Assembly: GCA_913060495.1 (NCBI GenBank)
Contig: CAJXRP010000006.1
Span: 124,001-188,000, forward strand
Length of the DNA: 64,000 nucleotides
Direction: 5' to 3'
Source of the DNA: an uncultured Gammaproteobacteria bacterium
Lineage (GTDB): Bacteria > Pseudomonadota > Gammaproteobacteria > Pseudomonadales > Pseudohongiellaceae
Under the pieces are notes generated by a model. The model worked only from the letters and a program-made list of their open reading frames with translations. It was not told where the DNA came from and did no database searches. This document shows, one piece after another, positions 1 through 64,000 of this stretch. Position numbers and translations under genes: made by a program. Position 1 is the first letter of the stretch; each line of letters starts with the position of its first letter.

Positions 1-195
1 CATTTCCAACATACGCTAACTGTATGGAAGTCAAAAAAACCAATGTTAGCTTACGTATCATCTCCAGCACATTTAAGAGCAATGAAAAGTATTTCAAAGA
101 TTGGTAGTGGAAAAGTATATGGTTATGAGACCGATGCTATGCCAAGTTGGCAAGAAGCATTGGTTGAATGGGATATAAATGGGCGAGAGCATTAA
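1..195 (+). CDS. C-terminal fragment of a small ABM-fold (DUF3291-like) protein
   Basis: The reading frame is open from the first base to a TAA at 193-195 and gives 64 residues. It contains HTLTVWKS near the start, then SPAHLRAM and YGYETD. This pattern resembles the C-terminal half of small ferredoxin-like alpha/beta proteins of the antibiotic-biosynthesis-monooxygenase/DUF3291 type, which often act as heme or small-molecule oxygenases or have no known function. The start and N-terminal half lie outside the window, so the substrate cannot be judged. The family assignment rests on motif resemblance only. Confidence 0.5.
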   Translation, partial: HFQHTLTVWKSKKPMLAYVSSPAHLRAMKSISKIGSGKVYGYETDAMPSWQEALVEWDINGREH

Positions 196-328
196 GGCTT
201 GTTGCAAAGTAGTCGGAAAATATTTTTTGTTTAGAATAAACACGCTAAAAGTAAAAATTTGCTGAATGGTAGTGACTAGGCGTTCGTGAGTTATTGAAAT
301 CACGCGACAGAAAGTTGCTTCCGAGAGA

Positions 329-1792
329 ATGAAAATGGCACTGACTATTGAACAAGCTATGGAGCAGGGTTCAGCCAGACATAGTGAAGGTAATCTTCAG
401 GAAGCTGAACGACTTTACCGAGCAATTCTACAAGTTCAGCCCGGCCATCCGGGCGCTAATCATAACCTGGGATTAATAGCGGTCTCCGCAAATGCGGTTG
501 AGGCTGCCTTGCCAATGTTTACGACCGCTCTCGAAATAAATCCTGGTGTCGAGCAGTTCTGGCTCAGCTATATTGATGCTCTTATCAGGTTGGGCCTGCT
601 TGACTCGGCTAAAGCAGTTCTTGAGAAAATTAAAAATCTTGGCTTTGGCGCAGAAAAGCTGGAGCCTCTGAATCGAAAATTGGCATCAGCAACAAATAAA
701 GCTCCGTCATCAGCAGCGGCGGACGCAGAAGTCTATAGAACTCTTGGGGTTGCGCTGAAAGAGTTGGGTAGATTTGATGAGGCGGAGGCAAGCTATAGGA
801 AAGCGATTAAGTTGAAGCCCGATTATGTCGAAGCTCACTTTAATCTTGGTAACACGCTCAAAAAGTTAAACAAGTTGCTCGAAGCAGAAGAAAGCTACAG
901 CCGCGCGATCGATTTGCAGCCTGATTTTGTGCCTGCATTAATGAATAGGTGGGAATTGCTCTTTAATAGAGGGGAGTTCGAAACCGCCCTGAAAGATGCA
1001 GAAAGTTGCAATATCCAAATTGCAAGACTACGTGCCCTAGAGTCTCTCTATGCGCTGGGGCGAAATGAAGAAATCTTTAAAAGAATTGCAGATCAATCTG
1101 GGTCAGATGATGAGAATTTACATGTTGCGGCGTTTGCAGCTTTTATTGCTGCCGTAGAGAAGAAAGATAGCGCCCATGGTTTCTGCAACAATCCCTTAGA
1201 CTTTATCCATATCTCTAATATTTCTGCGCATCATGAAAGCCCAGAATCTTTCATAGCGGATGTAATCGAGGAGTTGAGAGATATAAGAACTGAGTGGGAG
1301 CCAGAGAAAAAATCCACCCACAAGGGATTCCAAACACCTCCTGAGATCAATTTGCTAGCAACCCCGTCGGGTAACATGGCGCAACTCAAGTCTATTATTA
1401 TCGCCGAGTTGGATAAGTACTATGAAAAGTTTCAGAATGAGATCTGCTCTTACATTCAGAAATGGCCTAAACAGAAGGATTTGTATGGCTGGCACGTCAT
1501 TCTAAAGCAACAAGGACATCAAACACCTCATATTCATGTTACGGGCTGGTTGAGTGGTGTCGTTTATCTGCAGGTTGTTCCGTCTCTGAATAAAAACGAA
1601 GGTGCAATAGAGTTTGGTTTGAATTCGCCTAACTATACGGCCGATGGATTGCCTGCAATAGTGCATCAGCCGATGGTGGGAGATATCGTCTTCTTTCCTT
1701 CGTCCCTCCATCATAGAACTATTCCTTTTTCCACGGATACGGATAGGATTGTGGTGGCGTTCGATTTATCGCCAGACTCGGTCAGCAACTGA
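329..1792 (+). CDS. TPR protein with C-terminal 2OG-Fe(II) oxygenase-like domain
   Basis: This is a 487-residue cytoplasmic protein with no signal peptide. TPR-like helix pairs occupy about residues 10-110 and 135-205; the second block has typical AEASYRKAIKLKPDY and AEESYSRAIDLQPD repeats. After a linker, the last 100 residues resemble the putative 2OG-Fe(II) oxygenase family often fused to TPRs. HIHVTGWLSGVVYL (His about 401 and 403) should supply the first iron ligands. GDIVFFPSSLHHRTIPF (His about 461-462) should supply the distal His, and an Arg near 473 would bind 2-oxoglutarate. The usual H-x-D is H-x-H here, as is common in this family. The target is unknown; such proteins may hydroxylate protein or peptide substrates. 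The gene ends just before the next TPR gene, so the two are probably cotranscribed. Confidence 0.7.
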   Translation: MKMALTIEQAMEQGSARHSEGNLQEAERLYRAILQVQPGHPGANHNLGLIAVSANAVEAALPMFTTALEINPGVEQFWLSYIDALIRLGLLDSAKAVLEKIKNLGFGAEKLEPLNRKLASATNKAPSSAAADAEVYRTLGVALKELGRFDEAEASYRKAIKLKPDYVEAHFNLGNTLKKLNKLLEAEESYSRAIDLQPDFVPALMNRWELLFNRGEFETALKDAESCNIQIARLRALESLYALGRNEEIFKRIADQSGSDDENLHVAAFAAFIAAVEKKDSAHGFCNNPLDFIHISNISAHHESPESFIADVIEELRDIRTEWEPEKKSTHKGFQTPPEINLLATPSGNMAQLKSIIIAELDKYYEKFQNEICSYIQKWPKQKDLYGWHVILKQQGHQTPHIHVTGWLSGVVYLQVVPSLNKNEGAIEFGLNSPNYTADGLPAIVHQPMVGDIVFFPSSLHHRTIPFSTDTDRIVVAFDLSPDSVSN

Positions 1793-1794
1793 GC

Positions 1795-1812
1795 AAGGAG
1801 GGTATTTCCATA
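1795..1812 (+). promoter_or_regulatory. Strong Shine-Dalgarno followed by a rare ATA (or ATT) start
   Basis: AAGGAGGG at 1795-1802 lies between the stop of the upstream TPR gene (1790-1792) and the second TPR gene. No ATG, GTG or TTG follows in frame at useful spacing. ATA at 1810-1812 is seven bases away and ATT at 1804 one base away, both in frame. Either initiation is at a rare codon or an ATG has mutated here. Confidence 0.55.
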
Positions 1813-3216
1813 CAGTCAGAATCCCAAAACCCTAGCCGAGAACAAGTGCAATCTGTCATCGGGCTCTATTCGCAAGGAAACCTGCAACAAGTCTTAGTGC
1901 AGGTTGATCAGTTGTTGCAGAGTTACCCGAATTCCAGTTTTCTTTACAATATCTTGGGAGCAGCCCAGGCCGGGCTTGGGCAATTTGATGCGGCGATAGA
2001 CAGCTATAATCAGGCGCTCAAGATAGAACCTGGCGACGCCAAGACCCATTTCAATCTAGGGATTGCCTTGAGTGAGAAGGGCGACTTAGCAGCGGCCATA
2101 GATAGCTATAAAAAGGCGGTCAGCATCGAACCGCACTACGCTGTTGCCTATAACAATATGGGGAACGCTCTTAAGGATGAGGGCGACCTTGTGCAAGCAA
2201 TTGCTTGCTATAGGCAGGCTATCAATGTCGCTCCAGACTTTGTTGAGGTTTATAGCAATCTGGGGAATGCCCTGAGGGATAACGGCGACTTAGAGCTCGC
2301 TATAAACCACTATCGGCAAGCCCTGCAGATTAAGCCTGACTATGCCGAGGCTTATAATAATATGGGAACAGCCTTGAAAGACAGAGGTGACCTAGAGCAG
2401 GCTCGAAACAGCTATTCGCAAGCTCTGAGAATTAACCCAGCTTACACCGAAGCGGCATGGAATATGGTGGGCAGTGCTGCCAATATTGATGATGCCGAAA
2501 ACTGGGTGGAAAGATGTTTGGCGACGGACTCAAACTACTTGAAGGCAATGATTCAGCTCTGCGTAATAAGGTACTTTAGAGGCGATAGCAAAGGCTTCGA
2601 TGACTTGATGAAGTCCGCAGTTAAAGATCATCCTACTATGCGTTCTATGGAGTGGGTGACTACATTGCCTAAACTGCCTGAGTTGTACTTCAATAGATGG
2701 GCTTTTTTTGACAGTGTTGTTGAGCGCAGTGATCAGAGTAGGCCATTCTATGAGTTCGGAGTGTTCAGGGGTGAGGCATTTAAATATCTTATTACAACTT
2801 TTAAGAACGGCTTCGGTTTTGATACTTTCGAAGGCCTTCCTGAGGACTGGCATGAAGAGAAGGCCGGTTCGTATTCAAGTGGGGGAAGTATTCCAGAGAT
2901 CGCGGGAGGAGAGTTTATTGCTGGAAAGTTCGAGGATACCCTCCCGAGTTTTTTCTCGAAGCCTAGGTCAGTCGCCTCGATAATTAATTTTGATGCAGAC
3001 TTATATTCTTCAACTATTTGTGCCCTCAATAATGCGAAGTCAGTTATCGATTCCCGCACAATACTGATCTTTGATGAATTTATAGTAAATGAAAATTGGG
3101 AGCAGGATGAATACAAGGCACTTAATGAATTTTGCACGCTTAATAATTACGCCTTTGAAGTGTTGGCGGTCTCATTCTTCACTAAACAAGCAGCGGTTAA
3201 GCTAGTTGCCATTTGA
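1810..3216 (+). CDS. TPR protein with C-terminal methyltransferase-like domain, probable non-AUG start
   Basis: The N-terminal part has about six canonical TPRs (repeats like AIDSYNQALKIEPGDAKTHF), covering roughly residues 10-215. The C-terminal 190 residues contain FYEFGVFRGEAFKYL, then GFDTFEGLPEDW, INFDADLYSS and ILIFDEF. That order resembles Rossmann-type class I methyltransferases of the TylF/macrocin O-methyltransferase type. The substrate is unknown. The first AUG-like codon in frame is GTG 1846, but it has no good ribosome site. A near-perfect AAGGAGGG lies at 1795-1802, seven bases before an in-frame ATA at 1810, with an in-frame ATT at 1804. The residues between 1810 and 1846 (ending PSREQVQ) match what I recall at the start of related TPR proteins. 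I therefore place the start at 1810. Confidence 0.65.
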   Translation: MQSESQNPSREQVQSVIGLYSQGNLQQVLVQVDQLLQSYPNSSFLYNILGAAQAGLGQFDAAIDSYNQALKIEPGDAKTHFNLGIALSEKGDLAAAIDSYKKAVSIEPHYAVAYNNMGNALKDEGDLVQAIACYRQAINVAPDFVEVYSNLGNALRDNGDLELAINHYRQALQIKPDYAEAYNNMGTALKDRGDLEQARNSYSQALRINPAYTEAAWNMVGSAANIDDAENWVERCLATDSNYLKAMIQLCVIRYFRGDSKGFDDLMKSAVKDHPTMRSMEWVTTLPKLPELYFNRWAFFDSVVERSDQSRPFYEFGVFRGEAFKYLITTFKNGFGFDTFEGLPEDWHEEKAGSYSSGGSIPEIAGGEFIAGKFEDTLPSFFSKPRSVASIINFDADLYSSTICALNNAKSVIDSRTILIFDEFIVNENWEQDEYKALNEFCTLNNYAFEVLAVSFFTKQAAVKLVAI

Positions 3217-3320
3217 GGTCGCTGCAGATCATTTTCTATTTGGCTTGCAAGAGTGCCCAAAAAAACCGCGAGCTAGTAACTCCCTCCACTTAATAGTGTG
3301 TAGTTTTCACAGTTGAAGCC

Positions 3321-3980
3321 ATGAAATTATTCTCAGTAAAAAGCATACCCAATGTACCTTGGAGCTCCGCTCGCGCGCTGAACTTTCGGCCGCGTATTCT
3401 AACGCTCTTTTTCTTGTGTATTGGATTAACAATATTCGGCTTAGGAGAGGCATTGTTAATCGCCGCTGGAGCTGGAAATAGCCCATGGACTGTTTTGTCT
3501 CAGGGCTTTTCCGAAATCAGCGACTGGAGCATAGGCGTTACCACTTTCTTGACGAGCCTAGCAGTCTTGGTTCTATGGATTCCTTTGCGGCAGAAGCCGG
3601 GTATCGGCACCATACTTAACGCAGTAATTATCTCTATAGCGATTGAGATTTCCCTGCCGTATCTGCCGCAGCCTGATAGTTATTTCTTGCAGGTCCTGCA
3701 AACAATTTTTGGTATTTTCCTTGTTGGTTTCGGAAGTGGGCTCTACCTAATAGCGAATTTAGGCCCCGGCCCAAGAGACGGCCTTATGACAGGATTGCAA
3801 CGGGTCACCGATCTTCCCGTGGCAAGAGTGCGCACCGCAATAGAAATAACCGTGGTGATATTCGGCTGGCTACTAGGTGGAACAGTAGGTCTAGGAACTT
3901 TGATGTTTGCCTTCGGGATTGGTCCTGCTGTCTCTATGGGGCTTTATCTGGTCAATTATTTCTCAACGAGGTCGATTTAA
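3321..3980 (+). CDS. YczE/YitT-family integral membrane protein
   Basis: This 219-residue protein has about five hydrophobic segments, around residues 28-50, 73-88, 96-112, 122-145 and 170-210. The loops GAGNSPWTVL after the first segment and LGPGPRDGLMTGL after the fourth are typical of the bacterial YczE/YyaS/YitT inner-membrane family. No transport substrate is established for this family. It ends 7 bases before tadA, so the two are probably cotranscribed. The ATG at 3321 gives a short hydrophilic N-terminus before the first membrane segment. Confidence 0.7.
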   Translation: MKLFSVKSIPNVPWSSARALNFRPRILTLFFLCIGLTIFGLGEALLIAAGAGNSPWTVLSQGFSEISDWSIGVTTFLTSLAVLVLWIPLRQKPGIGTILNAVIISIAIEISLPYLPQPDSYFLQVLQTIFGIFLVGFGSGLYLIANLGPGPRDGLMTGLQRVTDLPVARVRTAIEITVVIFGWLLGGTVGLGTLMFAFGIGPAVSMGLYLVNYFSTRSI

Positions 3981-3987
3981 CTGAGTT

Positions 3988-4470
3988 ATGACAGCAGAAT
4001 TAGATACTGATCTCGTCAATCACGAGCGCTGGATGCGCGAAGCGCTCTCGCTTGCGGAGCAAGCGGCTGCAGTCGGTGAGGTGCCCGTGGGCGCAATCGT
4101 GGTGCGCGGTGGAGAGATTATAGGAAGAGGTTTCAATCAGCCGATCCGGACCTGCGACGCAACTGCCCATGCTGAGATTGTTGCCATAAGAAGCGCATCA
4201 CAAATTAGCAATAATTACCGTCTGCCGGGTACGACTCTGTATGCTACGATCGAACCCTGCACGATGTGCTTGGGCGCGATGATTCATGCCCGTGTAGAAA
4301 AGCTCGTTTTTGGTGCAAAAGAACCGCGCGCCGGAGCCATAGTGAGCCAGGCTTCGTTGAATGATGCGGGCCATTTTAACCATCGTTTGGCGTTTATTGA
4401 GGGGGTGCTAGCGGAAGAATGTTCTACGCTATTACAAAACTTCTTCAGAAGTCGGCGAAAAGCTAACTAG
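3988..4470 (+). CDS. tadA: tRNA-specific adenosine deaminase TadA
   Basis: TadA deaminates adenosine 34 of tRNA-Arg(ACG) to inosine, which lets one tRNA read several arginine codons; it is normally essential. The 160 residues carry the zinc deaminase signature: TAHAEI (His zinc ligand and Glu proton shuttle) near residue 58, and PCTMCLGAM with two Cys ligands near residues 88-91. Length and motif spacing match the bacterial family. It follows the YczE-like gene closely and lies upstream of a lipoprotein gene and purL. Confidence 0.95.
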   Translation: MTAELDTDLVNHERWMREALSLAEQAAAVGEVPVGAIVVRGGEIIGRGFNQPIRTCDATAHAEIVAIRSASQISNNYRLPGTTLYATIEPCTMCLGAMIHARVEKLVFGAKEPRAGAIVSQASLNDAGHFNHRLAFIEGVLAEECSTLLQNFFRSRRKAN

Positions 4471-4536
4471 CTTGCCAAACTCGGGATGAACTTGTATAAG
4501 AATTCCCTCGTCTACATTAAGGGCAGAGTAATTTTC

Positions 4537-5073
4537 ATGACCACCGCTACAAAACTGCACAAGACATTACTGTTCTCGACGTTGCTACTGACCTTGGCGG
4601 CGTGTGCTGCGCCACCTCCCTATAAAGCTTATTTTGGTGAGCCTATACAAGATATGCGTTTGTCGACCATGGTCGGTGCAAACTTCGCTCGTACGGACTT
4701 ATTGAATCGCTATATTGACACTATTCGCTTTATCGAGGTTGATGAAATACCTATAACAAATAGCGATCAACATCGCTCAATTCAAATTACACCAGGATTT
4801 CATGATATTAAGGTCTACTTCTCATGGGATTTAGGTAGCCTGCGTGGCTTAGCGCCGGCGATGGTCGACTATTCAAAAACTCGAGAAAATATCAGTCGGA
4901 CGCTGCGCTTCAATGCACGGGCGGGCGAAACATATTCGGTTAAGGCAAAACCCATATTCAATAACAGGCGTCACGATATAACGACTCTGTCTCATGTGAA
5001 TTTCTGGGTGGAGGATGAGGACGGTATCGAGGTCGTTTCTCGAGAAGCAGGGCGCTATAAACCCGAGTCATGA
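4537..5073 (+). CDS. Predicted outer-membrane or periplasmic lipoprotein of unknown function
   Basis: I do not recognise the family. From ATG 4537 the product is 178 residues with a basic N-terminus, a hydrophobic stretch and the lipobox LAAC, so Cys about 19 would be lipidated. The mature part has no cysteine pair or catalytic motif I can name; it looks like a small beta-rich domain. An upstream in-frame ATG at 4486 would put 17 residues before the signal peptide and has a poor ribosome site. A weak purine-rich stretch (gggcagag, 4521-4528) favours 4537. Confidence 0.7.
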   Translation: MTTATKLHKTLLFSTLLLTLAACAAPPPYKAYFGEPIQDMRLSTMVGANFARTDLLNRYIDTIRFIEVDEIPITNSDQHRSIQITPGFHDIKVYFSWDLGSLRGLAPAMVDYSKTRENISRTLRFNARAGETYSVKAKPIFNNRRHDITTLSHVNFWVEDEDGIEVVSREAGRYKPES

Positions 5074-5120
5074 TCGAGTGGCTTAACTCCCGCAATAAAT
5101 CGTTTAAATTCCAGCACATT

Positions 5121-5149
5121 TTTCTGAATTCACTAGCCAAATCTATTAT
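5121..5149 (+). promoter_or_regulatory. Candidate sigma-70 promoter for purL
   Basis: TTTCTG at 5121-5126 and TATTAT at 5144-5149 are separated by 17 bases. The -10 is five of six to consensus but the -35 is weak. It lies 66 bases before the purL ATG in a 141-base gap. I saw no clear PurR-type palindrome. Confidence 0.35.
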
Positions 5150-5214
5150 CATTGCCGCTCCATAAATTAGCGTTTTAGCCTCACCTATTCACGCCACAAA
5201 TTGGGATACAATCG

Positions 5215-8200
5215 ATGCAGGTCATGTCTGGAGCGGCAGCTCTTTCTGCTTTTAAATCGTCCAAATTATTACTCAGCCTTCAGGCCAAACTCCCCCAGGT
5301 AAAAGCGTTTAGCGCGCAGTTTGTTCATTTCCTAGATTGCACTGAACAATTGAGCAAGCCCGATCTAAAAGTGGTTCGGGCGCTGCTGCATTATGGCGCC
5401 GAATTTAATTCAATCAGTCTTGCAGGGGATTCCTCTTTACTGCTGACACGAGTGGTAGTGCCAAGGCCAGGTACGATTTCCCCTTGGTCCAGCAAGGCTA
5501 GCGATATCTTGCATAACTGCGGCCTGTCCATGGTGGACAGAGTTGAACGCGGTACCTTGTTTGCTGTTTCCCTTGAGAAACCCCTTAGTGCCGATGAGTT
5601 GGCAGTACTTGATGACATGCTTCATGACCGCATGACTCAGGCAATATTAGAGGGTGTTGAACAGGCAAGTTGTCTGTTTCGTCACGCCGAGCCGCAGCCG
5701 GTGGCCTCTGTCGATGTGTTGGGAAATGGAAGAGCAGCGCTAAGCGATGCAAATAGTGCATTGGGTTTGGCGCTCGCCGAAGACGAGATCGATTATTTGC
5801 TTCAGCAGTTTACCGATCTAGGCCGTAATCCTAACGACGTAGAACTGATGATGTTTGCCCAGGCTAACTCCGAGCACTGTCGGCACAAGATCTTCAATGC
5901 CGACTGGACTATCGATGGCAAGCAACAACAGCATTCTTTGTTCGGCATGATTCGCAATACTCATAAACAATCGCCCGAGGGCGTACTGTCTGCCTATTCT
6001 GACAATGCAGCAGTAATGAAGGGGCATGATAGCGCGCGCTTCTTTCCAAATCCTGATTCCAAGCAGTATGGCTTCATCGCAGAGCCCGTGCATATCTTAA
6101 TGAAGGTGGAAACACACAATCATCCTACGGCGATAGCACCATTCCCTGGCGCATCGACTGGCTCCGGTGGTGAGATTCGTGATGAGGGAGCTACCGGTAC
6201 CGGATCCAAACCGAAGGCAGGTCTATCGGGTTTTAGTGTCTCCAATTTAAAGATTCCAGGGTTTACACAGCCCTGGGAAGAAAATTTAGGTAAGCCCGCC
6301 CATATTGCCTCGGCCCTGGACATCATGTTGGAAGGACCAATAGGTGGAGCATCATTTAACAATGAATATGGTCGTCCTGCGCTGTGTGGATATTTTCGCA
6401 GTTTCGAGCAGAGTGTAGTGAATGAGGCTGGCGAGAATGAGGTGCGGGGATATCACAAGCCCATCATGATCGCAGGCGGAATAGGTAATATCCGCGAACC
6501 CCATGTGCTGAAGAGTGGAATATCTGTGGGCTCCCAGTTAATCGTGCTTGGCGGGCCTGCCATGCTGATTGGTCTTGGCGGTGGAGCAGCTTCTTCGATG
6601 GCTTCAGGTTCGGGAAATGAGGATCTAGACTTTGCATCTGTGCAGCGCGAGAACGCGGAGATGGAAAGGCGCTGCCAGGAAGTGATTGACCAGTGCTGGC
6701 AGCTGGGTGACGACAACCCCATAGCATTTATCCACGACGTGGGCGCCGGAGGCCTTTCCAATGCCCTGCCAGAGCTCGTCAAAGATGGAGGTCGCGGCGG
6801 GGTATTCAAACTGCGTGATATCCCTAATGCAGAAAGTCAGATGTCTCCCTTGGAGATCTGGTGCAACGAGGCACAAGAGCGCTATGTGCTAGCGGTCAAT
6901 CCAGAGCATCTGTCTCGGTTCAATGCCATCTGTGAGCGCGAACGTTGCCCTTTCGCAGTCGTCGGTGAAACTATTGAAGAAGAGCATATCCGTCTCGATG
7001 ACTCTCATTTTTCCAATAGCCCAATCGATCTGCCAATGGAGCTCCTCTTTGGTAAGCCGCCGAAGATGCATCGTGATGTAAAGTCTGGGCAGCTCCCCAA
7101 GACAGCATTCGAGACTAACGATCTGGATTTGGGCGAATCCATAGCAAGGGTGTTATCTCTGCCTGCGGTGGCAAGTAAGAATTTTTTAATTACGATAGGT
7201 GACCGCACAATTACCGGGCTAGTTCATCGCGATCAGATGGTAGGTCCTTGGCAGGTTCCAGTAGCTGACGCTGCAGTAACGGCTACTGCTTATTGCCATT
7301 ACATGGGCGAGGCTATGGCGATGGGCGAGCGTACGCCTCTGGCGTTATTCGATGCGGCGGCATCTGGTCGCATGGCGATCGCGGAATCCGTTACCAATAT
7401 TGCAAGCGCCTCGATCGAGAAGCTGGGCGATATTAAATTATCGGCAAACTGGATGGTAGCTGCGGGTCACGGCAGCGAGGATCAGAAGTTATTTGAAACA
7501 GTAAGCGCTGTAGCGATGGACTTATGTCCGCAGCTCGGTATCTGCATACCGGTAGGGAAGGACTCGATGTCCATGCGTACCGTATGGAATGAAGAGGGTA
7601 ATGAGAAAAGTAACACCGCACCGTTGTCACTTATCGTTTCGGCTTTTGCGCCTGTAGATGACATCCGTAAGACCCTCACTCCTCAGTTACAGACAGATCA
7701 GGGGCAAACTAGCCTGCTGTTAATTGATTTGGGGAGAGGCAAGAATCGACTTGCCGGATCGGCATTGGGGCAAGTCTATAGTCGCATGCAGGGAACAGCT
7801 CCCGACTTGGATGATCCTTCCGACTTGATTGGCTTGTTCAACTTTATTAGCGATTGTCGTAGCGAGGATTTGTTATTAGCCTATCACGATCGATCTGATG
7901 GTGGCCTATTCACAACTCTTGCAGAGATGGCATTCGCTGGTCACTGCGGCCTTGACGTCCAGCTGCAGTCTCTAGCGACAGAGGATACTCTGCTTGCTGC
8001 CTTATTCAATGAAGAGCTGGGAGCGGTAGTCCAGGTTAGAAATAAACAGTTAACAGCTGTTATGAAATATGCAGACAAGAATGGTTTGGCTGACTGTGTG
8101 CATGAGATAGCTCAGCTGAACCAGAAGGGCAATTTAAGTATCGCATTCCGCGAGAACATTCTATTTGCTCAGAGCAGGATAGAGTTGCAACGTCAGTGGG

Positions 8201-9132
8201 CGGCGACCAGCTATCACATGCAGAGCATGCGCGATAATTCGATTTGCGCGAGCGAAGAATACGATCAATTACTCGATGCCGAAGATCCGGGTATTTCTAT
8301 CGCGCTCAGCTTCGATTTGAATGAAGACATTACAGCGCCTTACATCAATGTTGATGCGAAGCCGCGTGTTGCCGTGCTCAGAGAGCAAGGTGTTAACGGG
8401 CAGATAGAGATGGGGGCAGTATTCGATCGAGCAGGTTTCGAAGCCATTGATGTACATATGACGGACTTAATCAGCGGAAGAGTGAGTCTCGATCAGTTTA
8501 ATGCGCTAGTTGCCTGTGGCGGATTCTCTTACGGTGATGTGCTCGGTGCCGGTGGAGGTTGGGCGAAATCTATACTCTTTAATCCAGAGCTGCGCGCTCA
8601 GTTTGAAGCCTATTTCACCAATCCAGATACTCTAAGCTTAGGGGTCTGTAATGGCTGTCAGATGATTTCTCTGTTGCATGAGCTAATACCTGGCGCGGAT
8701 CATTGGCCACGTTTTGTGCGTAATCGTTCGGAGCAGTTCGAAGGTCGATTCAGTTTGGTGCGAGTGGAGTCGAATAACTCAGCCTTTCTACAAGGCATGG
8801 AAGGCTCCCGCTTTCCTCTGGCTGTAGCTCACGGAGAGGGCAGGGCAGAATTTGCAGGAGCAGGCGATCTGCAGAAACTTCAGTCAGCCAATGCTATTGC
8901 ACTGCGTTATTCCGATAGCTACGGCGAGCAGACCGAGCGCTATCCTGCTAACCCGAATGGCTCGCCTGACGCTATAGCGGGAATAGCAAGTCAGGATGGT
9001 CGTGTCACAATCATGATGCCTCACCCCGAGCGAGTCTTCCGTGCGAGCCAGAATTCTTGGCACCCAAGCGATTGGATGGAAGATGCGCCAAGCATGCGTA
9101 TGTTTCGTAATGCAAGAAAGTGGTTGGGGTAG
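5215..9132 (+). CDS. purL: Phosphoribosylformylglycinamidine synthase (single-chain PurL)
   Basis: This enzyme converts FGAR, glutamine and ATP to FGAM in the fourth step of purine synthesis. The 1305 residues match the large proteobacterial form that fuses the synthetase and glutaminase halves. The early segment [13 protein letters not shown] is the typical PurL start. [10 protein letters not shown] and the [21 protein letters not shown] loop form the synthetase active site. GVCNGCQM (nucleophilic Cys near residue 1143) and MMPHPERVF near residue 1275 belong to the C-terminal class I amidotransferase triad. ATG 5224 is an alternative start three codons in. The next gene is 42 bases downstream on the same strand. 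Confidence 0.98.
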
Positions 9133-9174
9133 AGTTTTTCAATTCTAGTCGCTTTGTTTGAAGGTCCCTACAGA

Positions 9175-9504
9175 ATGAACGACAGACAACTCCTGAAGAT
9201 CGAATTCTACGTGCCTGAAGAGCAGCTGCAACAGGTCAAGCAAGCAATGTTCGATGCGGGTGCAGGCAAGGTGGGCGATTACGATAGCTGCGCTTGGCAG
9301 GTTCTTGGTGAGGGGCAATTCAAGCCTTGTGAGGGTAGCAAGCCCTTTAAAGGGAAGCGGGGCAGTTTAGAAATTTTGAGCGAATATAAAGTCGAGATGG
9401 TTTGTGCTGAAGAGTTTATAGCGCAAGTTGTAAGTGCTATGAAAGATTCGCACCCCTATGAAGAAGTCGCCTACTCGGTAATACGCACCGAATTTTTTGA
9501 ATAG
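9175..9504 (+). CDS. NIF3/YqfO-like small protein
   Basis: From ATG 9175 the product is 109 residues. KIEFYVPEEQLQQVKQAMFDAGAG, the central SKPFKGKRGSLE and the C-terminal SHPYEEVAYSV match the PII-like domain found inserted in NIF3/YqfO proteins and also alone in gammaproteobacteria. The stand-alone proteins have no proven role; the fold suggests a homotrimer that may bind small ligands or metal. A GAAGG ribosome site at 9160-9164 supports this start over the TTG at 9154. It is convergent with the NUDIX gene, with 30 bases between the stops. Confidence 0.8.
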   Translation: MNDRQLLKIEFYVPEEQLQQVKQAMFDAGAGKVGDYDSCAWQVLGEGQFKPCEGSKPFKGKRGSLEILSEYKVEMVCAEEFIAQVVSAMKDSHPYEEVAYSVIRTEFFE

Positions 9505-9534
9505 AACTGTTTGAATAGAAATACGTAGTGAATT

Positions 9535-10131
9535 CTATTCTGAAAAACTCGCGCTGATCAGATTCGTGGTGAAGCTTCTATCTTCTCCATGGTGCACGTC
9601 GAACATCCTCACTGGAAATTGATTCTTCCGCAGATCGTCAAAGTAGTGCTCAAGTGTGCTCTTCACAACTGGAAAGGCGATCTCTCGCCATGGAATCTCC
9701 GCCTCGCTAAACAGTGCAACTTCCTCTGACTCTATCCCCGCGGCGAAATCCAGGTTTGCTAACTCGGTTCGAAAGAACATATACACTTGGTTTATCTTCG
9801 GTAAGTTGAAGAGGGTATACAGGCTATCGCTTTGCACGATGACCGACGCGCCAGCCTCTTCCTGTGTCTCCCGTATCGCACCATGTAGGCTAGATTCGCC
9901 GTTCTCCATGAAGCCGGCAGGTAGCGTCCATTTTCCGCTTCGTGGTTCTATGGCTCGCTTGCAGAGGAGAACCTTGTCTTCGAAAAAAGGCAGGGTGCCG
10001 ACGACGTTCTTAGGATTGAGATAGAAGATGGTGTCGCAATCGCTGCAACAGTGGCGAGGCTTATCGTCGCCCTCTGGGATACGCAGTATCAGTGAGCCTG
10101 CACATTGATGGCAAAATTTCATGGATTGCAC
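9535..10131 (-). CDS. NUDIX hydrolase with N-terminal zinc ribbon
   Basis: The first 40 residues hold two Cys pairs (FCHQC and CCSDC) forming a zinc ribbon, as in NudC-like NUDIX proteins. The NUDIX box begins near residue 73: GFMENGES, seven residues later RETQEEAG, which fits G-x5-E-x7-REUxEExGU completely. Such enzymes cleave nucleoside diphosphates linked to another group; candidate substrates are ADP-ribose or NADH, but the sequence does not decide. Total length is 198 residues; the internal ATG at 10122 is an equally good start. No partner gene is adjacent in the same direction. Confidence 0.85.
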   Translation of the reverse strand: MQSMKFCHQCAGSLILRIPEGDDKPRHCCSDCDTIFYLNPKNVVGTLPFFEDKVLLCKRAIEPRSGKWTLPAGFMENGESSLHGAIRETQEEAGASVIVQSDSLYTLFNLPKINQVYMFFRTELANLDFAAGIESEEVALFSEAEIPWREIAFPVVKSTLEHYFDDLRKNQFPVRMFDVHHGEDRSFTTNLISASFSE

Positions 10132-10240
10132 CGAGTGTTATTCGTAGCTGCTTGATCACAGTCTACGTAGGTGCCCTAGTGTACTGCTTTAAAGGCCTCG
10201 GGAAAACCGGCGGCACAAGACTAGCTTAGAGTCTCTCCAA

Positions 10241-11029
10241 TTAAATGCGATTAATCTCGCAATGCAAGCGGAATCTCTTAGAGGTCATGTAGGCTTCGAT
10301 CTCACGTAAACGTAATTCCATAGTGTTGTAGATCGCTGTACATTCGTCCCGTGAGTGCAGAGGTTCTTCTTCAGTCTTCTCATCGGTCTGTTTGCTTGTG
10401 TAAGGCTCTGTCGCACCCTTGAAGGCGGCAGTCGCTTCGGCGTAGGCTTCCTTGGCTACCTCTTCGGCAAATTGCTCATACTCTTCGTTCACATAGCTCT
10501 TGCGGTTCTTTCTTCTGGCTCTTCGCTCTGCTTTTCGTTGCTTGCGTTTGGCTCGGCGTTCTTGCCGACCAGTAGGAGTCACATGTGGGTCTGATTCGAA
10601 AACGAATATGCAAATTATATAGGCCCAGAAGGTGAAAGGGCCAAATAGGAATAGTGAGAATAATGTGACAGCTCTTACCGCGAATGCACTTACTTCAAAG
10701 TAATCAGCGATACCGCTGCATACGCCAGCGATACGTTTGTTACGCTCATTCTTGTAGATAGGCTTGCGGTAGTTTAATTCCTTAAAGTGTTCGGCGGTGC
10801 TGGCGCTCTTAAAATAATCACGCATCTTATCTGGCGTAATGTCTTTGTCTAGGCAGAAATAAAGCAGGAAATAGCCAATGATGAGTGTAGGCCAGGATAT
10901 AACACAGATTACAAAGATCACACGAACCAAAACAGTTGGAACGTCCAGCCACCGGGCAATACCAGCGCAGACTCCAAGCCAGCGCGCATCGCTGCGATTT
11001 AGTTTTAAACTACTCGTGCCCATGTTCAT
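10241..11029 (-). CDS. pspC: PspC-domain membrane protein with two PspC domains
   Basis: PspC is an inner-membrane part of the phage-shock envelope-stress system; it binds PspB and PspA and helps release PspF. This protein has two PspC domains, at about residues 8-65 (DARWLGVCAGIARWLDV) and 90-150 (RNKRIAGVCSGIADYFEV), each followed by membrane segments. A very basic stretch (about 155-175) and a charged tail predicted to be helical follow. The duplicated domain and long tail make it about twice the length of E. coli PspC (119 residues). The start overlaps the end of pspB by 20 bases, so the two genes are translationally linked. Confidence 0.9.
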   Translation of the reverse strand: MNMGTSSLKLNRSDARWLGVCAGIARWLDVPTVLVRVIFVICVISWPTLIIGYFLLYFCLDKDITPDKMRDYFKSASTAEHFKELNYRKPIYKNERNKRIAGVCSGIADYFEVSAFAVRAVTLFSLFLFGPFTFWAYIICIFVFESDPHVTPTGRQERRAKRKQRKAERRARRKNRKSYVNEEYEQFAEEVAKEAYAEATAAFKGATEPYTSKQTDEKTEEEPLHSRDECTAIYNTMELRLREIEAYMTSKRFRLHCEINRI

Positions 11030-11249
11030 TCTGTTCTCTCCAATCTGGGACTTCCGCGTCTAGGATTGATTCGAGTATGTCGATGCGTTCCGTTAGCGAT
11101 TGAGCCATAGCTGATAGCTCGCCCATATTGTATTTGCCATCAGGTTCGATACGTACCGAGCGTTTTCCTTTTCTCAGTAAGAATATCCAGACTGTGACGG
11201 CACCCAGCACCATAGCCACAATTGCAATAATGAACTCTAATATGCCCAT
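11010..11249 (-). CDS. pspB: Phage shock protein B
   Basis: PspB is a small inner-membrane protein that works with PspC as the stress sensor of the Psp response. The 79 residues have one N-terminal membrane helix (about 3-24), a short basic segment RKGKRSVRI, and a C-terminal amphipathic stretch with ALTERIDILESIL-like leucine spacing. Size and layout match the family. It lies 8 bases after pspA and overlaps pspC, all reading leftwards as one operon. Confidence 0.9.
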   Translation of the reverse strand: MGILEFIIAIVAMVLGAVTVWIFLLRKGKRSVRIEPDGKYNMGELSAMAQSLTERIDILESILDAEVPDWREQNEHGHE

Positions 11250-11257
11250 CTGTAAGC

Positions 11258-11917
11258 CTATTGGTCTTTAAGTTTATTTTTTAGATCTTCAAGCTCTTGG
11301 TCTATGGATTCTTGCTTCTCGAGTTCTTCGAACTCGCTCTGCAAACCACGCTTCTCTATGTGGATGCTATCCATTTGGCCTTCCATCTGATCTATCTTCT
11401 TTTCGTAATACTCAAATTTGTTCATGGCATTGTCAATAGAGTAACTGTGTAGCTGTCTATTAACATTGAGTCTCGACTCGGTTGCCGTGGTTCGCATGAC
11501 AATCGTCTTCTGGCGAGCTCGGGCATCGTTGAGCTTTGCCTGTAGCTGCTCGATCTCGGTGCTTAGCTTGTCCAGAGTAGCATCGAGCTTCTCCAGATCT
11601 TTCTCGGTGATCAACACGCTTGAGTTGATGTTCGATTTTTCAAGAAGAGCTGCCTTGGCCAGGTCTTCTCGCCCCTTGGATAGTGCGAGTTCGGCCTTAC
11701 CTTCCCAATCCTGCGCTTGTTTCTTCAGTTGTTCGGCGCGGCGATTAAGAGTCTTCTTCTCGGCGATAACCTTAGCTGTGCCGCTACGGACCTCAACCAG
11801 TGTCTCTTCCATTTCCTGGATTACCATGCGAATCATCTTTTCTGGATTCTCCGCCTTATCTAACAGAGAGCTGATATTGGAGTTGATGATGTCGGATAGT
11901 CTATTAAATATACTCAT
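11258..11917 (-). CDS. pspA: Phage shock protein A
   Basis: PspA is the effector of the Psp system. It binds damaged inner membrane as large oligomers and, when idle, binds and inhibits the activator PspF. The 219 residues are almost entirely predicted coiled coil, starting with MSIFNRLSDIINSNISSLLDKAENPEKMIR, the family's N-terminal amphipathic helix and following loop. Length equals that of E. coli PspA (222). It is the first gene of the leftward pspABC operon, behind a sigma-54 promoter and opposite pspF. Confidence 0.95.
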   Translation of the reverse strand: MSIFNRLSDIINSNISSLLDKAENPEKMIRMVIQEMEETLVEVRSGTAKVIAEKKTLNRRAEQLKKQAQDWEGKAELALSKGREDLAKAALLEKSNINSSVLITEKDLEKLDATLDKLSTEIEQLQAKLNDARARQKTIVMRTTATESRLNVNRQLHSYSIDNAMNKFEYYEKKIDQMEGQMDSIHIEKRGLQSEFEELEKQESIDQELEDLKNKLKDQ

Positions 11918-11983
11918 TGCTGATACCTCGAATGTACCGTTAGTCTCTAATGCCAGATAAAAAGGCTGGCTTAGTTACTAATT

Positions 11984-11999
11984 AGCAGATAGCGTGCCA
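11984..11999 (-). promoter_or_regulatory. Sigma-54 promoter of the psp operon
   Basis: Read on the minus strand the sequence is TGGCACGCTATCTGCT. The invariant GG (11998-11997) and GC (11986-11985) are exactly ten bases apart, as sigma-54 (-24/-12) promoters require. It lies about 70 bases upstream of the pspA start, and the divergent pspF encodes the expected enhancer-binding activator. Activator sites would lie between here and 12200; I could not identify them firmly. Confidence 0.85.
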
Positions 12000-12203
12000 A
12001 CAATTTGATGATTATAACTTATTGATAATTAAGGTTTAAATTTGGACTATATTCTCTGCTATTGGTGAGCATAGCTAAATTACTTAACTAATGGTAATTT
12101 TCACTACTCATATTATGTTTAGCCCGGCTGATTTAGTCAGTTAGAGTGAAAGTCGCCGAAAGGGCTGGCATTACTCCGTAACTATTTGATAGTAAAGATT
12201 ATT

Positions 12204-13232
12204 ATGTCTGATCAGAAGTCAGCCCCAAGGATGATTGGCGAATCCGCCAGCTTTCTCGAAATGCAGGAGCACATCTCCCATGTGGCGCCGCTGAATAAGC
12301 CGGTGCTATTTGTCGGTGAGCGGGGCACAGGAAAGGAATTAGTTGCCGCTCGACTGCATTATCTCTCCCAGCGTTGGGAGCAAAACTTCCTGAAGATTAA
12401 TTGTGCAGCAATGAGTGAGACCTTATTGGAGGCTCAGTTATTCGGTCACGAGGCTGGTGCATACACCGGTGCGACGAAGCAGAGGAAGGGTTTTTTCGAA
12501 CGTGCCCATGGCGGCACTCTGTTCATGGATGAGCTTGCCAATACGCCCATGCCAGTTCAGGAAAAAATACTACGAGTCATCGAATATGGAGAATTCGAGA
12601 GGCTAGGTGGCAATGAAACACTTACCGTGGATGTAAGAATCATTGGGGCAACCAACGAAGACCTTCCGGATTTGGCGAGCCAAGGCAGATTTCGAGAAGA
12701 TCTATTAGACAGGCTCGCGTTTGATGTCGTTACTCTGCCGCCACTTAGAGAACGTGCCGAGGATATTCTAATCCTCGCTGAGTACTTTGCCGTAGGTATG
12801 GTGAAAGAAATCGGCGGAGAATTTTTTGCGGGCTTTTCCGATAAGGTAGAGAAGGCGCTAGGTAAGTACTCCTGGCCTGGCAATATTCGAGAGTTAAAGA
12901 ATGTAATCGAGCGAGCTGTCTACCAAAACGGCGACGGGCATATTACTCAGCTTGTATTCAACCCCTTTGAATCGCCCTATCGTTTAAGGACGGGTAGCAA
13001 AGTTCAAACTGCTGAAGATGGCGATGCGGCTGCCAAGAGCAATGTGCATGCTCCTGACTTATCGACTGCAGATTCTTTCGATTTTAAGAACGAGGTGCAG
13101 GAGTTTGAAATCAATTTACTCAATCAGGCGATGGAGCAGAATCAGTTCAATCAGAAGAAGGCCGCCGAGTTTTTGAATCTGAGTTATCACCAGCTGCGCG
13201 GTTATCTCCGCAAGTACGACTTACTAAACTAG
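12204..13232 (+). CDS. pspF: Psp operon sigma-54 activator PspF
   Basis: PspF is an AAA+ enhancer-binding protein that drives sigma-54 transcription of psp genes and is inhibited by PspA. The protein has no receiver domain and goes straight into the AAA+ module: Walker A GERGTGKE near residue 37, the sigma-54 contact loop GAYTGA near 87, Walker B GGTLFMDE near 100, and the arginine-finger region FREDLLDRLAFD. A Fis-type helix-turn-helix sits at the end (NQKKAAEFLNLSYHQLRGYL). The loop is GAYTGA rather than the commoner GAFTGA; Tyr is a known tolerated variant. ATG 12204 is preferred to the upstream TTG 12186. It ends before a bidirectional terminator. Confidence 0.93.
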   Translation: MSDQKSAPRMIGESASFLEMQEHISHVAPLNKPVLFVGERGTGKELVAARLHYLSQRWEQNFLKINCAAMSETLLEAQLFGHEAGAYTGATKQRKGFFERAHGGTLFMDELANTPMPVQEKILRVIEYGEFERLGGNETLTVDVRIIGATNEDLPDLASQGRFREDLLDRLAFDVVTLPPLRERAEDILILAEYFAVGMVKEIGGEFFAGFSDKVEKALGKYSWPGNIRELKNVIERAVYQNGDGHITQLVFNPFESPYRLRTGSKVQTAEDGDAAAKSNVHAPDLSTADSFDFKNEVQEFEINLLNQAMEQNQFNQKKAAEFLNLSYHQLRGYLRKYDLLN

Positions 13233-13262
13233 CCTACAATTTTTTACTGTTTCACGCTTCAT

Positions 13263-13300
13263 AAAAAAGGCCATTGTTGTTAGCAACACTGGCCTTTTTT
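13263..13300. terminator. Bidirectional intrinsic terminator between pspF and a serine hydrolase gene
   Basis: AAAAAAGGCCA and TGGCCTTTTTT flank an inner TGTTGTTAGCAACA stem. The A and T runs on both sides allow termination of both convergent genes. Confidence 0.9.
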
Positions 13301-13324
13301 GTCGAGAGTTTATAGCTGAAGGAT

Positions 13325-14581
13325 CTAGTCTAGCATCGCTTCATAAACGGCACGCTGTGAAAGCGTAAGGTCCATTGGTGCGCCCCGTGGCCCGCCTCGT
13401 ACCTGAGCCATATACAGCATGAAAAAGTTGTTCACCGGATCGACAATAAAGACCGTACCACCGACTCCCTGCCAGCCGAAGTTAAAAGGACCGTCGTTGT
13501 CTGCGCCTGGGATAGGCTGCAGGTGAAAGCCAAGTCCCCAATCACCAGTTGGACCGAAGAAGAAAGCATCGCGATTCACTTCATCGCCGATAAATTTCTG
13601 TTGCATGGATTTCAGCGTGGCTTCGCTAAGGATGCGTGCCCCGTTGTACTCACCACCATTCAATAGCATATTGGCGAAGCGCACATAGTCTTCTGTCGTA
13701 GAGTGCAGTCCACCACCGCCGGAGAGCATGGGTCGCACATTAAGTGGATCTTCCATATCACCATGGATGGGGTTTGCGATTCGATCCGCCTTAGACTCAT
13801 CAACATAGAAGGTAGTCTCATCCATGCCTAGGGGATTAAATATTCTTTCATTAAGCAGGGCGTCCAAGGGTTTGCCAGCCGCTACTTCTATCACTGCGCC
13901 TAATACATCGGTCGAGCGTGAGTAGTTCCACTTCGTGCCGGGTTCGAAGCGCAGTGGCAGGGCAGCAAGGTTCTGCGCTAACTCGAGTGCAGTGATGTCG
14001 AAACGCAGCGAGCCTGATTGAAAGTATTGACGACCTAAGTCGCTTTCCGGATCGAAGATGCCATAGATTAAGCCGGACTCATGGGTTAGCAGGTGCTGCA
14101 CAGTCATCTCGTTTTTGGCGGCAGTAATCTCGCCAGTTTCTTCGTTGATGACCTGCATATTGGCAAATTCTGGAATATATTTGGACACAGGGTCAGCGAT
14201 AGAGATTAGGCCATCTTCGACCAGGCTCATCGTCGCTACACTGACGATAGGCTTCGTCATAGAGTAGATTCGAAAGAGGGTCTGATCATTCATTTCAGTA
14301 GTCTGCTTGGGGCCCTGGGTACCTACAGTTTCCAATACACCTACGCCTTCATCATTGCCAACGAGGATGATGTTTCCAGATACAAAGCCACCATCTACGG
14401 CTGCTTGCATCTGCTCGCGTATGCTTTGAATCTCGGATGCGTCGATGCCGAAGGTGTTCGAATCGATCATCTTGATTGAGCTTTCGTGGTCGCCGCCATG
14501 GTGATCGGCGAGCGCTGCAGTGCTAAGGAAAATTGCTGCAGTTAAGCAGAAAAGGGTGCGTGGTAATTTGGTCAGTATCAT
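13325..14581 (-). CDS. Exported class C beta-lactamase-like serine hydrolase
   Basis: Starting at ATG 14581 the product has 418 residues with a cleavable signal peptide (LTKLPRTLFCLTAAIFLSTAALA). An AGGAAA ribosome site precedes this ATG, and an upstream in-frame ATG would bury the signal. The serine nucleophile motif is SMTK (S-x-x-K) in RIYSMTKPIVS, and NYSRSTD supplies the Tyr of the second motif. A Gly-rich GWQGVGGTVF stands near the end. This is the layout of esterase/DD-peptidase relatives of AmpC; homologues are mostly esterases or unknown, and antibiotic resistance should not be assumed. A paralogue of similar length lies at 55509-56780. Confidence 0.85.
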   Translation of the reverse strand: MILTKLPRTLFCLTAAIFLSTAALADHHGGDHESSIKMIDSNTFGIDASEIQSIREQMQAAVDGGFVSGNIILVGNDEGVGVLETVGTQGPKQTTEMNDQTLFRIYSMTKPIVSVATMSLVEDGLISIADPVSKYIPEFANMQVINEETGEITAAKNEMTVQHLLTHESGLIYGIFDPESDLGRQYFQSGSLRFDITALELAQNLAALPLRFEPGTKWNYSRSTDVLGAVIEVAAGKPLDALLNERIFNPLGMDETTFYVDESKADRIANPIHGDMEDPLNVRPMLSGGGGLHSTTEDYVRFANMLLNGGEYNGARILSEATLKSMQQKFIGDEVNRDAFFFGPTGDWGLGFHLQPIPGADNDGPFNFGWQGVGGTVFIVDPVNNFFMLYMAQVRGGPRGAPMDLTLSQRAVYEAMLD

Positions 14582-14769
14582 GTAAATTTCCTGTTTAGGT
14601 CGCAATTTGCTTAAGCAATTCGACGACACTGGTGCTGTAGTTCAGCTCAAATAGATCGGCTGTTTCGTTCCGTGTGCAGGTAGATAAGCGCAAGATATTA
14701 CCCGAATGGGGCAATAGCAACAACTGCGCTAGGGGCGGCAAAACTCGCTATTTTTCCGCTACAGCTGTT

Positions 14770-15354
14770 TTAAGCGAAGTCGCGTACTAGAGAGTTACGG
14801 GTTTCTTCGGCCAGCGAATCGTTGCTGTACTGGTAGTTTGGATGTTCGCTTCGAATAGTCCATGAGGCGCTTCGTTTGGCTGCGGCGATCATCTCGTCGG
14901 TGAATTCGAAACGAAGGAAATGCACCGCTGAAGTCTTCTCGTCAGTGGAGCGAGTTAGATCTTCGTTGGCGATCGGGTATACGGGATCGAAGTCTTCGAT
15001 CTGGATAGAGATCGATTCTTCTATGCCTATAAGTTCGCCCAGGCGAACCTTGCGTTCCGCCTCATCGGGGAATTCGAGCATAAAGGTCACTTTCAGGTTT
15101 TTCCCATCAGGAATTAGTGGGTTATAGGCTTCTAACTCTTCGAGGAGTTCTTCCTCGCCATTAATCTTCTCGACACGAATTAATTCCAATACTTGATAGC
15201 GCATGACCATATAGTCTTCGAAATGAAGCATCGCGTTTGGGCCTAGAGGAAGGCGTCGTGTCTTTTTGTGCTCCATCATGGCTTGTCGAATAGCAGGGCG
15301 CTGTTCGGTGTAGGCTTCGATGCTCATGAGATCTTTGATGCTAAGTTTCTTCAT
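14770..15354 (-). CDS. DUF3501 family protein
   Basis: The protein is 194 residues and soluble. It opens with KKLSIKDLMSIEAYTEQRP, then RRLPLGPNAMLHFED and a late RFEFTDEM. These are features of the DUF3501 family, whose function is not known. Its gene sits directly after a rubrerythrin and an Fe-S oxidoreductase on the same strand, and this three-gene neighbourhood recurs in proteobacteria, which points to a shared role in peroxide defence. I see no metal-binding Cys cluster in it. Confidence 0.85.
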   Translation of the reverse strand: MKKLSIKDLMSIEAYTEQRPAIRQAMMEHKKTRRLPLGPNAMLHFEDYMVMRYQVLELIRVEKINGEEELLEELEAYNPLIPDGKNLKVTFMLEFPDEAERKVRLGELIGIEESISIQIEDFDPVYPIANEDLTRSTDEKTSAVHFLRFEFTDEMIAAAKRSASWTIRSEHPNYQYSNDSLAEETRNSLVRDFA

Positions 15355-15387
15355 TCGTCTTAATCCTAAGTCTGGCGTATTCGTTTT

Positions 15388-16728
15388 CTAGATGCCATAT
15401 GCATGGCAGAGAAGGTCAAGTGGGTGAATCGCTTTCTGATCATTATCCAGATTGTTCTCGATGTGCTTGCCGGCTACTGGGCAGTCGCTGCCATAATGAT
15501 CGGGAGTCTGGTCTTTGATCTGTTTAACGATAGGCCGTGCAATTTTATTGGCGAATTCAAAAGTCTCGGACTTAACACCGTAGGTTCCATCGTGGCCCGA
15601 GCATCGCTCGATGTTCTTAACCGCGGTCTCTTCAATAAGCTCGAGAACCTGTTTCGTCTTCGGGCCGATGTTTTGCACGCGCTGGTGGCAAGCCACGTGG
15701 TAGCTAACATTACCTAAGGAATTTTTGAAATCGGTTTTGAGCTTTCCGGCTTTATGTAACTTATGCAGATATTCGAAGGGATCATTGAACGCCGCTGCTA
15801 CCGCGAGCACTTGCTCATCCTCAGGGAACATTAGGGGAAGTTCCTGTTTGAACATTAAGACGCAGGAGGGAACCGCGGCGACAATAGTATTGCCAGCTTT
15901 TACCATCTCATACAAGGCAGGAATGTTCTTATCTTTGAGCTGCGTTACAGTCTTCAGGTCGCCTAGTTCTAATTTAGGCATACCGCAGCAGTGTTCTCTC
16001 GCTGCTAGATTTACTTTGATATCGTTGTGTTCGAGCACCTTTACTACGCTGTCTGCGATCGATGGTTCGTTGTAGTTGCAGTAGCAGGTTGTGAACAGCG
16101 TTACCTGTTCGCGATTGTCGCTTGTCTCTGCTTTGCTCTGCGCCGGATCGTAGATATGTGCTACGAGTTTCTTGCGAGCTGGTTGGTTTGTGTATTCAGG
16201 AAGCTTGGCTTCTTTGTGTATGCCCAGTGTCTTGTCGAGCATGCCGCGCAGAACGCCATTTTTGTTTGCGCCATTGACGAGGGTATTGATGACGGGCTGC
16301 GACGCCACCTTGCCAATCATATCGGTGCTGGTAATGACGTTGTCGCGGAATTTACTTTCGCCTTTCTTAAATTTGACGGCCTTCGCTCGCAACATTAGAT
16401 GAGGAAAGTCGACGTTCCATTCGTGGGGTGGAACATAGGGGCACTTTGTGAGGTAGCAGAGGTCGCAGAGATAGCATTGATCGACTACCTTGCCGTAATC
16501 GGCAACATCTACTCCATCTACTTCAAACGTCTCGCTTTCGTCTACTAGGTCAAACAGTGTCGGGAATGCGTTGCAAAGACTCACGCAGCGTCGGCAGCCA
16601 TGACAAATGTCATAGACGCGCTCTAGTTCTTTATTGAGATTGTCTTCATCCCAGAATTCGGGGTCATTTTGATTGAGCGGATGTCTGGTAGGCGCGCTCA
16701 GACCGCCTTCTCTGCGTTGATCAGACAT
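15388..16728 (-). CDS. Heterodisulfide-reductase/GlpC-type Fe-S oxidoreductase
   Basis: From ATG 16728 the product is 446 residues. Near the N-terminus two ferredoxin-type clusters are encoded by CHGCRRCVSLC and CYLCDLCYLTKCP. The C-terminal half has two CCG-type domains: TCYCNYN ... REHCCGMPKLELG, and CHQRVQN with a later RCSGHDG. This is the architecture of GlpC/HdrD-like subunits that move electrons between a quinol or disulfide and a partner. With rubrerythrin upstream and DUF3501 downstream, it may supply electrons to rubrerythrin; that is inference. An earlier ATG at 16806 exists, but family members begin near the later one. Confidence 0.85.
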   Translation of the reverse strand: MSDQRREGGLSAPTRHPLNQNDPEFWDEDNLNKELERVYDICHGCRRCVSLCNAFPTLFDLVDESETFEVDGVDVADYGKVVDQCYLCDLCYLTKCPYVPPHEWNVDFPHLMLRAKAVKFKKGESKFRDNVITSTDMIGKVASQPVINTLVNGANKNGVLRGMLDKTLGIHKEAKLPEYTNQPARKKLVAHIYDPAQSKAETSDNREQVTLFTTCYCNYNEPSIADSVVKVLEHNDIKVNLAAREHCCGMPKLELGDLKTVTQLKDKNIPALYEMVKAGNTIVAAVPSCVLMFKQELPLMFPEDEQVLAVAAAFNDPFEYLHKLHKAGKLKTDFKNSLGNVSYHVACHQRVQNIGPKTKQVLELIEETAVKNIERCSGHDGTYGVKSETFEFANKIARPIVKQIKDQTPDHYGSDCPVAGKHIENNLDNDQKAIHPLDLLCHAYGI

Positions 16729-16874
16729 AAGGTAATCCAATTGATTGTGAGACGTAAACAACGAAACTCTGGTTAGCGAAGTAGAGCTTTTATTTTCGAG
16801 CTGCATGAGCTCTCACTGCGATTTTTAAAATTACTGGCATCGATCTGATGCCAGTAATTTGGCAGGATGCTGGA

Positions 16875-17294
16875 CTAGTCGTCTAAGGCATCCAGTGCTT
16901 TTTGAAAACGATTGGCGTGTGAGCGCTCAGCCTTCGCTAGAGTCTCCATCCAGTCGGCTATCTCATCAAAGCCTTCATCTCGAGCATCCTTTGCCATGCC
17001 AGGATACATGTCGGTGTACTCATGAGTTTCACCGGCAACAGCTGACTTCAGATTGTCTTCGGTTCCACCAATAGGCATGCCTGTAGCAGGATCACCAACC
17101 TCTTCGAGGTATTCAAGATGGCCGTGTGCGTGTCCAGTCTCGCCTTCCGCGGTCGAGCGGAAAAGTGCAGATACATCGTTGTAGCCTTCAACGTCGGCCT
17201 TTTGGGCGAAATAGAGGTAGCGACGGTTAGCCTGCGATTCGCCAGCGAATGCAGCTTTTAGATTATCTTCTGTCTTTGAACCTTTCAATGACAT
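16875..17294 (-). CDS. Rubrerythrin (diiron domain only)
   Basis: Rubrerythrins reduce hydrogen peroxide at a non-heme diiron site. The 139-residue product starts [26 protein letters not shown] and carries the ligand motifs [39 protein letters not shown] and [10 protein letters not shown], giving the Glu and His ligands of a four-helix bundle. The C-terminal rubredoxin domain of classical rubrerythrin is absent, so an external electron donor is needed; the adjacent Fe-S oxidoreductase is the natural candidate. The ribosome site AGGAG precedes ATG 17294. It faces oxyR across about 160 bases. Confidence 0.92.
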
Positions 17295-17393
17295 GGTGTT
17301 TCTCCTAGTGGTTTGCAATTAACTAATGCGGATCCTGTGGCGGTAACGAGTCGAGGATCACTTAATCGAGGATTACTTTACGTCAATTCGAAT

Positions 17394-17409
17394 ATCAAAT
17401 CTAATTGAT
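17394..17409. promoter_or_regulatory. Inverted repeat between rubrerythrin and oxyR, possible OxyR site
   Basis: ATCAA and TTGAT arms are separated by six bases, 45 bases before the oxyR start. LysR-type regulators often bind such repeats in divergent promoter regions. It does not match the four-half-site E. coli OxyR consensus, so the assignment is tentative. Confidence 0.3.
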
Positions 17410-17453
17410 TTTTTTAGGTGCTTTGATCGTTTTTATCGATTATGATTTTAGGC

Positions 17454-18377
17454 ATGAATCCTTCAATTAAGCAGTTAAAATATCTCTGTGCAGTAGCCGA
17501 ACACCGGCATTTCAGTAAGGCTGCAGCCGCCTGTCATGTGACGCAATCCACCCTGAGCGCGGCGATACAAGAGCTGGAATCTCAGCTCGGTGTAAAGATC
17601 TTTGAGCGAAACAAGAAGACGGTGCTAATCACCTCTCTGGGGGAGAAGCTTCTGCTGCAGGCGCGAATTATTCTCGGTGACGTTGAGGACTTTGTTGGTA
17701 TCGCCCGTGCCCATGAGGCTCCGCTGGTTGGAGACCTGCGGCTAGGGGTAATTCCAACTATAGGGCCATTTCTGCTTCCTGCCATCCTTTCGGATCTACG
17801 TAAGAGTTTCGACAAGCTAAAGCTCTATCTAAAAGAGGAGATGAGCGCCGAGCTCGTTCAGCAATTACAACAGGGGCAGCTGGATCTCATTATTCTCGCC
17901 TTTCCGTTTCCGTTGCCGGAAATGGAGACAGTGAGCCTATTTAAAGACGAATTTTTACTCTGTCTTCCTCCGGGCCACGAATTGGAAAAGATGCAGAAGG
18001 TGACGCAGCATCAACTTCGCGGACAGAGCCTTTTGCTTCTCGAAGAAGGGCATTGTCTGCGCGATCATGCTTTGGAGGCTTGTAAACTAGAAACCGCCGA
18101 TACAGATCTTGTCTACCAAGGAACGAGCTTGCACACATTGGTACAGATGGTGGCAAATGGTCTCGGTATGACGCTGTTACCTGCCATGTCGGTTGATGCG
18201 GACGTGCTAGGGGATACTCAGCTGCAACTTAAGCATTTTTCTAATGAAAATGTATCTAGAGAAGTGGGCATGGCCTGGCGTAAATCAGACCCCCGCAGAG
18301 AAGAATATCTGCTTCTGGCCGAGTTTGTGAAGGAGCATCTGGGGCACTCGGACAAAGCAAACAAGAAGTCTGCATGA
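17454..18377 (+). CDS. oxyR: Peroxide-sensing LysR regulator OxyR
   Basis: OxyR is a transcription factor that forms a disulfide in response to peroxide and then activates defence genes. From ATG 17454 the protein has 307 residues: a LysR winged helix at the N-terminus (HFSKAAAACHVTQSTLSAAIQELE) and a regulatory domain. In the sensing loop EEGHCLRDHALEAC the two cysteines, 201 and 210, are nine residues apart, exactly as in E. coli OxyR (199 and 208). TSLHTLVQMVANGLGMTLLP also matches. It is divergent from the rubrerythrin group, its likely target. It overlaps the next gene by four bases (ATGA). An earlier ATG at 17442 adds four residues. Confidence 0.93.
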   Translation: MNPSIKQLKYLCAVAEHRHFSKAAAACHVTQSTLSAAIQELESQLGVKIFERNKKTVLITSLGEKLLLQARIILGDVEDFVGIARAHEAPLVGDLRLGVIPTIGPFLLPAILSDLRKSFDKLKLYLKEEMSAELVQQLQQGQLDLIILAFPFPLPEMETVSLFKDEFLLCLPPGHELEKMQKVTQHQLRGQSLLLLEEGHCLRDHALEACKLETADTDLVYQGTSLHTLVQMVANGLGMTLLPAMSVDADVLGDTQLQLKHFSNENVSREVGMAWRKSDPRREEYLLLAEFVKEHLGHSDKANKKSA

Positions 18378-19135
18378 GGGTATTCGCTGTCTCGGATATC
18401 CATGTCGACTATGAAGAAAACCTAGCCTGGATTCTGAGTCTGGGGCGCGAACAATACGCAAACGACATACTGATCCTCGCCGGCGACGTCACCGACAAGA
18501 TGTCACTACTCGAACAGGTATTCACCTCCCTCGCGGCAACTTTTAAGGCAGTGTTATTTGTGCCGGGGAATCATGATCTTTGGGTGCAGGAAGAGGGCTT
18601 TGACTGCTCATTGAGCAAGTTCGAAGCGATCGCTGAGCTTTGTAAATCCTGTGGTGTTCACGCTGATGTTCTCGAACTGTCTGAAATTAGTTTTGTTCCC
18701 TTGTATTCCTGGTACGATTTTTCTTTTGGTGAACCAGATCGACACCTGCGCAGGGCATGGCGCGACTTTAGGGCCTGTTCCTGGCCCGAGCACTTGCCCG
18801 CTAGTGAGGATGTTTCAGAGTATTTTCTCAAGCTTAATATTCCTAATTTGGCAACTCGGAACAAGACGGTCATAAGCTTTTCGCACTTTCTACCAAGAAT
18901 AGATGTTATGCCTACAGGAATACCTGAAAAGCGCAGAAACGTTTATCCGGTGCTGGGGAGTGAGGCTTTGGGGGTACAGGTGAAGCAGTTGAACCCAACT
19001 ATTCACGTGTATGGTCATAGCCATGTCAATCAAGCAATCGATCTGGACGATATACATTACGTAAACAATGCTTTTGCGTACCCAAGAGAAGTACATATAG
19101 CGCGTAAGCAGCTTAAATGTATCTATGAGTGTTAA
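18374..19135 (+). CDS. Calcineurin-like metallophosphoesterase
   Basis: The 253-residue protein has the full motif set of the metallophosphoesterase superfamily: VSDIHVDY (D-x-H) at the start, LAGDVTD (GD) near residue 37, PGNHDLW (GNHD) near 65, SFSHF near 160 and YGHSHVN (GH-x-H) near 210. These residues bind two metal ions. The substrate could be a nucleotide, a phosphoprotein or nucleic acid; nothing in the sequence decides. The start overlaps the oxyR stop by four bases, suggesting translational coupling. Confidence 0.88.
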   Translation: MRVFAVSDIHVDYEENLAWILSLGREQYANDILILAGDVTDKMSLLEQVFTSLAATFKAVLFVPGNHDLWVQEEGFDCSLSKFEAIAELCKSCGVHADVLELSEISFVPLYSWYDFSFGEPDRHLRRAWRDFRACSWPEHLPASEDVSEYFLKLNIPNLATRNKTVISFSHFLPRIDVMPTGIPEKRRNVYPVLGSEALGVQVKQLNPTIHVYGHSHVNQAIDLDDIHYVNNAFAYPREVHIARKQLKCIYEC

Positions 19136-19171
19136 ACACTGCTGTGCAAATTTGCAGAGAGAGCGACCGTT

Positions 19172-19954
19172 GTGAAAGAAATGCACATTGAAAAGTCAGA
19201 GGTTCATTTCTGGCAAGTAGAACAGGCTGATTTCGATCTGACTTCGTTGCAAGAGGAGTGTCTCGCTTGGCTGAAGGAATCTGAGCTCAAGCGATTTCAA
19301 CGCTATCAGTTTGATCGACATCGTAAACAATTACTGCTCGGTCGTGTTCTCATGCGTGTTGCATTATCTAGCTACGATAGATCGATTGCGCCAGCATCCT
19401 GGGATTTTATTCAGAATCAATATGGCAAGCCTGCGATCAGTGCGGAGCAAAACCGTGCATCGCTTTATTTCAATTTGTCCCATTCGGCTGAGAAAGTGGT
19501 TCTAGCCGTGTCGCGATTCGAAAATATCGGAATCGACGTCGAGTGCGCGAGAAAGCCACGCAAAGTCGCCGCGATCGCGCAGCGCTATTTCTCCGACGAG
19601 GAAGCGGCTCAGCTGCTCGCCCTGCCCGAAGATCAGCAACAGTCGCGTTTCTATGATCTGTGGACATTGAAGGAGGCGTATATCAAGGCTTGCGGTATGG
19701 GTTTGGCGATACCTCTGCAACACTTCTCTTATGACTTTGTAGGTGACGATAGACTCGCAGTTGCGTTTGATGCGCGACGTGATGACGTGGCAAGTGCATG
19801 GCAATTTTGGCAGCTTTCTGCAGGGGCTGATTTTAAATTAGCAGTGGCAGCGAAAGCGGGCGAGGAGGGGCTGACGCATACACTATCGGCCTGGAAGTTG
19901 GCCGGTTTGGATAAAATTATTGAACAAGAAATTGAGGTTGTTCGCAGCTCATAG
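19172..19954 (+). CDS. Sfp-type 4'-phosphopantetheinyl transferase
   Basis: This enzyme moves the phosphopantetheine arm of coenzyme A to a carrier-protein serine. The 260 residues show the three signatures of the Sfp/AcpT group: YFNLSHS near residue 100, GIDVEC near 118 with the metal-binding Asp and Glu, and WTLKEAYIKA near 165. The two-domain length fits Sfp rather than the 120-residue AcpS. No polyketide or peptide synthetase is in this window, so it may serve fatty-acid carrier protein or a remote cluster. GTG 19172 and ATG 19181 are both possible starts. Confidence 0.92.
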   Translation: MKEMHIEKSEVHFWQVEQADFDLTSLQEECLAWLKESELKRFQRYQFDRHRKQLLLGRVLMRVALSSYDRSIAPASWDFIQNQYGKPAISAEQNRASLYFNLSHSAEKVVLAVSRFENIGIDVECARKPRKVAAIAQRYFSDEEAAQLLALPEDQQQSRFYDLWTLKEAYIKACGMGLAIPLQHFSYDFVGDDRLAVAFDARRDDVASAWQFWQLSAGADFKLAVAAKAGEEGLTHTLSAWKLAGLDKIIEQEIEVVRSS

Positions 19955-19959
19955 TTAGA

Positions 19960-21243
19960 CTACTCGTCGTCTACTACTTTTTTATCCTGCCACATCTTCA
20001 CTGTACGAATCACATTGCCTTGCACCTGAACGGTCTCTGCAAAGTAGCCGTTGAGCTTGATGCCCACGGAAGAATCAGGGATTGATTGCAGTATTTCGGT
20101 TAGCAAGCCATTCAGAGTTTTTGCTCCAGTGTTGTCTAAATTCCAGGAGAGAATACGATTGATGTCACGAATACTGGTGGAGCCATCTATCAGGTAACTG
20201 CCATCTTCTTGGGCATGAAAGTCCTTGCTGCTGTCAGCAAGATCGGTGGTAAATTCACCAACGATTTCCTCGAGTATATCCTCGAGGGTTACTAGGCCCT
20301 TGACCGCACCGTACTCATCAACGACGACCGCCATGCGCAATTTTTTCCTCTGAAATTTCGACAATTGAACGTGCAGAGGAGTGCTTTCGGGGATGTAGTA
20401 GGGCTCGATGGTTTCTGCAAGTATGGCTGCTTTGTTGACGGTCTCTAGTCGAATCAGTTTGCCGACACTGCGTAGGTGCAGAATACCAACTAGGTTGTTA
20501 ATGTCTTTCTTGTAGACCGGCATGCGCGTGTGCTGGCTGCTGCCGATTAGGCTTAGAATTTCGTCGATGTCATCTTCTATATCTATGCCGAGGATGTCAT
20601 TTCTGGGCACCAAAATGTCATTTACGGTTACATGTTCCAGATCGAGGATGTTGAGAAGCATGCCCTGTCTGCGCTGTGGCAATCTCGCGCTGGACTCGTA
20701 CACTACGGTGCGCAACTCTTCTGCGGACAGTTGCTGATGACTATCGTCGGATACTGAATTAAAACCTAACACTCTCACTAGCGCGTTTGAAACCACGTTG
20801 ACCATCCACACCACGGGATACAAAACCTTCAGTAGTAAAATTAAGATAATGCTAGAAGGGTAGGCGATTTTCTCTGGATAGAGTGCAGCAATTGTTTTCG
20901 GTGTCACCTCCGCAAATATCAATACGACAAGTGTTAGGACGACCGCTGTTATTAGTGGTGCAGGATCACCAAAAATTTGAATCGCAATGGAAGTGGCGAT
21001 TGCCGCAGCGAGGAAGTTGACGAAGTTGTTGCCGATCAGGATTACGCCGATTAGCTTGTCGGGTGTCTCAAGCAATTTGCTCGCACGGCTGGCCCCTGCA
21101 TGTTTGTTTCTCGAGAGGTGTTTCAATCGGTAGCGGTTGAGGCTCATCATCCCGGTTTCGGAGCTGGAGAAATAAGCTGAGGCCAAGATCAGCAGCCCGA
21201 AAGAAAGAAGCAACATAGATAAGCTGGGTTCGTCGGCACTCAT
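19960..21243 (-). CDS. HlyC/CorC family membrane protein (DUF21, CBS pair, CorC domain)
   Basis: The 427 residues start with a DUF21/CNNM transmembrane domain (about 1-190, four hydrophobic segments). A pair of CBS domains (about 205-330; VPRNDILGIDIEDD and VVDEYGAVKGLVTLEDILEEIVGE) follows, with a C-terminal CorC/HlyC domain (about 345-420). This is the CNNM family, linked to magnesium or cobalt efflux; CBS pairs bind adenosine nucleotides. It is close to E. coli YfjD in layout. It lies downstream of ypjD on the same strand, with a 53-base gap; both face left, opposite ffh, an arrangement seen in many gammaproteobacteria. Confidence 0.9.
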   Translation of the reverse strand: MSADEPSLSMLLLSFGLLILASAYFSSSETGMMSLNRYRLKHLSRNKHAGASRASKLLETPDKLIGVILIGNNFVNFLAAAIATSIAIQIFGDPAPLITAVVLTLVVLIFAEVTPKTIAALYPEKIAYPSSIILILLLKVLYPVVWMVNVVSNALVRVLGFNSVSDDSHQQLSAEELRTVVYESSARLPQRRQGMLLNILDLEHVTVNDILVPRNDILGIDIEDDIDEILSLIGSSQHTRMPVYKKDINNLVGILHLRSVGKLIRLETVNKAAILAETIEPYYIPESTPLHVQLSKFQRKKLRMAVVVDEYGAVKGLVTLEDILEEIVGEFTTDLADSSKDFHAQEDGSYLIDGSTSIRDINRILSWNLDNTGAKTLNGLLTEILQSIPDSSVGIKLNGYFAETVQVQGNVIRTVKMWQDKKVVDDE

Positions 21244-21296
21244 TTAAGGTCTTTCTCGTAGGGAGGGTAATGGGTCAGCTGGAGATGAAGAAGCAA

Positions 21297-22094
21297 TCAA
21301 CTGATTAAATATTCCAGAGCGAACTTCACGCCATAGAATCCGATGATAAGCAGTGCAAAACCGCCTAGAGTTCCGCGAATAGCAGTTTGACCACGCCAAC
21401 CGAGTTGATGTCGACCCCAGAGCAGGACTGCAAAAACGACCCAGGCCAAGATTGAGAAGACGGTTTTATGAATGACCCCGTCGATGCCCCAGATGTCATC
21501 GAAGAACAAGAAAGCGGTGGCGATAGTGAGGGTTAACAGCAGCTGCCCAACCCAGACTAGCTCGAATAGAAAGGCTTCCATGTCCTGCAGCGAAGGAAGC
21601 TTACGAATTAGCCCGCCGGTATGCCGGTTCTTTAACTGATGGTCTTGATAAGCCAGAAAGCCAGCCTGCAAGGCGGCGATGGTGATGAAGCTGTAGGCCA
21701 GAATCGATATGAGTACATGGCTAGCGAGGCTCAGGCTCATATTGGTAGGCGGATAGTCGCTGCGAATGGCGAGAGATGCCAAGATGCTCAGAGCTGCGAG
21801 GGGGAACAAGCCGAGAAAGAGTATATGTAGCGGTTTGCGCAGGCTACTAATGAGCACCACTAGTGAAATGGACAGGGTGATGAGGGTGCTGATTTCAAAC
21901 AAGCCAAAATGGAAGCCATCGGCGCTTTGAATGACTCCGTAGGCGCTTAAGGCGTGAGCTAAGACGGCTAATCCGCCAAATAGGAAGACTTGGCTGCTTG
22001 TTTCTTTGTTCGACTTGAAATTCATGCCTTGAAAGACAGAGCCCATCAAGTAGAGGAAGACAGCGAATAGTCCGGAAATTACGGTAACTTGCAT
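21297..22094 (-). CDS. ypjD: CcsA-like inner membrane protein YpjD
   Basis: This is a 265-residue protein with about eight membrane segments. It belongs to the cytochrome c assembly protein (CcmC/CcsA) superfamily and resembles E. coli YpjD. SLASHVLISILAYSFITIAALQAGFLAYQ in the middle and WGIDGVIHKTVFSILAWVVF near the end carry His residues that may bind heme in this superfamily. No biochemical role is established. Gene order ypjD-ffh divergent across about 230 bases is conserved in gammaproteobacteria. Confidence 0.88.
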   Translation of the reverse strand: MQVTVISGLFAVFLYLMGSVFQGMNFKSNKETSSQVFLFGGLAVLAHALSAYGVIQSADGFHFGLFEISTLITLSISLVVLISSLRKPLHILFLGLFPLAALSILASLAIRSDYPPTNMSLSLASHVLISILAYSFITIAALQAGFLAYQDHQLKNRHTGGLIRKLPSLQDMEAFLFELVWVGQLLLTLTIATAFLFFDDIWGIDGVIHKTVFSILAWVVFAVLLWGRHQLGWRGQTAIRGTLGGFALLIIGFYGVKFALEYLIS

Positions 22095-22213
22095 GATGAA
22101 TTAGGGCTTGAGCTTCGCCAGAGACGGGTTAAGAGGGTTAATAAGTTCAATAGGAAAGTGTCGCACATGTATACTAACGGTAGAAGCCCTTTTTTAATGC
22201 GCTTCGGATTCGC

Positions 22214-22219
22214 TATAAT
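22214..22219 (+). promoter_or_regulatory. Probable -10 box of the ffh promoter
   Basis: A perfect TATAAT lies 104 bases before the ffh start, in the ypjD-ffh divergent gap. The -35 region is T-rich but not a clear TTGACA, so the assignment rests mainly on the -10 element. Confidence 0.5.
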
Positions 22220-22322
22220 GCCGCTCGGTCAATGTTTCGAGTGATTTCGCAGAAAGCAGTCCGTTAAGAATCCTAATCAATAGCTCGATCAATTCACAGA
22301 CGAAGTCAGGTGGTAGCCCACA

Positions 22323-23714
22323 GTGTTCGATAACCTTACAGATAGACTCTCCGGAACCTTTAGAAAGCTCACGGGCAAGGCCAATCTCACCGAAGCCAAT
22401 ATTCAGGACGCCTTGCGTGAGGTTCGTCGTGCGCTACTGGAGGCAGACGTTGCGCTGCCTGTCGTTAAGGATTTTGTTGATCGAGTCAGTCTACGTGCCG
22501 TGGGTCAGGAAGTCTCTTCGAGTCTTACGCCCGGTCAGGCATTTATCAAGATCGTTCAGGCCGAGCTTGAATCTATCATGGGTACGGCCAACTCCGAGCT
22601 GGACCTAAAGGCAGCGCCACCAGCAGTTGTATTAATGGCGGGCCTGCAGGGCGCTGGTAAGACTACTACCGCGGCCAAACTCTCCCGCTGGCTCAAGAAC
22701 GATGCAAAGAAATCGGTAATGCTTGTGAGTGCCGACGTCTATCGTCCAGCGGCTATCCAGCAATTACAAACTTTGGCGACAGAAGTGGACGTGGAATTCT
22801 TCGCTAGCGACAGTAGTCAGACACCTGCGGCGATTGCCGCGGCAGCCTTAGCCGAGGCCAAGCGTAAGTTTATTGATGTATTAATAGTGGACACCGCCGG
22901 ACGTCTGGCCATCGATCAGGAAATGATGGCGGAAATCCAGCAGCTGCACAGCCAGTTAAACCCAGTCGAAACACTATTTGTTGTTGACGCCATGACGGGG
23001 CAGGATGCAGCCAATACGGCGAAGGCCTTTAATGATGCACTGCCACTAACGGGCGTAGTGTTGACCAAGGCGGATGGTGATGCGAGGGGCGGAGCCGCCT
23101 TGTCTGTGCGTCATATCACTGGCAAGCCAATCAAATTTATCGGTATGGGCGAGAAGATGGACGCGCTCGAGCCGTTCTACCCTGATCGAATCGCCTCTCG
23201 AATCCTCGGCATGGGCGACATGCTCTCGCTTATCGAGGAGGCTGAAAAGAAGGTCGACAAGGTTAAGGCAGAGAAGCTCGCCCGCAAGATCAAGAAGGGT
23301 AAGGGCTTCGACCTGGAGGATTTCAGGGAGCAGCTTGGCCAAATGCAGAATATGGGTGGTGTTGCCAGCATCATGGATAAGATGCCGGGCATGGGTGCAT
23401 TGCCACCCGGTGCCGCCAAAATGGTGGACGACTCACAGTTTAACCGCATGGAAGCGATTATTAATTCCATGACGCCGCGAGAGCGAACCAACCCGGATGT
23501 GCTAAATGGCTCGAGAAAAAGACGGATTACGGTTGGTTCCGGAACCCAGATTCAAGACCTGAATCGACTGCTGAAGCAGCACAAGCAGATGCAGAAAATG
23601 ATGAAGAAGATGAAGGGCGGTAAAATGGCCAATATGATGCGTGGCCTCGGTGGCATGCAGGGCCCGGGCGGCGGCGGTGGCTTCCCCGGTGGGCCAGGGC
23701 AGTTTCCGCGATAA
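22323..23714 (+). CDS. ffh: Signal recognition particle protein Ffh
   Basis: Ffh binds 4.5S RNA and the signal sequences of nascent membrane proteins, and with FtsY delivers ribosomes to the Sec translocon. The 463 residues begin with the N domain (DNLTDRLSGTFRKL). The G domain follows: GLQGAGKTTTAAKL P-loop near residue 105, DTAGRL near 190, TKADGDARGG near 245. The Met-rich M domain ends KQMQKMMKKMKGGKMANMM with a Gly-Pro-rich tail. Length fits the family. The start is GTG 22323 with an AGGTGG ribosome site. It heads the conserved ffh-rpsP-rimM-trmD-rplS block. Confidence 0.98.
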   Translation: MFDNLTDRLSGTFRKLTGKANLTEANIQDALREVRRALLEADVALPVVKDFVDRVSLRAVGQEVSSSLTPGQAFIKIVQAELESIMGTANSELDLKAAPPAVVLMAGLQGAGKTTTAAKLSRWLKNDAKKSVMLVSADVYRPAAIQQLQTLATEVDVEFFASDSSQTPAAIAAAALAEAKRKFIDVLIVDTAGRLAIDQEMMAEIQQLHSQLNPVETLFVVDAMTGQDAANTAKAFNDALPLTGVVLTKADGDARGGAALSVRHITGKPIKFIGMGEKMDALEPFYPDRIASRILGMGDMLSLIEEAEKKVDKVKAEKLARKIKKGKGFDLEDFREQLGQMQNMGGVASIMDKMPGMGALPPGAAKMVDDSQFNRMEAIINSMTPRERTNPDVLNGSRKRRITVGSGTQIQDLNRLLKQHKQMQKMMKKMKGGKMANMMRGLGGMQGPGGGGGFPGGPGQFPR

Positions 23715-23943
23715 ATACCTGTTTCAAGTGCCTGCGAGATAGCGTTTTGCGCGGGCTAGGTTCGAGAACTGTATATAGTGGCTCAGGCCCCGAAAATACA
23801 GTGCTTCTCTGCTTCCAATCGCACCTCAATTAACATAGAATACCCGCCTTTTTACCCGAGCACGTCAGTTTTAGGGGCAAATCAGCCTCGGCTCGCGTAA
23901 CTCTTAAACATTAGTTTACACATTGGAATGACAGGAAATACTT

Positions 23944-24204
23944 ATGGTCACGATTCGATTGTCACGTGGCGGCGCTAAGAAAAGGCCTTTTTATCACATC
24001 ACAGTAAGTGACAGCCGCAGTGCGCGTGATGGGCGTTTTATTGAGCGAATTGGCTTTTTTAACCCCCGTGCTAAAGGTCAGGAAGAGCGTTTGCGTCTTG
24101 ATCGCGATCGCATGTCCTACTGGACTGCACAAGGTGCACAGCTTAGCCCACGCGTATCAACATTAGCGAAGGCTGCAGTAGAGACTTCTACAACAGAGGC
24201 GTGA
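23944..24204 (+). CDS. rpsP: 30S ribosomal protein S16
   Basis: S16 is a small-subunit assembly protein. The 86 residues begin [19 protein letters not shown] and continue [21 protein letters not shown], the family signature. rimM starts 21 bases after its stop, as in the standard rpsP-rimM-trmD-rplS operon. The 229-base gap after ffh presumably carries its own promoter. Confidence 0.98.
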
Positions 24205-24225
24205 TTTTGATATCGCGTTGTCCGG

Positions 24226-24771
24226 GTGGTAAGTAAATCCGAAGTAGATAGTGAGAGGGTAGTGCTCGGAGAAATTGGTCGAGTACATGGCCTAAAGGGT
24301 TGGCTTAAGCTGATTTCCTTTACCTCACCGATCGAAAACATCCTCGATTACACGCATTTTAATGCGCAAGTTGGGGGGCAGCCTCAGGAGCTAGAGATTG
24401 ACGAGCACCGTCGTCAAAGCAAGGCTCTGCTGGTCCATTTCAAGGGTTACGATGACCCTGAGACGGCAAGGCTATTGACCGGCACAGAATTAACGATTGC
24501 GAATGAAAAATTGCCTCAGTTAGAGCGAGGCGAATTTTATTGGCATCAGCTGGTAGGCCTTAAAGTGGTCAATCAGCATGAACAAGTGTTTGGCCGAGTC
24601 AGCCGCTTGTTAGAGACAGGCGCCAACGATGTGTTGGTAGTCAAAGCAGATAGTGAAAGCATCGATGAGCGGGAGCGACTTATTCCCTATTTGGTTGATT
24701 CGGTGGTAATCGAGATAGATCTGGAAAATCAGACTATTCGAGTAGATTGGGAAGCAGATTATCTGGATTGA
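24226..24771 (+). CDS. rimM: Ribosome maturation factor RimM
   Basis: RimM helps process the 3' domain of the 30S subunit and binds S19. The 181 residues have the N-terminal RimM barrel (VVLGEIGRVHGLKGWLKL) and a C-terminal PRC-barrel (EFYWHQLVGLKVVN ... LIPYLVDSVVIEID). The start is GTG 24226. It lies between rpsP and trmD, 51 bases before the latter. Confidence 0.97.
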   Translation: MVSKSEVDSERVVLGEIGRVHGLKGWLKLISFTSPIENILDYTHFNAQVGGQPQELEIDEHRRQSKALLVHFKGYDDPETARLLTGTELTIANEKLPQLERGEFYWHQLVGLKVVNQHEQVFGRVSRLLETGANDVLVVKADSESIDERERLIPYLVDSVVIEIDLENQTIRVDWEADYLD

Positions 24772-24822
24772 ATGCTCCTTATTTTAGGGAAAAGTTCGCC
24801 AGACGTGACAGAGGTGTAAGCG

Positions 24823-25611
24823 ATGCAGCTTGGAATAGTCACCCTGTTTCCGGAAATGTTTGCAGCCGTAACGGAACACGGCATTAGTGGTAGGGCGGTT
24901 CGCTCGGGTCTAATGAACCTAGAGTTTTTTAACCCGCGAGACTACACGACTGATAAGCATCGTACCGTGGACGACAAGCCATTTGGTGGCGGTCCTGGGA
25001 TGCTAATGAAGACCGAGCCGCTAATGGCATCGATTGCCGCGGCGAGGCATGCAGTAGCTGAGAAACAAAAGGCCGGTGGTGCTAACAGCGCAAGTGAACG
25101 CGCTAAAGTGATTTATCTATCACCGCAGGGCAAGACCCTAAAGCAAGATTCGATTATCGATCTTGCGAAGCGAGAAAGCATGGTTCTGCTGTGCGGTCGT
25201 TATCAAGGCATAGATAATCGTGTGCTTGAGAGCGAGATAGATGAAGAATGGTCGCTGGGTGATTTCGTAATCAGCGGCGGCGAATTGGCAGCGATGACAC
25301 TTATCGATGCTATGACGAGATTTCAGCCTGGCGCGCTAGGCGATGAAGGCTCGGCGTTAGAAGACAGTTTTAGCAATGGCTTATTGCACAGCCCAGAGTA
25401 CACCAGACCACAGAGTATTATTGGTCAGGCTGTACCCGAAGTATTGCTCAGCGGGGATCACGAAGCGATACGCAAGTGGCGGCTGAAGCAGAGTTTAGGT
25501 GCTACTTGGTTGAAGCGGCCAGACTTGTTGCAAGGGATGTCGCTAGATGCCGAGCAAAAAGAATTATTAGAGCAGTTCGAGCAAGACTATGTTCGTAATA
25601 AAGCGCAGTAG
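24823..25611 (+). CDS. trmD: tRNA (guanine-37-N1) methyltransferase TrmD
   Basis: TrmD methylates G37 next to the anticodon to keep the reading frame. The 262 residues contain the SPOUT knot sequences [27 protein letters not shown] and [13 protein letters not shown], and the tail region HSPEYTRPQ. The length fits the bacterial enzyme. It is in the ribosomal operon before rplS, which follows after 118 bases. Confidence 0.98.
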
Positions 25612-25729
25612 CTTGAAGTGCTAGTTAGAGAAAATAGTTTGAAAAACGGCTAGATAATAGAGTTTTGAAAATTTCGATTTATTAAGAATTTGGCAACTGC
25701 CAATAGCTACGCAGTTCAGGAGCAATTTG

Positions 25730-26095
25730 ATGAGCAAGAGTAAGATCATCCAGCAGATAGAAAACGAGCAGATGAGCAAGGAACTTCCAGAATTTGGACC
25801 GGGCGACACTGTTGTTGTTCAGGTAAAAATTAAGGAAGGCGATAGAGAGCGTCTACAGGCCTTCGAAGGTGTCGTTATTGCACGTCGCAATCGTGGCGTA
25901 AACTCATCTTTCACCGTTAGAAAGATATCTCACGGTGTTGGTGTTGAGCGCGTATTTCAGATCTATAGCTCGGTCGTTGATAGTGTTGAAGTAAAGCGAC
26001 GCGGTGCTGTTCGTCAGGCCAAGTTGTACTATTTGCGCGAACTGACTGGTCGAGCTGCAAGAATTACAGAAAAGCTAGAAAAGAAGTCGAGCTAA
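25730..26095 (+). CDS. rplS: 50S ribosomal protein L19
   Basis: L19 sits at the interface of the two ribosomal subunits. The protein from ATG 25730 is 121 residues with [32 protein letters not shown] and the ending [15 protein letters not shown], all family hallmarks. A TTG three bases earlier is not needed, since the ribosome site GGAGCA is well placed for the ATG. Confidence 0.98.
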
Positions 26096-26162
26096 GAAAG
26101 CTCGGTTTGCTGCCTCGGGAACAAGCTGAGGCGCTGCATCCTAGCCAATTCTGGGCATATCG

Positions 26163-26194
26163 AATGGGAAGTCTGTCCGCAGTCTTCCCATTTT
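26163..26194 (+). terminator. Hairpin terminator after rplS
   Basis: ATGGGAAG and CTTCCCAT arms with an inner CTG/CAG pair are followed by TTTT. It lies 68 bases after the rplS stop, in the 328-base gap before dsbC. No other gene is seen in that gap; in Pseudomonas xerD sits here, and no trace of it remains. Confidence 0.75.
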
Positions 26195-26423
26195 CGTTTC
26201 TGCCGATAGACCCGATATTTACATGATCTACGTAAGAGATGTTTGCGAAGAACAGAGGGTTTAGCACGCCGTGGCTGCAGTGAATTAAGTTGGCCATGTT
26301 CTGTTCTAGTTTGAGCAGCCAGTTATTAAATGCTATAAGATAGCCAATACAGTTATGAGCCTTGCCCAGCGCCGCGCAACGAATGTAGCGGTTCTCAGCA
26401 GAGGATATAAAAGGAGAGAAGTC

Positions 26424-27176
26424 ATGAGAATAACTATTAAGCCGTTGTTAGCTATGTTGGGACTAGTTTCAATGATAGTTATCGTCTCTGTCTCTCAGGC
26501 ACAGAATCGTGACCAATCACTACGCGGGAAGCTCGAGCAGGCGATTGAGATAGCATCCCAGAATCAGCTGCAAATTATCAGCGTGAAAGCCACACCACTA
26601 TCTACTATCTACGAAGTCGAATTGAACACAGGTGAGATTCTCTACAGTGATATCTCCGGTGATTATCTCTTCGCAGGTGATATGTATCGCACCGGTGATA
26701 CCGGTCTTACGAATATCTCCACAAGCGCGAGGCAGGAAAGAAGTCTCGTTAAAATCGCGGCCATTCCAGTCGAGGAGATGATTGTTTTCACTCCAGACGA
26801 GGTTAAGGCATCCATAACAGTCTTCACCGATGTTGACTGCACCTATTGCCGCAAGCTTCATAGCGAGCTTGATCAACTGATGGCGAAAGGCATTGAGGTT
26901 CGTTACCTAGCTTATCCTCGCGGTGGCGCACAAGCAGACTCTTACGACAAGATGATTTCAGTATGGTGCTCTGACGATCGAAAGAAATCTCTGACTCAAG
27001 CAAAGAATGGTCAGAATTTACCTGCTGGTGATTGTGATTCGCCGGTTCTAGCGCACCATGCGCTAGGTAACGAACTAGGTATATCCGGCACGCCAGCACT
27101 GATATTCCCTGATGGCACGGTCATTCCTGGCTATATGGATGCTGATCGCTTAGCGGCAATGCTTAAGATCAACTAG
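26424..27176 (+). CDS. dsbC: Periplasmic disulfide isomerase DsbC
   Basis: DsbC reshuffles wrong disulfides in the periplasm and is kept reduced by DsbD. From ATG 26424, behind a good AAGGAG site, the protein has 250 residues with a signal peptide ending near VSVSQAQ. The N-terminal dimerisation domain precedes the thioredoxin domain, whose active site is CTYC in FTDVDCTYCRKLH. A cis-Pro TPALIFPDG follows, and a second Cys pair (WCSDD ... GDCDSP) matches the structural disulfide of DsbC. Its place between rplS and hom follows the Pseudomonas order. A DsbD-like reductase is at 33406. Confidence 0.95.
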   Translation: MRITIKPLLAMLGLVSMIVIVSVSQAQNRDQSLRGKLEQAIEIASQNQLQIISVKATPLSTIYEVELNTGEILYSDISGDYLFAGDMYRTGDTGLTNISTSARQERSLVKIAAIPVEEMIVFTPDEVKASITVFTDVDCTYCRKLHSELDQLMAKGIEVRYLAYPRGGAQADSYDKMISVWCSDDRKKSLTQAKNGQNLPAGDCDSPVLAHHALGNELGISGTPALIFPDGTVIPGYMDADRLAAMLKIN

Positions 27177-27192
27177 CAATTCATTTGTCACA

Positions 27193-27220
27193 GGAGCCTC
27201 GGTCTTTCGCCGCAGGCTCC
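27193..27220 (+). terminator. Hairpin between dsbC and hom
   Basis: GGAGCCT-CGG pairs with CCG-c-AGGCTCC around a seven-base loop, 17 bases after the dsbC stop. The T run afterwards is short, so it may be a weak terminator. Confidence 0.55.
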
Positions 27221-27333
27221 GTTTCTCACAACTTCATCTTCCTTTAGCAGTACCTTGGGTCCTCAGACTGCTGGGTTTCTTGCATGTTTCCAGTATAATT
27301 CGTGGCTTATATTGAATACCTCCGAGGCCTTTT

Positions 27334-28665
27334 GTGAATTCTGAATCAGTCAAGTCAATCAAACCTCAATCTATCAAGGTCGGCATCTGCGGCTTCGGTA
27401 CCGTAGGTGGCGGCAGCTACAAGTTATTGCAGAACAACGGCGAAGAGATTACTCGCCGAGTTGGCTGCGCGATAGATGTTTCAAGGATAGCGTCTCGCAG
27501 TCTGAATAGCGGTGACGTCGATTCAGCGGTCAAGGTTAGCAAAGACCCTTTCGATATCGTTAATGATCCCGAGGTGGACATAGTCATCGAGACCATAGGT
27601 GGTTTCGATCCTGCTTTCGAGGTGGTTCGTCAGGCGTTAGCGAATGGCAAGCATGTGGTGACTGCGAACAAAGCATTGATCGCGGAGCGCGGCAACGAAC
27701 TCTTCGCCGTAGCCGAAGAAAACAACGTGACACTTGCCTTTGAGAGCGCCGTGGCGGGCGGCATCCCAATCATAAAGGCTTTGCGAGAGGGCCTCTCGGC
27801 AAACAAGATCGAATGGCTGGCAGGCATTATCAACGGCACCGGCAACTTTATCCTTACAGAGATGGCCGAGAAGCAGCGTCAGTTCGCCGATGTCCTAACC
27901 GAGGCGCAGCAGTTGGGCTATGCCGAAGCCGATCCGACATTCGATGTCGAAGGCATCGATGCGGCGCACAAGTTAACTATCATGGCATCAATTGCTTTCG
28001 GTATTCCTCTGCAATTCGATAAGACCTATACCGAGGGCATTAGCCGCATCACTCCAGAAGACATTGGCTTCGCGAAACAGTTGGGCTATCGAGTCAAGCA
28101 TCTGGGGATCGCTCGTCGCACAGGTAGCGGAGTTGAGATGCGCGTTCATCCGACCTTAATTCCTCGCAAGCAATTGCTAGCAAGAGTAGATGGTGTGGGT
28201 AATGCCGTGCTCGTGCATGGCGATGCCGTAGGTTCCACGCTTTATAATGGCCCCGGCGCGGGAGCGGATGCTACCGCTTCTTCAGTGATCGCCGACGTGA
28301 TTGATCTCGCCAGACAAGAGCTGGTGGGATTGAGTGAGCCGTTGCTGCCTGCTCTGGGCTACCTCTCTACCCATGACGATCTCGAAGTGCTGCCTATCGA
28401 AGAGATCGAGACAGAGTATTACCTGCGCATCCCTGTGAACGATGTGGTGGGGGTGTTGGCGAAGATATCTAGTATTTTGCAAGATTTCGATATCAGCATA
28501 GAAGCAGTCATTCAGAAAGAGCTCGATAGTAAGACGGTGCCAATTGTCATTCTTACCCACAAGGCCTTAGAGAAGAAATTAAACTTAGCGATAGCGGCTA
28601 TCGAGGCGCTCGATGATGTGAGTGGCGAGGTTGTGCGCATTCGACTCGAATCATTTGAAGGCTAG
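27334..28665 (+). CDS. hom: Homoserine dehydrogenase
   Basis: The enzyme reduces aspartate semialdehyde to homoserine, the branch point to threonine and methionine. The 443 residues have the NAD(P) motif GFGTVGGG near residue 20, the catalytic region VAGGIPIIKALREGL and NGTGNFILTEM, and a C-terminal ACT domain (about 355-430) for feedback control. This is the monofunctional form, unlike the ThrA fusion of enterics. It starts at GTG 27334 with a GAGG site, and thrC follows after 59 bases, so the pair is likely an operon. Confidence 0.97.
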   Translation: MNSESVKSIKPQSIKVGICGFGTVGGGSYKLLQNNGEEITRRVGCAIDVSRIASRSLNSGDVDSAVKVSKDPFDIVNDPEVDIVIETIGGFDPAFEVVRQALANGKHVVTANKALIAERGNELFAVAEENNVTLAFESAVAGGIPIIKALREGLSANKIEWLAGIINGTGNFILTEMAEKQRQFADVLTEAQQLGYAEADPTFDVEGIDAAHKLTIMASIAFGIPLQFDKTYTEGISRITPEDIGFAKQLGYRVKHLGIARRTGSGVEMRVHPTLIPRKQLLARVDGVGNAVLVHGDAVGSTLYNGPGAGADATASSVIADVIDLARQELVGLSEPLLPALGYLSTHDDLEVLPIEEIETEYYLRIPVNDVVGVLAKISSILQDFDISIEAVIQKELDSKTVPIVILTHKALEKKLNLAIAAIEALDDVSGEVVRIRLESFEG

Positions 28666-28724
28666 CGCAGTAAGTGGTCTAAAAAAGTAGCAGTCAAAGA
28701 AGAAATTAGAGAAGGGAAGGCGAG

Positions 28725-30119
28725 TTGAAATATATAAGCACTAGAGGCGGTGGCGTACCGCAGACATTCGAACAGGTTCTTTTGACTGGTCTAGCTCCTG
28801 ATGGGGGCTTGTATGTGCCTGCAGAGCTGCCTCATTTCTCCGCGCAAGAAATCGCTTCCTGGAAAGAGCTGAGCTATCCAGAGCTCGCCTTGAAAATCGT
28901 TGCTCCTTTCATTGGCGACGAAATACCAGCAGAGGCTCTACGCAAAATTATTACTGAGAGTTATGCAGAGTTCGATCATCCCGAAGTGGCACCGCTAACA
29001 GAACTTGCAGAGAACGATTTCATGTTGGAGTTGTATCACGGTCCTACTCTGGCGTTTAAAGATTTTGCCTTGCAGGTGCTTGGCCGCATGCTCGATTTTG
29101 TGTTGGTTAAGAACGATCAGCGCGCCGTCATTCTTGGAGCCACGTCGGGCGATACAGGTTCGGCTGCCCTAGAGGGTTGTAGGCATTCCGAACAAGTCGA
29201 CATCTTTATTTTGCATCCGCATCAACGGGTATCCGAAGTGCAACGCAGACAGATGACTACGGTTGTTGGCGATAATGTGTTCAACCTGGCCGTAGAAGGT
29301 AACTTCGATGACTGTCAGAGCATCGTTAAGGCCGCATTTGCCGACCAAAGTTTTCTACCAAAAGAGAGTCAGCTGGTCGCCGTGAATTCCATTAATTGGG
29401 CGCGGATAATGATGCAGATCGTCTACTATTTCTCTTCGGCACTGAGACTTGGTGCGCCAGAACAGGCGGTTTCATTTTCAGTTCCTACTGGAAACTTCGG
29501 CGACATTTACGCAGGCTTTCTCGCCAAGCGTATCGGGCTGCCCATCAAGCAGTTGATCGTAGCTACCAACAGCAATGACATTCTGCACCGTTTTATAAGC
29601 GGCAACGAATATTCTACTACCGGCTTACAGCATACATTTTCTCCGAGCATGGATATCCTCGTTTCAAGTAACTTCGAGCGTTACCTGTTCGATCTGTTCG
29701 ATAGAGACGCGCAGCAACTCAGTGAGTTTATGTCGAAGTTAGGGAAGCAGTCACAACATGTGTCGGATGAGAAGTGGCAGCAGATGCGGGAATGTTTCTC
29801 TAGCGCTAGAGTCGATGATGCGCTCACTTGTGAGACTATCGCAAAAGTATTTGCACAGACCGGCAAGGTGGTTGATCCCCACACTGCCGTCGGCATAAGG
29901 GCGGCGAGAGATTGTAATACTGATCCTGCTACACCGATGATCACGCTATCGACTGCGCATCCCGCTAAATTCAGCGACGCCATTAATGAGGCTGGATTAG
30001 ATGCCCCAGAGCTGCCTCTTCATCTGCGAGATTTGTTTGAGAAGGAAGAACACTACAGTGTCGTGCCGAACAAACTCGCGGCGGTGACAGAATTCGTAAA
30101 AACACACTCACACAACTAG
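28725..30119 (+). CDS. thrC: Threonine synthase
   Basis: ThrC turns O-phosphohomoserine into threonine using pyridoxal phosphate. The 464 residues start MKYISTRGGGVPQTFEQVLL, and the cofactor lysine is in GPTLAFKDFALQ near residue 108. ATSGDTGSAA and SVPTGNFGDIYAGF are phosphate-binding loops. The start is TTG 28725 behind GGGAAGG. It follows hom and ends 7 bases before recJ. Confidence 0.97.
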   Translation: MKYISTRGGGVPQTFEQVLLTGLAPDGGLYVPAELPHFSAQEIASWKELSYPELALKIVAPFIGDEIPAEALRKIITESYAEFDHPEVAPLTELAENDFMLELYHGPTLAFKDFALQVLGRMLDFVLVKNDQRAVILGATSGDTGSAALEGCRHSEQVDIFILHPHQRVSEVQRRQMTTVVGDNVFNLAVEGNFDDCQSIVKAAFADQSFLPKESQLVAVNSINWARIMMQIVYYFSSALRLGAPEQAVSFSVPTGNFGDIYAGFLAKRIGLPIKQLIVATNSNDILHRFISGNEYSTTGLQHTFSPSMDILVSSNFERYLFDLFDRDAQQLSEFMSKLGKQSQHVSDEKWQQMRECFSSARVDDALTCETIAKVFAQTGKVVDPHTAVGIRAARDCNTDPATPMITLSTAHPAKFSDAINEAGLDAPELPLHLRDLFEKEEHYSVVPNKLAAVTEFVKTHSHN

Positions 30120-30126
30120 GGATCTG

Positions 30127-31866
30127 ATGTCACTACTCGTTAAACGTAGAGCGGCAAATACCACACTAAACCTTCCCGATTCTATGCACCCGCTACTACG
30201 GCGTGTGTATAGCCAGCGCAATATTAAGGATGTTGAAGAGCTAGAACTTGGCTTAGAAAACCTGATCCCCCCGGAGCATTTCAAGGGCATCGATGCTGCC
30301 ATTAAGTTATTGCTCGATGCATTGCAGCAACAGCAGCGCGTTCTTATAGTTGCGGATTTCGATGCGGATGGTGCGACCAGCTGTGTAGTAGCACTTACCG
30401 CACTCAGGCAGTTTGGTTTTCAGCATACCGACTACATCGTTCCTAATAGATTCGATTACGGTTACGGGCTAACACCGGAGATAGTTGAATTAGCGAAGAC
30501 CCGCACCCCCGACCTGATCATAACTGTCGATAACGGTATCTCCAGCATAGAGGGAGTAGCCGCTGCAAAAGCGGCAGGAATAAAGACGCTGATTACCGAC
30601 CACCATCTGCCGGGCGCGCAGGCGCCAGATGCGGATGCCATAGTTAACCCGAATCAGCATGGCTGCAGTTTTCCGAGCAAGAGCATCGCCGGTGTGGGCG
30701 TTATTTTCTATGTGATGCTGGCGCTGCGGGCAGAGTTGCGAAAAGCCAATTGGTTTGAAGGGAATGGCATTGCAGAACCCAAGCTTGCTGACCTGCTTGA
30801 TCTTATTGCCTTGGGCACTGTAGCGGATGTAGTCGCACTGGATCGTAACAACCGTATATTGGTGAGCGAAGGGCTAAGAAGAATTCGTGCGGGACGCACG
30901 CGTCCCGGCATTAAGAGTTTGTTAGAGATCGCTAACCGCAGCTTCGCTCGATTGACTGCCTCCGATCTGGGCTTTAGTGTCGGTCCTAGGCTTAACGCGG
31001 CAGGAAGATTGGATGATATGTCTACGGGTATCGAATGCCTGCTGACAGATCATGAGGGAACAGCCTACAAACTGGCCCTGCAGCTCGATGGCATGAACAA
31101 AGATCGAAAGCAGATCGAAGGCGATATGCGTGAACAAGCCTTCAAGTTTTTGCAGGAGTTCACATTAGAAGATAGCGATATTCCCGCAGCGTTGTGTATC
31201 TATGACACACGCTGGCATCAGGGTGTTGTGGGTATTCTTGCATCCCGCGTGAAGGAAAAGTTCAACCGTCCGGTGATCGCATTTGCAGATGCGAATGATG
31301 ATGGTAACGAAATTAAAGGTAGCGCTAGATCTATTAAGGGCTTCCATATTCGTGACGCATTAGATGCCGTGGCTAGCAGTAACCCCGGGATGATCAGCAA
31401 GTTTGGTGGTCATGCAATGGCCGCTGGCCTCAGTTTAGAGAAGGGTAAGTTGCAAGAATTCACCGAGGCATTTCAGCAGCAAGCCGCTCTCTTGCTAGAT
31501 GAAGAGCTGCTTCAGGCGCAGATATTGAGTGACGGGAATATCGAACAGGGCGAGTTCTCCATGGAGACTGCAGCGGAGTTGATTAAGGGTGGTCCCTGGG
31601 GTCAAGAATTTCCCGAGCCCGTTTTTGATGGCAAGTTCAAAGTAATTCAGCAGCGCAGAGTAGGGGAGAATCATCTCAAGCTAGTGCTGGCGCCTGAATT
31701 TTCTCTGCAGCAAACCATCGATGCCATCGCATTCAATATCGATAAGCAAGACTGGCCGGCCGCAGAGATGACTGACATTGAGATCGCCTACAGGCTTGAT
31801 ATCAACGAGTTCAGAGGCAACCAGACCTTACAATTGATGGTTGAGAAGATTCTTTCTTGGCAATAG
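30127..31866 (+). CDS. recJ: Single-strand DNA exonuclease RecJ
   Basis: RecJ degrades single-stranded DNA from the 5' end in mismatch repair and RecF recombination. The 579-residue protein has the DHH phosphoesterase motifs: VADFDADGATS near residue 77, TVDNGIS near 135, TDHHLPG near 157, and the DHHA1-domain glycine motif GGHAMAAGLSLE near 430. A C-terminal OB domain follows. It is the last gene of hom-thrC-recJ, an order shared with Pseudomonas. Confidence 0.96.
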   Translation: MSLLVKRRAANTTLNLPDSMHPLLRRVYSQRNIKDVEELELGLENLIPPEHFKGIDAAIKLLLDALQQQQRVLIVADFDADGATSCVVALTALRQFGFQHTDYIVPNRFDYGYGLTPEIVELAKTRTPDLIITVDNGISSIEGVAAAKAAGIKTLITDHHLPGAQAPDADAIVNPNQHGCSFPSKSIAGVGVIFYVMLALRAELRKANWFEGNGIAEPKLADLLDLIALGTVADVVALDRNNRILVSEGLRRIRAGRTRPGIKSLLEIANRSFARLTASDLGFSVGPRLNAAGRLDDMSTGIECLLTDHEGTAYKLALQLDGMNKDRKQIEGDMREQAFKFLQEFTLEDSDIPAALCIYDTRWHQGVVGILASRVKEKFNRPVIAFADANDDGNEIKGSARSIKGFHIRDALDAVASSNPGMISKFGGHAMAAGLSLEKGKLQEFTEAFQQQAALLLDEELLQAQILSDGNIEQGEFSMETAAELIKGGPWGQEFPEPVFDGKFKVIQQRRVGENHLKLVLAPEFSLQQTIDAIAFNIDKQDWPAAEMTDIEIAYRLDINEFRGNQTLQLMVEKILSWQ

Positions 31867-32049
31867 TTCTTCAGGGCTGAGCTATTAATGAGCACAGCTC
31901 GATACGCCCTATGGCGACAGACGTGCGGTAGTTGAAGATTCTTGGGGTAATATGTGGCAAATTGCAGAATACAGGCCCATATAGGCTAGTCTGACAGTGT
32001 GTTAATTGGCAGATAAAGATTAGTTTGAACAGGACGGGGGCGGTGAGCT

Positions 32050-32373
32050 ATGAAAAAAGTCTACACTCATGAGAATCTGACGATGCTGCAAACCGCAAAG
32101 GGTTTGCTGGAAAATAGTGGTGTCGATTGTTTTGTAAAGAATGAGTTCCACGCGTCAGGAGGGCACGTAGGCTTGGAAAGTGTGCCTCTGGAACTATGGG
32201 TTCATAATTCAGCGGATGCTGAAACTGCTATCTCCCTACTTGAGTCCGAGCTTAGCGAACAAAGTGATAAGCCGGCTTGGATCTGCAGCAAGTGTAAGGA
32301 AGAGAACGACGGCTCTTTCGAAACATGTTGGAAGTGTCAGACTGAGAACGCCGCCACAGAACAGGCAAGCTAG
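32050..32373 (+). CDS. DUF2007 protein with C-terminal zinc ribbon
   Basis: The 107 residues begin with a DUF2007 domain (KKVYTHENLTMLQTAKGLLENSGVDCF), a ferredoxin-like module sometimes called putative signal transducing protein. The tail has two CxxC pairs (ICSKC and CWKC) typical of a small zinc ribbon. Neither domain has a defined biochemical function. It stands before a small GDT1-like gene. Confidence 0.8.
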   Translation: MKKVYTHENLTMLQTAKGLLENSGVDCFVKNEFHASGGHVGLESVPLELWVHNSADAETAISLLESELSEQSDKPAWICSKCKEENDGSFETCWKCQTENAATEQAS

Positions 32374-32410
32374 CAAGGCGGCATCGTCTTTCAGACAAAA
32401 GTGAAAAATT

Positions 32411-32683
32411 ATGGATTGGAAAGTATTTGCGGCAATATTTGTGACGGTTTTTATTGCTGAACTGGGAGATAAAACGCAGCTTGCTACCATGCTTTTTGCG
32501 GCTGATAAGGAAGTAAGTAAGATGATGGTTTTCCTTGCCGCATCAGCTGCGCTAATTGTTGCATCTGCAATTGGGGTTTTAGCGGGCAGCTTGCTTTCAG
32601 AATACATCGACGAGAAATTTCTTCACTACATAGCTGGTGTCGGCTTTATAGCGATTGGCACATTTACTCTCTATAGTGCGTGA
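32411..32683 (+). CDS. UPF0016/GDT1-family membrane protein, single-repeat form
   Basis: This 90-residue protein has three hydrophobic segments and one copy of the family motif ELGDKTQLATM near residue 17. The family (TMEM165/GDT1/MneA) exports manganese or calcium and usually has two such repeats in about 190-200 residues. A single-repeat gene must form a homo-oligomer to make the usual fold. The stop codon is unambiguous, and I see no second ELGD half directly downstream. Confidence 0.85.
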   Translation: MDWKVFAAIFVTVFIAELGDKTQLATMLFAADKEVSKMMVFLAASAALIVASAIGVLAGSLLSEYIDEKFLHYIAGVGFIAIGTFTLYSA

Positions 32684-32728
32684 GACAGCTAATAAGAAAT
32701 CATCATAGAGCGCAGCTAGAGATATGCC

Positions 32729-33166
32729 ATGACCACTATAATTAGACAATACAAAGAAAGCGATCTGGATGGTGTTATGGCATCTTGGGAGAGTGCTTCG
32801 AAGGTCGCTCACCCATTTTTGCTAGAAGAATTCCTAGAGACAGAGCGCTACAATATTCCTAATGTCTATCTGCCAAACACCGATACCTGGGTTGCCGAAG
32901 TAGCAGGTAAAGTAGTTGGCTTTATTGCTTTGATGGGGAACGAGGTTGGGGCTATCTTTCTGGACCCTATGTTTCAGGGAGCTGGCATTGGCCGGTCCTT
33001 GATGGACAAGGCGCAAGAACTTCATGAAACTCTCGAAGTTGAAGTATTCGAAGCGAACTCTATCGGGCGAAAATTCTACGATCGCTACGGCTTTGAGCCT
33101 TTGGCAGAATCCATACACGCGCCAACCGGACAAGCCGTGTTACGCCTGAAATTTGTCTCTAAGTAG
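32729..33166 (+). CDS. GNAT N-acetyltransferase, YjaB-like
   Basis: The 145-residue protein has the GNAT fold. The acetyl-CoA loop is LDPMFQGAGIGRSLMDKA (motif A, Q-x-x-G-x-G/A near residue 85) and EANSIGRKFYDRYGFEP is the motif B helix. It resembles E. coli YjaB. The acceptor substrate is unknown. Confidence 0.82.
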   Translation: MTTIIRQYKESDLDGVMASWESASKVAHPFLLEEFLETERYNIPNVYLPNTDTWVAEVAGKVVGFIALMGNEVGAIFLDPMFQGAGIGRSLMDKAQELHETLEVEVFEANSIGRKFYDRYGFEPLAESIHAPTGQAVLRLKFVSK

Positions 33167-33405
33167 GACTTAGTAGCGTATTGCTCTCGTCGAGACAGAT
33201 GCCAAAAACCCCTTCCAAATCCTCGCGCGCTAAAGGCTTTGACCCCTCTATTTTTTAGCCTCAAATATTCTGTCGATAGAGTATGAAATAAAGCTTCATC
33301 TAGACGGTCTTTAAATGACAGAGTAGCTCGTATTTGTTACCTTTTGGCACACAAACTACGATCCCGCTCGCGTATCATCCTTAGCATGATTTGATGGGAG
33401 TCAAA

Positions 33406-36330
33406 ATGCGTCTTAAATTACATAACTTTCTGATATTAATAGGTTTATTTCTTGTGGCTGGCGGCGCTCAGGCACAGATTCACAAAACCGATCAGATCGA
33501 GGTTGAACTAGTTTCGGAAACTAGCAATGTGGTTCCCGGCGAAACGCTCTGGCTTGCTGTCCGGCTTGATCCTATCGAACACTGGCATACCTACTGGAAA
33601 TTTGGCGGCGATAGCGGTGAAGCGACAGAGGCTAATGGGTGGCAACTCCCAGCTGGTTCGAGTGCCGGTGACATCGTTTGGCCAATTCCCGAGTGGACTC
33701 CTTTTCCTGGCAGCAATCTCGTTACGTTTACCTATGAGCGAGAGGTATTCCTGCCAATTCCGGTGACTGTTCCTGCAGACTACGGTGCTGCTAATTTCGA
33801 TATCCATACCAACGTCGACTATCAGGTCTGCTACGAGATCTGCATACCTGGCTCCGCAGAATTTGAGCTGTCGTTGCCGGTAGGTGACACTGCGCAGATT
33901 GATCAGAAGTGGCAACAGGGTTTTGCCGATTCCCGCGCGATGACGCCAGTTGCGGCTGAACAGCATAGCCTGCAGGCCAATTTCAACAGTTTCGATGGCA
34001 AGTTCAATGTCATGATCGAAGCCGAAGAAAACCTATTCGATGATGTCGATGACGTTTGGTTCTTCCCAGAACAGCGCCGAGTCATGAAGTACGCTCCTTA
34101 CCGCAAGGTCATGAAGGACGGCAATCGCCTGCAGATTTCTACAGAGCAGCATCGCCGCTTCGATACCGACCTGCAGGAGTTGAATGGATTACTTGCCTAT
34201 ATCGACGATGATGGGCAGTGGCATGGCTACGACATCAAACCTCGCTACGCGAGCGTAGCCTGGGATCACAGTATCGAAGTGGAGCTCATCTCGGAGGCCA
34301 CAAACATAGTGCCCGGTGAGACGCTATGGCTAGGCTTGCGATTGCAACCGGCCGAGCACTGGCATACCTATTGGAAGATGGGTGGCGATAGTGGCGAACC
34401 CACTAGTGCTAACGAATGGACAGCACCCGAGGGAACGAATATCGGTGAGTTGCTATGGCCAGCTCCGCATTGGCTTCCGTTCTACGATACCGACTTGGTT
34501 AACTTTGCCTACGAAGAAGAAGTATTGCACCCAATCGCAGTCACCATTCCTGCAGATTATGAAGGCGATACGGTTGAGCTATCTACGCTGGCTTTCTGGA
34601 ACGTCTGCGAGCAGATCTGTATTCCTGGCGAGCAGCGACTGAGTATTACCCTGCCAGTTGCACAATCGACAGAGCTTGACGCGGGCAACGCGCAGATTTT
34701 TGCGACTGCCAGAGAACAGCTTCCCATAGTCGATCACGATATCAAATCACTCATCGCCGTTGCCGGTGAGCGTGTGAGTCTTGGTTTTGAGGCGTCAGAT
34801 GCAGTTTTTTCTGATTACACCGATGCGTTCTTCTTTCCAGAGCAGCGCCGCATCATAAAGCCGGGCCCACTGCGTGATGTCAGCATTCAGGGAAACCTGA
34901 TTCAAATTACCCACCAACAGCCAAGACGCATGTTGGAAGATCTCACCGAAGTTTACGGAGTGTTGGTTCTAGAGAACGAGCAGGGTGATCGTGCTGCCTA
35001 CGATTTTCAAAACCCTACAGCCGATGCCAACCTAACTACAATAGCGCCTCTTGCTGCAGCAAATAATTCAAGTAGCGATGGTGGGGCTGGCGGTGGACTG
35101 CTGCTGTATATGTTGTTCGCGCTAATGGGCGGTTTCATATTGAACTTGATGCCTTGCGTATTCCCAGTGCTATCAATGAAGGCGCTTAGCTTTGCTAAGA
35201 ACGCTGGCGCATCTGTACACAAGCAACGCATGGATGGCCTTGCCTACACCGCCGGTGTGATAGCCGCCTTCGTAGCCTTGGCAACAGTTCTCATCGTGTT
35301 ACGTGCCGGTGGCGAGCGTATTGGTTGGGCGTTCCAGTTTCAGCAGCCTTGGTTCCTAGCCTTCATCGTATACGTATTCTTCATGATGGCGCTCAGTCTT
35401 TCGGGTGTGTTTGAAATCGGCACGAGCCTCATGGGTGCCGGTGGCAGCCTAGCGCAGAAGAAGGGCTACAAGGGCTCGTTCTTCACAGGTGTTCTCGCCA
35501 CGACTGTAGCAACGCCTTGCACCGCGCCATTCATGGGCCCGGCACTCGGTTTTGCCTTAACCCAGTCTTGGGTGGTTGCCATGATGGTATTCGTATCCTT
35601 AGGTCTTGGTATGGCGTTGCCGATTCTCGTGCTTTCCTATATGCCGGCACTCACGAAGTACATGCCGAAGCCGGGAGCATGGATGGAAACATTCAAGCAG
35701 TTCATGGCATTCCCTCTGTATGCCTCGGCCTTGTTCTTCCTTTGGGTCTTAGGTAATCAGGTAGGCGTCATGGGTATGTCTTTGGTGATTGGCGTGTGTA
35801 TCTTGCTCGCCTTCGCGGCTTGGATGTATCAGCGTCGTTTTACCATGGGGCCAATACTGCTCACCGCTAACTATGCAGTTGGTGCGGCTGCATTAGTTGC
35901 TGCGGTTTATCTGATGCAGACTCCATTCTTGCAGACAGTCTCTATGGTACAAACAGCAAGCGTCGATGCAGATGGCAACTCTACGCAGAACTATGAAGTC
36001 TTTAGTACTGCGCGCCTCGATGAAATACAGGCCGAGGGTCGCCCCGTGTTCATCAATATGACCGCAGCTTGGTGTATCACCTGTCTCGCTAATGAGCAGA
36101 CTACTCTCAGCACAGAGCGTGTAGAGCAGGCACTGCTGGATAATGATATCACCTACATGAAGGGTGATTGGACTAACGAGGATCCGGAGATCACCGAGAT
36201 TCTTGAGCGTTTTAATCGTCCTTCAGTGCCGTTGTATGTCCTCTATCCGGGCGACAGCAGCAAGGAACCGATCATTCTTCCACAAATCCTTACACCGGGT
36301 TTGGTTGCTGAGGCCTTTGGCAGCATCTAG
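33406..36330 (+). CDS. DsbD-family thiol-disulfide reductase with duplicated periplasmic sensor domain
   Basis: DsbD-type proteins carry electrons from cytosolic thioredoxin across the inner membrane to periplasmic thiol proteins. The 974 residues start with a signal peptide (GGAQAQ). There are then two tandem copies of a DsbD-alpha-like domain, about 30-160 and 290-430; both contain PGETLW, HWHTYWK and a C-x3-C pair (VCYEIC and VCEQIC). Eight membrane segments follow (about 565-835) with the redox pair LMPCVFP and TPCTAPF. A C-terminal thioredoxin domain has WCITC near 889-892. The length is far above E. coli DsbD (565). The ribosome site GGGAG favours ATG 33406. dsbC is present at 26424. 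Confidence 0.88.
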   Translation: MRLKLHNFLILIGLFLVAGGAQAQIHKTDQIEVELVSETSNVVPGETLWLAVRLDPIEHWHTYWKFGGDSGEATEANGWQLPAGSSAGDIVWPIPEWTPFPGSNLVTFTYEREVFLPIPVTVPADYGAANFDIHTNVDYQVCYEICIPGSAEFELSLPVGDTAQIDQKWQQGFADSRAMTPVAAEQHSLQANFNSFDGKFNVMIEAEENLFDDVDDVWFFPEQRRVMKYAPYRKVMKDGNRLQISTEQHRRFDTDLQELNGLLAYIDDDGQWHGYDIKPRYASVAWDHSIEVELISEATNIVPGETLWLGLRLQPAEHWHTYWKMGGDSGEPTSANEWTAPEGTNIGELLWPAPHWLPFYDTDLVNFAYEEEVLHPIAVTIPADYEGDTVELSTLAFWNVCEQICIPGEQRLSITLPVAQSTELDAGNAQIFATAREQLPIVDHDIKSLIAVAGERVSLGFEASDAVFSDYTDAFFFPEQRRIIKPGPLRDVSIQGNLIQITHQQPRRMLEDLTEVYGVLVLENEQGDRAAYDFQNPTADANLTTIAPLAAANNSSSDGGAGGGLLLYMLFALMGGFILNLMPCVFPVLSMKALSFAKNAGASVHKQRMDGLAYTAGVIAAFVALATVLIVLRAGGERIGWAFQFQQPWFLAFIVYVFFMMALSLSGVFEIGTSLMGAGGSLAQKKGYKGSFFTGVLATTVATPCTAPFMGPALGFALTQSWVVAMMVFVSLGLGMALPILVLSYMPALTKYMPKPGAWMETFKQFMAFPLYASALFFLWVLGNQVGVMGMSLVIGVCILLAFAAWMYQRRFTMGPILLTANYAVGAAALVAAVYLMQTPFLQTVSMVQTASVDADGNSTQNYEVFSTARLDEIQAEGRPVFINMTAAWCITCLANEQTTLSTERVEQALLDNDITYMKGDWTNEDPEITEILERFNRPSVPLYVLYPGDSSKEPIILPQILTPGLVAEAFGSI

Positions 36331-36436
36331 TTAATTATTCGCCGCATCCATAAGGCGTGCATTGCTCACTTGAATCAATTTCAAATTGAGTGATAATCGC
36401 CTTATTCGTTTCTGCTTCTCGTTCAATATACCCGCT

Positions 36437-37477
36437 ATGAAAATTCAGCTGCGTTTTCTGCTTGCCCTATCTTTAGTGTCGATCTCGATTTTCGCGGTTG
36501 CCGCAGAGGACCTTGGTGTGTCCAGCAAGTATTCAGGAGCGCATGCCGCAGCGAGTCAGTTACCGCGTCTGCACAGCCTATTGATCAGTCAGGGCGACGA
36601 ACTCGTATTCGAAAAATATTACAACGGTCGTGACCCATCACGTCCGGCGAACATGAAGTCAGCCTCCAAGAGTGTTATCTCTGCATTAATTGGAATCGCT
36701 ATCGATAAGGGGATAATCGATTCAGTTGATATGAAGGTGGCGGATTATTTTCCAGATGTTATCGCCATGAACGATGGTCAGGCGAAACAACAGATAACCA
36801 TAGAGAATCTGCTCACCATGCAATCGGGCTTGGAGACGACCAGCAATAGAAATTACGGCAAGTGGGTTCTCAGTGATAATTGGGTTGAGTTCGCTCTCAA
36901 TCAGCCGCTGGTAGCAGAGCCTGGAACTCGAATGCTGTATAGCACCGGCAGTACCCATCTCCTGTCTGCGATAATCACTCAAGCCAGTGGCATGAGTACC
37001 AAACAGTTCGCGCAAGAGAATCTAAGCTCGCGGCTCGGTTTCTCCATGTCTTACTGGCCGCAAGATCCCCAAGGAATTTATTTCGGTGGCAACGATATGG
37101 AGATGACGCCGCGGCAGATGCTCGAATTTGGTCGTTTGTACCTAAATGAGGGGGTCAAAGATAGCCAACAAGTAATCTCCAGCTCATGGGTGGAGGCGTC
37201 TCATCAACCACGCGCAAGATCCCCGCGAGGGCAGGGCCGCTTCTATGGCTACGGTTGGTGGCTGCGCGATCTCGCCGGCATGCAAGTCCCTGTTGCCTGG
37301 GGCTACGGTGGTCAACTTATCTTCGTAGTGAAGGAATTAGGTTTGGTTGTAGTGGCTACCTCCGAGAGCACGCCCGGTGCGTCGAGGAGAGGGCACTTGC
37401 GAAGCCTCTACGATCTAGTTGAGGAGCAGGTGTTGTTACCTGCATCAGTTCAACAGCGGCTAGCACTCGCTAGGTAG
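36437..37477 (+). CDS. Exported class C beta-lactamase-like serine hydrolase
   Basis: From ATG 36437 the product is 346 residues with a signal peptide ending FAVAAE. The nucleophile motif S-x-x-K is SASKSV near residue 77. STGSTHLLS near residue 174 lies where Y-x-N is expected (YSTGS supplies Tyr), and GYGGQLIF occupies the third motif region. It resembles the 6-aminohexanoate-dimer hydrolase/EstB side of the family more than true AmpC. The upstream TTG 36386 would add 17 residues before the signal and is unlikely. The gene stands alone, 106 bases after the DsbD-like gene. Confidence 0.82.
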   Translation: MKIQLRFLLALSLVSISIFAVAAEDLGVSSKYSGAHAAASQLPRLHSLLISQGDELVFEKYYNGRDPSRPANMKSASKSVISALIGIAIDKGIIDSVDMKVADYFPDVIAMNDGQAKQQITIENLLTMQSGLETTSNRNYGKWVLSDNWVEFALNQPLVAEPGTRMLYSTGSTHLLSAIITQASGMSTKQFAQENLSSRLGFSMSYWPQDPQGIYFGGNDMEMTPRQMLEFGRLYLNEGVKDSQQVISSSWVEASHQPRARSPRGQGRFYGYGWWLRDLAGMQVPVAWGYGGQLIFVVKELGLVVVATSESTPGASRRGHLRSLYDLVEEQVLLPASVQQRLALAR

Positions 37478-37557
37478 GCGCTCTTCAGTATTCAAATAAA
37501 TGTGAACCTCTAGTAGCAATAGCCTGGGGCTATTAATTATTCAGAAGGAAATGCTCA

Positions 37558-38343
37558 GTGAAAATTAATGTGTATCAGGTCGATGCCTTTGCCAATAAGC
37601 CGTTTGAAGGGAATCCAGCGGCAATCTGTCCGCTACAGGCGTGGCTGCCGGAGCAGACTATGCAAGCACTGGCTGCGGAGAATAATTTATCCGAAACGGC
37701 ATTCTTTGTGCCTGAAGGTGATGGTTTTGCATTACGCTGGTTTACACCGCAAACCGAAGTTGATCTATGTGGTCACGCAACGCTTGCTGCAGCTTATGTA
37801 TTGTTCGAAGAGTTAGACTATCAAGGAGAAGAGGTTCAATTCAGCACCAAGTCTGGAGCGTTGAGTGTGATGCGCGATGGCGATTCCCTTAGAATGGATT
37901 TTCCTGCGCAGCCACCATTGCCTTTCGAGTTACCAATGTCGTTGGTACAGGCGTTTTCTGCTACTCCCGAAGACTGTTTGAAGTTCGCCGACATCGTTGC
38001 TGTGTTCTCCTCCGAGGAATTGGTGCGAAATGCCGAGCCAGATATGTTGCTACTGGCGAAGCTGGACTGCCGGGGCATCATCATCACTGCAGAATCGACG
38101 GAGTACGACTTTATCGCGCGTTGGTTCGGTCCAAGAACGGGGATCAACGAAGATCCAGTTACCGGTTCTGCGTTTACCCAGCTTGTACCTTACTGGGCGA
38201 ATCGTCTAGGCAAGAAGAAATTTCGAGCCAAGCAGGTTTCAGAGCGTGGTGGTGAGGTGACTTGCGAGCTGGCTGGGAATCGTGTGTTGATCTCCGGCAA
38301 GGCAGTTGTTTTCATGCGCGGAATCATAGAAATAGATGCTTAG
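37558..38343 (+). CDS. PhzF-family isomerase
   Basis: PhzF proteins have a two-lobed diaminopimelate-epimerase fold. The 261 residues begin KINVYQVDAFANKPFEGNPAAICPL; the catalytic Glu lies in NNLSETAFFV near residue 47, and DLCGHATLAAAYVL and GINEDPVTGSAFTQL form the substrate pocket. True PhzF acts in phenazine synthesis, but no other phz gene is here and most homologues have unknown substrates. The start is GTG 37558 behind AAGGAA. It is convergent with the FHA gene, 19 bases away. Confidence 0.9.
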   Translation: MKINVYQVDAFANKPFEGNPAAICPLQAWLPEQTMQALAAENNLSETAFFVPEGDGFALRWFTPQTEVDLCGHATLAAAYVLFEELDYQGEEVQFSTKSGALSVMRDGDSLRMDFPAQPPLPFELPMSLVQAFSATPEDCLKFADIVAVFSSEELVRNAEPDMLLLAKLDCRGIIITAESTEYDFIARWFGPRTGINEDPVTGSAFTQLVPYWANRLGKKKFRAKQVSERGGEVTCELAGNRVLISGKAVVFMRGIIEIDA

Positions 38344-38362
38344 TTCGGGCGTAGCTACCCCG

Positions 38363-39046
38363 CTAGACAGCGAGGTAGTATTCGATCTTAAGTTTGTTGA
38401 TCTCGATTACGTCGTGATTGTTCAGCTTGACCGCACGTGACCCTATGGTCTCCCCGTTGATTGTTAGCAAGCTGTTGTTACTTTCCTGATCCAAATTAAC
38501 AATGAAGTGGCCATCTGGACGCTTATTGATCTGAACGATTTCCGCGCCGGACTTGCCGAGTTTTACCGAAGGTTTCTGTAGCGCCAATTCCTTGCCTGCG
38601 CCTTTACCATTTAGAATTTGCAATTTTGCGGCACTTAGATCTGCTGCCCCGTTGCCGGGCATGTTGATTGGCTCGTTCAGGTTTGTGCTGGGGGAGGTGT
38701 TCACTCCGGGTTGGCGCCTGATAAGAACAGTCTTGTCATCATCGCTAGCCGAACTGGATTCATTCATATAACGCAGTTCATGCTTACCAATCACGATCAC
38801 ATCGCCGTGCTTAAGTGGGTGCTTGGTAATCGCTTGCCCATTTACATAGGTACCGTTCGTACTGTCCAAATCTTCCAAAAAAGAATCGTCAAAAATAGTA
38901 AGAAGTTTGGCGTGATGACCGCTGACGGCAAGATTCTCAATGCGAATATCATTATCATCCTTGCGGCCGATAGTCATAATCTCTTTGTCGAGAACGAAAT
39001 CGTCCAATCGAGTTGAGTTAAAACTGAATTCTAGTTTGCCTGGCAT
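38363..39046 (-). CDS. Protein with two FHA domains
   Basis: FHA domains bind phosphothreonine. The 227 residues have a complete first domain (about 20-92: TIGRKDDNDI, SGHHAKL, DSTNGTYVNG). A less complete second domain lies at about 145-220 (KLGKSG, then NNSLLTINGE). A poorly conserved linker containing TVLIRR joins them. The first domain keeps the GR, S-x-x-H and NG contacts. It is the third gene of a leftward operon after a protein kinase and a PP2C phosphatase, so it is probably a reader or substrate of that kinase. Confidence 0.88.
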   Translation of the reverse strand: MPGKLEFSFNSTRLDDFVLDKEIMTIGRKDDNDIRIENLAVSGHHAKLLTIFDDSFLEDLDSTNGTYVNGQAITKHPLKHGDVIVIGKHELRYMNESSSASDDDKTVLIRRQPGVNTSPSTNLNEPINMPGNGAADLSAAKLQILNGKGAGKELALQKPSVKLGKSGAEIVQINKRPDGHFIVNLDQESNNSLLTINGETIGSRAVKLNNHDVIEINKLKIEYYLAV

Positions 39047-39087
39047 GATGATTCCTATCCTCTGGTATTCTTGAGTCTATTCTCCTG

Positions 39088-39849
39088 CTAGGTCTGCATG
39101 AGAATGACAGAAATATTGTCTTTGCCGCCGTTTCGGTTTGCTAGTGCAATCAACTTCTCGGCGGCCATATCTAGGTCGGTAATATTTTCATCGATGGTTT
39201 CTGCTATCTGCCAATCAGAAACCATATCGGTTAAACCATCTGAACAAAGCAGCAATAGATCGTAGGGCTGCAGTGCTTCTTCTGCGGTGTCGACGTCAAC
39301 TTCTAACCGCGTTCCCATGGCCCTAGTGACTACGTTTCCGACGTTTGCACCTTGCGCCTCTCTCTCGGTGTAAAAACCCCGATCTATTAGATCCTGAACT
39401 AAGCTATGATCTTTCGTTAGCCGCTTCACAATACGATTGCGATAGAGATAGAGCCTAGAGTCGCCTACGTGGCCGAAATATACCTGAGACCCAACGACCA
39501 TGGTGACAACTATTGTTGTCCCCATACCCTTGTAGGCTTCTTCCGCTTCTTGGGCGCGGAATATCTCTTCATTGCTTGAAGAAATTGTATTGGAGACAAA
39601 TTCCAATAACTGAGAACCAGTTATCGATACAGAAGTTTCCTGCAAAGCGAATTTTTGCAGCTTTTCTAACACGAACTTGACGGTCATTTGAGATGCGACC
39701 TCGCCAGCCTTATGCCCGCCCATGCCATCGGCAAGGACCGCTATGCCGAGTTCTTGGTCGAAGCCAATGTAATCCTGGTTATATTCACGGCGCAATCCTG
39801 TGTCCATGTCTCCAGAGATTTTTAGTAGTGACTGTGCTTCCGGCATCAA
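39088..39849 (-). CDS. PP2C-type serine/threonine protein phosphatase
   Basis: The 253 residues carry the PP2C metal-site motifs in order: REYNQDY near residue 23, VLADGMGGHKAGE near 36, GHVGDSRLYLY near 125, LCSDGLTDMV near 198 and KDNISVILM at the end. This is a soluble, Stp1/PppA-like enzyme that removes phosphate from Ser/Thr. Its ATG overlaps the stop of the kinase gene by four bases, so kinase and phosphatase are made together and probably oppose each other. Confidence 0.93.
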   Translation of the reverse strand: MMPEAQSLLKISGDMDTGLRREYNQDYIGFDQELGIAVLADGMGGHKAGEVASQMTVKFVLEKLQKFALQETSVSITGSQLLEFVSNTISSSNEEIFRAQEAEEAYKGMGTTIVVTMVVGSQVYFGHVGDSRLYLYRNRIVKRLTKDHSLVQDLIDRGFYTEREAQGANVGNVVTRAMGTRLEVDVDTAEEALQPYDLLLLCSDGLTDMVSDWQIAETIDENITDLDMAAEKLIALANRNGGKDNISVILMQT

Positions 39850-41657
39850 TTTGTCCTGAGTTCTGCTATCTGATTAACCAGTAAATTGTAAACTTCGGGC
39901 AGGCTCTGGTTAATTTTTTCCTGCCCATCAAAAAGATACAGATATTGTACAAAAATCAGCAACAACAGTCCGAATAAAAACCCCATTCGAGCACTTATCG
40001 GCGATTTATTCTCGTTTATGGAAGTTACAGGCGCAGCTTTCTGCCGATCAGTAGCGCGATCTTTTCTTGCGGAACCCTTTCTCGTTCGGGTAGGACCTTT
40101 GTCCGTAAAGGTTTTGTGATGCTTGTTCTGGATATGCTGTTGGAATAATTCGATAGCTCTGTGCAAGCTGTCGCTTTCTCGATTTTCAGGAATGGTCGAT
40201 ATCATGTTGGCGATGAGTTGCTGGATATCATTCGGTAGCTTGCTGAACGATTTTCTCACCACAAAGCTAGTGTCTTGGCTTCTGCTGGGAAGAGAGCCGG
40301 TGAAAAGCTGATAGAGGATAACGCCGGTTGCATAGATATCTGCCGCTTTGCTGCGCGGTTCGCCTTCAAGACGATAGAATTTTGCATTTTCTACTAGCGT
40401 CAGATCTTCCTCTGTGGAGAAGTCGGTAAGCTTAACGTGACCGTCGGGAGTAAACAGTATGTTGGTAGGGCGTAGATGGCCATGCACGATCCGGTTGTTA
40501 TGGGCAAAGATCATCGCCTGGCAAATTTGCGAGGCGATCTTTAGGATCTCCTGCCAGCTAAGCTGAAAAGCTAGTTTATCGTTCAGCGTGCCGCCACTGA
40601 GATATTCTTGTACCAGTATAAAATGCCTATCGTTGCGTGAAGTGCCATGGGTCTTAACAATATTTTCATGTTCTAAGGAGGCGAGCAGATTGCTTGCCTC
40701 AAAACCTGCGCTTGAACTCACCTTCTTCTTGATGATGAGTAGGTTGTTGCGATCCTTTTGCTGGTACAGGTAGACGGAACCTAATTTATCTTCGCGCAGA
40801 ATATCCAGCAGCAGGAATTTGGATTTGATTTTGGTGATTCCCTGCTCGGCTCGAAGGCGCTGTCCTTCGTCTAAGTGAGAGCCTTGTGAAATTGCTAGCA
40901 GATCATTCTTTAGTTGCTCGGCAGATTGCGGACGCTGTTCGGGGTCCTGATTCAGGCAGCATAGAATTAGCTTGTTCAATTCTGCTTCGATCTCAGTGTT
41001 CAGGCGAAACGGCTCAGGGAAGACCCCGGTTGGAATCTTGCCTGTAAACAGCTCGTACATCACCACGCCTACCGAATACAGATCGCTCCTTTCCGTGACG
41101 TTCTCAGAGGATTCACGCTGCTCCGGAGACATGTAGTTATAGGTTCCCATCACAGTGCCAGTTGTGGTTTGGTTGCTTGGCTCCTGCTTTTCCTCGTAGA
41201 ACTGGGCAATACCGAAGTCGAGGATTTTTACATTGCCGTTATCATCGATCAGGATGTTTTCCGGCTTAATGTCGCGATGGATTACATTGTTCTGATGGGC
41301 ATAGGCGAGCGCCTTCAGCAGCTGGATTATGATGTCGATCTTGTCCGTATGGGAGATCTGATTGATCTTAAAAGCAGTGCCCAGATCGAGGCCTTCCACG
41401 TACTCCATCACGAAATAGGGCATCTCATCGGCGGTAATTCCGCGGTCTATCACATGGATTATGTTCGGATGAGTCAATCTGGCGATAATGTAGGATTCGC
41501 GGTCGAAGCGGTGTCTCGCCTCTTTGTCGCGGCTTAGGTCGTTTATTAACAGCTTGATTGCTACCGGTCGCTGTAGAGACTCCTGAATGCCTCTATAGAC
41601 ATACGCCATGCCGCCTTCGCCGATTTTCAGTAGCTTTGAATATCCATCTAATTGCAT
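39846..41657 (-). CDS. Membrane Ser/Thr kinase with a second degenerate kinase domain
   Basis: The 603 residues contain two Hanks-type kinase domains. The first (about 6-260) is intact: GEGGMAYVYRG glycine loop, Lys 35 in VAIKLL, HRDIKPEN with catalytic Asp 129, and DFG at 147-149. The second (about 278-510) has lost the glycine loop; HGHLRPTN at 392-399 replaces the HRD-type catalytic loop (His instead of Asp), and DFS replaces DFG at 412-414, so it should be a pseudokinase. A basic linker and one membrane helix (about 558-575) follow, leaving a short periplasmic tail. It is the first gene of kinase-phosphatase-FHA. Targets are unknown. Confidence 0.92.
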   Translation of the reverse strand: MQLDGYSKLLKIGEGGMAYVYRGIQESLQRPVAIKLLINDLSRDKEARHRFDRESYIIARLTHPNIIHVIDRGITADEMPYFVMEYVEGLDLGTAFKINQISHTDKIDIIIQLLKALAYAHQNNVIHRDIKPENILIDDNGNVKILDFGIAQFYEEKQEPSNQTTTGTVMGTYNYMSPEQRESSENVTERSDLYSVGVVMYELFTGKIPTGVFPEPFRLNTEIEAELNKLILCCLNQDPEQRPQSAEQLKNDLLAISQGSHLDEGQRLRAEQGITKIKSKFLLLDILREDKLGSVYLYQQKDRNNLLIIKKKVSSSAGFEASNLLASLEHENIVKTHGTSRNDRHFILVQEYLSGGTLNDKLAFQLSWQEILKIASQICQAMIFAHNNRIVHGHLRPTNILFTPDGHVKLTDFSTEEDLTLVENAKFYRLEGEPRSKAADIYATGVILYQLFTGSLPSRSQDTSFVVRKSFSKLPNDIQQLIANMISTIPENRESDSLHRAIELFQQHIQNKHHKTFTDKGPTRTRKGSARKDRATDRQKAAPVTSINENKSPISARMGFLFGLLLLIFVQYLYLFDGQEKINQSLPEVYNLLVNQIAELRTN

Positions 41658-41804
41658 CAGTTTTCCTGCATTTTCTGACTACATGCACTTGCTTTGTGTG
41701 TGATCTCTAGCCTAATGAGGGTGGGCTCTTGAAAATGTGATATTCTTCGCAAAATCACGGTGTTAGGAAGCCAGTCCGAGACCGCGAGCAAGGAATCTAG
41801 AGAG

Positions 41805-42917
41805 ATGAAAACACCAAGCTTCGCTATTTCTGCTTTTGCAGTCGTTCTGGTCTTGTACCTCTTGATCGTGGGCGAGGCATTGTTGCTCCCGCTGGTTATC
41901 GCCATCGCCCTGTGGTATCTGATTAATACACTCGCGGCCGCATTCGCAAAAATTCATATTGGTGAGTTTCAGTTTCCCAGTATTGTTTGCCGACTGGCAT
42001 CCATTTTCACATTTATGTTGTTGATTTGGGGGCTTATAAATTTCCTAGGCGGGCGTGCGGATGATGTGATGCAGGTCATTCCAGTCTATCAAGAGAACCT
42101 CACGGTGCGGTTCCAGAACCTTCCCTTGGTGGTCGTATCTGCTTTTCAGGATCAATTGATAACCGATTGGATAGATTTGCCAGCCTACGCGACTTCTGTA
42201 GCCTCGTCTTTTGCGGGTATCTTGGCGAGTGGCGGCCTGATCATGATCTATGTGTTATTTCTATTCCTGGAGCAGGGCAATTTCGATGAGAAGATTTCTG
42301 CGTTGTTTCGCAGTGCCGGGTCTGAGAGCGATGTGCGTAAGATTATCAGCAGGATTCGTAACGACATTCAGAAATACATCAGCATCAAGATGTTCACCAG
42401 TTCTATGACCGGCTTGCTTAGCTACATTTTTCTGCGCATCGTAGAGGTTGATTTCGCGGGAGTCTGGGGTCTGCTTATCTTCTTATTAAATTTCATCCCG
42501 ACGGTTGGCTCCATAATCGCCACCATCTTCCCGGCCATGATTGCCCTCGCGCAATCCGATGGCTATACCTTGTTTGTTCTGGTTCTAGTGGGGATCGGAG
42601 TCCTGCAGATCTGCATCGGGAATATTCTCGAGCCGCGACTGATGGGTAACTCATTTAATCTCAGCCCCATTGTCATCCTGCTCAATTTGGGGTTGTGGCA
42701 GTACATCTGGGGTATTCCTGGTATGTTTCTCTGTGTTCCCTTCCTGATAATCCTAACGATTATTCTTAGCCATTTTCCACAAACCCGGCCAATCGCCATT
42801 ATTCTTTCTAGTGATGGCAGATTGCGAGTTCCCGCTGACGCCGTTTTCGAGCAATTTCCTATCAGTTCCGACGGCCACGGCCTTTTGCCTCCTAGTCAGG
42901 ATAGTGACAAAGACTGA
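41805..42917 (+). CDS. AI-2E family permease
   Basis: This family (PerM/YdiK/TqsA type) has about eight membrane segments. The 370 residues include the paired N-terminal helices, a soluble middle region, and the signature SIIATIFPAMIALAQ and GNILEPRLMGNSFNLSPIVI near residues 250-300. Substrates vary, from autoinducer 2 to sodium/proton exchange, and cannot be predicted. ATG 41805 starts directly before the first membrane segment; a GTG at 41760 would add 15 hydrophilic residues. It is divergent from the kinase operon. Confidence 0.85.
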   Translation: MKTPSFAISAFAVVLVLYLLIVGEALLLPLVIAIALWYLINTLAAAFAKIHIGEFQFPSIVCRLASIFTFMLLIWGLINFLGGRADDVMQVIPVYQENLTVRFQNLPLVVVSAFQDQLITDWIDLPAYATSVASSFAGILASGGLIMIYVLFLFLEQGNFDEKISALFRSAGSESDVRKIISRIRNDIQKYISIKMFTSSMTGLLSYIFLRIVEVDFAGVWGLLIFLLNFIPTVGSIIATIFPAMIALAQSDGYTLFVLVLVGIGVLQICIGNILEPRLMGNSFNLSPIVILLNLGLWQYIWGIPGMFLCVPFLIILTIILSHFPQTRPIAIILSSDGRLRVPADAVFEQFPISSDGHGLLPPSQDSDKD

Positions 42918-42969
42918 GTTTTAGTGTTGCCCTAAATTGCCAGCATAAGCGAAAAAACCCTGCAATATC

Positions 42970-42989
42970 CGCGTATTACGCGCTATAAT
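42970..42989 (+). promoter_or_regulatory. alaS promoter -10 with adjoining palindrome
   Basis: A perfect TATAAT at 42984-42989 lies 99 bases before alaS. Directly upstream, CGCGTA-T-TACGCG (42970-42982) is a perfect 13-base inverted repeat filling the spacer. The -35 is weak (TGCAAT region). In E. coli AlaRS represses its own gene by binding a palindrome at its promoter; whether this repeat plays that part is inference. Confidence 0.55.
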
Positions 42990-43042
42990 TCTCTGCTTTT
43001 TTACTATTAGCGAGCCTCTCACAGGGTTCGGTCCGAAATTCG

Positions 43043-43076
43043 GATTCAACTAATAGATTCAACTAATAGATTCAAC
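43043..43076 (+). repeat. Short direct repeats in the alaS leader
   Basis: GATTCAACTAATA occurs at 43043-43055 and 43056-43068 with no gap, and a partial third copy GATTCAAC at 43069-43076. Directly after, a six-codon frame (ATG 43078 to TAG 43098) overlaps the alaS start. Confidence 0.85.
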
Positions 43077-43087
43077 CATGAGACTCA

Positions 43088-45688
43088 ATGATGACTAGCG
43101 CTGAGATTAGACAGAAGTTTTTGGACTTTTTTGCCAGCAGGGGACACCAAATTGTTCCAAGCAGCTCGCTTGTGCCAGGCAATGATCCAACACTGCTGTT
43201 TACCAATGCAGGAATGGTGCAATTTAAGGATACCTTCCTAGGAGATGAGCAGCGCGACTACAACCGTGCGACTAGTTCGCAGCGCTGCGTCCGTGCCGGC
43301 GGCAAACACAATGACTTGGAGAACGTGGGCTATACAGCTAGACACCACACATTCTTCGAGATGCTAGGCAATTTCTCCTTCGGCGATTACTTTAAGCGTG
43401 AAGCCATTAAATACGCTTGGGAATTCCTAACAGTTGAATTGGGACTACCTGCAGACAAGCTTTGGGTTACTGTATTTAAAGACGATGCTGAGGCCGAAGC
43501 AATTTGGCTTGAGGAAATGAAGATCGATCCAAATCGGTTTTCGCGTTTAGGTGAGAAAGACAATTTTTGGGCTATGGGTGACACTGGTCCCTGTGGGCCC
43601 TGTTCAGAAATATTTTATGACCACGGCGCTGATGTCCCAGGTGGCCCGCCAGGAAGTCCAGATGAAGATGGCGATCGCTACATAGAGATCTGGAATCTGG
43701 TATTCATGCAGTACGAGAGAAAAGCAGATGGTTCGCTGACACCGTTACCGAAGCCTTCGGTTGATACTGGCGCGGGCCTCGAGCGTGTGGCAGCTGTTAT
43801 GCAGAATGTGCACAGCAATTATGAGATTGATCTGTTTCAGGATTTGTTAAAAGCGATTTCCTCCATCACTGGAGTGAGTGATCTAAACAATAATTCTCTA
43901 AAAGTTATAGCAGACCATATACGGTCTTGCTCCTTCCTTGTTGTGGATGGTGTGCTTCCTTCGAATGAGGGTAGAGGCTATGTGCTGCGCAGGATTGTTC
44001 GACGCGCAGTTCGACATGGTTATCAACTCGGAGTGAAGGATGTTTTCTTTTACAAGATCGTTGCCGCCTTGGTTGAGGTCATGGGGGAAGCGTACCCTGA
44101 GCTAGCGCAGAAACAACAATTTGTTGAGAAAGCATTAAAAGACGAAGAGGAGCAATTTGCTCGGACTCTCGAGAACGGCATGTCCATACTAGAGAAAGCA
44201 ATTGCGAGCCTAGATGGCAAGATCATCTCCGGCGAGACTGTGTTTCGTCTGTACGACACCTACGGCTTTCCAGTTGACCTTACTGCGGATGTTGCGCGAG
44301 AACACGAACTCACACTCGACATGGATGGCTTCGAAGCTGCCATGGAAGTGCAGAAGAATCAGGCGCGCGCCGCCAGTAATTTTGGCTCGGTTGCAAAGCT
44401 GGAGATTGCCAATGGTGAGGCTACCGATTTCATTGGTTATGAAAACCTGCAAGGTACATCGAAGTTATTAGCCATTTTCGCCGACTCGAAAGAAATACAG
44501 AGTGCGAATGAGGGCGATGAGGTGCTATTGCTTCTCGATAGCACGCCGTTCTATGGAGAATCCGGTGGTCAGGTTGGCGACACGGGTTTGCTCGCTAGTG
44601 AAAACGCATCATTCGAAGTTTTGGATACACAGAAGCAAGGCAATGCCTTCGTGCATCGAGGTATATTACGCAGCGGTTCACTGAGCGTAGGCGAGCAGCT
44701 TACAGCACAAGTGGCGGCCGATGCCCGTGCGGCCATCACTTTAAATCACAGTGCCACGCATCTAATGAACGCCGCGCTAAGAAGCGTGCTTGGCGATCAT
44801 GTTTTACAGAAGGGCTCACTCGTTGATGCCGATAGACTGCGTTTTGATTTTTCCCATACCGCACAAGTTTCAGCAAAGGAGCTAAAGGGTATTGAGAATC
44901 AGGTGAACGAAGAAATACTTAAAAACTCCTCTGTAGACAAAGAAGTGCTGCCTATAGAGAAGGCGCAGGAGAAGGGCGCGCTTGCATTGTTTGGTGAGAA
45001 ATACGGAGACGAAGTCCGAGTCGTCACTATGGGAGGAGAGTACTCTGTTGAATTCTGTGGCGGCACTCATGTACAGCGTACCGGTGATATTGGCTTGTTT
45101 AAGATCGTCTCTGAATCAGGCATCTCCTCTGGAGTGCGTCGCATTGAGGCAGTCACAGGCAAGGGTGCTCTAGCACTCATCGAGAAAGAAGAGCAGACGC
45201 TACGAAACATCTGTGAGATTGTGAAATCGAATAGCGACGATGTGCTCGACAAGGTGCAGGCGCTTGCAAGCAATACCAAGTCTTTGGAAAAACAACTCGA
45301 GCAATTGAAGTCGAAGATGGCCTCGAGCGCGGGGAGCGATCTTGCTTCTCAGGCTGAGGAAATAGCGGGTGTTAAGGTGCTAGTGGCTGTGGTTGAGGGT
45401 TTTAATCCGAAGACACTGCGTGACACCGCAGATCAATTAAAGAATAAGTTAGGAAGCGCTGTTGTCGTCTTGATGAGCGGAGCGGAAGGCAAGGTCAGCA
45501 TCGTTGCAGGCGTTAGTAAAGACCTAGTGGGCAAGGTTAAGGCAGGTGATCTAGCTAACATGGTTGCCGTGCAGGTTGGTGGCAAGGGCGGAGGTCGTCC
45601 CGATATGGCTATGGCAGGCGGCAGCGATATTTCTGCTATACCTGCGGCAGCGGCGAGCATCAAGCCGTGGTTAGAGGAAAGATTGTAG
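43088..45688 (+). CDS. alaS: Alanine-tRNA ligase
   Basis: AlaRS charges tRNA-Ala and edits mischarged Ser and Gly. The 866 residues have the class II catalytic core from the start ([44 protein letters not shown]), the tRNA-recognition domain, the editing site ([13 protein letters not shown] near residue 555 and [13 protein letters not shown] near 658), and a C-terminal C-Ala domain ending [18 protein letters not shown]. It precedes lysC and csrA as in Pseudomonas. Confidence 0.98.
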
Positions 45689-45755
45689 GACTGCATGCTG
45701 AGCAAATAAGCTCATGATTGTAGGAATATAGAAAAAGCATTGGAATAGTTTAGTT

Positions 45756-47000
45756 ATGGCATTGATTGTTCAAAAATTTGGTGGAACATCCGTTGGCACT
45801 GTCGAGCGAATCGAAGCGGTGGCGGACAAGATCGTTGGCTTTCGTGAACGAGGCGATGATGTTGTTGTCGTCGTGTCTGCTATGAGTGGGGAGACCAACC
45901 GCTTAACAGCACTGGCGAAAGACATCATGGAGTATCCGACTCCGCGCGAGATGGATGTACTTCTGTCTACCGGCGAGCAGGTCACTATCGCTCTGTTAAG
46001 CATGGCGCTGGAGAAACGCGGTTTTGGTGCGCGTTCTTTTACGGGCGGCCAGGTAAAGATCCTAACCTGCGACACTCATATGAAGGCCAGGATTCGTGAG
46101 ATAGATGGCACACGTATTCATGCGCAGTTAGAGCAGGGAAATGTTGTCGTAGTTGCTGGCTTTCAGGGCACCGATGAGCACGGCAATATTACAACGCTCG
46201 GTAGAGGCGGTTCAGATACCACAGCGGTAGCCTTAGCTGCAGCGTTGGATGCGGACGAGTGCCAAATTTATACAGACGTAAAGGGCGTGTATACGACTGA
46301 CCCGAGAGTTGTAGAAGATGCTAGATTGCTTAGCAGTATCACTTTCGAAGAGATGCTGGAGCTAGCAAGTCTAGGTGCCAAAGTCCTGCAGATTCGCGCA
46401 GTAGAATTTGCGGGTAAGTACAAGGTGCCGCTACGAGTTTTATCAAGTTTTGAAGAGGGTCCAGGTACCCTAATAAGTTTAGAGGGAGACGAAAAAATGG
46501 AAGACCCTACTATTGCAGGAATCGCTTTCGAAAGAGATGAAGCGAAACTTACTATTGCTGGAGTTCCCGATGTGCCAGGTGTTGCCTATCAAGTAATTGG
46601 TCCGGTCAGCGCTGCTGGTATAGAAGTCGACGTGATCGTGCAGAACGCGGCGGAAGATGGAACGAACGATATAACATTTACCGTTAAGCGCGGCGAATGT
46701 GATCGAGCCAAGAAAATTCTCGAAGATCTGAAGGCCTCGCTAAAGGCGCGTGAAGTGTTGGTAGATCGAAAAGTAGGCAAGGTGTCGGTTGTTGGTGTGG
46801 GCATGCGATCACACGCAGGCATCGCTAGTAAGGCATTTAAGGCCTTGGCAGACGAGAGCATTAATATTCAAATCATCACCACTTCAGAGATAAAGATTTC
46901 TGTGGTGATAGAGGAGAAATACCTCGAATTGGCTGTGCGCGCCCTGCATAGCGCCTTCGATCTAGGTGATCCGGACTACAACAAGGAAGATGATTCCTAG
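45756..47000 (+). CDS. lysC: Aspartate kinase
   Basis: LysC makes aspartyl phosphate, the first step to lysine, threonine and methionine; hom and thrC of the same pathway lie at 27334 and 28725. The 414 residues start ALIVQKFGGTSVGTVERI, the kinase signature, followed by FTGGQVKILT and TLGRGGSDTTAVALAAAL. Two ACT domains at about 265-405 give feedback control. No lysine riboswitch is visible in the 67-base gap before it. Confidence 0.97.
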   Translation: MALIVQKFGGTSVGTVERIEAVADKIVGFRERGDDVVVVVSAMSGETNRLTALAKDIMEYPTPREMDVLLSTGEQVTIALLSMALEKRGFGARSFTGGQVKILTCDTHMKARIREIDGTRIHAQLEQGNVVVVAGFQGTDEHGNITTLGRGGSDTTAVALAAALDADECQIYTDVKGVYTTDPRVVEDARLLSSITFEEMLELASLGAKVLQIRAVEFAGKYKVPLRVLSSFEEGPGTLISLEGDEKMEDPTIAGIAFERDEAKLTIAGVPDVPGVAYQVIGPVSAAGIEVDVIVQNAAEDGTNDITFTVKRGECDRAKKILEDLKASLKAREVLVDRKVGKVSVVGVGMRSHAGIASKAFKALADESINIQIITTSEIKISVVIEEKYLELAVRALHSAFDLGDPDYNKEDDS

Positions 47001-47287
47001 CTATTTTCGGGCTACTAAATTCGGCTGAAATTAGTTGGCATAAACCCTACAAAGGCAGATACTGATAGATAGTAAAGCGTTGTTCCACTAGTTTTGCGGG
47101 TTTAGCGCCAACGCCTAGAAGCTATTTTTGGTCGATGGCAATAAAAGAGATCTCGATCAAAGCTCTGTGGAATAGACCGCGATACTCTGGGGTTAGGATG
47201 TATTGCAGTAAGTCGACATGTAGTGACTAGCAGTTCTGCAATAGTAGTTACGGAAAGTACAAAGGAATCAGTTAAAGGAGGATTGCA

Positions 47288-47500
47288 ATGTTAATATTGA
47301 CCCGCCGGATTGGCGAGACATTGATGATCGGAGACGAAGTAACGGTGACCGTCTTGGGAGTTAAGGGAAATCAGGTAAGGATTGGGGTTAATGCTCCAAA
47401 GGATGTGTCGGTGCATCGAGAAGAGATTTATCAACGGATCCAGAAGGAGAAGGAGGGAGATGTTGAGATTGGTGATGTTGATGAAGGCGCTGGGGAATAG
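47288..47500 (+). CDS. csrA: Carbon storage regulator CsrA
   Basis: CsrA/RsmA is a small RNA-binding dimer that represses translation by covering GGA motifs in mRNA leaders. The 70 residues begin [48 protein letters not shown]-like family sequence, including the RNA-contact Arg 44 region (HREEI). AAAGGAGG precedes the ATG closely. The acidic C-terminal tail is longer than in E. coli. The 287-base region after lysC has no gene and probably holds its promoter. Confidence 0.97.
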
Positions 47501-47540
47501 AGTAGTTTGATTTCTAGGGTCTGAACATTGGATTATTGTG

Positions 47541-47565
47541 AAACCAGCTTATGCTGGTTTTTTTT
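47541..47565 (+). terminator. Intrinsic terminator after csrA
   Basis: AACCAGC-TTAT-GCTGGTT is followed by a run of T, 41 bases after the csrA stop. Confidence 0.92.
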
Positions 47566-47622
47566 GGTTCGGGAATTGTGAATTGCGCATTGAAATATTT
47601 GGCGTGTTTAAGCCAAAAGAAT

Positions 47623-48036
47623 CTACTTTTTCGGCGGAATCGAATACGTTCCCACAGAATGGGCAATGGGCCGGTCGTCGCCTTCAGAATAAATCGATAC
47701 CTCACCCACCGCCAATGTTTTGCCCAGTTTGAGTATTTTACAGACGCCCAATATGTCTTTGTCCGCTACAGGTTTGCGTAGGAAGTTGAAGTTCAAGCTG
47801 GTGGTTACAGCTAGTGCAACTAAGCCTATTTCTCTAAGCACGGCCACATAGATGGCACAATCCGCCAGGCTCATCATAGTTGGGCCAGAGACGGTTCCTC
47901 CGGGGCGTAGATCTTCAGCAGTAACTTTACGTCTGACGGTGATGGAGTCTGTGTCGAAAGATTCAAGTACGAAATTTGCTTGGGGGAATTCTTTGGACAA
48001 AAAGGCATCCATTTCTGTTTTGCTAACTTTGGGCAA
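47623..48036 (-). CDS. PaaI-type hotdog thioesterase
   Basis: The 137-residue protein has the single hotdog-fold layout of the PaaI/YdiI group. LRPGGTVSGPTMMSLADCAIYVAVLREIG carries the family turn, with Asp about 61 as catalytic residue, and VTTSLNFNFLRKPV is the following strand. Such enzymes hydrolyse acyl- or aryl-CoA thioesters. It faces csrA convergently. Upstream on its own strand lies the repeat-rich non-coding block. Confidence 0.85.
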   Translation of the reverse strand: MPKVSKTEMDAFLSKEFPQANFVLESFDTDSITVRRKVTAEDLRPGGTVSGPTMMSLADCAIYVAVLREIGLVALAVTTSLNFNFLRKPVADKDILGVCKILKLGKTLAVGEVSIYSEGDDRPIAHSVGTYSIPPKK

Positions 48037-48137
48037 GGTTTGTCTTCCGGTTTTGGTTTTGATTGTGTGGATTTGCTAGTTTGCCAGTTATTGGGAGGTA
48101 ATTCATGGGAGAAACACACGAATTGACCTTTGAGTGC

Positions 48138-48271
48138 TGAAGGCTTCTCTATTAGGGCTTTTTGAGTTGGGCGCTGTGCTTGAATTTGTCTAGAGGGATT
48201 GATTCAGGTTTTGGCTGAGCCAAATTCTTCGCCCTACGGGCGGCCTTTGGCCGTCTGCGACGCTACGCGTC
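48138..48271. repeat. Multi-hairpin intergenic repeat, copy 1
   Basis: It shares a 5' part (TGAAGGCTTCTCT ... TTTTTGAGTTGG ... GCTTGAAT) with copy 2, then an identical 50-base core at 48210-48259. The core folds into three adjoining hairpins: TTGGCTGAGCCAA, CGCCCTACGGGCG and CGGCCTTTGGCCG. A fourth hairpin follows at 48259-48271 (GACGC-TAC-GCGTC). A fifth weak one (CCCCT/AGGGG, 48275-48297) is only in this copy. Confidence 0.9.
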
Positions 48272-48375
48272 TTTCCCCTATACGCCCTTAGCAGGGGATA
48301 CGATACTGATTGGGGCGGGTTACTGGTAGGTTGTTGCTGATGTTGGGCCGTGCGATTGGGTTGACGTTTTGAGGG

Positions 48376-48509
48376 TGAAGGCTTCTCTGTTGCAGTTTTT
48401 TGAGTTGGCACCTTGCTTGAATCCGTCGGTCGGGATTGACTCATAATTTGGCTGAGCCAAATTCTTCGCCCTACGGGCGGCCTTTGGCCGTCTGCGCTGC
48501 TATCGCAGC
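48376..48509. repeat. Multi-hairpin intergenic repeat, copy 2
   Basis: The identical 50-base core is at 48447-48496. The fourth hairpin differs in sequence (GCTGC-TATC-GCAGC, 48496-48509) but keeps its pairing. The copies are direct repeats about 237 bases apart. Confidence 0.9.
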
Positions 48510-48542
48510 TTTCGAACCGGAGGTTTCTCTGCCTATCTCTCT

Positions 48543-48593
48543 CCGCCATATACAAAAAACCCGACTCTAAGTCGGGTTTTTTGTATATGGCGG
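48543..48593. terminator. Perfect 24-bp inverted repeat, bidirectional terminator
   Basis: Arms 48543-48566 and 48570-48593 are fully complementary around a three-base loop. The centre AAAAAACCCGACT/AGTCGGGTTTTTT is a classical two-way terminator. It could end transcripts from the MFS gene (363 bases away) or from the repeat side. Confidence 0.85.
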
Positions 48594-48955
48594 TGGATGG
48601 AGTCTTCAGCGAAATGTTCTCCTAATTCCCTGATACAGGGATAAATACAGGCAAATTGTGCGTTTTTCTACTCACTTTCATCCCATTTGTTTGGATTCGC
48701 GCTAAGAATCATGATGTTACAGAGGTTGCCCAAATACCCTCTTAAAAATAACAGGGAAAAACAGGGAATTCACTCTGATATCGAGCATTCAACTCAATCG
48801 CATAACAGGGTGCTGAAAAGTTAACTGATTTAAAGCGAATCTCGAGCTGATATATAGCTCTAAGTCATTGATTTCTGATTGTAGGGTGAGCCTATATCGA
48901 GCCCAAAAGGGTAAATTTCAAGTTAACTTGTCAGTACCATTGTGGAAGATCAAAT
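48594..48955. other. Non-coding stretch with CAGGGA-type motifs
   Basis: No gene is visible. CAGGG or its complement recurs (TTCCCTG and CAGGGATAAATACAGGC near 48626-48655; AACAGGGAAAAACAGGG near 48749-48770; AACAGGGTG near 48803). Similar strings are, from memory, found beside decayed insertion sequences in gammaproteobacteria, but I see no transposase or terminal repeat. Confidence 0.35.
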
Positions 48956-50137
48956 TTAGGCTCGCACATTTTCTTGACGAAGTAGAACAATTAAGACCGT
49001 GAGCCCGAAGAAAAGAAATACGGCTCCAGACAAGTATAGGGCATATTGAAGGCTATAAAGGTCTGCCATATAGCCAAAAATTGGAGATGTTGAAGCAAAG
49101 AGAACTCGGATGATAAAGCTTCGTATAGACATGACGGTTGCGCGCATATTCGAAGGTATATGTCTGTTCATGTAGTCGCGTAGTACAGGTGTCGCCACTC
49201 CTCGGGTAATGTAAAAAACGAGTAATACTAATATTCCCCATAAGTTACCGGTATAGGCAACTGTGAAATAACAGGTAGTAATAAGGACTAACAATAAAAT
49301 GAGCAAGGTTTTGGTGTTTATTCTGCGCTCTATCTCGTGTGCGTAGAAGGACGGTATGGCAACAGCCAAATTTAGTCCCGCGCCAATCAATCCAAAATAT
49401 ACCACTTCAATATTAAGTGACATAAAGTAGGGCTGCACAAACCAAGCCATAGTTAATGTGGCTGCGCCAAATACTGACGAGTAAAGAATGTAAGCTCTCA
49501 GAATTTTACTTTCGATCATGGCATAGTGAATGATTCTCTTAATGTTCTTCCAAGGTTTGCTTCTGCCATCTTTTATTCGATGTACTTTGGGCTCCACAAG
49601 CAGAAGTGCAACACCGAAACCGATCAGGGCAATGCCAACTTGGTAGTAGAATGGAGTTCTTAAACTAATTTCAGCCAAAAAACCTCCGATCACAAAGGCA
49701 AGCGCTTCTGCTAGATTCCCCATTGAGATCGTTCTTCCCTCCAGTTTAATGAAGTCATCACTTCGATTTAACTCTACAAGAGAGTCATACATTAATGCTG
49801 TATCTGATCCAGAGATAAAACTTTGGCCAACTCCTAAACAAAGTGCGGCTAACAAGAACCCATCGAAACCATATGAAATAGAATAAGTTAGGATGCCTAA
49901 GAACCCAAAGAAGGTTCCTATGACCATTGAGTTTTTTCGCCCCAGGACATCGGCTACATAGCCAGAGGGAATTTCTATAAGTGCTATGGTTACGGAATAG
50001 ATTGCTTGAATTACAAACAGGTCGGTGATGGTGAGGCCATTCTCTTCATAAAATAGCCAGATAATAGGCATGAAAAGCGCCATCCATTTGGATGTCTTGA
50101 TGACATAAAGTTTCCAAATGTTTGAACTGACGCTCAT
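48956..50137 (-). CDS. MFS transporter
   Basis: The 393 residues have about twelve hydrophobic segments. The loop between segments 2 and 3 reads SGYVADVLGRKNSMVIG, the MFS signature D-x-x-G-R-K. LTITDLFVIQAIYSVTIALIEIPSG and the late ITRGVATPVLRDYMNRHIPSNMRATVMS resemble a group of poorly characterised MFS proteins often annotated as drug or sugar efflux. The substrate is unknown. The gene reads left toward the repeat block; base composition is more AT-rich than its neighbours, which hints at transfer. Confidence 0.85.
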   Translation of the reverse strand: MSVSSNIWKLYVIKTSKWMALFMPIIWLFYEENGLTITDLFVIQAIYSVTIALIEIPSGYVADVLGRKNSMVIGTFFGFLGILTYSISYGFDGFLLAALCLGVGQSFISGSDTALMYDSLVELNRSDDFIKLEGRTISMGNLAEALAFVIGGFLAEISLRTPFYYQVGIALIGFGVALLLVEPKVHRIKDGRSKPWKNIKRIIHYAMIESKILRAYILYSSVFGAATLTMAWFVQPYFMSLNIEVVYFGLIGAGLNLAVAIPSFYAHEIERRINTKTLLILLLVLITTCYFTVAYTGNLWGILVLLVFYITRGVATPVLRDYMNRHIPSNMRATVMSIRSFIIRVLFASTSPIFGYMADLYSLQYALYLSGAVFLFFGLTVLIVLLRQENVRA

Positions 50138-50294
50138 GAGAATGTATGGCTAGTTAGTGTGGTGCAGTCTAGAGAAATGATTTGTTCGGTCCCCACGCAC
50201 AGGATTTTAAAATGTAAGAGAGGTTTTCAATCTCGGAGTCGATTCTATTAGTGCTGCCGTCTTCGTTTCACGGAGAAGGGCTGATTCTAATTAA

Positions 50295-50328
50295 AAAGAC
50301 CGATGGGGGAAAGCCACCATCGGTCTTT
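50295..50328 (-). terminator. Terminator of the cytochrome c/PHM-like gene
   Basis: AAAGACCGATGG and CCATCGGTCTTT form a 12-pair stem. On the minus strand it is followed by a T run, 34 bases past the stop of the gene ending at 50362. Confidence 0.88.
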
Positions 50329-50361
50329 GTTATTGCAATGCGTTTAAGGGGGTGTAATTGC

Positions 50362-51708
50362 TCAGTCAACACCTACAACTGAGCGTAGCTCTTTCTCTTT
50401 GCGCTCTTCAGTTAGCCTATCAAAGCCCGCAACGTCTAAATGAGTTACCGCAATCCATGCATGGTTCATTTCGTCGGCTGTTCGGCTGCCCCACACTACG
50501 AACTGGTCTGGGTCGGTTACGTTCGGATTAGCTGAAGTATTGTCATACCACTGCTTTAGGACAAGAACGGCTCCGGTGGGAAGCAAAGGGGCCACGTCTG
50601 GGTTGTAGATATGGCTATGGTGCCATGTGGCACTCCACTTAGATACTTGACTGATAGCTTCGGTGCGGCCAGTTTCTGGATAAAATACCTCCAGCGAAGC
50701 TGCATTCATGCGCAGGTGGCCATGAGGTTGAAAGCTGTCTATGCGAACTGGGTGGTCGAAGGACTGGAAGCCTTCTACCATTGCGTAACCGTTAGCGGGG
50801 ATAAGAAGGCCATCCTCTGTGCCGATTTGATATTGCTTCAGGTCCTGTTTGTATTGAGCCTGCTCTTCATAGTCTTCTGGATGTAACCAAAGAGCCACTT
50901 CGACAATATTGTCTTTAATCATAGTGCCTGGCGCGTTAGCTCCAAGACCACCTGGAAACATATGAATGCTCCAGCGAACCCGTGACCCAGCGGGAATTGT
51001 GCGGCATACACCATCGGGAACGATTTCACCCCATTTGCCCATGGCGTATTCAGTCAATTGGCCATAAGTCGCAAATTCACCCTCTTCAGTAGGTGCGTAA
51101 ACATCAGCATTAGCATGATGCACTACAGCTTGGGCATCGCCCCGAGGCTTCACTTGCACAGCCTTGATGCAGCGATCTGCATTTAGCCCCAGATCCACGA
51201 AGTGTTTGCTCCACAGATCATTTCCGTCAGCTGGTATATCTATGGGCAGAGACTCGACAATTTTGTCGGGAGCTCCAAATTCTCCGGTGAAGTTCCAATC
51301 ATTTGGATCCGGCAAGATAGGCATTTTAACCACGACGTCGGGATCACCCTGGGGTGAGCCTTGATTAACCCAAGCGACGATAGTATCAATGTCGCCTTGT
51401 TCTAGGCGCCAGTCACCTTCGAGGTCTTGAATGCCAATACCGTGATCGTAGGCATACGGAGGCATAGTTCTGTCGGCGACTTTCAGTTGGATGAGCGGCG
51501 CCCAGGGTCGCACCTGATCATAGTTCGTCAATTGCATTGGGCCGATACCGTCTTCTCGGTGACAAATCACACAATTTTCATTAAGAATCTGTCCAACTTC
51601 ACCATTATAGGTGACCGTGTGATCGGCATTAGTTTGAGCCAGCGCTTGGCTCTGCAACCCCATCACTATGACTGCGGCTAATCCAAGGCAGCTCTTTGGA
51701 ATATTCAT
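50362..51708 (-). CDS. Exported cytochrome c / PHM-like copper monooxygenase fusion
   Basis: The 448 residues start with a signal peptide (ending SQALAQ). A heme c site CVICH lies at 46-50, and TMPPYAYD near 81 offers an axial Met. The rest resembles the two-domain copper type II ascorbate-dependent monooxygenases (PHM, dopamine beta-monooxygenase). All six expected ligands are there: HH 197-198 and His 249 for one copper, His 329, His 331 and Met 414 for the other. WYDNTSANPN before the Met is a family hallmark. The enzyme should act in the periplasm, with the fused heme as a likely electron donor. The substrate is unknown. A shared operator lies 22 bases before the start. Confidence 0.8.
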   Translation of the reverse strand: MNIPKSCLGLAAVIVMGLQSQALAQTNADHTVTYNGEVGQILNENCVICHREDGIGPMQLTNYDQVRPWAPLIQLKVADRTMPPYAYDHGIGIQDLEGDWRLEQGDIDTIVAWVNQGSPQGDPDVVVKMPILPDPNDWNFTGEFGAPDKIVESLPIDIPADGNDLWSKHFVDLGLNADRCIKAVQVKPRGDAQAVVHHANADVYAPTEEGEFATYGQLTEYAMGKWGEIVPDGVCRTIPAGSRVRWSIHMFPGGLGANAPGTMIKDNIVEVALWLHPEDYEEQAQYKQDLKQYQIGTEDGLLIPANGYAMVEGFQSFDHPVRIDSFQPHGHLRMNAASLEVFYPETGRTEAISQVSKWSATWHHSHIYNPDVAPLLPTGAVLVLKQWYDNTSANPNVTDPDQFVVWGSRTADEMNHAWIAVTHLDVAGFDRLTEERKEKELRSVVGVD

Positions 51709-51729
51709 TTTTTGCTCCTAAGAAGGTAA

Positions 51730-51745
51730 TTATTCAAACGTATAA
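51730..51745. promoter_or_regulatory. Cluster operator motif, site 1
   Basis: TTATTCAAACGTATAA, a variant of the near-palindrome TTATnCAATTGnATAA, lies 22 bases upstream of the cytochrome c/PHM gene on its promoter side. A second shared string, AATACAAG at 51766-51773, is 36 bases from the site start, the same offset as at site 2. Confidence 0.7.
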
Positions 51746-52063
51746 AATACCGACTGTATAGGTCAAATACAAGCATTTTCTGCGGGTATTCAAGGAGTGT
51801 GCAAGGGGAGTGCTGAGATAATAGCTTATTGATATTGTTGGATATATCTAAAAGTTAAGCATGCGCATCGTGATCTCTGTGCTTTGCGGAGGCAGATAAG
51901 CAGTTCGATAAGACTTGGCCACTTGGAGAGCAGGGTTTCTCGTTTTACGAAACAGTCTCACTGCTTCCCGGAAACAAGGACTAGGGAGAAATCCTGCCCA
52001 GATGGCTGCAGTGAACAACTCCATGTTTTGTAAGTCAGCCACTGCGAGCCCTAATTGGCGTAG
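51746..52063. other. Gap between two leftward cluster genes
   Basis: Apart from promoter DNA near its left end, it holds only a 64-codon minus-strand frame at 51848-52042 without a recognisable domain or ribosome site. I do not count that as a gene. The frame could be a decayed coding remnant. Confidence 0.4.
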
Positions 52064-53005
52064 TCAAGGCGTGACAGTGATTCGCTGGAAAACATTTGTC
52101 CAACAACATTGGTTGGTATCGGAACTATCCGAGGAGCTAAAATTGTCCACCTTCGCATGAATGATGTAATTACCAGGTTCAGAAAAGTTGGCATAGACTC
52201 GGGCCAGCCCCTCTTGGCCAGGTACAGAAACTACATTAGGGCCATCTCGTTTAGCAGACCCTCTGCAGCCTTGGCACAGAGGGTCGGCCCCTCTCTCGGA
52301 TTTAGCGACGACGACTGTATCCGGGTGGCGAGTAAATATCACCGTACCGGGACCTTGGTGCTTGTTGAATGTAACGCCTATTGGCAATATCTCAGCGTAA
52401 CGAGGGTCGCTAGAATCGCGCACGGAATTATCTTTCGCTCTTACGGTCAACAATACTTCGGACTCGGCGGTCACGGAATCAGGGTAGTCGCGAACAGAAG
52501 CCAACAGCCCCGGAGAAATGTCTCTACTTTCCCCAAAACCGGCAAGCGGCTGCAGCGCGCCCTCCGGTCGTGGCAGTATGAAGTCTAACTCGTAACCCGC
52601 GCGGTCAGCTCGACCAGGTACTCTAACAGTATCCTGATCGTCGGTTTTAAGATTCCACCAGACCTCGGTATCTATTTTGTCCACAGGAACCGTGACGGAA
52701 AAAACGCCGGTGTGTCGGCCAGGAGAGAAATGCGTAGGTTGCATAGAGCCAAATTCGGCTGGATCTAAAAAATTGGCGTCTCCCAAGGGGATTTCAACAG
52801 CTGTCTCATTTCTATTCAGGTAGCCGAATGAAAAACTTCTCGTCCCATCTGGGTTTGCGACCCAGCCTTCCATTATAGGAATGATTGGCAAGCCTTCAGG
52901 CGGGGCAATACTAAGGAAGCGAGGTTGTTGTGCTTGCCCTGAAACACTGATTAACATGAGTAGTACAAGACCAAGCATGCTGAGAATTTTGCGTGATTGC
53001 TGCAT
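52064..53005 (-). CDS. Secreted protein of unknown function with late Cys motifs
   Basis: I do not recognise the family. From ATG 53005, with a GGAGAG ribosome site, it has 313 residues and a signal peptide ending SVSGQAQ. The mature protein looks beta-rich: FSFGYLNRNETAVEIPLG suggests a beta-sandwich near residue 60, and another VRVPG-type region follows near 140. Near the C-terminus are CQGC (about 257-260) and CC (about 302-303), which could bind a metal or form disulfides. No catalytic signature is seen. It carries operator site 2 upstream, so it belongs to the PHM/PAL cluster. It may be a structural partner or a substrate-binding protein. Confidence 0.75.
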   Translation of the reverse strand: MQQSRKILSMLGLVLLMLISVSGQAQQPRFLSIAPPEGLPIIPIMEGWVANPDGTRSFSFGYLNRNETAVEIPLGDANFLDPAEFGSMQPTHFSPGRHTGVFSVTVPVDKIDTEVWWNLKTDDQDTVRVPGRADRAGYELDFILPRPEGALQPLAGFGESRDISPGLLASVRDYPDSVTAESEVLLTVRAKDNSVRDSSDPRYAEILPIGVTFNKHQGPGTVIFTRHPDTVVVAKSERGADPLCQGCRGSAKRDGPNVVSVPGQEGLARVYANFSEPGNYIIHAKVDNFSSSDSSDTNQCCWTNVFQRITVTP

Positions 53006-53094
53006 TGTTGTGCTCTCCAAATTGCAGTTGCGATGGGCCTTTTTGACCATTATTGAGGTTGTTCGATAATGGAATTTAGCAATTATTGTAATAT

Positions 53095-53110
53095 TATTCA
53101 ATTGTATAAA
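53095..53110. promoter_or_regulatory. Cluster operator motif, site 2
   Basis: TTATTCAATTGTATAA, an exact complement-strand copy of the motif, lies 90 bases upstream of the secreted-protein gene. The following TATAAAATAACG and AATACAAG (53131-53138) repeat the arrangement at site 1. Confidence 0.8.
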
Positions 53111-53314
53111 ATAACGCTTATACTTGCAGAATACAAGGTATTAATATCGCGTAAAGGTTCGGAAAGTAAGGAAACACTGGAGATCAAAATATAGAGCCTT
53201 TGGAGGAGGGAGCTCAATATCGTTTTGGCTCGATCACTGTGGAATTGCTCTGGCCGAGGCCAATACTGAATGTGCATGCAGTCGTCCAATACCCGGTAGG
53301 TTCCGGGACATCTT

Positions 53315-53980
53315 TTAGAGAAGCGACAGTCTGGATTTGCGCGCATTGCTATAGTGCTTGGCAACAGCACTTTCAGCAATATCTGGATCATGTGATTCGA
53401 GGGCTTTGATAATAGAGGCATGTTCGTTGTAAGCATCATTGATGCGCTCGGGGTTATTAAATGGCCGTCCTTGAAGTAGTCCAATTTTAATGCGTAAGCG
53501 TCTTAATGTTTGTGATAAATAATCGTTATTACAAGCGTCGTACAGCACGGTATGAAATTGGTTGTCAATTTGAGAGAGCTTTTCGGGTTCATCTCTTGCC
53601 TTGTCAAACAGCGACAAATTGGCCTTGAGCATTTCAATTTCTAAGTCTGAAATATGCACAGCAGCGGCGCGGGCAGCAACAATTTCGAGTTCATCGCGAA
53701 CATGATAAAAACCTTCAGCCTCTGCAGCTGATAATTGAGTGACGCACACTGTGCCGCCTGGTAATAGTTCAAGTAAGCCCTCAGTCAATAGCTGGCGTAT
53801 TGATTCACGAATGGGTGTGCGGCTCATGCCCAGCTTTTGGGCCAGAGCAGCAAAATCGATTTCCTCTCCAGGATTGATTTTTCGAGTCTGGATAGCATCA
53901 CGGAGATAGGCTAGCGCTTGATCCGTCAGTGGCATATTTTTCTGTGCAGTTGCTGGTGCGGGCTGTTTAGATTTTGTCAT
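53315..53980 (-). CDS. GntR-family regulator with FCD domain, copy 1
   Basis: The 221 residues have an N-terminal winged helix (about 20-85; FAALAQKLGMSRTPIRESIRQLLTEGLLE is the recognition part) and an all-helical FCD ligand domain. IDNQFHTVL, NEHASIIKAL and AKHYSNAR provide the Asp and His residues that bind metal in this subgroup. FCD regulators usually respond to small carboxylic acids. It is about 87 percent identical to copy 2 (29 differences by my count). Operator site 3 is 177 bases upstream, consistent with autoregulation. Confidence 0.93.
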   Translation of the reverse strand: MTKSKQPAPATAQKNMPLTDQALAYLRDAIQTRKINPGEEIDFAALAQKLGMSRTPIRESIRQLLTEGLLELLPGGTVCVTQLSAAEAEGFYHVRDELEIVAARAAAVHISDLEIEMLKANLSLFDKARDEPEKLSQIDNQFHTVLYDACNNDYLSQTLRRLRIKIGLLQGRPFNNPERINDAYNEHASIIKALESHDPDIAESAVAKHYSNARKSRLSLL

Positions 53981-54285
53981 TTGGCAGAGAATGTAAAGAA
54001 GCTTTTATTGTAGAGAAAATAGTCTAACAACCAGAGGTGTTGGGCTAAATACGTAGATCAGACGAGGGATAAATGAAACTCAATTCTCAATTTCTTATGA
54101 CATCGCCTGAGTTATACACAGCATAAGTTCTACTATAATCGTGCATTAGTATCACCTTATACATTTGAATATTATAGTCAAGACTAGATTGCACTAAAAT
54201 CGTTCGATCGACTAGACCGCCACAACATCGAGCGATCCGGGGAGATTTCATGGTTCAGTTGGTGGTGGGTAGTGATTATCTACGG
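53981..54285. other. Gap between the two GntR genes, part of the duplicated segment
   Basis: It holds operator site 3, and at 54021-54046 a weakened version of the hairpin found at 55215-55240 (AGTCTAAC / GTTGGGCT). On the minus strand two pairs are lost and no T run follows. No gene is seen. Confidence 0.6.
54157..54172. promoter_or_regulatory. Cluster operator motif, site 3
   Basis: TTATACATTTGAATAT matches the motif with two changes. Flanking bases on both sides (TGCAT before, AGTCAAGAC after) are shared with site 4. On the minus strand GTCTTGACT overlaps a possible -35. Confidence 0.65.
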
Positions 54286-54951
54286 TCAGAGAAGTGACAG
54301 CCTGGATTTACGTGCGTTGCGATAGTGCTTGGCAATTGCTCTTTGGGCTTTATCTGGGTCGTGTGATTCGAGGGCTTTGATAATAGAGGAGTGTTCTTTG
54401 TAAGCTTCATTGATGCGCTCGGGGTTACTAAATGGCCGTCCTTGAAGGAGTCCAATTCTAATGCGTAAGCGTCTCAATGTTTGTGACAAATAACTATTGT
54501 TACAAGCATCGTGCAGTATCGTATGAAACTGATTGTCAATTTGAGAGAGCTTTTCGGACTCAGTTCTTGCGCTGTCAAACAGCGCTAAATTTGCTTTGAG
54601 CATTTCAATTTCTAAGTCTGAAATATGCACAGCGGCGGCGCGGGCAGCAACAATTTCGAGTTCATCACGAACATGATAAAAACCTTCAGCCTCCGCAGCT
54701 GATAACTCAGTGACGCACACTGCGCCACCTGGTAACAGTTCAAGTAGACCTTCAGTCAATAGCTGGCGTATCGATTCGCGAATGGGTGTGCGGCTCATGC
54801 CCAGCTTTTGGGCCAGTGCGGCAAAATCGATTTCCTGTCCAGGATTGATTTTCTGCGTCTGGATTGCATCACGCAGATAAGCCATCGCTTGATCTGTCAA
54901 TGGCGTATTTTGCTGTGCGGTTGTTGGCTCGGGCCGTTTAGGTGTTGTCAT
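54286..54951 (-). CDS. GntR-family regulator with FCD domain, copy 2
   Basis: A 221-residue paralogue of the regulator at 53315, with identical domain layout. The recognition helix is identical through RTPIRESIRQLLTEGLLELLPGG, so both should bind the same DNA. Differences concentrate in the first 16 residues and in the last 60, including parts of the FCD pocket region (DSARTES for DKARDEP), so ligand response may differ. The leader before its start is about 235 bases longer than in copy 1. Operator site 4 lies 400 bases upstream. Confidence 0.93.
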   Translation of the reverse strand: MTTPKRPEPTTAQQNTPLTDQAMAYLRDAIQTQKINPGQEIDFAALAQKLGMSRTPIRESIRQLLTEGLLELLPGGAVCVTELSAAEAEGFYHVRDELEIVAARAAAVHISDLEIEMLKANLALFDSARTESEKLSQIDNQFHTILHDACNNSYLSQTLRRLRIRIGLLQGRPFSNPERINEAYKEHSSIIKALESHDPDKAQRAIAKHYRNARKSRLSLL

Positions 54952-55207
54952 TTGCTAGAGAGTGTAAAGAATCTTTGATTGCAGGGGAAGTCCCCGTTGA
55001 GTTCTGATAAATAAGCGAAAATCGGGCAGCCCAGCGTCCGTTTCAGATCTGGCCCAGCCCTTCAGCACCGCACTTCCTTATTCCTTTCGTAGTATATCTG
55101 TGGGTAGTGGAGGGCAGCGAATTGCTCAAATCGAGGAGCGCATGGCATAAAGTCGCAAGTAGTAGCTTTTGAGGTCGGAGGATGCTGCGGATCAGCTGTT
55201 TCTGGAG

Positions 55208-55240
55208 AAAAAAAAGCCCAACAACCAGAGGCGTTGGGCT
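55208..55240 (-). terminator. Intrinsic terminator inside the GntR copy 2 leader
   Basis: On the minus strand AGCCCAAC pairs with GTTGGGCT around a ten-base loop, followed by eight T. It would stop transcripts entering from the hydrolase gene at 55509 or from a promoter at site 4, before the regulator. Confidence 0.85.
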
Positions 55241-55350
55241 AAATGGCACATCTAAGAGGAGAGTATGTGAATCAAAGCTCCACAGTTTCGATTCACACTT
55301 TCTTGCATATACACGACAGAAAACCTGTGCTAGTCATGCATAAGATAACT

Positions 55351-55366
55351 TTATACAATTGAATAA
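55351..55366. promoter_or_regulatory. Cluster operator motif, site 4
   Basis: TTATACAATTGAATAA, an exact motif copy, lies between the serine hydrolase stop and GntR copy 2. On the minus strand TTGACT lies next to it and TATAAA inside it (spacing 15), a possible weak promoter. Confidence 0.75.
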
Positions 55367-55508
55367 TCCAAGTCAAGACAAGGTTACATCTAAGTTATTC
55401 GCCCGGAAGAACCCCATGCCTTGAAAATAATTTGTGAAAATTCCAGTTGCCACAAATGCGCTAGTGGGTACTTGCCAGTGCAGGAGTTATAGGAACAAGT
55501 TGAGATTT

Positions 55509-56780
55509 TTACTCTAGCGCCTGGTAGACCATGGTGTTGAATTTCGCCCGGATGTCCGATTGGCTTGGGCGGACCTGAGACATGAATACAGCGATCAGAT
55601 TTTCGCTTGGGTCAATCCAGTATGAGGTAAGGTATGCTCCGCTCCATGAGTATGTGCCAATCGAACCTAGCTCGCCTACCTTCGCGGGATCAACAATAAC
55701 TTCGAATCCCAAGCCGAAATCAGGAATTTGATCACCGTCCGAATCGATGCGAGGGCTTTGCATAAGCTCCACAGACTTGCGACTCAATATTCGAGAGCCA
55801 TCCAATTCTCCGTTGTTCAGCAGCATTTGTACAAAGCGTGCGTAATCATAGGCTGTGGATGACACCCCGGCACCACCCGAAAAATAACTCTGACCATCTC
55901 CTGCTGGGTAACGTGGGTTATCTAGAATGATGTTGGATTCATATCCTCGCGAGACGGTCAGTCCTTCTTCACCTACCTCTGCATAGAGTGTGACGAGACG
56001 ATCGGACTTGGCTTTCGGCAGATAGAAATAGCTGTCCTGCATGTTCAGTGGAGTAAAAATTTCCTCGGTGAAAAACTGGTCCAGTGGTTTGCCGCCGATC
56101 ACTTCGATGAGGTATCCAAGCAGGTCGAGACCGAGGCCGTAAACGTATCCTGAGCCGGGTTCGAAAAGCAGCGGTTGCGTGGCCAAAAGCTTCATTTGGG
56201 CAGCGAGAGTAATGTCCCTGCTGGTCATTCCATCGATTACTCCGGCATCAACATAGGACTTCTGCACACTGTTGGACGCAAACGGATAACTAATTCCTGA
56301 TGAGTGTGTGAACAAATCAATGATCTTGATTTGCTTAGTAGCGGGGACTGTGGCGGACACATCACCATTGGCATCCACCTCGGATACCACCCTCATGTCG
56401 GCAAACTCGGGAATATACTTCGAAACTGGGTCGTTCAGCTGAAAAAGTCCGCGCTCATAGAGGATCATCGCACCCACTGAGGTGATTGCCTTGGTCATCG
56501 ACGCAAGGCGAAATATGTTGTCTTTCTGCATCGGTGTTTGCGTATCGATATCGGCAAAACCGAAACTCTTGAAATAGGCGAGTTTGCCATTTCTGGCAAC
56601 CAAGGCAACCGCACCCGGAATCTTCCCGCTGGCAATTTCGGCGTTGATCACCGCATCGATTTTGCCCAAGCGTTCCTGCACGAAACCAGTGCTGTCGAGC
56701 GGATCAGACTCTGCAAACTGGGCCCATGCGGTATTGGCTGTAAGGAGCAACAGGGCGGTTACTAAAGTCGCTATTCTCAT
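55509..56780 (-). CDS. Exported class C beta-lactamase-like serine hydrolase of the cluster
   Basis: From ATG 56780, which has GGAG directly before it, the product is 423 residues with signal peptide ending ANTAWA. S-x-x-K is SMTK in LASMTKAITSVGAM near residue 92. Tyr motif YVYGLGLDLLG stands near 215, and a late SWSGAYLTSYWIDP occupies the third region. It resembles the hydrolase at 13325 in length and motif context (SMTK, then LFTHSSGISY), so it is probably an esterase or amidase relative rather than a resistance enzyme. Being inside the PHM/PAL cluster, it may act on the same substrate class. Confidence 0.85.
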   Translation of the reverse strand: MRIATLVTALLLLTANTAWAQFAESDPLDSTGFVQERLGKIDAVINAEIASGKIPGAVALVARNGKLAYFKSFGFADIDTQTPMQKDNIFRLASMTKAITSVGAMILYERGLFQLNDPVSKYIPEFADMRVVSEVDANGDVSATVPATKQIKIIDLFTHSSGISYPFASNSVQKSYVDAGVIDGMTSRDITLAAQMKLLATQPLLFEPGSGYVYGLGLDLLGYLIEVIGGKPLDQFFTEEIFTPLNMQDSYFYLPKAKSDRLVTLYAEVGEEGLTVSRGYESNIILDNPRYPAGDGQSYFSGGAGVSSTAYDYARFVQMLLNNGELDGSRILSRKSVELMQSPRIDSDGDQIPDFGLGFEVIVDPAKVGELGSIGTYSWSGAYLTSYWIDPSENLIAVFMSQVRPSQSDIRAKFNTMVYQALE

Positions 56781-56923
56781 TTTTTTCTCCATGAAGTGGT
56801 TCTCCTGACTTGGGCGTCGTTCAATAATTAATTTGGAAAAATAGAGAACCAGACTGCTTTCTCATAAACAGAAAAAAGCGGGAAATCCCGCCGCCTGGCC
56901 CGATCTTATGGCTAGATTAGGTA

Positions 56924-58117
56924 TTATGGGATTAGGCGCGGAACGAAACGAGTCATCCCCTTAAAAACACCCACATCCCCAGCATAAATATTGCCATCTT
57001 TGTCGGTAGTAACACCTTCACCCATGGCGCCGACACCACCCATGCCAGACGGCCGAATTGTGGAGACGTGTTCGGGTATGAAATACAGCACTTCGCCATT
57101 GCGAGCATTGCCAACACGAAGTCCTTTTCTCCAACCACCCGGGTTGTAGTTTTCATCAGATTCAGAATCAATGGCGTAAAGTAAGTCGTTACTAGGGTCT
57201 ATGTGGATTCCTGAAATTCGACTGAATTGGTACCAGGTATCTAACCACTCTCCGTCTTGGGTAAAGATCTGAATGCGATTGTTTCCACGATCTGCCACAA
57301 AGAGACGGCCCTGTGAATCCATAGCAAGACCGTGTGGCGAGCGGAACTGCCCATCGTCCCAACCGTATTCGCCGAAGTGACCTATGTAAGTGCCATCGGG
57401 CTCCCACATGGTTATCCGGCTCTTGGTATCCGGATTTGGTTCATTTTGAAACTGAGCAGCGTGAGTTTCAGCTATATAGATGCGGCCATTCGGAGCGATC
57501 AAAACATCGTTTGGGTCGGTAAGATGAGTGGGTGGATCGCCCACCTCGCCCGGCGTACCGATGGTCATTAACAGCTCACCGTCGGGACTAAATTTTAGTA
57601 TCGCGCTACCCAAATTGGCCGCCGCAGGGTTTTCGTTAATTTCTTCGATCCTCGCAACGCGGGAATCAGCAATCCAGACATTGCCTTCGTGATCCACATC
57701 CATGCCATGGGGCCAGAGAATTTGGCCGGCGCCGAATTGCTTGACCACGCGCCCATTCGGATCGAGTTTAACAATAGGGTTAATATTCGGGGTCGTGGCG
57801 CATTGATTGTTACCGCAACGATCTCCTGCCCACACGTGCACGCCATCGATATCGATATCTACCGCGCTGACAGAGCCCCAACGGCGGCCATCTGGCAAAG
57901 AGCCAAAATTACGCTGGGTGACATAAGGGTTTGGCAAATTGTTAATAGGTCGTTGACCTGCATGTGCAGCTGGCTTTCCAGTCTCTGCCATTGATCCGTC
58001 GGTCTGTGCCATGGGGTTTGTTTGCGCCATAACCCCAACAGATGCCAATGAAAATATAAGTCCCACCAACCCAGTTTTTATCAGGGCTTCTAAACAGACG
58101 ATATTGTTATTACTCAT
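56924..58117 (-). CDS. PAL-like six-bladed beta-propeller (NHL repeats), exported
   Basis: The 397 residues have a signal peptide (ending VGVMAQ) and NHL repeats from about 75 on. Blade sequences align with animal peptidyl-alpha-hydroxyglycine alpha-amidating lyase: WPHGMDVDHEGNVWIAD (His 137), TDPNDVLIAPNGRIYIAE, SPHGLAMDSQGRLFVADRGNNRIQ (His 262) and EGVTTDKDGNIYAGD. Two of the three zinc His are kept. The third, in an expected PHD, is replaced by GEG (366-368), and the catalytic Tyr region reads ETHAAQ. It is therefore PAL-like but may not be an amidating lyase. It lies in one cluster with two PHM-like proteins. Confidence 0.8.
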   Translation of the reverse strand: MSNNNIVCLEALIKTGLVGLIFSLASVGVMAQTNPMAQTDGSMAETGKPAAHAGQRPINNLPNPYVTQRNFGSLPDGRRWGSVSAVDIDIDGVHVWAGDRCGNNQCATTPNINPIVKLDPNGRVVKQFGAGQILWPHGMDVDHEGNVWIADSRVARIEEINENPAAANLGSAILKFSPDGELLMTIGTPGEVGDPPTHLTDPNDVLIAPNGRIYIAETHAAQFQNEPNPDTKSRITMWEPDGTYIGHFGEYGWDDGQFRSPHGLAMDSQGRLFVADRGNNRIQIFTQDGEWLDTWYQFSRISGIHIDPSNDLLYAIDSESDENYNPGGWRKGLRVGNARNGEVLYFIPEHVSTIRPSGMGGVGAMGEGVTTDKDGNIYAGDVGVFKGMTRFVPRLIP

Positions 58118-58425
58118 TATGCTCTCTCTTGATTTCTAGGATTATGAACAAACTTCTAACAACATAAGTTTTGGTCTGCTTCTCTGTTGCGACTAATGCT
58201 GATGTCTTTTATTGTCTATCATACATTCACCGATTTTCCATGTTAGGGGGCGCAATAATGATTCGCCAGTATGCCTTTCAAGACTATGAGTCAAAACTAC
58301 AGTATAAATAGTCTTGTACATTTCTACGAGTAAATTATACAATTGAATAAATATTTATGTCCATCTCGAAAACCCGCTAAACTAAAGTAGTTCTTTCAAA
58401 GTGTTTATTGAATAGAGACAAAGCC
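58118..58425. other. Divergent promoter region between the PAL-like gene and a secreted-protein gene
   Basis: It holds operator site 5 and a good rightward promoter: TTGTAC (58313-58318), then 16 bases later TATACA overlapping the operator. No leftward promoter for the PAL-like gene could be assigned. Confidence 0.55.
58335..58350. promoter_or_regulatory. Cluster operator motif, site 5
   Basis: TTATACAATTGAATAA, identical to site 4, lies 76 bases upstream of ATG 58426 and overlaps the probable -10 TATACA of that gene, so a bound regulator would block transcription. Confidence 0.8.
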
Positions 58426-59448
58426 ATGAAAATCAATATGAGTCGAATCCCGCCTTACATACTCTGTATTTTTACTCTCGTCACTGGAAGCGCCGCGTGC
58501 GCTCAAGCTGGCTATCAGGTTCCTCGAACTAGCGACGGACAGCCCGATCTCCAAGGCGTGTGGGCAAATAACACTGTTACTCCTGTGCAGCGACCGGATT
58601 TATTCGAAGGCCGGGAGTTTCTCACCGCGCAAGAGATGCAAATTATATCGCAGCGAGCAGGCGAAATTACTGCAGAGGCCGATGACGCCCTGTTTGGCGA
58701 ATCAGTGATTACATCAGCCTTGTCAGGAGATACTGGATCCAATGATCCCTCCACTGGTAACTACGACCAGTTTTGGTTGGCGGAACGGAGTATACATAAC
58801 CGCACTTCCCAGATTATTGACCCATCGAATGGCAAATACCCCCCACTTACTGAGGAGGGCATAGCCAGAGGTGAGCGTATGGCCCAGTTGCGGAATAACT
58901 CGGCTGCCGTCGGCGAGAGATTTGAAACTCTCGACTCCTATGCGACTCTGAGCCAAGATGACCGTTGCATCACCAATGGCGCACCCTATCTGGATTCTGG
59001 ATATAACAGCTACTGGCAAATTGTACAGTCCAAGGACTACGTCGTAATCCTGCAGGAGATGATGCATGACGCCCGAATCATTCCCCTTACCGATATGCCC
59101 CATGCGCACGAGGCTATCGAGCTTTTGCATGGTGATTCCCGAGGTTACTGGGACGGCGACACCTTGGTGGTGGAAACGCGCAACTATTCGGATAGGAGTG
59201 AACATAGCCACAACCGCGCCGAGTTAAATGTTGAACGCATTACTCGCATCGGTGATGGACAGATGCGTTATCAACTTACGTCGAACGACCCCAGTACTTA
59301 CTCTGCCCCTTACACTCGGGAAATTATTTTTGACTATTCCGACGGAGATATATACGAGTTTGCCTGTCACGAGGGCAATTATGCGCTGCCTAATATGTTG
59401 CAGGGTGCGCGGGAAGCGGAACGGCGAGAGGCCGCCGGCGAGAAGTAA
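58426..59448 (+). CDS. Secreted protein of a widespread unnamed family (QGVWANN / ACHEGN motifs)
   Basis: From ATG 58426 the product is 340 residues with signal peptide ending ACAQA. DGQPDLQGVWANNTVTPVQRP opens the mature protein, GYWDGDTLVVETRNYS lies near 250, and YEFACHEGNYALPNMLQGAR ends it. These motifs recur in many exported proteins of Acidobacteria and marine gammaproteobacteria with no established function. Two mature Cys, in DDRCITNG and FACHEG, could form a disulfide. It runs opposite to the PAL-like gene and is followed after 45 bases by the PHM-like lipoprotein, so the two form a probable operon under site 5. Confidence 0.8.
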   Translation: MKINMSRIPPYILCIFTLVTGSAACAQAGYQVPRTSDGQPDLQGVWANNTVTPVQRPDLFEGREFLTAQEMQIISQRAGEITAEADDALFGESVITSALSGDTGSNDPSTGNYDQFWLAERSIHNRTSQIIDPSNGKYPPLTEEGIARGERMAQLRNNSAAVGERFETLDSYATLSQDDRCITNGAPYLDSGYNSYWQIVQSKDYVVILQEMMHDARIIPLTDMPHAHEAIELLHGDSRGYWDGDTLVVETRNYSDRSEHSHNRAELNVERITRIGDGQMRYQLTSNDPSTYSAPYTREIIFDYSDGDIYEFACHEGNYALPNMLQGAREAERREAAGEK

Positions 59449-59493
59449 ATTACATCTTGACCTGATTAAATGAATAAGGAGAGGGAGGAAATC

Positions 59494-61425
59494 ATGTCAG
59501 CCATTCGGCCACTGATTGCCGCCCTCGTCATTTTCCTATTTCTGGCCGGGTGTGCAACTTCCGGCAATCGCATCAGCAGGGAAATTCTGCCCATCCCCAG
59601 CTCTGAAGTCACCAACCATAGGCACGACGACACCCAACTGATGGAATCCGAAGGCGCCGCACCCGGCACCCCGTTGGAACATCTCTCAACTCCCCAATTG
59701 AAGACGAGCTGGCAACTAGGCGAGCCTGATCTGATCGTGAAGCTCCGGGCGCCGTATTCGCTCCCGCCAGAGGCTTCCGACGTATTCCGCAATTTCGTAA
59801 TACCGAATGTAACTACGTCAGATCGCTATGTGCGCGCGCTCGAATTCAGGTTAGGCAATCACGAAGTCGTACATCATGCCGAGTTTCGACTCGACGAGAC
59901 TGACGTCTCGTGGCGCCGCGATAACGAGGAGCCCGGCACAGGGTACGGGGGGATGGACAACGCAACGGCACACTATCCTGACGGCCATTTCGTGAATTGG
60001 GTCCCAGGGAAGCGAGCTTCCGAATTGCCCGAAGGGCTTGCCTGGCGACTCCCGGCCCACGCGGATCTTGTGGTTCAGCTACACATGATGCCGTCGGGTT
60101 TCGAGGAAGTCATCGATCCAATAATAGGGCTCTACTTTGCCGACGAGCTTCCTAAGCTGAATCCGCAGATGATCTGGCTTGGTTCGCGTTGGCTGCCCGT
60201 CGAAGCGGGTGACACCAACTTTGTGACTCGCGACAGCTACGAGTTGCCCATCGATGTCGATGTACTGAGCGTTCTGCCTCACTGCCATTTCATCTGCAAG
60301 AACATCAAGGCGTGGGCTATTCTTCCGGACGGCAGCCAGCAGTGGCTCGCGAGGGTTGAGGAATGGGATTTTTACAGCCAGAACGAGTCCCGCTTCAATC
60401 GGCCGCTCAGTCTGCCGCGTGGCACGACTGTGTCGGTGGAGTTCGGCTACGACAACTCCATAGGCAATAAGCGCAACCCCAATAATCCGCCGCAAGACAT
60501 CGAATTTGGCCCACTGTCATCGAACGAGATGGCCGACTTGTGGATTCAGGTCATGCCCCGCAACGAGCGCGAGAGTGAAAGTCTGAGACGTTTCTCCGCT
60601 CGCCACCTGCAGCAGAGGATGATTGAACGGCAGGAACGGCTCGTGGAACTCGAACCGGACGTCAACGGCTACATTGAGCTGGCCCACAGCTATAAGCGTG
60701 CTAGTCAGGTGGATAAGGCCGTAACTCGCCTTCAGGAGGCGCTGCAGTTCGCGCCTGAGAGCACCGCGGTGCTGGAGAGTCTTGCCATCGCGCTGACGGA
60801 TGTGGGACGACACGACGAGGCGCTCAATCACTGGAGGCGTTGTGTCCAGCTCGCTCCGAACGATTCGCGTGCGCATCTCAATTTGGGTACGGCTCTCGGT
60901 TTCTCGAATCAGGTTGCGGAAGCGGAGTCTCATCTGAAACTCGCTACGGAGCTGGATCCTGGCTTTGCACCGGCATTCTTTCGCCTGGGTCGCGCACAGT
61001 CCTACCAGGGTCGTTTCGACGATGCTCTGCTAAGTTACCGCGCCGCCTTGGCGCTCAACCCTAATGAACCCATGGCCCTCCATGCCGCGGCCCGCTTGCT
61101 GGCAACTCATCCTGATCTAGGCAAGCGCAGACCCAGCGAAGCTCTAGAGTTGGCCAGCCGAGCGCTGCGACAGCTCCCTAAGCCCGACGCCATGTCGCTA
61201 AGTACGCTAGCGACGGCTCAGGCGGCAACAGGTGGCTTTGAATTGGCTGTAACGACTGCGAGGCTGGCTTTGAGCCGAGTCGCACCCGATGAGAGATCAC
61301 TGGAATCTAAAATAAGGCGCCAGGTAGACCTCTACGGACAGGGTCGGATCGAAGTTGCAAGAGCAGCGGGTAGCAAGCGATTTGTTGCTCCCAGCGAGAG
61401 GCATTCTGTTAGGCGTGTGGAGTGA
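59494..61425 (+). CDS. Lipoprotein with PHM-like copper monooxygenase domain and C-terminal TPRs
   Basis: From ATG 59494, behind GGGAGGAA, the product is 643 residues with lipobox LAGC (Cys 20). Residues about 75-355 have the copper type II monooxygenase pattern with all six ligands: HH 127-128, His 197, His 263 and His 265 (HCH), Met 346. FGYDNSIGNKRNPN is the loop before the Met. Five TPR-like repeats fill about 390-600. There is no cytochrome motif, unlike the PHM-like protein at 50362. The gene is visibly richer in G and C than its neighbours, which suggests separate acquisition. It should sit on a membrane facing the periplasm; the TPRs may recruit a partner or a peptide substrate. Confidence 0.8.
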   Translation: MSAIRPLIAALVIFLFLAGCATSGNRISREILPIPSSEVTNHRHDDTQLMESEGAAPGTPLEHLSTPQLKTSWQLGEPDLIVKLRAPYSLPPEASDVFRNFVIPNVTTSDRYVRALEFRLGNHEVVHHAEFRLDETDVSWRRDNEEPGTGYGGMDNATAHYPDGHFVNWVPGKRASELPEGLAWRLPAHADLVVQLHMMPSGFEEVIDPIIGLYFADELPKLNPQMIWLGSRWLPVEAGDTNFVTRDSYELPIDVDVLSVLPHCHFICKNIKAWAILPDGSQQWLARVEEWDFYSQNESRFNRPLSLPRGTTVSVEFGYDNSIGNKRNPNNPPQDIEFGPLSSNEMADLWIQVMPRNERESESLRRFSARHLQQRMIERQERLVELEPDVNGYIELAHSYKRASQVDKAVTRLQEALQFAPESTAVLESLAIALTDVGRHDEALNHWRRCVQLAPNDSRAHLNLGTALGFSNQVAEAESHLKLATELDPGFAPAFFRLGRAQSYQGRFDDALLSYRAALALNPNEPMALHAAARLLATHPDLGKRRPSEALELASRALRQLPKPDAMSLSTLATAQAATGGFELAVTTARLALSRVAPDERSLESKIRRQVDLYGQGRIEVARAAGSKRFVAPSERHSVRRVE

Positions 61426-61492
61426 GTATTTACGAAATCCCAATTGGCTTGTTGTAGACGCTGTTTTAAGAAGCTGATAAATAAACGCACTT

Positions 61493-61732
61493 TTGCTGAG
61501 AGATATTGGTTGCGCGGGTACACGACACGATGATGATCTCTATTTAGAACTGAAGCTAACATCTCAAAACCATGGTCAGATAGACATTCCGGAATTGACA
61601 GAATTCAAACCTCAAACTCTGATAGCCAATACTAGCGGTGAATTCAGGCTCTATCGAATTGGCGACTCCGTCGCGTCACGTAATATTCACGCATCGATCT
61701 ATGAGGCGCGAAGACTTTGTCAGGTGTTTTGA
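61493..61732 (+). pseudogene. C-terminal remnant of an NADH:flavin oxidoreductase
   Basis: The frame ends RIGDSVASRNIHASIYEARRLCQ. This closely resembles the end of FMN/FAD-dependent 2,4-dienoyl-CoA reductase/trimethylamine dehydrogenase-type enzymes, where a GD-x-x-x-R-x-I-x-x-A-I motif binds FAD. DDDLYLELK earlier fits the same family. Only about 70 residues remain; the N-terminal 600 or so are missing and the upstream 60 bases do not continue the frame. The surrounding 368-base gap holds nothing else. Confidence 0.6.
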
Positions 61733-61793
61733 GGAAGTGAATTCATGTGAGGCTTGGGCTCCCGTTGTGTTTCCTGTTCAAGAATTTACTCTT

Positions 61794-63410
61794 CTAAGGT
61801 AGTTGCGGCCCAGCGGCTACTAGAGCTTTGCCTGCGCTGTTGTCGGTGAATTTCTCAAAATTTTCTACAAATAATTCTGCTAGATTGATTGCTTTTTTGT
61901 TCCATGTGGCAGCAGCCCCATAAGTATTCCGAGGGTCAAGTAGGTTGCTCTCAACCGAGTTCACAGATACTGGTACTTCTAAGTTAAAGTAGGGAAGAGT
62001 AAAGGTCTCAGCGCTATCTATGCTCCCATCGAGTATTGCTCGAATAATGGCGCGAGTGGTAGAAATTGATATTCGCTTGCCTGTTCCATTCCAGCCAGTA
62101 TTGACGAGGTAGGCAGTCGATCCAGCCGCATCCATTCTTTTAACCAATTCCTGTGCGTACTTCGTAGGATGTAGCGAAAGAAATGCCGCGCCAAAACAGC
62201 TAGAAAAAGTAGGTGTAGGCTCAGTCACACCACGTTCAGTACCGGCCAGCTTTGCAGTAAAGCCCGAGAGGAAGTGGTATTTAGTTTGCTCTGGCGTTAG
62301 CTTCGATACCGGAGGAAGTACGCCAAAAGCGTCTGCCGTAAGAAATATGACTTGTTTGGCGTGGCCTCCTTTCGAAATAGGCTTGACGACATTCTCGATA
62401 TGATAAATCGGATAGGAAACTCGTGTGTTTTCGGTCTTGGAAGCGTCATCGTAGTCTATGATCCCTGCCTCGTTAACGCTAACATTTTCCAACAATGCGT
62501 CACGACGGATCGCCTTGAATATGTCTGGTTCACTTTCCTTGCTCAATCTGATGGTTTTAGCATAACAGCCTCCTTCAAAATTGAAGACTCCCTCGTCATC
62601 CCAGCCGTGCTCGTCATCGCCTATTAGCTCCCGTTCTGGGTCGGTAGAGAGGGTGGTCTTTCCAGTACCGGAGAGGCCGAAAAAAATTGCCGTGGTTCCA
62701 TCTTTGCCAGTATTTGCAGAGCAGTGCATAGATGCCATGCCGTTGAGTGGCAATACGTAGTTCATCATCGAAAACATGCCCTTTTTCATCTCGCCGCCAT
62801 ACCAGGTTCCGCCAATTAGCTGAACCTTCTCAGTAAGATTAAACGCAATGAAGTTTTCTGAATTCAAACCCTGTTGTTGCCAGTCAGGATTTGAGCACTT
62901 AGCGCCATTCATTACGATAAAATCGGGCTCGAAATCTTGAAGTTGTTCGGGCGTTGGCCGTATGAACATGTTCTTTACGAAATGTGCCTGCCAGGCGACT
63001 TCCATGATGAACCGTACTTTCAAATGACTGTTCTCATTTGCACCGCAGATTGAATCGACTACATAGAGTTGTTTTCCACTAAGTCTATCGGTTACTTTCG
63101 ACTTGAGGCTTGTCCAAGTTGCTTGGTCGATGGGCTTATTGTCGTTCTTACCTTGGTCTGACCACCACACCGTGTCTCGGGTTATGTCATCCCTCACTAA
63201 ATATTTGTCTTTTGGAGATCGTCCGGTAAAAACTCCGGTATCTACCGCAATCGCTCCCGCTTCTGTCAATTTTCCTTTCTCGTAGCCGTTCAGCTGGGGA
63301 TTTGTTTCTTGCCTAAAAAGAAATTCATAGGATGGGTTGTAGAAGACTTGATCGGCATCAGTGATGCCATATTGGCTTAAGTCCGGAGTCGTTTGCTGCG
63401 ATTCTTCCAT
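61794..63410 (-). CDS. pckA: Phosphoenolpyruvate carboxykinase (ATP)
   Basis: PckA converts oxaloacetate and ATP to PEP, the entry to gluconeogenesis. The 538 residues fit the ATP-dependent family. Key sites are [10 protein letters not shown] near residue 60, the [11 protein letters not shown] active-site stretch near 205, the P-loop [12 protein letters not shown] near 245, the metal site LIGDDEHGW near 263, and [11 protein letters not shown] near 330. It stands alone, reading left; the 223 bases upstream should hold its promoter. Confidence 0.98.
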
Positions 63411-63633
63411 GAGTATAACCTTTATATTTTACTGAGCTACAGGCACTCAGCGCCTGTAGGTAAATCGCAATACTTATGTCTATATCTACTATCTCAAAGG
63501 GAAAACTAATCTTCACTTTCTAGACGTAGTTTTGATCTTTCTGAATCCTTCTATTTCGATAGAAAGTTCGGGATGCGTGGGTACCTATAGATTGTATGCG
63601 GCTCTGTGAGTGGTCCGAATTATGTTCGGTGTG

Positions 63634-64000
63634 CTACTGCCTCTTTTTCATTTCTCTGAAAAACATAAACAGAAAAACAGTGGCCAAGACACTGAAGGCC
63701 ATTACAAATAGTAAATAGTAATCCCAGCTAGATTCTGCGAGCTTTCCAGCGACAACATTAAAAATGGCTGACGATATGTAACCGAATACATCCACTAGAG
63801 TGAGTGTAAAGCCAATGTGGTATCCGCCTAAGCCAGTAATATAAACATTAACTGGTAAGTACCACGCTGGTGCGAACGTGAAACCGAACATGAAAATCAA
63901 AATAAAACTCAGAATTTGCGTTGAACCTGGGCTGAGTCCAAATGAAGCTATGGACCACAGTAAGCCAACAAATAATGTGCTTAAACTCAGGCAGCAGATG
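63634..64000 (-). CDS. C-terminal part of an MFS transporter, cut by the window edge
   Basis: The frame is open from the right edge to the stop at 63634-63636, giving about 121 residues. Four hydrophobic segments are visible; WYLPVNVYITGLGGYHIGFTLTLVDVFGYISSAIFN is typical of segments 10-11 of sugar-phosphate-type (OPA) MFS carriers. It ends in a basic REMKKRQ tail facing the cytoplasm. The substrate is unknown. Confidence 0.7.
   Translation of the reverse strand, partial: ICCLSLSTLFVGLLWSIASFGLSPGSTQILSFILIFMFGFTFAPAWYLPVNVYITGLGGYHIGFTLTLVDVFGYISSAIFNVVAGKLAESSWDYYLLFVMAFSVLATVFLFMFFREMKKRQ

What the first reader, a model, noticed from the sequence alone, without database searches (positions are those of the whole stretch)
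50362..61425. Possible bacterial PHM-PAL-like oxidative pathway under one regulon
In animals PHM hydroxylates the alpha carbon of glycine-extended peptides and PAL cleaves the product to an amide. Here two exported proteins carry the full six-ligand PHM-type copper site (197/198/249/329/331/414 and 127/128/197/263/265/346). A PAL-like propeller lies between them, with a serine hydrolase and two secreted unknowns. Five copies of one operator tie them together. I infer a periplasmic pathway that hydroxylates and cleaves a small molecule or peptide, possibly a catabolic route for N-acyl or glycine conjugates. Only the motifs and clustering are direct evidence.
Basis: partly seen in the sequence, partly recalled or inferred. 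Interest (0 to 1): 0.82.

Follow-up and report, generated by a model that had tools for sequence, protein, structure and literature searches.

The report
Haem-linked bacterial PHM/PAL-like catabolic regulon
A marine bacterium appears to control, with one regulator, exported copper enzymes built like those that finish animal peptide hormones, one of them fused to a haem-type protein, next to genes that look set to break down a nitrogen-containing compound; what that compound is remains unknown.

Summary

(1) P0001 has a c-type haem motif (CxxCH plus Met), as do 185 of 191 family ORFs, so electrons probably come through haem. (2) "Unknown" P0002 is a dedicated PHM partner: 28 of 29 homologues in four genomes lie within 500 bp of a PHM gene. 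(3) The propeller keeps two zinc-type His and both Arg of PAL, but Tyr became His and the third His became Glu: PAL-like, not PAL. (4) Operator sites also stand before a TonB-receptor-like ORF, a second PHM-P0002-P0005-PAL-like operon, a pipecolate-oxidase-like gene and hydantoinase/lactamase-type HyuB-HyuA.

PHM-PAL linkage is enriched but loose. Best reading: exported haem-linked hydroxylation, then cleavage, of a nitrogenous, perhaps cyclic-amide, compound for catabolism. Substrate and lyase activity are inferred. New variant of a known kind.

The parts
50362..51708 (-). P0001: exported (signal-like start, by eye) haem c-PHM fusion. CxxCH motif C46-C49-H50 with M82, then a PHM/DBH-type copper core (residues about 144-428; ligands H197 H198 H249 H329 H331 M414)
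   Evidence: Ligands; family conservation; model; fold match; cytochrome c Pfam hits above cut-off in paralogues L084 and L085. P0001 itself has no Pfam hit above a cut-off.
52064..53005 (-). P0002: exported protein of unknown fold (ORF list starts it at 53101; an ATG at 53005 precedes the signal-like segment); dedicated neighbour of haem c-PHM genes
   Evidence: 28 of 29 homologues in four genomes within 500 bp of a PHM gene, shift mean 0.40, maximum 7; no Pfam or NCBIfam hit; CCW near the C-terminus in 40 of 43 aligned.
53315..53980 (-). P0007: GntR/FCD-type regulator, copy 1
   Evidence: Pfam GntR and FCD above cut-off; operator 177 bp upstream.
54286..54951 (-). P0008: GntR/FCD-type regulator, copy 2, tandem duplicate of P0007
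   Evidence: Pfam; 86% DNA identity over 300 bp; one copy only in L089/L122 (same place) and L109.
55509..56792 (-). P0003: exported serine beta-lactamase-fold hydrolase
   Evidence: Pfam Beta-lactamase 1.7e-67; best NCBIfam match methyl acetate hydrolase AcmB, 170 bits against a cut-off of 550; present in L087-L090.
56924..58117 (-). P0004: exported NHL propeller, PAL-like; R100, H137, H219, H262, R277 and E367
   Evidence: PDB PAL match; residue conservation over 50 aligned rows.
58426..59448 (+). P0005: exported protein of an unnamed family with many paralogues in this genome (ORF list starts at 58408)
   Evidence: No Pfam or NCBIfam hit; 35 matches in the own genome.
59494..61425 (+). P0006: apparent lipoprotein (LAGC at residues 17-20) with PHM-type copper ligands, no haem motif, and a C-terminal TPR region
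   Evidence: Ligands; TPR hits; orthologues in 5 of 67 genus genomes.
51730..51745 (.). operator, 22 bp before P0001 (2 mismatches)
   Evidence: same place in L087, L088, L089 and L109.
53094..53109 (.). operator, 89 bp before P0002 (exact)
54157..54172 (.). operator before P0007 (2 mismatches)
55351..55366 (.). operator 400 bp upstream of P0008 (exact)
58335..58350 (.). operator in the divergent P0004/P0005 promoter region (exact)
48956..50137 (-). MFS transporter downstream of P0001, with a homologue in the same place in some relatives
   Evidence: Pfam MFS_1; homologue after PHM in L108, L110 and L111.

Best explanation
This is the exported front end of a GntR-controlled catabolic regulon. 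One regulator (P0007/P0008) acts on TTATWCAATTGWATAA sites. A haem c-linked, PHM-type dicopper monooxygenase (P0001, with partner P0002) and a haem-free TPR version (P0006) hydroxylate a C-H bond of a nitrogen-containing compound outside the cytoplasm, using O2 and electrons that arrive through the haem. The PAL-like metal propeller (P0004) then breaks the unstable hydroxylated intermediate. Smaller products enter the cell, where lactam/hydantoin-type HyuA/HyuB and oxidase, transaminase and aldehyde dehydrogenase steps finish them. Shown: gene content, operator sites, ligands, the PHM fold of P0001, partner linkage. Inferred: regulator binding, substrate class, reaction order, haem as electron donor, hydroxylase and lyase activity.
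For: PHM/DBH fold and ligands. Haem motif in 185 of 191 family ORFs. P0002 next to PHM, 28 of 29. PAL-like propeller with R100, H137, H219, H262 and R277 in 50 of 50 rows and E367 in 47 (His in 3). In the own genome 14 of the 20 operator sites at up to 2 mismatches, and all 8 at up to 1, lie on C6, C34 or C35; the reversed control has 4. They stand before a TonB-receptor-like ORF and a PHM-P0002-P0005-PAL-like-PQQ operon, beside a pipecolate-oxidase-like gene and before HyuB-HyuA. In the other loci I held, the site occurs 6 times in 1.86 Mb, 4 of them in that second operon's locus L069. Hyu block and PHM genes share a contig in G243, G265 (only P0005 and P0006 parts), G198 and G194. Orthologues of P0006 and HyuA (88% or more) co-occur in 4 of 67 genomes, with 1 more having only each, Fisher P = 3e-5.
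Against: 33 of 39 PAL-like genes lie more than 5 kb from a PHM gene, and the 2-kb test is not convincing. The propeller lacks PAL's Tyr and third His. G230 has the start of the Hyu block without PHM on that contig or a P0006 orthologue, and G269 has P0006 without a close HyuA (85% complete), so the two parts can be separate. HyuA/HyuB fall far below the caprolactamase cut-offs, so the ring substrate is not identified. The sites before HyuB and before the second PHM operon in this genome have 2 mismatches. No biochemical data exist.
Confidence: 0.5

Rival explanations
1. The haem c-PHM/P0002 pair is a general exported hydroxylase for many compounds, coupled mainly to PQQ or GMC-type alcohol dehydrogenases that oxidise the alcohol and could return electrons through c-type cytochromes. 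The propeller is not a lyase but another metal hydrolase or isomerase that shares the regulon.
For: 14 to 33 PHM-like places per genome in five genomes. PQQ-type dehydrogenase genes lie in 11 of 77 named PHM loci and in L067, L068, L069 and L078 of the own genome; GMC oxidoreductases in 12 of 77. Most PAL-like genes lie away from PHM.
Against: PHM-PAL proximity within 5 and 10 kb still exceeds chance, and three more PHM/PAL-like arrangements exist in the own genome beside the window (L067, L068, L069). Enrichment of the dehydrogenases near PHM was not tested.
Confidence: 0.3
2. A true peptide-amidating or N-acylglycine pathway: PHM hydroxylates a glycine alpha carbon and the propeller releases an amide and glyoxylate.
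For: PHM fold and ligands; both PAL-type Arg and two His conserved.
Against: PAL's Tyr is His in all 50 rows and its third His is Glu in 47 of 50. The regulon carries lactam/hydantoin-type and pipecolate-oxidase-like genes; its ThDP protein's 25 best NCBIfam matches (of 51) are mostly acetolactate synthases and include no glyoxylate carboligase.
Confidence: 0.1
3. The PHM-like proteins do not catalyse hydroxylation but move copper or electrons in the cell envelope.
For: A sister group of 36 ORFs has lost the two CuM histidines (HxH to RxN/S/G) yet keeps haem, the Met and, in 35 of 36, the CuH His.
Against: P0001, P0006 and 153 others keep the complete set, and among the regulon genes that I annotated none looks copper-handling.
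Confidence: 0.08

Closest known systems
PHM and DBH (copper type II, ascorbate-dependent monooxygenases)
   Different: 10-15% identity in the structural alignments; N-terminal haem c motif in P0001; near-constant neighbour P0002; many paralogues per genome; bacterial catabolic setting.
Animal PAL (PDB 3fvz/3fw0)
   Same: NHL propeller; aligned PHG His, second His and both Arg (residue roles and numbers recalled).
   Different: Tyr to His (H219), third zinc His to Glu (E367). Generic NHL propellers (Thin, TRIM71) score higher through their many repeats.
Methylguanidine hydroxylase/lyase MdgH-MdgL (PMC12508155; start of abstract and two passages seen)
   Same: Bacterial two-step N-dealkylation with a dedicated lyase; its authors write that they know of one similar activity, PAL.
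   Different: 2-oxoglutarate/Fe-dependent dioxygenase family hydroxylase; they state that PAL and MdgL share no sequence homology.
ATP-dependent caprolactamase CapAB of Pseudomonas jessenii (PMC8453981, PMC6061476; search listing and start of abstract only)
   Same: HyuA/HyuB of this regulon match its models best in NCBIfam.
   Different: Scores of 519 and 238 bits against cut-offs of 1000; other substrate likely.

Membership tests
PHM/DBH copper monooxygenase superfamily | PHM/DBH double beta-sandwich fold | tested here: met
PHM/DBH copper monooxygenase superfamily | Six copper ligands HH, H, HxH, M | tested here: met
   P0001 and P0006; 155 of 191 family ORFs. Distances not measured.
PHM/DBH copper monooxygenase superfamily | Pfam PF03712 above its gathering score | tested here: inconclusive
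   No hit for P0001 or P0006; above cut-off in three paralogues (L072 twice, L077); 1 of 62 members of A4 matches at E 0.01.
PHM/DBH copper monooxygenase superfamily | O2-dependent hydroxylation with ascorbate as reductant | not testable with these tools
   Needs purified protein; the haem motif suggests another electron route.
PAL (peptidyl-alpha-hydroxyglycine lyase) | NHL-type propeller related to PAL | tested here: met
   3fvz E 9.7e-14 with P0004, 6e-43 with the family profile; NHL Pfam hit. Blade number not modelled.
PAL (peptidyl-alpha-hydroxyglycine lyase) | Three zinc His (numbers recalled: 585, 690, 786) | tested here: not met
   Two present in 50 of 50 rows (H137, H262); third is Glu in 47 of 50, His in 3. 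H262 and the third position are paired with PAL by eye and recall, from fragments printed.
PAL (peptidyl-alpha-hydroxyglycine lyase) | Active-site Tyr (recalled 654) | tested here: not met
   Aligned residue is H219, His in 50 of 50 rows.
PAL (peptidyl-alpha-hydroxyglycine lyase) | Two active-site Arg (recalled 533, 706) | tested here: inconclusive
   R100 and R277 in 50 of 50 rows, but their pairing with PAL's Arg rests on recalled motifs, not on a printed alignment.
c-type cytochrome domain | CxxCH plus distal Met | tested here: met
   C46-C49-H50 and M82 in P0001; 185 of 191; Pfam cytochrome c above cut-off in L084 and L085. Haem attachment not testable here.
GntR/FCD regulators | GntR DNA-binding and FCD domains | tested here: met
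   Both above cut-off in P0007 and P0008. Binding to the operator not tested.
Caprolactamase CapAB | Curated model cut-off | tested here: not met
   519 and 238 bits against 1000; Pfam Hydantoinase_A/B are met.

The most novel reading that the evidence does not exclude
Bacteria use a PHM/PAL-type two-step oxidative N-dealkylation as a catabolic entry route: a haem c-fed dicopper monooxygenase with its own partner protein hydroxylates next to an amide nitrogen in the periplasm, a His/His/His/Glu propeller cleaves the carbinolamide, and an ATP-dependent lactamase-type enzyme opens the freed cyclic amide.
Probability: 0.28. Interest if true: 0.88.

Novelty: new variant of a known kind. Interest (0 to 1): 0.72.

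Why it matters
PHM-type enzymes are known to me from animals and some other eukaryotes, fed by ascorbate. Here the core is fused to a c-type haem motif and has a near-constant partner, with 14 to 33 PHM-like places per genome in five genomes of one marine family. If the lyase step holds, peptide-hormone chemistry has a bacterial, degradative counterpart. In the listings of my paper searches, judged by titles and abstract starts, I saw no paper on a bacterial haem-linked PHM; the listings were capped (20 of 135, 15 of 220, 10 of 348, 15 of 8,276), and the library lacks most subscription papers.

Tried and rejected
Calling the propeller PAL: rejected on the Tyr-to-His and His-to-Glu changes. Calling PHM-PAL pairing obligate: rejected, 33 of 39 PAL-like genes lie more than 5 kb from PHM. 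Calling HyuAB a caprolactamase: rejected on scores. Calling the ThDP enzyme a glyoxylate carboligase: not among the 25 best of 51 NCBIfam matches. A profile of 14 diverse PHM proteins was too varied to scan genome contigs; a closer set of 7 was used. One search was badly aimed and its listing held nothing relevant. P0002 structure: never accepted by the queue, so its fold is unknown. The fold search hardly tested the haem region, since most rows span 144-428.

Rows dropped; 61 PAL places became 39 (15 of G178 left out because its contig lengths were not all known, 7 under 200 bits left out); 105 PHM places became 80 (G178 left out); the G173 length was the rounded 3.3 Mb. Own genome: 11 of 15 PAL matches (95 bits or more) and 20 PHM genes collected, an incomplete list (one search scored 11 of 23 candidates); split pieces of one P0002 gene were merged; the 11 own-genome matches were left out: 8 lie within 500 bp of a listed PHM, a ninth 1.4 kb away, and 2 (C15, C20:40406) have none in my list; 50 rows of 53 assigned; some are the same gene fetched twice; 199 ORFs became 191 after exact duplicates. 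HyuA: 8 of 67 genomes match at 1e-100; I counted the 5 at 88% or more (one a 238-residue fragment at a contig end), leaving out three genomes at 36-37%. Six of the 20 operator sites (C5, C7, C8, C9, C13, C18; all 2 mismatches) were not followed, except C5, which lies inside an ORF and is probably chance.
Full report
WHAT IS THERE. The window lies on contig 6 of a 3.6 Mb genome. Close relatives in the named collection are labelled Pseudohongiella sp., OM182, SAR86 and unclassified Pseudomonadales, Gammaproteobacteria or Proteobacteria; PMC8371827 (passages seen) places OM182 in Pseudohongiellaceae. I take this as the family by inference.

PARTNER. P0002 has no recognised domain. In four genomes other than the own, 28 of 29 P0002 homologues lie within 500 bp of a PHM gene; shifted positions give 0.40 on average, at most 7. 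In the own genome 8 of 11 do against an incomplete PHM list. The reverse is not true: 29 of the 80 PHM places have P0002 that close. The haem c-PHM plus P0002 pair is thus a tighter unit than PHM plus PAL.

PROPELLER. P0004 is an NHL propeller. PAL (3fvz) is matched at E 9.7e-14, while Thin and TRIM71 NHL domains score higher through repeats. The family profile matches PAL at 6e-43. Over 50 aligned rows R100, H137, H219, H262 and R277 are invariant; E367 is Glu in 47 and His in 3. In the alignment printed, H137 pairs with PAL's PHG His and H219 with the Tyr of VSDGYCNS. The pairing of H262, E367 and both Arg is mine by eye and recall. So the site is metal-like but altered, and I call the protein PAL-like.

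LINKAGE. In the own genome 4 of 11 PAL-like genes lie within 5 kb of a PHM gene (P = 0.0025). In four other genomes 6 of 39 do (shift mean 1.87; 18 of 2000 shifts as high); within 10 kb 8 of 39 (3.13; 28 of 2000); within 2 kb 3 of 39 (0.99; 166 of 2000), which is not convincing. PHM-P0002-PAL-like runs in L068, PHM-P0002-P0005-PAL-like-PQQ dehydrogenase in L069, and PHM and PAL-like are divergent in L067. Nineteen of 77 named PHM loci contain a PAL-like gene, many of them the same arrangement in related genomes. The association is probably real but loose.

OPERATOR AND REGULON. The five sites are confirmed and stand in the same gaps in relatives; outside the orthologous loci the held DNA has 6 sites in 1.86 Mb, 4 of them in L069. 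A genome-wide scan finds 20 places at up to 2 mismatches against 4 for the reversed control; 14 of the 20, and all 8 with at most 1 mismatch, are on C6, C34 and C35. On C34 three sites precede an ORF that I read as a TonB receptor from its start (not scanned), one with 2 mismatches precedes the PHM-P0002-P0005-PAL-like operon, and an exact one lies between a membrane-protein ORF and a symporter-like ORF (labels by eye). C6:191302 lies at the start of a pipecolate-oxidase-like gene, with another GntR gene on its other side. C35:319 and 349 (2 mismatches each) precede HyuB-HyuA-ThDP-SDR-transaminase; in G243 that site is exact and lies between ALDH and HyuB. C35:22367 (exact) precedes an aldolase-like gene. 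The Hyu block shares a contig with PHM genes in G243, G198 and G194, and with the P0005-P0006 part in G265, whose contig ends there; the order differs in G198. In the own genome C6 ends and C35 begins at matching points, so they are probably neighbours. In 67 genus genomes P0006 orthologues occur in 5 and close HyuA orthologues in 5, together in 4 (Fisher 3e-5). G230 has the start of the Hyu block without PHM.

HOW IT MOST LIKELY WORKS. Shown: genes, motifs, P0001 fold, operator footprints, linkage. Inferred: a receptor or porins deliver a nitrogenous compound; P0001 with P0002 hydroxylates it with O2 and haem-delivered electrons; the propeller cleaves the product; transporters pass the pieces inward; HyuA/HyuB hydrolyse a cyclic amide; oxidase, transaminase and aldehyde dehydrogenase finish. 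PQQ dehydrogenases near several PHM genes could recycle electrons at cytochrome c level, but their enrichment was not tested. PMC12508155 (passages) describes a bacterial hydroxylase plus lyase N-demethylation with other enzymes, and its authors write that PAL was the one similar activity they knew.

VERDICT. A real, unusual system; a new variant of the PHM/DBH kind with a PAL-like companion. Substrate and lyase activity remain open.

Noticed in passing
L112:3282-5006 -, L071:10777-12516 + and 34 others: A sister clade of 36 PHM-like ORFs, often divergent from P0002-PHM clusters and many with an AhpC/TSA-like part, has lost the CuM HxH (RxN/S/G) but keeps haem, Met and, in 35 of 36, the CuH His; single clade with support 1.0.
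   Followed up: partly
P0005 and own genome: An unnamed exported family without Pfam match has 35 hits in this one genome.
   Followed up: no
L067, L068, L069, L078, L110: PQQ-type dehydrogenase genes next to or near haem c-PHM genes (Pfam run on those of L067 and L069 only).
   Followed up: partly
L175:12061-13758 and 11 other named loci: GMC oxidoreductase near PHM genes, with a 172-aa TAT-like protein in 11 loci; a cupin in 25 and an MFS transporter in 28 of 78 loci recur as neighbours.
   Followed up: no
G243 (L212:2890-4950), G265 (L215:5314-7350): An FMN/FAD oxidoreductase (OYE type; Pfam run on the first only) sits between the TPR-PHM gene and PEPCK; the window has no such gene at 61425-61794.
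   Followed up: no
window 48123-48593: Direct repeats of 107 and 48 bp and a perfect 24-bp hairpin just beyond the 3' end of the MFS gene.
   Followed up: no
G173:C1:693453-698972: Run of four PHM-core matches without the haem part and one separate haem-part match; stops are reported inside four of the five.
   Followed up: no
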